Positions 1-21,653 of a stretch of 21,653 bases of DNA are shown here, in pieces (position 1 is the stretch's first letter; every line of letters starts with the position of its first letter). The stretch is from a virus: IMG/VR virus record IMGVR_UViG_3300035670_001377, positions 1 through 21,653 of that record; one strand, written 5' to 3'. The position numbers and the translations under genes were made by a program. The notes under the pieces were generated by a model, which worked only from the letters and a program-made list of their open reading frames with translations, did no database searches and was not told where the DNA came from.

Positions 1-251
1 AGACTCAAGCCAACCGTGCGGCTGATGACCGCGGGCAGACTCTTCGTCTCGCCGTCTTTAGTGATCTCGACACGCTCGCTCGGGATCTGGAAGCGCAGCA
101 TGAGCGTGCGCTTCGGTGCGTACTGCCCGCCGGGGGAGGCCTGCACGCCAAGGTCAACGACCATGTCGCACACGGCTGCGTAAGCTCCAGCCTCGAGCAG
201 CTTGCGCTCGGGGTAGTTGCCACCTGATGTTGCTGATACATAAATTGCCAT
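1..251 (-). CDS. Phage early protein, possible ssDNA-binding/replication accessory (partial)
   Basis: The reading frame opens at the ATG (251-249, minus strand) and runs off the window after 83 codons without a stop. An AAGGAG ribosome site lies about 9 bases before the ATG, which fixes the start. The protein begins MAIYVSATSGGNYPERKLLE and continues as a mixed beta-rich sequence (DMVVDLGVQ, RTLMLRFQIPSERVEI). From memory this N-terminus resembles phage early proteins near recombination or replication genes, some thought to bind single-stranded DNA (DUF669-like); I cannot confirm the family. It is the last gene visible in the leftward operon, 25 bases after a 39-residue ORF. Function is inference; that it is coding is well supported by the ribosome site and codon choice. 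Confidence 0.75.
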   Translation of the reverse strand, partial: MAIYVSATSGGNYPERKLLEAGAYAAVCDMVVDLGVQASPGGQYAPKRTLMLRFQIPSERVEITKDGETKSLPAVISRTVGLS

Positions 252-276
252 TGTCTTAAACTCCTTCAGTTACGGT

Positions 277-396
277 TCACCAATAATCGCCGCCGAGCCT
301 TGCACGGCTGCAGCGCCAGTTTGGCGGGGGAACCTGCCGCCATTCCAAGTATGCGTCTCGGCGCAGCTTGCGCACAAGATCAAATATCCATTTCAT
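277..396 (-). CDS. 39-residue minigene, unknown function
   Basis: This short frame starts at an ATG (396-394) inside an ATGA junction, overlapping the stop of the upstream 36-residue ORF by four bases, and ends at TGA (279-277). The product begins MKWIFDLVRKLRRDAYLEWR and is basic and Trp-rich (four Trp in 39 residues), with an N-terminal amphipathic helix-like stretch. No own strong Shine-Dalgarno is visible, so expression probably depends on coupling to the upstream frame. The following gene has its own AAGGAG site. I do not recognise a family. Being short, it could be chance, but the tight ATGA junction inside an operon of the same strand supports it. Confidence 0.45.
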   Translation of the reverse strand: MKWIFDLVRKLRRDAYLEWRQVPPPNWRCSRARLGGDYW

Positions 397-503
397 CGCT
401 CAAAAATCATTACGGCGATCGCTAAAACTGCAAAAACGATGCAGACCTTTACGAGCGTCCAAGCGTGCGGCAGTTCTGCCGGGGTAAGTGTGAAAATATC
501 CAT
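393..503 (-). CDS. 36-residue predicted membrane peptide
   Basis: The ATG (503-501) shares one base with the TAA of the upstream 66-residue gene (TAATG), and the frame ends in TGA (395-393) overlapping the next ATG. The peptide starts MDIFTLTPAELPHAWTLVKV and then has a hydrophobic run, VCIVFAVLAIAVMIF, of about 15 residues, ending in ER. That is one likely transmembrane helix with a short N-terminal tail and a charged end. Such single-span early phage peptides often act on host membrane processes, but nothing here says which. The start is chosen from the junction; an AAGG element lies upstream within the preceding gene. Confidence 0.5.
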   Translation of the reverse strand: MDIFTLTPAELPHAWTLVKVCIVFAVLAIAVMIFER

Positions 504-703
504 TAGACGTGCACCTTCGGCTGGTACTTTTTGTACATGGCCTCTGCTTCGTCGCGCAGGCCGATGTTGCCAAGACGATTGATCATGGCGCGAATCTCGA
601 GCGCGTCATCCCAGCCCTTTTTCCAGGCGCGGTAGTCGTCGCTGTATTCGCTGTACCAATCGTGGGATTTGAGCTTCTGCTCGAGGTCTTGCAGCGTAAT
701 CAT
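503..703 (-). CDS. 66-residue conserved-looking early protein, unknown
   Basis: The start is the ATG at 703-701, preceded by a strong GAAGGAGA site 5-6 bases away; the longer frame that extends upstream to 913 would cross the control region and the Cro-like gene and is not used. The 66-residue product (MITLQDLEQKLKSHDWYSEY...) is charged and helical-looking, with a YSDDYRAWKKGWDDA segment rich in aromatic and acidic residues. Similar small proteins with a DWYY-x-YSDD-type motif occur in phages and plasmids as far as I recall, without known function. It is the first gene of the leftward operon and is followed by two coupled minigenes. Confidence 0.7.
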   Translation of the reverse strand: MITLQDLEQKLKSHDWYSEYSDDYRAWKKGWDDALEIRAMINRLGNIGLRDEAEAMYKKYQPKVHV

Positions 704-753
704 GTCATCTCCTTCTATCGCTTTTGGTCTAGCACTGTGCTGACCATGTGGGG

Positions 754-782
754 ACTGTAACAGGGTCGAATCCGTATTACAA
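754..782 (-). promoter_or_regulatory. Candidate leftward early promoter
   Basis: On the minus strand TTGTAA (782-777) and TACAGT (759-754) are separated by 17 bases, each matching four of six consensus positions of a sigma-70 promoter. Transcription would start near 747, giving a leader of about 44 bases before the ATG at 703. The -35 box lies inside a TTACA-N9-TGTAA imperfect palindrome, so a repressor bound there would block it. Box quality is moderate, so this is a prediction. Confidence 0.4.
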
Positions 783-795
783 CCCCTTGGTGTAA
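777..795. promoter_or_regulatory. Operator-like inverted repeat
   Basis: TTACA (777-781) and TGTAA (791-795) form a 19-bp dyad with a 9-bp centre. A related 10-mer, TATTACAACC at 775-784, recurs inverted as GGTTGTAGTA at 831-840 with one mismatch, and a further TGTAA lies at 756-760. One copy covers the -35 of the leftward promoter and the other overlaps the -10 of the rightward promoter, as expected if the adjacent Cro-like protein controls both directions. Binding is inferred. Confidence 0.35.
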
Positions 796-811
796 ATATT
801 TTTATCAGCCC

Positions 812-841
812 TTGAAACCCTCCTATTTGTGGTTGTAGTAT
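812..841 (+). promoter_or_regulatory. Rightward early promoter, probably giving a leaderless mRNA
   Basis: TTGAAA (812-817) and TAGTAT (836-841) are 18 bases apart, each close to sigma-70 consensus. Counting 6-7 bases after the -10 puts transcription start on or next to the A of the ATG at 848. No Shine-Dalgarno lies before that ATG (the bases are TAGACCC). A leaderless repressor transcript is known from lambda cI made from PRM, so the arrangement has precedent. Confidence 0.5.
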
Positions 842-847
842 AGACCC

Positions 848-1060
848 ATGAAGAAAAAGATCACCCCGCAACACGCAGCGGTTATACATGCGGTCAACTC
901 TGCAGGCGGCCAATCGGCGCTTGCCAGAAAACTAGGGATCAGACCTCAGGCCGTGCAGAAGTGGTACGCCAATGGCGTAGTGCCTCCGCTGCGCGTACTT
1001 GCCGTGGAGGCAGCAACTGGGGTATCTAGGAAGGCTCTTCGACCGGACATCTACCCATGA
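848..1060 (+). CDS. Cro/YdaS-like helix-turn-helix repressor
   Basis: This 70-residue protein is nearly all DNA-binding domain. Residues about 22-41 (QSALARKLGIRPQAVQKWYA) form a helix-turn-helix, followed by VPPLRVLAVEAATGVSRKALRPDIYP, which matches the usual ending of the YdaS/Cro family (VLAIE-ATGVSR-ELRPDIYP). Family members bind operators as dimers in phage early control regions or as YdaS regulators. It heads the rightward early operon and sits beside the divergent leftward operon, so it likely regulates both. The start has no ribosome site and coincides with the predicted transcription start. Its last bases overlap the next gene (ATGA). No CI-type partner is visible in the window. Confidence 0.85.
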   Translation: MKKKITPQHAAVIHAVNSAGGQSALARKLGIRPQAVQKWYANGVVPPLRVLAVEAATGVSRKALRPDIYP

Positions 1061-1644
1061 AGGTCACAAAAAAGGCGCGCATTGAGGAGGCGCGAAAACT
1101 TATTGATAGCGTCGCTATGTGGGAAGAGTGGACGCCACTGCAGCTTGCCGAGCTGTCAGAGCTGACCGGCACAAAGATCACCTACGCTATGCGCAAGCCA
1201 AACCCGTCGTATCCCAGCGACAAGCGCATGCTTGAGGTCATAACTGGCGATTGGATAAAGCCGGCTGCGTGGTCATGGCGCAGGGCTATTGAGTCCTCGG
1301 GCGATATCGTGGCATATACAAAGGGCAAGCAAATTGCGGCGCTGAGGCAGGGCATACTTGAGCAGATAGCAGCAGCCCGTGCTGGGTTAGGCGATGCCTG
1401 CGAAAAGTGTGGCGCTGCTCACGACTTAACCGTCGACCACGCTGCGACTGCATTCTCTGACATTGCAAAAGATTTCTTGGCGATATTTCCGGTGCTGCAG
1501 TTGAAAGATACAGACGGCTCTGGCGGGATTATCGCAGACGAAGTAATCCTGCACGCATGGCAGGACTATCATCACAAACGCGCGGCATACGCTCTGCTTT
1601 GCCGGTCGTGTAACAGTACAAAGGGAGCGGGGGTAGCAGCATGA
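1057..1644 (+). CDS. HNH-like zinc-binding protein, putative endonuclease
   Basis: The 195-residue protein starts at an ATGA junction with the Cro-like gene and ends at another ATGA junction with the primase-helicase. The C-terminal half carries CEKC (C115, C118), TVDH (H128) and LCRSCNSTKG (C182, C185, N186). Two CxxC pairs flanking a DH fit the beta-beta-alpha-metal fold of HNH nucleases, but the middle region is long (about 55 residues) and the classical second histidine is not obvious. The N-terminal half is a charged, helical region of unknown role. In this position it might be an early nuclease, or a DNA-binding accessory of replication. Zinc binding is likely; nuclease activity is inference. 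Confidence 0.7.
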   Translation: MKVTKKARIEEARKLIDSVAMWEEWTPLQLAELSELTGTKITYAMRKPNPSYPSDKRMLEVITGDWIKPAAWSWRRAIESSGDIVAYTKGKQIAALRQGILEQIAAARAGLGDACEKCGAAHDLTVDHAATAFSDIAKDFLAIFPVLQLKDTDGSGGIIADEVILHAWQDYHHKRAAYALLCRSCNSTKGAGVAA

Positions 1645-3788
1645 ATAGGCAAAGCATGACTAGGATCAGCGATCAAGGGCCGTTGATTACATACACGGTA
1701 TTTCCGGACGTATGGCCGAAGCAAAAGACCGAGTACGCCGACACGCCATGGATCGAGCTTGTCCGCACGCTTGCCAACCCGCCGCACTACATGAGCAAGG
1801 CGGCCTGCCCGCTGCTGAGTCTTTGTGAGTACGGCGAGAACGTCTCAGACAAGGGCTACCTGCGCCACGCCGGTAACGTCGTGCGCTGCTACGGCATTGA
1901 GGTGGACTACGACGGGGAAGAGGTGAGCGTCGATGAGGGCGCAAAGCGCCTAGAGGCCGCGGGCCTAATGGCGATTATTTATACTAGCGCGAGCTACACC
2001 GATGGAGCGCCGCGCTGGCGGGCAATCCTGCCGCTGGCAGAACCGGCGGCACCCAACATGCGCAACGTATTTGTGGCGCGCGCTAACCGCGCACTCGGCG
2101 GTATCGCGAGCCGCGAGAGTTTTACCCTGTCGCAGAGCTTCTACTTTGGGCAGGTGCGCGGCGCCAAGTACCGGTACATCGAGACGCACGGCCGCTGCAT
2201 CGATCAAGCCGCAGACCTTGAGCCGTTGTTTCACCAGGCGCAGGGCACAGATCCGAAGACAGGCCGCGACACACGCAGCAACCAGCAACTGCTCGAGGCA
2301 TTCTCCCGTGGCGAGGGGCGATACGAGTCGATGCTGAAGCTCTCCAGCCGCTGGGCCGCACGCGGCATGGAGTACGACGATATCGTCAGCAGCCTCACCG
2401 AACTGCTTGACAGCAGCGGCAGCAGCCTGAACGGCGATGGCGTCGACCTGCGTAGCAGAATTGAGCCGATGGCGGCAAGTGCTGTGCGCAAGTTTGGCGG
2501 CACTGTGCCCGAGGTGCGGATCAACGCGGCCGTGCGGGGGCAGGTAGCGCAGGGCGATGTACACACAACGTCCGTACAAGACATGAGCGCGAGCAACGCT
2601 GGCATCGTCGCCAAACGCTGGCAGCCGGTGTCGGCCGATAGCATCCCGCCGCGGCAGTGGCTGTACGGATTCCATTACATGCGGCGCATGGTCAGCATGA
2701 CCGCAGGTGCGGGCGGCGGCGGTAAGTCGTCGATGACGATGGTCGAGGCAATCAGCATGGCACTCGGGCGCGACCTGCTGCGCGGCAAGTGGCAACTGCC
2801 GACTGGGCCGCTCAAAGTCTGGGTGCACAACGGCGAAGATCCGATGGATGAGCTGCAGCGCAGGCTCACGGCGATCTGTATGCAGTACGCCATCGAACCC
2901 GAGGATGTGGCGCAGAACCTCTACATTACGAGCGGTCGAGATACGCGAATCATCGTGGCCGAGGAGATTGATGGCACGGTCATGCAGATGCCCGCGGCCA
3001 GGCAGCAGATCGTCGAGCAGGCCAAGGCCGAGCGTATTGATGCGATGATCCTTGACCCTTTCATCGCGACCCACGCCGTCAATGAGAATAACAACCCGGC
3101 AATGGAGAAGGTGATGTGGGAATGGCGCGCCATTGCCGAGCAGGCCAACATCGCCGTCGAGATCGTGCACCACTTCCGTAAGGGCAACGGCAACGAGGCA
3201 TCGAGCGAGGATGTGCGCGGTGCGTCGGCGCTGCTCGGTGCCTGCCGCAGCGTGCGGATCGCCTCGCCGATGAGCCAGCAGGAGGCGGAGCGGTACAGCA
3301 TCGACATGAAGGAGCGCCGCCGGTACTTCTGGCTGCAGAACCCGAAGGCGAACATGCGCCCGCCGACAGATGAGCGGCTGTGGCGGCAACTGGTGAGCGT
3401 GGATCTGGGCAACACCGACAGCATCTATACCGAGGGCGACAAGGTGGGCGTGGTCTGCGAGTGGAGTCCGCCGACCGCCGACACGCAGTTGACGCACGGG
3501 CAGAAGATGATCGTGCTGCGTGACCTTGAGGCGGCCTATAACAAAGACCCGCTCCTAGTGCGCGCCGATGTCCGCAGCACGCAGTGGGCTGGGCAGATCG
3601 TGGCTAGGCACATGGAGCTTGACATCAATGACGCCGGGGCGAGGGCGACCGTCAGGCGGGTACTTGATGAGTGGGAGCGCGATGGTAGCGTGACCAAGGT
3701 GTCGGCTCGAGATCATGCCAAGGGGCGATACTTGAGCGTCTACAAGGTCGGCGAGAAGGTGGCTGACGAGGAAGAGGTGCCGTTTTGA
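1641..3788 (+). CDS. Primase-helicase fusion (AEP/RepB-like primase plus RepA-type AAA_25 helicase)
   Basis: A 715-residue two-part replication protein. Residues about 80-200 hold a primase-like region: GIEVDYDGEE (85-94), TSASYTDGAPRWRAILPL (115-132) and YFGQVRG (168-174), resembling archaeo-eukaryotic/RepB-type primases that open with an acidic D-x-D strand. Residues about 335-545 form a RecA-fold ATPase: Walker A GAGGGGKSS (356-364), HNGED (397-401), Walker B IDAMILDPF (466-474), HHFRKG (510-515) and RGASALLGA (526-534), typical of hexameric RepA-like helicases. The C-terminal tail (about 620-710) looks like a winged-helix region. Together these would unwind and prime phage DNA. It starts in an ATGA junction and is followed directly by the CCCCCAGTT repeat array, possibly its target. 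Primase catalysis is less certain than the helicase. Confidence 0.88.
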   Translation: MNRQSMTRISDQGPLITYTVFPDVWPKQKTEYADTPWIELVRTLANPPHYMSKAACPLLSLCEYGENVSDKGYLRHAGNVVRCYGIEVDYDGEEVSVDEGAKRLEAAGLMAIIYTSASYTDGAPRWRAILPLAEPAAPNMRNVFVARANRALGGIASRESFTLSQSFYFGQVRGAKYRYIETHGRCIDQAADLEPLFHQAQGTDPKTGRDTRSNQQLLEAFSRGEGRYESMLKLSSRWAARGMEYDDIVSSLTELLDSSGSSLNGDGVDLRSRIEPMAASAVRKFGGTVPEVRINAAVRGQVAQGDVHTTSVQDMSASNAGIVAKRWQPVSADSIPPRQWLYGFHYMRRMVSMTAGAGGGGKSSMTMVEAISMALGRDLLRGKWQLPTGPLKVWVHNGEDPMDELQRRLTAICMQYAIEPEDVAQNLYITSGRDTRIIVAEEIDGTVMQMPAARQQIVEQAKAERIDAMILDPFIATHAVNENNNPAMEKVMWEWRAIAEQANIAVEIVHHFRKGNGNEASSEDVRGASALLGACRSVRIASPMSQQEAERYSIDMKERRRYFWLQNPKANMRPPTDERLWRQLVSVDLGNTDSIYTEGDKVGVVCEWSPPTADTQLTHGQKMIVLRDLEAAYNKDPLLVRADVRSTQWAGQIVARHMELDINDAGARATVRRVLDEWERDGSVTKVSARDHAKGRYLSVYKVGEKVADEEEVPF

Positions 3789-4000
3789 GCAACAAAGTTC
3801 CCCCCAGTTTCCCCCAGTTTCCCCAAGTCTTCCCTAAGTTCGTTAAGCAACTGGGGAGGGGAATCTTGGGGTTTTTCCCCAAGTTCCCCAGTTCCCCAGT
3901 TATATATAGGGAATCCAACTGGGGGAACGAAAAATCAATGACTTACGCGCGTTTTGGTTTTTCCCCCAGTTTTCCCCCAGTTGAGGCAAGCCATGTCTAA
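3785..4000 (+). CDS. Possible 71-residue Pro/Phe repeat protein encoded by the repeat array
   Basis: A TTG start overlaps the primase-helicase stop in a TTGA junction, with GAAGAGGTG just upstream as a good ribosome site. The frame reads through the CCCCCAGTT repeats to give SFPQFPQVFPKF-type repeats and later SPSFPPVEA. Because the DNA repeats impose the peptide, coding may be incidental to a DNA function. The frame ends eight bases into the next gene. The same TTGAGC junction type appears at 15325, which supports real translation. I do not recognise the product. Confidence 0.35.
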   Translation: MSNKVPPSFPQFPQVFPKFVKQLGRGILGFFPKFPSSPVIYRESNWGNEKSMTYARFGFSPSFPPVEASHV

Positions 4001-4012
4001 ATTCCCCCAGTT
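3800..4012. repeat. CCCCCAGTT iteron-like repeat array, candidate replication origin
   Basis: About thirteen copies of (C)CCCCAGTT or close variants occur in both orientations. Direct copies: 3800-3810, 3811-3820, degenerate 3821-3830 and 3831-3840, 3877-3885, 3886-3893, 3894-3901, 3963-3971, 3974-3982, 4004-4012. Inverted copies: 3849-3856, 3862-3871, 3917-3925. The first four are spaced by 10 bp, one helical turn. An AT run, TATATATA, lies at 3901-3908. Position directly after the primase-helicase suggests iterons or a primase-assembly site; no replication-initiator gene other than the fusion protein is seen. Confidence 0.5.
3849..3901 (+). other. Long imperfect hairpin inside the repeat array
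   Basis: Arms pair as AACTGGGG (3849-3856) with CCCCAGTT (3894-3901), GGGGAA (3858-3863) with TTCCCC (3884-3889), and CTTGGGG (3865-3871) with CCCCAAG (3877-3883), around a TTTTT loop. That is about 21 base pairs with one single-base bulge and a small internal loop. It could work as a single-strand initiation hairpin for primase, or as a transcription attenuator in the early operon. No U-tract follows it, which argues against a simple intrinsic terminator. Confidence 0.5.
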
Positions 4013-4217
4013 GCGAAACCGCCACAAAGCCGTCGAGAAGCGCATGAAGATGGCCGAGCCAGTGGCTGACAATCCCGTCGCCAAGCGAATGCTTGACGCA
4101 ATGGGAGATGACGGACTGGCGCTGATGCGAACCTTTCAACAGTACTTCGGTGCCAAGCTCGTCCACTACCAAGACGAGGCTGGTGAGCTTGGCAAGAAGC
4201 CGGGGTGGGTGGAATGA
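3993..4217 (+). CDS. 74-residue early protein, unknown
   Basis: I chose the ATG at 3993, which follows a TTGAGG ribosome-like site by about 7 bases; an upstream TTG at 3954 in the same frame would add only repeat-derived residues. The 74-residue product (MSKFPQLRNRHKAVEKRMKM...) has a basic N-terminus and a helical middle (MLDAMGDDGLALMRTFQQYF), and ends GKKPGWVE. It overlaps the preceding frame by eight bases and the next gene by four (ATGA). No family recognised; size and position suggest a small early regulator or host-takeover protein, which is a guess from context only. Confidence 0.6.
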   Translation: MSKFPQLRNRHKAVEKRMKMAEPVADNPVAKRMLDAMGDDGLALMRTFQQYFGAKLVHYQDEAGELGKKPGWVE

Positions 4218-4513
4218 CTCAGGGCAAGTTGAACATGCTCTCCCGCCTTGAGTGGGAGGACTCAGACTTCTGGGGTAAGACGTCGCTGTGCCGTCGGTTC
4301 TCCATCCGCAGCCAGACCATCAACGGCAAGACCGATCACACGTTATGGCGACGTGGGAAGGATGGCAGCGTCATCCCGGTCAACCTTGGCACCTTCGATA
4401 CCTTCGAGGATGCGGTCGAGGCTGCTGAGGAGGCGAAGTACGACACGCCTAAGCGCAATGCTGGGAACTTCTTCCCTGCCGACAAACGAGATCCATGGGA
4501 CGTCCTGAAATGA
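4214..4513 (+). CDS. 99-residue early protein, unknown
   Basis: Start chosen at the ATG in the ATGA junction with the preceding gene; an in-frame GTG at 4205 would add three residues. The product (MTQGKLNMLSRLEWEDSDFW...) contains two beta-strand-like stretches around SIRSQTINGKTDHTLWRRGKDGSVIPVNLG, then an acidic helix EDAVEAAEEAKY, resembling small DNA- or protein-binding folds such as AP2-like domains, though the match is too weak to name. It ends DKRDPWDVLK and overlaps the next gene by four bases. The chain of ATGA junctions on both sides is the main support that it is translated. Confidence 0.65.
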   Translation: MTQGKLNMLSRLEWEDSDFWGKTSLCRRFSIRSQTINGKTDHTLWRRGKDGSVIPVNLGTFDTFEDAVEAAEEAKYDTPKRNAGNFFPADKRDPWDVLK

Positions 4514-4878
4514 GAAAGAACTGTCCGATCTGTGGGGTGGAGAATACCGGCGGTCAGCCTCATAGCTGGCACAAGACTGCGCATCGAAAGAAGCAGTACC
4601 CTCTTGAGGAGGTTGCCAGGATGGCTGAGGCCAATCGAGAGCTACGAATGACCATCGCGATCGTATGTGATGCGGTCGATACGGCTAGGCAGCCTGATGG
4701 CTGGCGGTCTAACCCGAAGAAGTCACGCACCGAATACCATCGGGAGTACTACTGGCGTCATGCCGACAAGCGACGACGGCAGCGACGTGAGAACAAGTCC
4801 ATGCGTCGTCGGGTGCGACCCTTGATTGCTGGGCTGTGCCGTGCTGTAGACTTAGGCAGAATATCCGCGAGGTGGTGA
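4510..4878 (+). CDS. 122-residue small zinc-finger-like basic protein
   Basis: Start taken at the ATG of the ATGA junction (4510), not the in-frame ATG at 4495, which lies inside the previous gene. The N-terminus MRKNCPICGVEN holds CPIC, followed by HSWHKTAH, giving a possible C2-H2 zinc site within residues 5-27. The middle is helical and the C-terminal half is strongly basic (RREYYWRHADKRRRQRRENK-like), fitting nucleic-acid binding. The next gene starts one base after its stop. It may be a homing-type or packaging-associated DNA-binding protein, but no catalytic motif is visible, so I leave the function open. Confidence 0.6.
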   Translation: MRKNCPICGVENTGGQPHSWHKTAHRKKQYPLEEVARMAEANRELRMTIAIVCDAVDTARQPDGWRSNPKKSRTEYHREYYWRHADKRRRQRRENKSMRRRVRPLIAGLCRAVDLGRISARW

Positions 4879-4879
4879 G

Positions 4880-5203
4880 ATGGGAGCGAGACAAAGACAA
4901 CGGGGTGCCGAGACTGAGCGTGAGGTCTGCAAGGAGATATCCTCGAAAATTGGATGGCAGACATCCAGAATTCTAGGACAAGCCAGAGATGGCGGTGCAG
5001 ATGTCAGGGTTGCTCAGTTTCTAATCGAGGTGAAACGCCGCAAGTCTATTGCGGTTTATGAGTGGCTTGAGCAGTGCCAACGCGCATGCAAGCCCGGAGA
5101 CAAACCGGTGGTGATTGCACGAGGCGATCACAAAGGGTTTATCGTCATCCAGCCATTGGAAGACTGGCTGGAGATGGCCAAGCGTGAGTTACCAGAAAGA
5201 TGA
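4880..5203 (+). CDS. PD-(D/E)XK-like nuclease (Holliday-junction-resolvase type)
   Basis: The 107-residue protein shows the core of the restriction-endonuclease-like fold: RGAETEREVCKEI (E14 or neighbours in the first helix), then GGADVRVAQFLIEVKRR with D41, E50 and K52 spaced as D-x8-E-x-K, followed by a helix (VYEWLEQCQRAC) and a strand KPVVIARGDHKGFIVI. Small stand-alone members of this superfamily resolve branched DNA before packaging. It starts one base after the previous stop, with GAGGTGG upstream, and its end overlaps the zinc-ribbon gene by ATGA. Closest to Hjc/VRR-type phage resolvases by motif, but which branch is uncertain. Confidence 0.75.
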   Translation: MGARQRQRGAETEREVCKEISSKIGWQTSRILGQARDGGADVRVAQFLIEVKRRKSIAVYEWLEQCQRACKPGDKPVVIARGDHKGFIVIQPLEDWLEMAKRELPER

Positions 5204-5499
5204 AGTGCCCGAAGTGCGCCAAAGCCAGCGAGGTCGTGAAGGTTTACCAGTTCCCGACAGAGGCTAGACGGCGCAGAGAATGTATGACCTGCGGCTTTAG
5301 GTTCACGACATCCGAGCGTGTTTGGCGCAAGGTCTACGCTGACGAGATCAAGAACAAGCCGCTACCTCGAAGCGTGCGCAAGCATGTGCAAGAGGAGCGG
5401 CCTAAGCGAACGTATAGCAACTTCGACGTGGTGGCCTTGGAAGGCTATGACATGGACTACGAAGACGTATCAACCTATGTGCACATGAGCGACGACTGA
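5200..5499 (+). CDS. NrdR-type zinc-ribbon protein without ATP-cone
   Basis: The N-terminus MKCPKC...RRRRECMTCGFRFTTSERV reproduces the zinc ribbon of the ribonucleotide-reductase repressor NrdR, with C3, C6, C28 and C31 as ligands and the RRRREC-x2-CG-x-RFTT signature. NrdR is about 150 residues with a C-terminal ATP-cone; this protein is 99 residues, and its C-terminal half (PKRTYSNFDVVALEGYDMDY...) is acidic and lacks the cone. It may bind host NrdR boxes to raise dNTP supply, or be a DNA-binding partner of packaging. It overlaps the nuclease by four bases and the small terminase by one (TGATG), so it is co-translated with both. Confidence 0.75.
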   Translation: MKCPKCAKASEVVKVYQFPTEARRRRECMTCGFRFTTSERVWRKVYADEIKNKPLPRSVRKHVQEERPKRTYSNFDVVALEGYDMDYEDVSTYVHMSDD

Positions 5500-6041
5500 T
5501 GGCAGGATCACCAAAGAAGCGAGAACGCAGAGAACGTGCGACGGCCTTGATGGCCAAAGACAACTTCATGCCTGAGCTGTGTGAGTACATCAGCAACGGT
5601 GGAAGCCTTGTGCAGTTTGCTATCGCCTCGCAGATTCCGTACGGCAGACTTCACCAGTTCATCGCAGAGGATGAGGTCAGGAAGCAGCAACTTGACGTGG
5701 CTCGTCGTGCTCGCGCTATGTGGCACGTTGACCGTATCGAGACGCTGGCTGACTCAGTGGAACAGGAACGCATTGATCCTCACGCAGCCAAGGTTGCCTC
5801 AGACATTCGACGTTGGGTTGCCTCTCGATTGGACATGCAACAGTGGGGCGACAAGGTGCAGCAGAAGATCGAGATAACCGACACGACCAAGCTGCACCTT
5901 GAGGCGGTGCGTAACCTGATGAAGACGGTGAGCGTCCAGATGCCAGAAAAGCTGACTTCGCACACAGCGACGGACGCTGATTCGGACGCGCGCGATTCAT
6001 CAGATGCAAACGCAAATGAGAATCATTCGCATTTAGACTGA
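5499..6041 (+). CDS. terS: Terminase small subunit-like protein
   Basis: This 180-residue protein sits before the large terminase. Residues about 20-60 (MPELCEYISNGGSLVQFAIASQIPYGRLHQFI) look like a helix-turn-helix used to recognise packaging DNA; 65-95 form a helix, and 105-150 (VASDIRRWVASRLDMQQWGDKVQQKIEI) contain the W-A-S/R-L-x-x-x-x-W-G-D-K-V motif common in this terminase family. The C-terminal tail is disordered and acidic (SDARDSSDANANENHSHLD). The start shares one base with the preceding stop. Its last codons contain the first copy of a 25-bp palindromic repeat that recurs downstream. Role: binds the packaging site and recruits the motor. Confidence 0.75.
   Translation: MAGSPKKRERRERATALMAKDNFMPELCEYISNGGSLVQFAIASQIPYGRLHQFIAEDEVRKQQLDVARRARAMWHVDRIETLADSVEQERIDPHAAKVASDIRRWVASRLDMQQWGDKVQQKIEITDTTKLHLEAVRNLMKTVSVQMPEKLTSHTATDADSDARDSSDANANENHSHLD
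6011..6035. repeat. 25-bp palindromic repeat, copy 1 (Fur-box-like)
   Basis: The site has 10-bp arms around a central C, AAATGAGAAT / ATTCGCATTT with one arm mismatch. It matches 23 of 25 bases with a second copy at 6209-6233. Its core AATGAGAATCATT differs at one base from the centre of the Fur-box consensus (AATGATAATCATT). It lies inside the last codons of the small-terminase gene. Confidence 0.5.
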
Positions 6042-6108
6042 GGTTTTATGCAGACTAATGCGCATAATCGACGGATCAGCAGCGCAGCGCGAACAGCGCA
6101 CGCGCAAG

Positions 6109-6125
6109 TCGTTGATTATCAACGA
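6109..6125. promoter_or_regulatory. Perfect 17-bp palindrome
   Basis: TCGTTGAT (6109-6116) and ATCAACGA (6118-6125) are exact inverted repeats around one T. The dyad centre is about 38 bp before the start point expected for the TATAAT at 6143, where an activator or repressor could sit. Its half-sites also resemble a weak DnaA box (TTATCAACG). Confidence 0.45.
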
Positions 6126-6142
6126 GATAATTTCGCAGTTCG

Positions 6143-6148
6143 TATAAT
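6143..6148 (+). promoter_or_regulatory. Consensus -10 element, possible terL promoter
   Basis: TATAAT is perfect, but the -35 position at 16-18 bp spacing (around 6119-6126) has no match to TTGACA and no TGN extension precedes it. It might be an activator-dependent promoter using the palindrome at 6109-6125, or merely part of an AT-rich unwinding stretch (6126-6164). Confidence 0.3.
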
Positions 6149-6164
6149 ACCCATTATGTTAAAT

Positions 6165-6205
6165 GGTGGATAACCTGTGGATAACACCGATCCTCCTGTT
6201 GATAA
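6165..6205 (-). promoter_or_regulatory. Cluster of DnaA-box-like 9-mers
   Basis: On the minus strand TTATCCACA (6184-6176) is the ideal DnaA box; TTATCCACC (6173-6165) matches 8 of 9 and TTATCAACA (6205-6197) 8 of 9. The first two are 11 bp apart, one helical turn, in the same orientation. An AT-rich stretch lies just before them. The cluster could be a host-DnaA-dependent origin or a DnaA-regulated promoter. Confidence 0.5.
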
Positions 6206-6208
6206 CCG

Positions 6209-6233
6209 CGCAAATGAGAACAATTCGCATTTA
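6209..6233. repeat. 25-bp palindromic repeat, copy 2
   Basis: This copy differs from the one at 6011-6035 at two central bases only, keeping both outer arms (AAATGAGAA / TTCGCATTT). The two copies enclose the 173-bp segment with the palindrome, TATAAT and DnaA-like boxes. A run of nine C and four G follows immediately (6234-6246). Confidence 0.5.
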
Positions 6234-6330
6234 CCCCCCCCCGGGGTGGCAGGTGGCGGGGGCGGCGCTGGCGTACTACCCCACAGAGACCCCCCACGGG
6301 GGCAGATAACACCCTTCGGGGAGGTATGAC
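6234..6330 (+). promoter_or_regulatory. GC-rich terL leader with hairpins
   Basis: The leader holds C9G4 (6234-6246), a CCCC/GGGG hairpin around 6291-6302, and CCC-TTCG-GGG (6312-6321), a stable UUCG-type tetraloop. The latter's 3' arm is part of the GGGGAGG ribosome site (6318-6324) for the TTG start at 6331, so folding could limit translation. Nothing in it looks coding. Confidence 0.4.
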
Positions 6331-7728
6331 TTGAAAAATCCCTTCTACGACTTCGTCTCGCGCTATTACAGGAACCCTGTGGCCTTCGTAAGGGAGGTAC
6401 TAGGGGTAGAGCCTGACCCGTGGCAGGTGGAGCTCCTAGAGCTTCTGGCGGCCGGTGAGCGCAAGATCAGCGTCCGCTCCGGCCACGGCACCGGCAAGTC
6501 CACGGCCGCCTCATGGTCGATGCTGTGGTTCATGCTCACCCGCGCCCCGGTCAAGGTGGTGGTCACGGCACCGACCGCCTCGCAGCTCTTCGACGCCCTT
6601 TTCGGCGAATGCCGCCGCTGGGCCAAGCTGCTACCCCCCGCCATAGCAGACCTGATCGAAATCAAGTCCGACCGCATCGAACTAAAAGCCAGCCCGGAAG
6701 AGGCCTTCATCTCGGCCCGTACCAGCCGCGCCGAACAACCGGACGCGCTGCAGGGTATCCACGCCGAGTATGTGCTGCTGGTGGTGGACGAGGCGCCGGG
6801 TGTCTCCGAGGCGGTGTTCGAGGCCGCCGGTGGCTCGATGTCAGGCCACAATGCGACGACCCTGCTGCTCGGCAACCCCACCCGCACGCAGGGGTATTTC
6901 TACGACACGTTCTACCGCCTCTCCGGCGACTGGAAAAACCTGCACGTCTCCTGCCTAGACTCGCCCAGAGTCTCGAGCGACTACGTCTCGGAAATGGCCA
7001 GCCGCTACGGCGAGGGGTCAAACGCCTACCGGGTGCGCGTGCTTGGCGAGTTCCCGCTGGCCGACGACGACACGCTGATCGGGCTGGAGCTGGCGCAATC
7101 GGCCATCGACCGCGATGTGGTGCAGAACCCCGGTGCGCCTATCCTCTGGGGTCTGGACGTCGCGCGTTTTGGTGCTGACTCCTCGGCGCTGTGCAAGCGG
7201 CAGGCGAATGTGGTGCTTGAGCCGGTCAAGACATGGCGCAATCTGGATCTAATGGCGCTCTCGGGTGCGGTGCTGCATGAGTGGGAATCGACCGAGCCGA
7301 AGGATCGCCCGATCGAGATACTGGTTGATAGCATCGGCTTGGGGGCAGGTGTGGTCGATAGACTGCGCGAGCTGAAGCTACCCTGCCGCGGCATCAACGT
7401 CGGTGAGTCTCCGGCCATCAAGGGGCAGTACGCGAACCTTCGCGCAGAGCTTTGGGCCAAGACCAAGGCATGGCTTGAGGCGCGCGACTGCAAACTGCCG
7501 CGTGACGAAAGGCTGGTCAATGAATTATCCTCACCGCGGTACTCGTTCATGAGCAACGGCAAGCTGAAGCTCGAGAGCAAGGACGACATGAAGCGCCGCG
7601 GGTTGGCATCGCCTGACGTGGCGGACGCTTTTGTGCTGACCTTTGCGAGTGATGCGGCGACGATTGGCGGTGCGTATTCGCCGACGTGGACAAAATCGGT
7701 CAAGAGACAGATTCGAGGTGTGGTATGA
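6331..7728 (+). CDS. terL: Terminase large subunit
   Basis: A 465-residue packaging motor. The ATPase half has Walker A SGHGTGKST (50-58), Walker B YVLLVVDEAPG (D153, E154) and the coupling motif LLGNPTRTQG (179-188). The nuclease half has RNase-H-fold acids: D276 in WGLDVARFG, D333 in EILVDSIGLG and D429/D432 in SPDVADAF. Length is normal for the family. The start is TTG at 6331, seven bases after GGGGAGG; the nearby ATG at 6326 gives only two codons before a stop. It translocates DNA through the portal and cuts concatemers. It overlaps the methyltransferase by ATGA, so packaging and sugar-cassette genes share one message. Confidence 0.96.
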   Translation: MKNPFYDFVSRYYRNPVAFVREVLGVEPDPWQVELLELLAAGERKISVRSGHGTGKSTAASWSMLWFMLTRAPVKVVVTAPTASQLFDALFGECRRWAKLLPPAIADLIEIKSDRIELKASPEEAFISARTSRAEQPDALQGIHAEYVLLVVDEAPGVSEAVFEAAGGSMSGHNATTLLLGNPTRTQGYFYDTFYRLSGDWKNLHVSCLDSPRVSSDYVSEMASRYGEGSNAYRVRVLGEFPLADDDTLIGLELAQSAIDRDVVQNPGAPILWGLDVARFGADSSALCKRQANVVLEPVKTWRNLDLMALSGAVLHEWESTEPKDRPIEILVDSIGLGAGVVDRLRELKLPCRGINVGESPAIKGQYANLRAELWAKTKAWLEARDCKLPRDERLVNELSSPRYSFMSNGKLKLESKDDMKRRGLASPDVADAFVLTFASDAATIGGAYSPTWTKSVKRQIRGVV

Positions 7729-8285
7729 GCATTGACCATTTAGGCGGCTTTATCCCAGAGGGCGACCGCGCGACGTGGATGCCTGACATTTGGGGCTATC
7801 TTGCGCTGCACTATGGCATCAAGTCGGTGATCGACATCGGCGCAGGCTACGGCCACAACATCAAGTGGTGGCATGACCTCGGATTTGACGCGGTGGGTGT
7901 CGAGGGGCACCCAGTCGCGCTTGCCGAGAGTCCGGCCAAGGAGATTCTCATCTCGCATGACTACGAGAAGGGCGCCTATGTCCCAAATCGCGAGTTTGAT
8001 CTAGCCATCTGCACCGAGTTTGTTGAGCACGTCGATCGCAAGTGCGAGCAGAACTGGTTCGCAACGATGCACAAGTGCAAGTATGTGCTGATGTGCCACG
8101 CCGTACCCGGCCAAGGCGGCCACCATCACGTCAACGAGCAGACGACCGACTACTGGATAGAGCGCTTTGGCGAAAACGGCTTCAAATGCGACTGGATCAC
8201 CTCGCTTATGTTCCGCGAAACGGACAAGCGGCAAGGATCGTCATGGGGGCGACCGACGTTATTGTTCTTCATCCGTGATTTATGA
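7725..8285 (+). CDS. SAM-dependent class I methyltransferase
   Basis: Start is taken at the ATGA junction with terL (7725), giving 186 residues; an upstream in-frame start at 7686 lies within terL. Motif I VIDIGAGYGHN (35-45) binds S-adenosylmethionine, and the strand ending VGVEGHP (E60) binds the ribose. FDLAICTEFVEHV is motif IV-V of the Methyltransf_23-type. The C-terminal half (HHHVNEQTTDYWIERF...TLLFFIRDL) completes the Rossmann sheet. Such stand-alone enzymes next to glycosyltransferases commonly methylate sugars. Its four-base overlap with the GT25-like gene supports a shared glycan pathway; the substrate is not visible. Confidence 0.85.
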   Translation: MSIDHLGGFIPEGDRATWMPDIWGYLALHYGIKSVIDIGAGYGHNIKWWHDLGFDAVGVEGHPVALAESPAKEILISHDYEKGAYVPNREFDLAICTEFVEHVDRKCEQNWFATMHKCKYVLMCHAVPGQGGHHHVNEQTTDYWIERFGENGFKCDWITSLMFRETDKRQGSSWGRPTLLFFIRDL

Positions 8286-8890
8286 AGTACTACTGCATCA
8301 CCCTATCCGAAACACCAGAGCGCACCGAGCACGCTCGAGCGCAGGCTGCAAAACATGGCATCGAGTTGGATTTTATATATGGCATCTTCGGCAAGACCAT
8401 GCAGGTCAAGTCCGAGATCCCGATGCACACCGATTATTTCGTTACGCGAGGCGCTACTTGCTTGGTTCTGTCATGGCACATCGCTTGGCAGATCGCATGG
8501 CGCGAGGGTCACGAAGAGTTTGTGATCTTTGAGGATGATTTCATCCTGCCGGATAACTTCAACGAGCGCTTTGCCAAGATTCGCGAGGAGATTCCGCACT
8601 GGTGCGATCTTGTGTATCTGAATTCCTGTTGCACGCACCAGAAGCCGGCGAAGAAGGAATCGGAGAATCTCTGGGAGATCAAGTATCCGCTCTGCACCGC
8701 CGCCATCTGGCACCGCCGCCGTGCGATTCCGACGCTGCAGGCGTACACCAAGCCGGCGAATACGCCAGTGGACATTCTGCTCGAGTGGTACGCGCTGCCG
8801 CATCTGCGCGTACTGACCGCCGTACCGCCCTTGGTCTCGCAGGCTACGCAAGACTTGGCGGTGCCGATGCCTTCGACGATCCACATGTGA
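8282..8890 (+). CDS. Glycosyltransferase family 25-like (LPS-type)
   Basis: The 202-residue protein opens MKYYCITLSETPERTEHARA, the usual GT25 start (strand, then a TPER-type helix), and has FEDDFILP (83-90) as the metal-binding acidic motif. LVLSWHIAWQIAW (61-73) corresponds to the conserved CxxSHxxxw helix. GT25 enzymes add galactose or similar sugars to lipooligosaccharide or proteins. It overlaps the methyltransferase by ATGA and precedes a GH130-like protein. In a phage head operon it may modify virion protein or DNA-linked sugars, or the host surface to block reinfection; the sequence does not decide. Confidence 0.82.
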   Translation: MKYYCITLSETPERTEHARAQAAKHGIELDFIYGIFGKTMQVKSEIPMHTDYFVTRGATCLVLSWHIAWQIAWREGHEEFVIFEDDFILPDNFNERFAKIREEIPHWCDLVYLNSCCTHQKPAKKESENLWEIKYPLCTAAIWHRRRAIPTLQAYTKPANTPVDILLEWYALPHLRVLTAVPPLVSQATQDLAVPMPSTIHM

Positions 8891-8897
8891 GGAGACG

Positions 8898-9917
8898 ATG
8901 AATGCTAAAGCCAAGCGACGTGCTGCTGTTTCAGAAGCGCCTCGACAAGAAAGCGCCGCCGCGACCGGAGCCGAAGAAGCCGCCGGAGGGGCCGCAGGGC
9001 GGGCCGAAGCCGCCGCGACCTTCCCCGAAACAAGCAGCTTAATACTTAGCGAGCATCTGCCCGCCTCGCGCTTCGTGGCGCTTGAGGTGCCTTGCTTCCC
9101 GCTGCTGCCCTGCAATCCGTCCATCGCAAAGGATGGTGACGGGAACTTGCGCTGCATGATCCGCGCGGTCAATTACGAGCTGGGCGAAGAGGATGGCATC
9201 TGGTTCCGCGGCGACCCGGCGCCGAATACCGTCAATTATTTGGCGGATCTCGCCAATGACTTGACAGTCAAGTCCATCGTCAAGGTGGACGACGTGGCGC
9301 AGCGCGCCTCACGCTTGCCGTGCCGCGACGGGCTTGAGGATGCGCGCCTCTTTTGGTTCTCTGGGCGCTGGTGCTTTACCGCCTCCGGCCTGCACCACGG
9401 GCCTAGGGTGCGTACCACGATGGCGCTTTGCGTGCTGGACGGCGACAAGGTGTCATCGCTTGAGTTCCTGCACAGCCCGCACAATGCCGAGATGGAAAAA
9501 AACTGGATGCCCTACGCCACCGACGCATGGCTGGGGTTTGTGTATTCGCACCACCCGGCGGAGTCCTATGAGATTCACCCGGCCCGTCGGCGGCTCTGGC
9601 TCTCGGCATTCCCAGAGCTGCAGAAGTGGTCCGGTGGCTCGCAGATTGTGCCGTATGAGGGCGAGCGGCTTGGCGTCATCCACCAGCGGCGCAAGCACAA
9701 GAATCGGGTGTATTACGCGCACAGGCTGGTCAAATACAACAGCAACCTTGAGCCGGTGCGCGCAGGGCGTGAGTTTTACTTCCGCGGCGAACAAATTGAG
9801 TTTTGCGCTGGCTTAGTGCCGCATAATGATGGTTTCGTGCTCTCTTTTGGCGTCAAGGACCGGGAAGCGTGGCTGGTGTCGCTCAAGGCGGCCGAGATTG
9901 CCTCGCTTTTGGCTTGA
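8898..9917 (+). CDS. GH130-like five-bladed beta-propeller glycosidase/phosphorylase
   Basis: From about residue 60 the frame carries the marks of GH130-like propellers: CNPSIAKDGDGN (72-83), GLEDARLF (145-152), EKNWMPY (200-206) and GGSQIVPYEG (246-255). Family members cleave or phosphorolyse mannosides; phage copies often accompany glycosyltransferases. The first 48 residues are Ala/Glu low complexity and look like the shadow of the 46-residue ORF in the +1 frame (8902-9042). The ATG at 8898 is only three bases after GAGGAG, poor spacing. The true start may lie nearer 9042-9075 (ATA, CTG at 9057 or GTG at 9075), but no ATG is available, so I keep the long form. Domain is well supported, start is not. 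Confidence 0.75.
   Translation: MNAKAKRRAAVSEAPRQESAAATGAEEAAGGAAGRAEAAATFPETSSLILSEHLPASRFVALEVPCFPLLPCNPSIAKDGDGNLRCMIRAVNYELGEEDGIWFRGDPAPNTVNYLADLANDLTVKSIVKVDDVAQRASRLPCRDGLEDARLFWFSGRWCFTASGLHHGPRVRTTMALCVLDGDKVSSLEFLHSPHNAEMEKNWMPYATDAWLGFVYSHHPAESYEIHPARRRLWLSAFPELQKWSGGSQIVPYEGERLGVIHQRRKHKNRVYYAHRLVKYNSNLEPVRAGREFYFRGEQIEFCAGLVPHNDGFVLSFGVKDREAWLVSLKAAEIASLLA
8902..9042 (+). CDS. 46-residue Pro/Lys-rich mini-protein in an alternate frame
   Basis: The ATG at 8902 is seven bases after GAGGAG, ideal spacing, and the frame closes at TAA (9040-9042). The product starts MLKPSDVLLFQKRLDKKA and continues with PPRPEPKKPPEGP-type Pro/Lys repeats. Codons follow the genome's taste (CCG, AAG, GAG, CTG), unlike those of the 8898 frame over the same bases. 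Its stop touches the region where the GH130-like domain begins, so coupling is possible. No family recognised; such Pro/Lys tails are common in small phage head proteins. It overlaps fully with the N-terminus annotated for the neighbour. Confidence 0.55.
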   Translation: MLKPSDVLLFQKRLDKKAPPRPEPKKPPEGPQGGPKPPRPSPKQAA

Positions 9918-9937
9918 CAATAGGAGAGACACACTTT

Positions 9938-9956
9938 CGGCACGGGTGCCGGTTTT
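9938..9956 (+). other. Hairpin before the portal start
   Basis: CGGCA (9938-9942) and TGCCG (9947-9951) pair around CGGG, followed by G and TTTT up to the ATG at 9957. The stem is short for a terminator. The only good ribosome site, AGGAG (9922-9926), lies 30 bases before the ATG, and the hairpin sits between them, so it may bring the two closer or dampen read-through. Confidence 0.35.
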
Positions 9957-12158
9957 ATGTATCCACAAAATGGTTCCATGATTGAGCAGAGTGAAGCGGC
10001 GCTGGGCGTAGTTGAGCCTATGGACGACGCTGACCTTGAGGCATTGGTCGGCACCGAGCTGACTGACGCGACCTCATTCGTCGACGCTGAACTCTCGCCG
10101 GTCCGTGCTCGAGCAATCCAGTATTACCGCGGCGAGCCGTTTGGTAACGAGGAGGAGGGGCGCTCGCAGGTTGTCTCGACCGACGTGCGGGACACCATCA
10201 CCGGCATCATGCCGTCGCTGATGAAGGTCTTCTTCGGCTCCAAGAAGATTGTCAACTTCACGCCGCGCAACCCGGAAGATGTCCCGGTTGCAGAGCAGGC
10301 GACCGATTACGTCAACTACATTTTCACCAACGACAACAACGGCTTCCTTGTTTGCCATTCGGTTTTCAAGGATGCCCTGCGCGGTGCGCTTGGCATTGCC
10401 AAGTATTACTGGGAAGAAAAAACCGAGGTCAAGACCGAATTCTTCACCGGGCTTGATGAGTCTAGCCTGACGATGCTGCTCTCTGAGCCTGGCGTCGTGG
10501 GCAGCGCCATCTCGTCGATGGACGACCCGTCTTATCAGCCGCCGATTGATCCTGCGACCGGCCAGCCGATGCTGGACCCGATGACGGGGCAGCCGATTCC
10601 GGTGCCGCAGATTTATTCGGTAGAGCTGAAGCGCGAGTTCAAGGATGGTCGCGTGAAGGTGGAGGCGATCCCGCCGGAAGAGTTCCTGATCGACCGTCGC
10701 GCTCGCTCGGTGGAAGATGCCACGCTCGTGGCGCACCGCCGCATGATGCGCGTGTCTGATCTCGTCGCACTGGGGTACGACAAGGATGAAGTCGAGACCC
10801 AGATGGGCGTGTACGAGCTTGACACTAATGACGAGTATCTGGCACGTAATCCTTATGCGCAATCCTATGGACCAGGCGGCACGCAAGACGACAAGCGCGT
10901 GCTCTACTGCGAGGCGTATATCCGCGTTGATTACGACAAGGATGGCATCTCGGAGCTGCGCAAGATTTGCACCATTGGCCCGTCTTACAAGATGGTGTCC
11001 AACGAGCCGTGCTCGCATTCGCCCTTTGCGCTCTTCTGCCCTGATCCAGAGCCGCATGCGCTGATCGGGCTTTCTGTGTTTGACATGACCGCAGACTTGC
11101 AAAAAATTAAGTCGGCGATCATGCGCAACATGCTGGACTCGCTCTCTCTGGCCATTCACCCGCGGGTGGGGGTGGTTGAGGGGCAGGTCAACATGGACGA
11201 CGTGCTGAATACCGAAGTCGGTGGCGTGATTCGTATGCGCCAGCCCGGCGCGGTGCAGCCGTTCTCCGTGCCCTTTGTGGGGCAGGCCGCATTCCCGATG
11301 CTCGGGTATCTTGATGAGGTACGCGAGACCCGCACCGGCATGAGCAAGGCCGCAATGGGCCTGCAAGCCGATGCGCTACAGAGCACCACCCGCGCGGCCG
11401 TCGCCGCGACCGTCAGCGCAGCGCAGCAGCACCTTGAGCTCATCGCCCGGATTTTCGCCGAAACCGGGATGCGCGCCCTGTTCAAGGGCATTCTCAAGCT
11501 GGTCGTGGAAAACCAAGACCGCCCGCGGGTGGTGCGCCTCCGAAATCAGTGGGTGCCGATTGACCCGCGGTCTTGGGACGCCGGCATGGACGTGGAGATT
11601 GATGTTGCGCTGGGTGGCGGCACGGAAGAGCAGAAGATCGGCGTGCTCAATGCCATCGCCCAGAAGCAGGAGCAGATATTGCAGCTCATGGGGCCGCAGA
11701 ATCCGCTCGTGACGCCGCAGCAGTACCGCAACACGCTGGTCAAGCTGACCGAGGTGTCGGGATACAAGAATTCGGATGAATTCTTCTTAAACCCGGCGAT
11801 GATGCCTCCGCAGCCGCCGCCTCCGCCGCCTCCGCCGGACCCGGCGCAGATTTTGGCGCAGGTGGAGCAGCAGAAGATCATGGCGGACATTCAGAACAAG
11901 CAGGCAGAGCTGGAGCTGAAGCGGCAGCAGATGTTGCTTGAGGATGACCGCGCTCGAGACAAGCAAGAAGCGGAGATGATGCTGCGCGCCTATGAGATTC
12001 AGCTCAAGAGCGGCACCACGGTGGACGTGGAGTCGATCAAGGCGATGATGGCACAGCCGCGCGTGGCCAGTCCAAGCGAGCAGCGCCCAGTCATCCCACA
12101 GATTCAGCCGATGCCGCCGATGCCTCCGATAGCTCCAGTGCCGCCGCAGGGCATGTAA
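9957..12158 (+). CDS. Portal protein, P22-type
   Basis: At 733 residues it matches the size of P22-type portals (about 725). The N-terminus has AIQYYRGEPFGNEEEGRSQ and VVSTDVRDTITGIMPSLMKVFFGSKKIVNF, the classical opening of this family, followed by the clip/wing region and a DPATGQP-x2-DPMTGQP direct duplication (about 199-211). AMGLQADALQSTTRAAVAATVSAAQQHLELIARIFAETG is the family's long stem helix. The C-terminus has eight consecutive prolines (620-627), then a charged coiled coil (about 640-690) and a Pro/Met-rich tail. It forms the dodecameric DNA gate at one capsid vertex and docks terminase and adaptor. Start is ATG 9957; no close ribosome site is seen, and ATG 9978 is an alternative. 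Confidence 0.95.
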   Translation: MYPQNGSMIEQSEAALGVVEPMDDADLEALVGTELTDATSFVDAELSPVRARAIQYYRGEPFGNEEEGRSQVVSTDVRDTITGIMPSLMKVFFGSKKIVNFTPRNPEDVPVAEQATDYVNYIFTNDNNGFLVCHSVFKDALRGALGIAKYYWEEKTEVKTEFFTGLDESSLTMLLSEPGVVGSAISSMDDPSYQPPIDPATGQPMLDPMTGQPIPVPQIYSVELKREFKDGRVKVEAIPPEEFLIDRRARSVEDATLVAHRRMMRVSDLVALGYDKDEVETQMGVYELDTNDEYLARNPYAQSYGPGGTQDDKRVLYCEAYIRVDYDKDGISELRKICTIGPSYKMVSNEPCSHSPFALFCPDPEPHALIGLSVFDMTADLQKIKSAIMRNMLDSLSLAIHPRVGVVEGQVNMDDVLNTEVGGVIRMRQPGAVQPFSVPFVGQAAFPMLGYLDEVRETRTGMSKAAMGLQADALQSTTRAAVAATVSAAQQHLELIARIFAETGMRALFKGILKLVVENQDRPRVVRLRNQWVPIDPRSWDAGMDVEIDVALGGGTEEQKIGVLNAIAQKQEQILQLMGPQNPLVTPQQYRNTLVKLTEVSGYKNSDEFFLNPAMMPPQPPPPPPPPDPAQILAQVEQQKIMADIQNKQAELELKRQQMLLEDDRARDKQEAEMMLRAYEIQLKSGTTVDVESIKAMMAQPRVASPSEQRPVIPQIQPMPPMPPIAPVPPQGM

Positions 12159-12162
12159 TGCC

Positions 12163-13521
12163 ATGCCGCTGGAGAACATAGACGCGCCGGCACCGCCGAA
12201 CCCAAACGTGGCCCCTGCGGCTTATGCGCCGCAGTACCACAACCAGATCAACAACCAGTTGAGGCTTTATCTCAACAGGTTGAGCGCTAACCAGACGGAA
12301 ATCATCAAATTCATCCAATCATTAACGGACTTGAACTTGCTTTCCAAGACTAACTTTGACGCTTTTGGCAGATTGCGCACGTCAACACCGCTCACGCTGT
12401 TTGACAGCCAGAATCGTTATGCCAAAGACCCACAGTTCGACGAGGCATTGTCTGGCTCGGCGACCTCTACGCATTTGGCGAATGAGTCGTCAGTTGCGAT
12501 GGCAATCACGACCACATCTGGCGATGAGGTGGTGCGACAAAGCAAGCGCGTCTTCCCGTACCAGCCTGGCAAGTCGTTGCTCATCATGTGCACGTTTGCG
12601 ATGGCAGCGGGCGCGACCAACTTGCGCCAGCGCGTCGGGTATTTCAATGCCAACAATGGCATCTTCTTGCAGCAAAACAATAATGCGCTGTCGCTCATTA
12701 TTCGCACCTATACGGGCGGCTCTGCAAGTGATGCTCGAGCAGTTGCGCAGGCGGACTGGAACGGCGACAAGTTGGACGGCAGCGGCGCGAGCGGCATCAC
12801 GCTCGACGTGACCAAGACCCAGATATTTTTCATTGACCTAGAGTGGCTGGGTGTTGGCACGGTGCGCTGCGGCTTCATTATTGATGGCGAGTATATTGTC
12901 GCGCACACTTTCAACAACGCGAACTCGCTGTCTTCTGTTTATATGCAGACGGCTATCCTCCCTGTGCGTTATGAGATCACGGCGACCGGCACGGTTGCCG
13001 CAGCCAAGACGCTCAAGCAAATATGCTCAACCGTCATCTCTGAAGGCGGGTACGAGCAAAAGTCTGCGCTGACATGGGCGAGGATGACGACAGACAAAAC
13101 AAGCATTGGCACTTCGTTTTTGCCATTGGTCTCTATCCGACTAAAGTCAACAAATCTTGGCGCAATAGTCATTCCGAATGGCTTTTCGTTCATGCCGACT
13201 TCAGCGTCGGATTATTTTGAGGTCGCCTTGATTAAAAACACCACGTTGACAGGCGCCTCATTCAATAGCCTATCGACCAATGTGGAGTTTGATATTGCGG
13301 CGACTGCTTTGTCAGGTGGCGACATTGTGCGATCTGATTTCACGTCATCTGGCGTTTTGTCATCTAATGCGATAAACGATCCAAGTTCGTACAATTTTGA
13401 CTCACAAATTGGCGTGACGATTGGCGGCACGAGTGACATTTACACGCTCGCAGCTCGCACGGTGACGGGCACCGGAGACGGAATCGGGGCGCTTTCTTAC
13501 TGGGACTTGACTGATCCATAA
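12163..13521 (+). CDS. Probable virion structural protein, beta-rich
   Basis: The 452-residue protein follows the portal by four bases. Residues 1-65 are Pro/Asn-rich and helical; from NFDAFGRLRTSTPLTLFDSQ (about 64-84) it becomes beta-rich with FPYQPGKSLLIMCTF and LRQRVGYFNANNGIFLQQNN. From memory this DAFGRLR-...-YQPGKS-...-RQRVGYF pattern recurs in environmental phages as an uncharacterised virion or decoration-type protein. The sheet-like second half (Thr/Ser/Gly-rich) fits a jelly-roll or Ig-like surface protein. Third-base GC is lower here than in the portal. Position in the head module supports a structural role; exact role is unknown. Confidence 0.65.
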   Translation: MPLENIDAPAPPNPNVAPAAYAPQYHNQINNQLRLYLNRLSANQTEIIKFIQSLTDLNLLSKTNFDAFGRLRTSTPLTLFDSQNRYAKDPQFDEALSGSATSTHLANESSVAMAITTTSGDEVVRQSKRVFPYQPGKSLLIMCTFAMAAGATNLRQRVGYFNANNGIFLQQNNNALSLIIRTYTGGSASDARAVAQADWNGDKLDGSGASGITLDVTKTQIFFIDLEWLGVGTVRCGFIIDGEYIVAHTFNNANSLSSVYMQTAILPVRYEITATGTVAAAKTLKQICSTVISEGGYEQKSALTWARMTTDKTSIGTSFLPLVSIRLKSTNLGAIVIPNGFSFMPTSASDYFEVALIKNTTLTGASFNSLSTNVEFDIAATALSGGDIVRSDFTSSGVLSSNAINDPSSYNFDSQIGVTIGGTSDIYTLAARTVTGTGDGIGALSYWDLTDP

Positions 13522-13547
13522 ATTTTGCGGCGCGGAGGCCGGCAGTT

Positions 13548-14675
13548 ATGAGCAACGCATTTAGAGGGCAGACGCAATACATGCAGTCTCCTATGGGATA
13601 CGGCGGCTTTGGTGGCCAGCAGTACGGTGGCGGCTTTGGCGGCTACGGCATGGGCGGCTACGCAGACCCATACGGGCAGATGGGCGGTTTCGGCGGCTAC
13701 GGCGATCCGTATAGCCAAATCGGCGGCATGAACTATGGCACCACCTTTGGTGGCTATAACCTTGGGGGCGGCTTTGGCGGCTTTGGTGGCTTTGGCCAGC
13801 AGCCGATTTTGCCGCCTTCGCAGCCGACCGTGAACGATCTTTTCTCGCGGTACTTTTCGCAGCAGTATTATGGTGGCCCTGCCTTTGATCCGTTCGCAGC
13901 CACGTCGCTCTTCGGCGGCGGTTATGGTGGCGGCTACGGTTATGGCGGTGGCATGCAAGGTGGCGCTGGCTTCGGTGGCGGTCGCGGCATGCGTCGCGGC
14001 GGTCGTCAGCGGTTACAGCAAGGGCAAAACGTGTATGGCGGACCGGCGACCATGCCGGCGAATCCGCCAGTGGCGACAGTACCTAATGACCAATATCGCC
14101 CCAAATGGATGCCAGAAGGTTATATGGGCGATCAGGTCACGCGCCCACCGCCTGCAGTGCAAACGCCGGCTCCGGCGCCTGCCGTGCAAAACCAAAATAC
14201 CTCTGCAGATTATTGGTTTGATGTTTTAAAACAAAGCAATCCAGACGTGGATGATGCGCGCTTGCGTGAGTTGGCGCAGAGCAGGGCGGCCACGTTTGCT
14301 GCTCCTGCTGCCGCTGCTCCGCCGCCACCGCCACCTGCGCCTGCTGTGCAGCAAGGGCAAGACAACTGGGCTGTTGGGCAGGGCTTTGACGCAAGCAATA
14401 TCCCGCAGGGCTTTGACTGGCAGGCTTACGTCAACGCGCCGGGCAACGCAGACTTGATTGCGGCCGGCATTGACACGCCGATTGAGGCGCAGCGGCATTA
14501 TGCACTCTACGGTAGAAACGAGAACCGGCAGACAGGCATGCCGGCTCAGGCGCAGCCAATCATGCAGCCGGCAGTGCAGCCGCAATATGAGTACGCGCTG
14601 CCATACGGCAGTTCATCATTGCTTGGCGCATACAGTGGCCTATATTCTCCATTCGCGTCCAGCTTTAGATTTTGA
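13548..14675 (+). CDS. Gly/Tyr-rich low-complexity virion-associated protein
   Basis: The 375-residue protein starts nine bases after GGAGG. Residues about 15-85 and 125-155 are Gly/Tyr/Phe repeats (GGFGGYG, YGGGYGYGGG), with a GRGMRRGGRQR stretch near 145-155 resembling RGG boxes. The middle is Pro/Gln/Ala-rich with several poly-Pro runs. Around residues 283-325 a compact module, FDWQAYVNAPGN-x-DLIAAGI-x-T-x-IEAQRHYALYG, resembles the short 'NPDL-AAG-HYxxxGxxEGR' repeat found in surface proteins. It ends Tyr/Ser-rich. Mostly disordered, it may act as a sticky virion or assembly component. No annotated family recognised for the whole protein. Confidence 0.65.
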   Translation: MSNAFRGQTQYMQSPMGYGGFGGQQYGGGFGGYGMGGYADPYGQMGGFGGYGDPYSQIGGMNYGTTFGGYNLGGGFGGFGGFGQQPILPPSQPTVNDLFSRYFSQQYYGGPAFDPFAATSLFGGGYGGGYGYGGGMQGGAGFGGGRGMRRGGRQRLQQGQNVYGGPATMPANPPVATVPNDQYRPKWMPEGYMGDQVTRPPPAVQTPAPAPAVQNQNTSADYWFDVLKQSNPDVDDARLRELAQSRAATFAAPAAAAPPPPPPAPAVQQGQDNWAVGQGFDASNIPQGFDWQAYVNAPGNADLIAAGIDTPIEAQRHYALYGRNENRQTGMPAQAQPIMQPAVQPQYEYALPYGSSSLLGAYSGLYSPFASSFRF

Positions 14676-14682
14676 GGAAACC

Positions 14683-14832
14683 ATGAAGCAAGGACTCTAT
14701 TCCAACATTTGGGCAAAGCGCGAGCGGATTGCTGCTGGAAGTGGCGAGAAGATGCGCAAGCCCGGCAGCAAGGGCGCGCCCACGGCTAAGGCATTCAAGG
14801 CCGCAGCCAAGACGGCGAAGAAGCGCAAGTGA
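14683..14832 (+). CDS. 49-residue Lys-rich phage head-region protein
   Basis: Start is ATG 14683 after GAGG (spacing about 5); the longer in-frame extension upstream overlaps the previous gene and is not used. The product, MKQGLYSNIWAKRERIAAGS then GEKMRKPGSKGAPTAKAFKA and a Lys-rich tail, matches a short basic family frequent near phage head genes in environmental genomes. With about one third Lys/Arg it may bind DNA or capsid acid patches. A GTGA junction couples it to the next gene. Role unknown. Confidence 0.7.
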   Translation: MKQGLYSNIWAKRERIAAGSGEKMRKPGSKGAPTAKAFKAAAKTAKKRK

Positions 14833-15152
14833 AGACGCCGGCATGGCAGCGCGCTGAGGGCAAGTCCAAGAAGGGCGGGCTGAACGCCAAGGGGCGCGCG
14901 TCTTATAAGGCAGAGACCGGCGGCACGCTCAGAGCGCCAGTCAAGGGCGCGCCAGACTCTCCGCAGGAGATGCGGCGGAAAGGCTCTTTTTTGACGCGCA
15001 TGGGATCGATGCCGGGATTGCTGTATGAGCCGGATGGCGACAAGACGCGCCTCAAGTTGAGTCTGGAGGCGTGGGGGCACAAAGGCGATAAAGCGAGCGC
15101 AGTAGCCAAGGGCCGAAAATTATTGAGACAATACAAGGCAAGGAGCAAGTAA
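14829..15152 (+). CDS. DUF6321-like 107-residue basic protein
   Basis: The start is GTG within a GTGA overlap. TPAWQRAEGKSKKGGLNAKG (3-22) and RRKGSFLTRMGSM (about 49-61) are the two marks I recall for the DUF6321 family of viral proteins, whose role is unknown. The sequence is Lys/Arg-rich throughout and ends RKLLRQYKARSK. It overlaps the following gene by one base (TAATG). Together with its neighbours it forms a run of three small basic proteins between the portal region and the scaffold. Confidence 0.7.
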   Translation: MKTPAWQRAEGKSKKGGLNAKGRASYKAETGGTLRAPVKGAPDSPQEMRRKGSFLTRMGSMPGLLYEPDGDKTRLKLSLEAWGHKGDKASAVAKGRKLLRQYKARSK

Positions 15153-15328
15153 TGCCAAGCAAATCACAGAAGCAGGCTCGCTTGATGGCCGCCGCCGCGC
15201 ACTCCAAGGAGTTCGCAAAGAAGGTCGGCATTTCGATGAAAGTCGCCAAGGAATTCAACAAGGCTGACAAGGGTGGTAAACTCTTAAAGAAAGCCATGAA
15301 GAAACCTAAAGGCGGCCTTCTCGCTTGA
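15152..15328 (+). CDS. 58-residue DUF3008-like basic protein
   Basis: The ATG shares one base with the previous TAA, and AGGAG lies eight bases upstream. The protein starts MPSKSQKQARLMAAAAHSKE and continues FAKKVGISMKVAKEFNKADK, matching the short 'MPSKSKAQ-x-R-x-M-x-A-x-AH-x-FAKKVG-x-S-x-x-V-x-x-EF-x-x-AD' family widespread in phages. It is Lys-rich, helical and of unknown role. Its TGA lies within the TTGA start junction of the next gene. Confidence 0.75.
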   Translation: MPSKSQKQARLMAAAAHSKEFAKKVGISMKVAKEFNKADKGGKLLKKAMKKPKGGLLA

Positions 15329-15594
15329 GCGAACGCAATCCCTACATCGACGCCCGCAAGGGGCAAGACGCAAAAGACCTCCTAGAGAACCCAATTCTCG
15401 TGGAGGCTTTTTCCGTCTTGGAACGGGAATACCTCAAGGCGTGGCGACAGAGCAAGCCCGCCGACCAGGAAGAGCGCGAGCGGCTCTGGCTCGCCGTCGG
15501 CATCCTTGAGGAGATACAGCGTCATCTACGCATTGCAGTTGAGAACGGCGTGATGGCGAAAAGAGATATCGACAAGATCAGCGGCAGGAAATAA
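15325..15594 (+). CDS. 89-residue head-region protein, unknown
   Basis: The frame starts at TTG in a TTGA overlap with the preceding stop. It encodes a helical, charged protein with DARKGQDAKDLLENPILVEAF (about 9-29) and a helical second half (RERLWLAVGILEEIQRHLRIAVENG). Proteins of this size with an ERLWxxVxxLxxIxxxLxxxxExG helix are common just before the scaffold in podovirus-like genomes. It may be an assembly accessory. No domain name is justified. Confidence 0.65.
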   Translation: MSERNPYIDARKGQDAKDLLENPILVEAFSVLEREYLKAWRQSKPADQEERERLWLAVGILEEIQRHLRIAVENGVMAKRDIDKISGRK

Positions 15595-15621
15595 CACGCT
15601 TGAATCTTGCACAATAGAACT

Positions 15622-16590
15622 ATGAGTGAAACCGGCACGGGTGTACCCCCGGTAAACGTACAATCCACGCAAGATGTTTTCGAGCAAATGCTCGCCGCCG
15701 AAGCAGGCGAAAACGAGCAGCAAGAAGCTGACGGCTTGGAAGAGGTGCTCGAGGCAGCAGACAGCGAGTCGGCAGCCGAGAGCGAGGAGCAAACCGAAGG
15801 CGATGAGGATGCCGAAGAGGCGCCCCAGCAGAGCCAGACATTCCGCGTCAAGGTTGACGGGGAAGAAGTCGAGGTTCCGCTGGATGAGCTGCTGAAGGGC
15901 TACTCACGCACCGCGGATTACACGCGCAAGACGCAAGCCATTGCGGAGGCCAGAAAGCAGGCCGAGGCAGAGGCGGCGGCAGCGCGGGAAGAGCGGCAAC
16001 GGTATGCACAGACTTTGGCGGCCCTTGAGGGGACGCTCAAAACGCTGCAACCGCCCGACATTGACTGGGACAGACTCTATCAAGAGAACCCGGTCGAGTG
16101 GGTGAGACAGCGCGAGCTGGCCCGGTCAAGGCAGGAACAGGCGGCATGGGTTCAGGCGCAAAAGCAGGCACTCGTGCAGAAGCAGCAGACCGAAGAGAAG
16201 ATCGAGGCTGAAAAGACCCTCGAGGCTGAACGCAGCAAACTTCTTGAGGCTCTGCCAGAATGGCGCGACGCTGACAAGGCTCGCACCGAGAAGGCGAAGA
16301 TCGTCTCGTATGCCACCGAAAAACTCGGCTTTAGTGTCGAGGAGATTTCGGACATCTACGACGCTCGAGCCGTACTGGCGCTTCGCAAGGCGATGATGTT
16401 CGACGAGCTGATGAGCAAACGCGATCAGATGCGTCCGAGGATCATCCAGAAGACAAAGCCGATGAAAGCCGGCTCTGCTTCTACGCCGCAATCGTCCAAA
16501 GTCGTGGCATCCAAGACCGCTCTTTCTAGACTCGCAAATAGTGGCAGCACGCGCGACGCGGCTGCTGTGTTTGAACAGTTTTTAGATTGA
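15622..16590 (+). CDS. Scaffolding protein
   Basis: Start is taken at ATG 15622 (322 residues); an in-frame TTG at 15607 adds five residues. Residues about 30-75 are strongly acidic; then FRVKVDGEEVEVPLDELLKGYSRTADYTRKTQ is the family's recognition stretch, followed by about 150 residues of Glu/Gln/Ala-rich coiled coil (AEARKQAEAEAAAAREE..., VQKQQTEEKIEAEKTLEAER). The C-terminus is basic and Ser-rich (PRIIQKTKPMKAGS), as in scaffolds that touch the capsid shell. It directs procapsid assembly and leaves before packaging. It lies just upstream of the major capsid gene. I see no good ribosome site, so expression may use an upstream message differently. Confidence 0.85.
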   Translation: MSETGTGVPPVNVQSTQDVFEQMLAAEAGENEQQEADGLEEVLEAADSESAAESEEQTEGDEDAEEAPQQSQTFRVKVDGEEVEVPLDELLKGYSRTADYTRKTQAIAEARKQAEAEAAAAREERQRYAQTLAALEGTLKTLQPPDIDWDRLYQENPVEWVRQRELARSRQEQAAWVQAQKQALVQKQQTEEKIEAEKTLEAERSKLLEALPEWRDADKARTEKAKIVSYATEKLGFSVEEISDIYDARAVLALRKAMMFDELMSKRDQMRPRIIQKTKPMKAGSASTPQSSKVVASKTALSRLANSGSTRDAAAVFEQFLD

Positions 16591-16603
16591 GGAATTTTCA
16601 ACC

Positions 16604-17584
16604 ATGTCACAGACAGCAAACACTTTCGATACCTTCGGCGCGAAGGGTATTCGTGAGTCACTCTCAAATGTGATCTATAACATCTCGCCCGAAGAGACCC
16701 CGTTCATGTCGAACGTCGGTCGCGAGAATGTCAAGAACACCTATTTTGAGTGGCAGACGGACTCGCTCGCCGCGGCCTCCACGACCAACGCGCAGATCGA
16801 AGGCGACGACGTGTCGTCCTACGATTCGACCGCTGCGACGACTCGCATCGGTAACTACACGCAGGTCAGCCGCAAGACGCTCATCCTCTCGGGCACGCTC
16901 GAGTCGGTGGACAAGGCTGGTCGTCGCTCGGAGCTGGCCTACCAGCTTGCCAAGCGCTCGGCCGAGCTGAAGCGTGATATGGAGTCGATCATGCTGACCA
17001 ACCAGGCCGCTGATGGCGGCTCGGCTGGCACCAGCACGGCGCTTCGTAAGACTGGCTCGCTCCTTGCCTTCTTGAAGACCAACGTCGACAAGGGCACGGG
17101 CGGCGCTGATCCGTCTTACACCACGAAGCCGGATGCGACCCGTACTGACGCGACCGACGCGAATCTGCGTACCTTCTCGGAGACGATCCTCAAGAGCGTG
17201 ATCCAGAAGGTGTGGACCGCCGGCGGCACGCCGAAGATTCTCATGGTCGGCCCCGTCAACAAGCAGCGCGTTTCGGGCTTCGCGGGCATCGCGGAGATTC
17301 GTCGCGAAGTCACCGGCAATCGTCAGGCGACGATCATCGGTGCCGCTGACGTTTACGTGTCGGACTTCGGCAACGTGAGCGTGGTCCCGAACCGCTTCCA
17401 GCGTGAGCGTGACGCCTTCGTGCTCGATCCCGAGTACGCTGCCGTCGCCTTCCTGCGTCCGTTCCAGACTGTGGAGCTTGCGAAGACCGGCGACGCCGAG
17501 AAGCGCATGATCCTCGTGGAGTGGGGCTTGAAGGTCAACACCGAGGCCGCGCACGGTCTCGCCGCGGACCTCACCACGACCTAA
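16604..17584 (+). CDS. Major capsid protein, SU10-like (DUF5309 type)
   Basis: At 326 residues, the protein begins TANTFDTFGAKGIRESLSNVIYNISPEETPFMSNVG, the classical start of the SU10-type major capsid family, followed by Q-x-R-NYTQ-x-SRKTLILSGT, AKRSAELKRDMESIMLTNQAA, and FAGIAEIRREVTGN. The C-terminal ALVxWGLKVNTEAAHG-type end is also conserved. These belong to the HK97 fold and form the capsid of phiEco32/SU10-like podoviruses. A GAGGAA ribosome site lies ten bases before the start. Codons are strongly biased to the GC-rich optimal set (GGC, ACC, AAG), as expected for an abundant protein. Two hairpins follow its stop. Confidence 0.93.
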   Translation: MSQTANTFDTFGAKGIRESLSNVIYNISPEETPFMSNVGRENVKNTYFEWQTDSLAAASTTNAQIEGDDVSSYDSTAATTRIGNYTQVSRKTLILSGTLESVDKAGRRSELAYQLAKRSAELKRDMESIMLTNQAADGGSAGTSTALRKTGSLLAFLKTNVDKGTGGADPSYTTKPDATRTDATDANLRTFSETILKSVIQKVWTAGGTPKILMVGPVNKQRVSGFAGIAEIRREVTGNRQATIIGAADVYVSDFGNVSVVPNRFQRERDAFVLDPEYAAVAFLRPFQTVELAKTGDAEKRMILVEWGLKVNTEAAHGLAADLTTT

Positions 17585-17592
17585 TCGTGGTG
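17572..17592 (+). terminator. Hairpin 1 spanning the capsid stop codon
   Basis: CACCACGA (17572-17579) and TCGTGGTG (17585-17592) are perfect 8-bp arms around CCTAA, with the TAA stop in the loop. No U-run follows. It may protect the capsid mRNA's 3' end or act together with hairpin 2. Confidence 0.45.
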
Positions 17593-17597
17593 GTATA

Positions 17598-17637
17598 AAC
17601 TTGGGGGCGGCGGCAATGGTGCCGTCGCCCCTAGGTT
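17598..17637 (+). terminator. Hairpin 2, strong GC stem after the capsid gene
   Basis: GGGGCGGCGGCA (17604-17615) pairs with TGCCGTCGCCCC (17620-17631) over 12 positions with one G-U, around ATGG, and AACTTG/TAGGTT extend the stem with further wobbles. There is no U-tract, so an ordinary intrinsic terminator is doubtful; a mRNA-stabilising or partial-termination role after the abundant capsid message fits. Confidence 0.5.
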
Positions 17638-17646
17638 GAGGACAAC

Positions 17647-17967
17647 ATGAATTCATCGGGCAAACGTCTTTTTGATTACGACCCGAACACAGGCACCACG
17701 AAGTGGTGGCACTATGACGCCGACAAAGATGAGGCCACGATTGAGACGGTCTTTGAGGTTGGCGACCTGGTAGAGCAGAATAAAGCCCAGTATGCCGCGA
17801 CCGATGAAAGGACGCGCTGGGGCGAGTGGAGCAAGGTGGCGTCGATACCGATGCCTTTGTTCTACAGATTGAAGCAGAAGGGGATCATTGACGACCCGGC
17901 AGCCATGAAGCGCTGGCTCAATGACCCCGACAACAAGTTTTTCAGAACACGACCGGGTCGCGTATGA
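17647..17967 (+). CDS. 106-residue phage protein after the capsid gene, unknown
   Basis: The start follows TTGAGGAC by five bases. The 106-residue product (MNSSGKRLFDYDPNTGTTKW...) reads as a small beta domain (KWWHYDADKDEATIETVFE), then WGEWSKVASIPMPLFYRLKQ and KRWLNDPDNKFFRTRPGRV, the last resembling a conserved 'WLND-x-DN-x-x-FRT-x-PG-x-V' ending seen in podoviral proteins next to the capsid gene. It may be a head-completion or virion protein. It overlaps the next gene by ATGA. Confidence 0.7.
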   Translation: MNSSGKRLFDYDPNTGTTKWWHYDADKDEATIETVFEVGDLVEQNKAQYAATDERTRWGEWSKVASIPMPLFYRLKQKGIIDDPAAMKRWLNDPDNKFFRTRPGRV

Positions 17968-18638
17968 GCCGCTCGGTCGCGATTTTAGTCCCGGCACGGG
18001 ACACGGTGATGACCTCGTTCGCCTATGACCTAGCGCGAGCAATGTCATTCCACACCGCGACAACAGACGACCGCGTGATGCTTTACACGTCGCACGGAAC
18101 TCTGATCGCCTCTCAGCGTATGGAGCTTGCGCGTCAAGCACTCGAGGAGAAGGCGGACTATCTTCTCTGGCTTGATTCAGATATGCGGTTCCCGAAGGAG
18201 ACCATCGGGCACCTTATCTTGCGCGACAAGCCCATCATTGCTGCGAACTATGCAACCCGTCGCATGCCGGTGAAGCCGGTGGCGATGATGGACGACAACG
18301 GGAAAATTGGTCGCGTCTATACAGCCCCAGACTCGGAAGGGCTGCAGCCGGTGGATTACGTCGGCATGGGCGTGATGATGACGAAGCGCGAGGTATTCGA
18401 GAAGACAGAAGCGCCGTGGTTTGCGATTCCGTACTCAACGGTGGGGAATCACTATATCGGCGAAGATGTTTTCTTCTGCAAGAAGGCGCGAGAGGCTGGG
18501 TTTGAGGTGTTGGTCGATCACGACCTGTCGCATCAAGTCAAGCACATTGGCACGTTTGAGTATTCGCACGAAGGTGCGTGGGCGATGAAGGAACAGGTGG
18601 ACGGTGGCTCTAAACTCATACAGCGCATTGAAGTCTAG
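17964..18638 (+). CDS. GT-A glycosyltransferase, family 2-like
   Basis: This 224-residue protein starts in an ATGA junction. SVAILVPARDTV (4-15) is the first Rossmann strand, LLWLDSDMRFP (67-77) carries the D-x-D metal motif, and VDYVGMGVMMTKREVF (130-145) and YIGEDVFFCKKAREAGF (164-180) supply the acceptor acids and catalytic GED. VDHDLSHQVKHIG (184-196) gives the C-terminal metal histidine. All essential positions seem intact. It sits between the capsid and adaptor genes, a second sugar enzyme in the structural operon. Its last 35 bases overlap the adaptor start. Likely target: a virion protein or host surface glycan; not decided by the sequence. Confidence 0.8.
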   Translation: MSRSVAILVPARDTVMTSFAYDLARAMSFHTATTDDRVMLYTSHGTLIASQRMELARQALEEKADYLLWLDSDMRFPKETIGHLILRDKPIIAANYATRRMPVKPVAMMDDNGKIGRVYTAPDSEGLQPVDYVGMGVMMTKREVFEKTEAPWFAIPYSTVGNHYIGEDVFFCKKAREAGFEVLVDHDLSHQVKHIGTFEYSHEGAWAMKEQVDGGSKLIQRIEV

Positions 18639-19236
18639 TATCGCCGACTGGCTGAATCGCGACGACCTTACCGCGATCATTCCTGATTTCGTTTCGCTTG
18701 CGGAGGCGCAGCTCGAGCGACGCCTGCCGACGCAGAAGATGGTCAAGCGCTCAACGGCTACCATCGACACGCCTTTCTCTGCGCTACCGTCTGATTTCCT
18801 GTCTGCCAAGTCTTTGGTGCTGACCTCCACGGCGCCGGTACAGCCGCTCGTGTTTCTGACTGAAGACGAGATTGACGCCAAAAAGTATGTATACCGCACC
18901 ACCGGCAAGCCGCAGTATTTCGCTCTGGTCGGGAACCAGATCGAAGTGCTGCCCGCGCCGGATACCGGATACACCGCGGAGCTGACGTATATCGCGACGC
19001 TCGCGAAGCTGTCGGACAGCAACGCATCCAACTGGATACTTGAGCGCCACCCTGACGTGTATCTGTACGGCTCGCTGCTGCAGGCGGCACCGTACCTGCG
19101 CGACGATGAGCGCATCCCTGTCTGGTCGTCTTTGTACCAGGCGGCGATTGCCGACATGATCCTACAAGACGAGCGTGCCGCCTTTAGCCAAGGCCGCGCC
19201 GCCATGACCGTCAAACCGACGAGGGCCATTCCGTGA
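18604..19236 (+). CDS. Head-tail adaptor protein (P22 gp4-like)
   Basis: Start is GTG at 18604 inside the end of the glycosyltransferase, with AAGGAACAGG upstream. The N-terminus MALNSYSALKSSIADWLNRD is the usual opening of phage adaptor proteins (SxLxxSIADWLxRxDL), followed by IIPDFVSLAEAQLERRLPTQ and then beta-rich DFLSAKSLVLT and FLTEDEIDAKKY. YLYGSLLQAAPYLRDDERIPVWSSLYQAAI near 150-180 is the family's C-terminal helix pair. It forms a ring beneath the portal, completing the head. At 210 residues it is a little longer than P22 gp4 (166). Coupled to the next gene by GTGA. Confidence 0.85.
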   Translation: MALNSYSALKSSIADWLNRDDLTAIIPDFVSLAEAQLERRLPTQKMVKRSTATIDTPFSALPSDFLSAKSLVLTSTAPVQPLVFLTEDEIDAKKYVYRTTGKPQYFALVGNQIEVLPAPDTGYTAELTYIATLAKLSDSNASNWILERHPDVYLYGSLLQAAPYLRDDERIPVWSSLYQAAIADMILQDERAAFSQGRAAMTVKPTRAIP

Positions 19237-19616
19237 GTGCATTTTCAGATTATCTTGAGAACAAAGTGATGGATCACGTCTTTGGTGGCGTGGTCTATAG
19301 CGCGCCGGCGACGCTGTATCTTGGCCTCTACACGACCGCGCCGACCGATACTGGCGGCGGCACTGAGGTGAGCGGCAACGCTTACGCGCGACAGGTCGCG
19401 GCGTTTACCGTGACCAACGACACCGCGTCCAACACGAGCGCGATTGAGTTTCCGACCGCGACCGGCTCATGGGGCACGATTGTGGCGGTCGGCATCTTCG
19501 ACAACCTGACGAGCGGGAACCTGCTGGCTTACGGCAACCTGACGGCCAGTAAGACGATTGCCTCGGGCGACGTGTTTCGCGTGCCTGCTGGCGATCTTGA
19601 CATCACTTTGGCGTAA
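19233..19616 (+). CDS. Phage tail-fibre-like small protein (gp80 type)
   Basis: The GTG start overlaps the adaptor stop (GTGA). MSAFSDYLENKVMDHVFGGV then APATLYLGLYTTAPTDTGG is the opening of a 120-130-residue family often named phage tail fibre protein, known from phages of many morphologies. The rest is beta-rich (AYARQVAAFTV, ATGSWGTIVAVGIFD, GNLTASKTIASGDVFRVPAG). It probably decorates the virion or tail; the fibre label comes from annotation habit rather than proof. The following gene begins three bases after its stop. Confidence 0.75.
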   Translation: MSAFSDYLENKVMDHVFGGVVYSAPATLYLGLYTTAPTDTGGGTEVSGNAYARQVAAFTVTNDTASNTSAIEFPTATGSWGTIVAVGIFDNLTSGNLLAYGNLTASKTIASGDVFRVPAGDLDITLA

Positions 19617-19619
19617 GAC

Positions 19620-20285
19620 GTGGCCGGTTACGGCAGCGGCTTATATGGGCGTGGCAATTACGGCATAGACCCCAAAGAGGGGGCAGCCACGCTAAACGCA
19701 GCGGCGACGCTTGTTGTCGCCGGCGTACTGGTGCAGCAGGGTGCTGCAACGCTGAACGCAGCGGCAACGCTTACGATCAGCGCGACGCGCGTGCAGCAGG
19801 GGGCTGCAGCGCTTTCGGCGGCGGCAACGCTCACAGCGACCGCCAACAGGGTGCAGAACGCTGCGGCGGCGCTCTCTGCGGCTGCGACGCTGACTGCGAG
19901 CGCAGCTCGAGTGCAGCAGGGCGCTGCGGCGCTCTCAGCAGCGGCGACGCTGGCGGCGAGTGCGGAGCGCATCCAACCTGGCGCAGCGGTACTGCTGGCA
20001 GCGGCCACGCTAACTGCCACGGCAAACCGGGTGCAGTTCGCCTCCTGCGCGATCAATGCCGTTTCGGCACTGACGTGCGCAGGACGCAAGAAGTGGGAAG
20101 ACGAGCCAGACACGCCAGAGAGCTGGACGCCGCAGGCAGATACGGCGCTGGCGTGGACGGCGCAGAGTGATACTGCAAGGTCGTGGACGCCGCAGAGCGA
20201 CACGGCGGAGACATGGACGCCGCAAGGCGACACATCGAGAACTTGGACAGAGAAAACACACCCGGCCTACTTAGAGGCTGCTTGA
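19620..20285 (+). CDS. Protein of two tandem repeat types (20-residue and 10-residue), probable tail component
   Basis: After a Gly/Tyr-rich N-terminus (MAGYGSGLYGRGNYGIDPKE), seven 20-residue repeats occupy residues 21-160 (DNA 19680-20099, exact 60-bp period), consensus GAA-x-L-AAATLT-x-x-A-x-RVQ. They look helical or beta-solenoid, with the last copy degenerate. Residues 161-210 (DNA 20100-20249) are five 10-residue repeats ending in WT (P/A-Q-x-DT-A-x-x-WT). The start is GTG with no clear ribosome site. It lies between the small fibre-like gene and the long fibre, so a tail shaft or spacer is likely. I do not recognise a named family for the whole. Confidence 0.7.
   Translation: MAGYGSGLYGRGNYGIDPKEGAATLNAAATLVVAGVLVQQGAATLNAAATLTISATRVQQGAAALSAAATLTATANRVQNAAAALSAAATLTASAARVQQGAAALSAAATLAASAERIQPGAAVLLAAATLTATANRVQFASCAINAVSALTCAGRKKWEDEPDTPESWTPQADTALAWTAQSDTARSWTPQSDTAETWTPQGDTSRTWTEKTHPAYLEAA
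19680..20099 (+). repeat. Seven 60-bp in-frame tandem repeats
   Basis: Units start at 19680 and follow every 60 bases, most sharing GTGCAGCAGG and a GCAGCGGC-ACGCT core. The first six are clear and the seventh is degenerate. Five 30-bp units follow at 20100-20249. All keep the reading frame, so copy number can change without frameshift. Confidence 0.85.
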
Positions 20286-20296
20286 GGTAACGAGCA

Positions 20297-21653
20297 ATGG
20301 CTGACACAACCACCACTAACTTGTCGCTGACGAAGCCGGAGGTTGGCGCCTCTGCTGACACCTGGGGCGGCAAGCTCAACACCAACCTTGACACCATCGA
20401 CGGCATATTCGCTGCCGCGGGTAACGGCACGTCGGTGGGCCTGAACGTCGGCTCTGGCAAGACGCTGAACGTCTCTGCTGGCACGCTGACGCTCGCCGAC
20501 AATCAGATCAGCGGCGACAAGGTGGAAGGCGGCACGATCAATGCCATCACCATCAACACGCTCACCTCTACTGCCGTCAACGCCACCACCGTAGACGCCA
20601 CCAACGTAGAAGTTACTAACGTCAAAGCGAAGGACGGCACGGCGGCGATTGCGATTGCCGATAGCACCGGAGCGGTAACGGTATCCACGCCGACCGTGGT
20701 GTCGGTGAATTCGTCATCTGACGCGCTGCGTATCACGCAAGTTGGCGCTGGCAATGCGCTGGTCGTTGAAGACAGCGCAAATCCTGATGCATCGCCGTTG
20801 GTAGTAGACACTAGCGGAAACATCATCACCGGAGCGACGAGCGTTTATTCTGTCGTTGGAGTATGGGATAGCCGTATAACTTCAAATGCTGCTAGCAGTA
20901 ATTCAAGAAACGCAGGGTTAACCGCGTTCGCGTGGTCAACTGATAACACAGGAAATCTTTTTCACGCTGGAACGATTGGATTTGGCAGAAGCGGATCAAA
21001 CACTATTGGCACTCAAACCGTAGTTGGCAACACTGCGGCTCTTGGCGCTATTAGATTCGCTGGATCAGACGGAACAAACTTTATAGAAGCCGCACGAATT
21101 GCCTCATTTGTTGACGGAACTCCCGGCACAAACGATATGCCCGGACGATTGGTGTTTAGCACTACGGCTGACGGAGCATCTAGCCCAACTGAAAGATTGC
21201 GTATCGACAGCGCCGGAAACGTTGGCGTCGGTATTGCCCCGTCTGCTGGACGAACGTTTACTGTTGGAAAAAATTTAACTGGCGCAGTTTCCAGTTATGG
21301 AATTTTTAGCTCAACAACCGTCCAGCCTGACGTTACATCTAACGCATTTCTAAATGCTACGAATTGTGCAACCGCTTCAAATGGCGGAACTCCTTACACC
21401 ATATCCAATATTATTCATAACAACGCTTCGCAAGGAACGTTTAACGCTGACTCAACAGTAACTAATCAGATTGGTTTTTTTGCAACGTCTTCGCTGATTG
21501 GCGCCACCAACAACTACGGCTTCTACAGCAACATCGCCTCTGGCTCTAACCGCTGGAACTTCTATGCAGCGGGGACGGCGCGGAACTACTTTGCTGGCGA
21601 AATCGTTAATCCAAACGACAACACTATTCGGTTTGGCGATTCAGACAGCGCAA
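20297..21653 (+). CDS. Tail fibre protein (C-terminus beyond window)
   Basis: The ATG at 20297 follows GAGGT and opens a frame that stays open to the window end (452 codons), so the gene is partial. The N-terminus ([35 protein letters not shown]) is the conserved adaptor-like start of many phage fibres. Next comes a Thr/Asn/Val-rich repetitive shaft, then [18 protein letters not shown] (about residues 303-320), the collar motif often preceding a chaperone/trimerisation end. From about 20840 to 21480 the DNA is clearly more AT-rich than before and after, with different codon choice (AAC/GGA/ACT), consistent with exchange of the receptor-binding part. A C-terminal chaperone domain would lie past the window. 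Confidence 0.85.

Follow-up and report, generated by a model that had tools for sequence, protein, structure and literature searches.

A short-repeat array downstream of a RepA-type helicase gene is the probable replication origin of an SU10-like phage

A 213-base cluster of short repeats lies directly 3' of the gene for a 715-amino-acid (aa) RepA-type protein in the window, the 21,653-bp viral record analysed here. This array is very probably the replication origin (oriV) of an SU10-like phage, where several RepA protomers would be held by a C-terminal wing, with an IHF bend, opening of TATATATA and loading of RepA. The initial annotation, which had proposed a phage origin next to the RepA-type helicase, is strongly supported by comparison with relatives and by the confinement of the 9-mer to the array. 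The comparison shows that the array is constrained as non-coding DNA and confined to one place, that it keeps its position downstream of repA and is exchanged together with the helicase half of the protein, that the repeat letters covary with wing residues, and that the IHF consensus is enriched. From these we infer physical RepA binding, melting, helicase loading, priming and replication start at the array. With less confidence, we think it probable that a modular wing code governs how initiator helicases of the RepA type recognise their origins in proteobacterial phages and phage-plasmids, the central NN of nC-NN-CA(G/C) following the wing residues.

Results

A confined repeat array follows repA

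The 9-mer CCCCCAGTT occurs in six exact copies (five on the plus strand, one on the minus strand), all within 3801-4012 and none elsewhere in the record. It is thus not spread over the genome, as a check proposed earlier had asked, and this favours an origin. With one mismatch allowed, 13 matches were found in the whole window, 9-10 of them inside the array (3801-4012); shuffled sequences gave a mean of 3.3 per whole window, and none of 100 reached 13. The degenerate unit [CT]CCC[CA]AGT[TC] gave 11 array copies (nine plus, two minus) and a single outside copy at 17598. An earlier count of about thirteen copies in both orientations was correct for the orientations and slightly high in number (actually 11-12), because the degenerate unit gives 11. 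The first copies are spaced by about 10 bp (3801, 3811, 3821 and about 3832). This period, also described before, is real in the window but is not a conserved feature, since it is 9 bp in most relatives. The features of the locus, in window coordinates, are as follows.

1641..3788, plus strand: 715-aa replication protein of the RepA type, with a primase-like N-terminal part, a hexameric RecA-fold helicase core and a winged-helix-like C-terminal tail (Pfam, profile and PHROG matches)
3585..3785, plus strand: helix-helix-hairpin at the C-terminus of RepA (residues about 649-715), put forward as the iteron-binding domain (low-confidence AlphaFold model; covariation with the repeat)
3720..3740, plus strand: wing residues KGRYLSV (694-700), proposed readers of the variable repeat centre (alignment columns follow the repeat dinucleotide across relatives)
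3801-3809, 3811-3819, 3821-3829 (CCCCAAGTC) and about 3832-3840 (degenerate), plus strand: left direct repeats (unit scan; conserved in relatives)
3849-3857, minus strand: inverted repeat copy TCCCCAGTT, left hairpin arm (unit scan)
3849-3901, plus strand: imperfect 22-pair hairpin of inverted and direct repeat copies (folding)
3877-3885, 3885-3893 and 3893-3901, plus strand: middle direct repeats with an 8-bp step (unit scan; CCCCAGTTCCCCAGTT invariant in the alignment)
3901-3908, no strand: TATATATA, candidate unwinding element (sequence; TATATA kept in 17 of 17 aligned sequences)
3917-3925, minus strand: inverted exact repeat CCCCCAGTT (exact search)
3933-3945, plus strand: AATCAATGACTTA, site fitting the IHF consensus WATCAANNNNTTR (PMC10380432)
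3963-3971, 3974-3982 and 4004-4012, plus strand: right direct repeats (unit scan), the last within the start of the next small gene

Two marks of an iteron origin are found here: several unit copies, all but restricted to a single locus next to the gene for the initiator, and, by sequence, an AT-rich unwinding element (TATATATA, noticed previously in the array and present at 3901-3908) together with an IHF site (consensus at 3933-3945). The array contains no DnaA box; two DnaA-like boxes sit 2.2 kb away.

The window also encodes an SU10-type portal and capsid. A 70-aa YdaS/Cro-like regulator upstream of the replication genes (848-1060) suggests temperate ancestry, and a protein of about 17-residue repeats (QGAATLNAAATL...) adjoins the tail genes (19620-20285).

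The RepA-type protein

The core of the 715-aa protein matched Pfam AAA_25 (E=4e-34) and, by profile, RSF1010 RepA (PDB 1g8y, E=2.9e-15); plasmid RepA proteins are about 30% identical to it. It therefore has the homologous RecA-fold core that defines the RSF1010 RepA helicase family. The N-terminal 295 residues are likely, but not proven, to be a primase, because they matched one PHROG weakly (9765, 'DNA primase', 1.3e-5 to 3.4e-5) and had no match in Pfam or PDB, solved primases included.

The C-terminal AlphaFold model has helices at 648-658 and 665-680 and strands at 684-691 and 696-703 (pLDDT roughly 56-81 there), a low-confidence helix-helix-beta-hairpin arrangement as in winged-helix domains. 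Mean pLDDT was 46 for the 715-aa protein and 36 for its relative L261, too weak to fix the fold in either case, and a PDB fold search was left unused because both models were poor.

The repeat moves with the helicase half

In near relatives of 32-36 kb that carry this unit, 8-9 of the 9-10 CCCCAGTT copies fall within one homologous stretch of about 180-210 bp. The array follows straight after the repA stop in close relatives, with most positions invariant and a common layout: left repeats, hairpin, three tightly packed repeats, TATATA, inverted repeat, AATCAA[TG]GACTTAC and right repeats. A more distant relative (L012) carries TTCCCCAAA(G/C)T-type units with the same AATCAAGGACTTAC.

A natural domain swap was found in L021-L028, whose match to the window protein is limited to residues 1-296 (about 80-81% identity). 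L021 has a different AAA_25 half and retains the next small gene; between repA and that gene it has TGTCCGGAT-type repeats in both orientations and lacks the CCCCAGTT array. These sequences indicate that the repeat travels with the helicase/C-terminal half, and that neither the N-terminal half nor the neighbouring gene brings it along. CCCCCAGTT repeats in both orientations also occur in a different phage with an unrelated gene neighbourhood (L032, 2690-2960), about 2.3 kb downstream of a minus-strand AAA-type helicase gene.

Arrays keep their position across the family

We compared 90 relatives of the helicase half, drawn from viral contigs, genomes and circular plasmids, and scored 300-bp windows with at least five copies of a 7-mer as repeat-rich. 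There were almost no such windows in the 4 kb that precede the repA 3' end (two windows beyond 250 bp upstream), and they peaked 0-750 bp after the stop (24% at 0-250 bp, 23% at 500-750 bp). At least four copies were present in the first 300 bp in 39% of the 90 relatives and in 3% of control windows. By these criteria, no clear array was seen in about 27 of the 90. The units vary across the family (TGCGACAGTT, TGCTCCAGTT, TGCGTCAGTT, GCGTCACC, GCCGCACC, AGGTGGGG and others), and AT-rich 20-mers are enriched at the arrays. Circular plasmids of Methylobacterium, Microvirga and Rhodoplanes encode related RepA proteins (34-40% identity) with other repeats at the same place, and several related repA genes sit on circular plasmids that also bear phage genes. 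These plasmids lend indirect support to autonomous replication from this locus.

Wing residues covary with the repeat centre

The C-terminal tails of RepA relatives were aligned and their wing residues compared with the central dinucleotide of the repeat. Wings with QRHL or QRHM accompany GCGTCAGTT, SRHM accompanies GCGACAGTT, RRP GCTCCAGTT, RK GCGCC, R[ED] GCCGC, and KG[RNK] CCCC; the last group includes KGRYLSV of the window and KGREKPV of Methylobacterium. Where two proteins shared less than 45% identity outside the wing, having the same residue pair coincided with having the same dinucleotide in 41% versus 11%, and none of 2000 permutations reached this result. Outside the wing, L259 and L261 share 95% identity, yet both wing and unit differ (QRHLRKF with GCGTCAGTT in L259, QRRPRKY with GCTCCAGTT in L261).

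In the proposed code, [SA]RH gives GA, other xRH GT, RRP TC, RK mostly GC, R[ED] CG, and RN and KG[RNK] CC. A rule set down in advance of examining further loci was correct in 11 of 15 testable new loci, or 9 of 13 when each wing was counted once. Binomial P values of about 1e-4 and 1e-3, respectively (base rate 0.25), are only indicative because related sequences are not fully independent. The loci where it failed have RK wings, in two cases preceded by serine. A partial Mantel test over whole C-terminal domains gave a weak signal (partial correlation 0.17, 1 of 300 permutations). The comparisons place the covariation in the wing, not in the C-terminal domain as a whole, and suggest that a few RepA amino acids predict the letters of its repeat.

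An IHF-consensus site accompanies many arrays

AATCAATGACTTA, which is conserved in close relatives, fits the IHF consensus WATCAANNNNTTR (PMC10380432). The density of WATCAANNNNTTR was 1.08/kb near arrays and 0.08/kb elsewhere (13-fold), with no enrichment of a scrambled control motif near arrays. When the right half of the consensus was not assumed, 29% of ATCAA sites near arrays had TTR at the 4-base spacing versus 5% elsewhere, and other spacings showed little excess. Most alphaproteobacterial arrays have no IHF-like site.

Searching for AATCAATGACTTACG brought up additional phages in which different repeats surround it; 28 of 114 windows had at least three copies of an 8-mer, compared with 5% of controls. 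We rejected AATCAATGACTTACG as an origin-specific motif: it also stands beside tRNA/att-like stretches and, because of these neighbours and the variation of its inner four bases, it fits IHF better than a primase site. In four phages unrelated to the window (L066, L081, L123 and L132) it lies directly beside tRNA-like fragments resembling attachment sites. In two other loci (L085 and L154), TAGGGGCA or TAGGGTCA forms arrays that are accompanied by two IHF-like sites and a TGTGGATAA box.

The hairpin and the comparison with RSF1010

The long imperfect hairpin described earlier at 3849-3901 is present, with 22 pairs and -23.1 kcal/mol as DNA, against -12.0 +/- 2.4 in shuffles (z=-4.6); the whole array region folds with z=-6.5 against shuffles. 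Its arms are repeat copies, and we rejected it as an independently conserved structure, a single compensatory pair being equally explained by the repeat variants CAGTT and AAGTT. The proposal that it serves the primase as a priming site is unproven.

An improbable alternative is an RSF1010-type origin, in which a separate RepC-like protein would bind the repeats, RepA would only unwind, and the hairpin would be an ssi priming site for the primase part. The homologous helicase core, a hairpin stronger than shuffles and the frequency of hairpins near arrays across the family (79% versus 12% of windows) fit it. Against it, testing genes next to the array in this fragmentary record gave no RepC candidate, the repeat letters follow the C-terminal wing of the helicase polypeptide itself, the repeat swaps together with the helicase half, and the hairpin arms are themselves repeat copies whose lone compensatory pair has the explanation given above. 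The analogy with RSF1010 drawn in the initial annotation is sound for the helicase core and fails for the layout: RSF1010 uses a separate RepC to bind its iterons, with three separate proteins acting (PMC4234260), and we therefore do not file the array as an RSF1010-type replicon.

Regulatory and coding readings

Still less probable is a regulatory site, where RepA on the repeats would control transcription of repA or the next genes, or be titrated, and replication would start elsewhere, for example in the terS-terL gap (6041-6330). The array does lie between two co-oriented genes, such repeats could in principle serve RepA autoregulation or copy-number control without being the start point, and the gap has an IHF-like site (AATCAACGACTTG at 6105, minus strand) and DnaA-like boxes (TGTGGATAA at 6176, TGTTGATAA at 6197). 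However, no promoter-like or terminator-like match was found in 3600-4300, the array is downstream of repA rather than in front of it, its place is the same in circular phage-plasmids, and 6041-6330 contains no CCCCCAGTT array. The gap may serve for packaging or as a second control region; in another phage (L127), AATCAATGACTTACG lies beside a similar gap sequence.

GC skew, suggested earlier as a check in cumulative form, failed as an origin marker and was rejected. In three relatives the detrended extremum was 1.6-3.1 kb away from the array; it follows the gene-strand switch and is therefore uninformative.

The third reading, a short gene for a Pro/Phe-repeat peptide with the repeats as codon repeats, can be considered already refuted: the 71-aa frame with a TTG start that overlaps the array (ORF 3785-4000) exists as first described, but its variable columns spread by codon position as 30/27/24 (repA differences, 137/86/336), one-base indels shift it in relatives (L013 has a stop at codon 4), and the roughly 10-bp unit yields similar peptides in all three frames. 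By this comparison the array is a DNA element and not a gene; it had no match to an Rfam RNA element.

Discussion

The SaPI Rep and SCCmec Cch2 helicases recognise, through a C-terminal domain, iterons just downstream of their own genes (PMC7581432). As reported for them, the simplest account of the phage array is that RepA itself would recognise the repeats through its C-terminal domain. The likeness extends to an initiator helicase with a C-terminal DNA-binding domain (predicted here from a low-confidence model and wing/repeat covariation), to short iterons immediately downstream of the helicase gene, and to a primase encoded nearby or fused. In contrast to SaPI and SCCmec, the phage helicase is of the RSF1010-RepA type (Pfam AAA_25), its hosts, where known, are proteobacteria, and many arrays have an IHF-consensus site.

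Other systems share parts of this arrangement. RSF1010 (IncQ) oriV has a homologous hexameric helicase core (1g8y) and repeats with a hairpin near the origin; here there is one polypeptide, no RepC among the neighbouring genes tested, and a unit of about 8-10 bp. Origins of the pRN1 and phage BIP-1 type (PMC4234260) also have a stem-loop and immediately follow a multi-domain replication gene whose product carries a winged helix at its C-terminus, but pRN1 has a superfamily-3 helicase and relies on a long stem-loop, with no iterons. The alpha protein of satellite phage P4 (PMC4234260) likewise combines primase, helicase and recognition of short origin repeats; its primase is of the Toprim type, and the comparison is one of domain make-up. 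Classical iteron plasmids with IHF, such as pSC101 and R6K (PMC4980987), have iterons, an AT-rich segment and an IHF site, whereas their iterons are 17-22 bp and their Rep proteins recruit host DnaB; here the initiator would itself be the helicase. A limited literature search, which is not proof of novelty, found no description of iterons or a recognition code for this helicase type in phages.

In the proposed mechanism, several RepA protomers would use the wing of the C-terminal domain to bind the short repeats, whichever way these are oriented. IHF would bend the DNA at 3933-3945, the TATATATA segment would open, and the RepA ring would load on the opened strands. The first primer could come from the N-terminal part, if it is a primase, or from the host.

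The origins of most environmental phages are unknown, and this class, many of whose members have an IHF-like site, can be picked out just behind repA-type genes with nothing more than the sequence. If the correspondence between wing and repeat holds, the specificity of the initiator could be read directly and the origin repeat predicted from the protein; replicon compatibility, and with it the incompatibility of phage-plasmids, would be predictable from a few residues.
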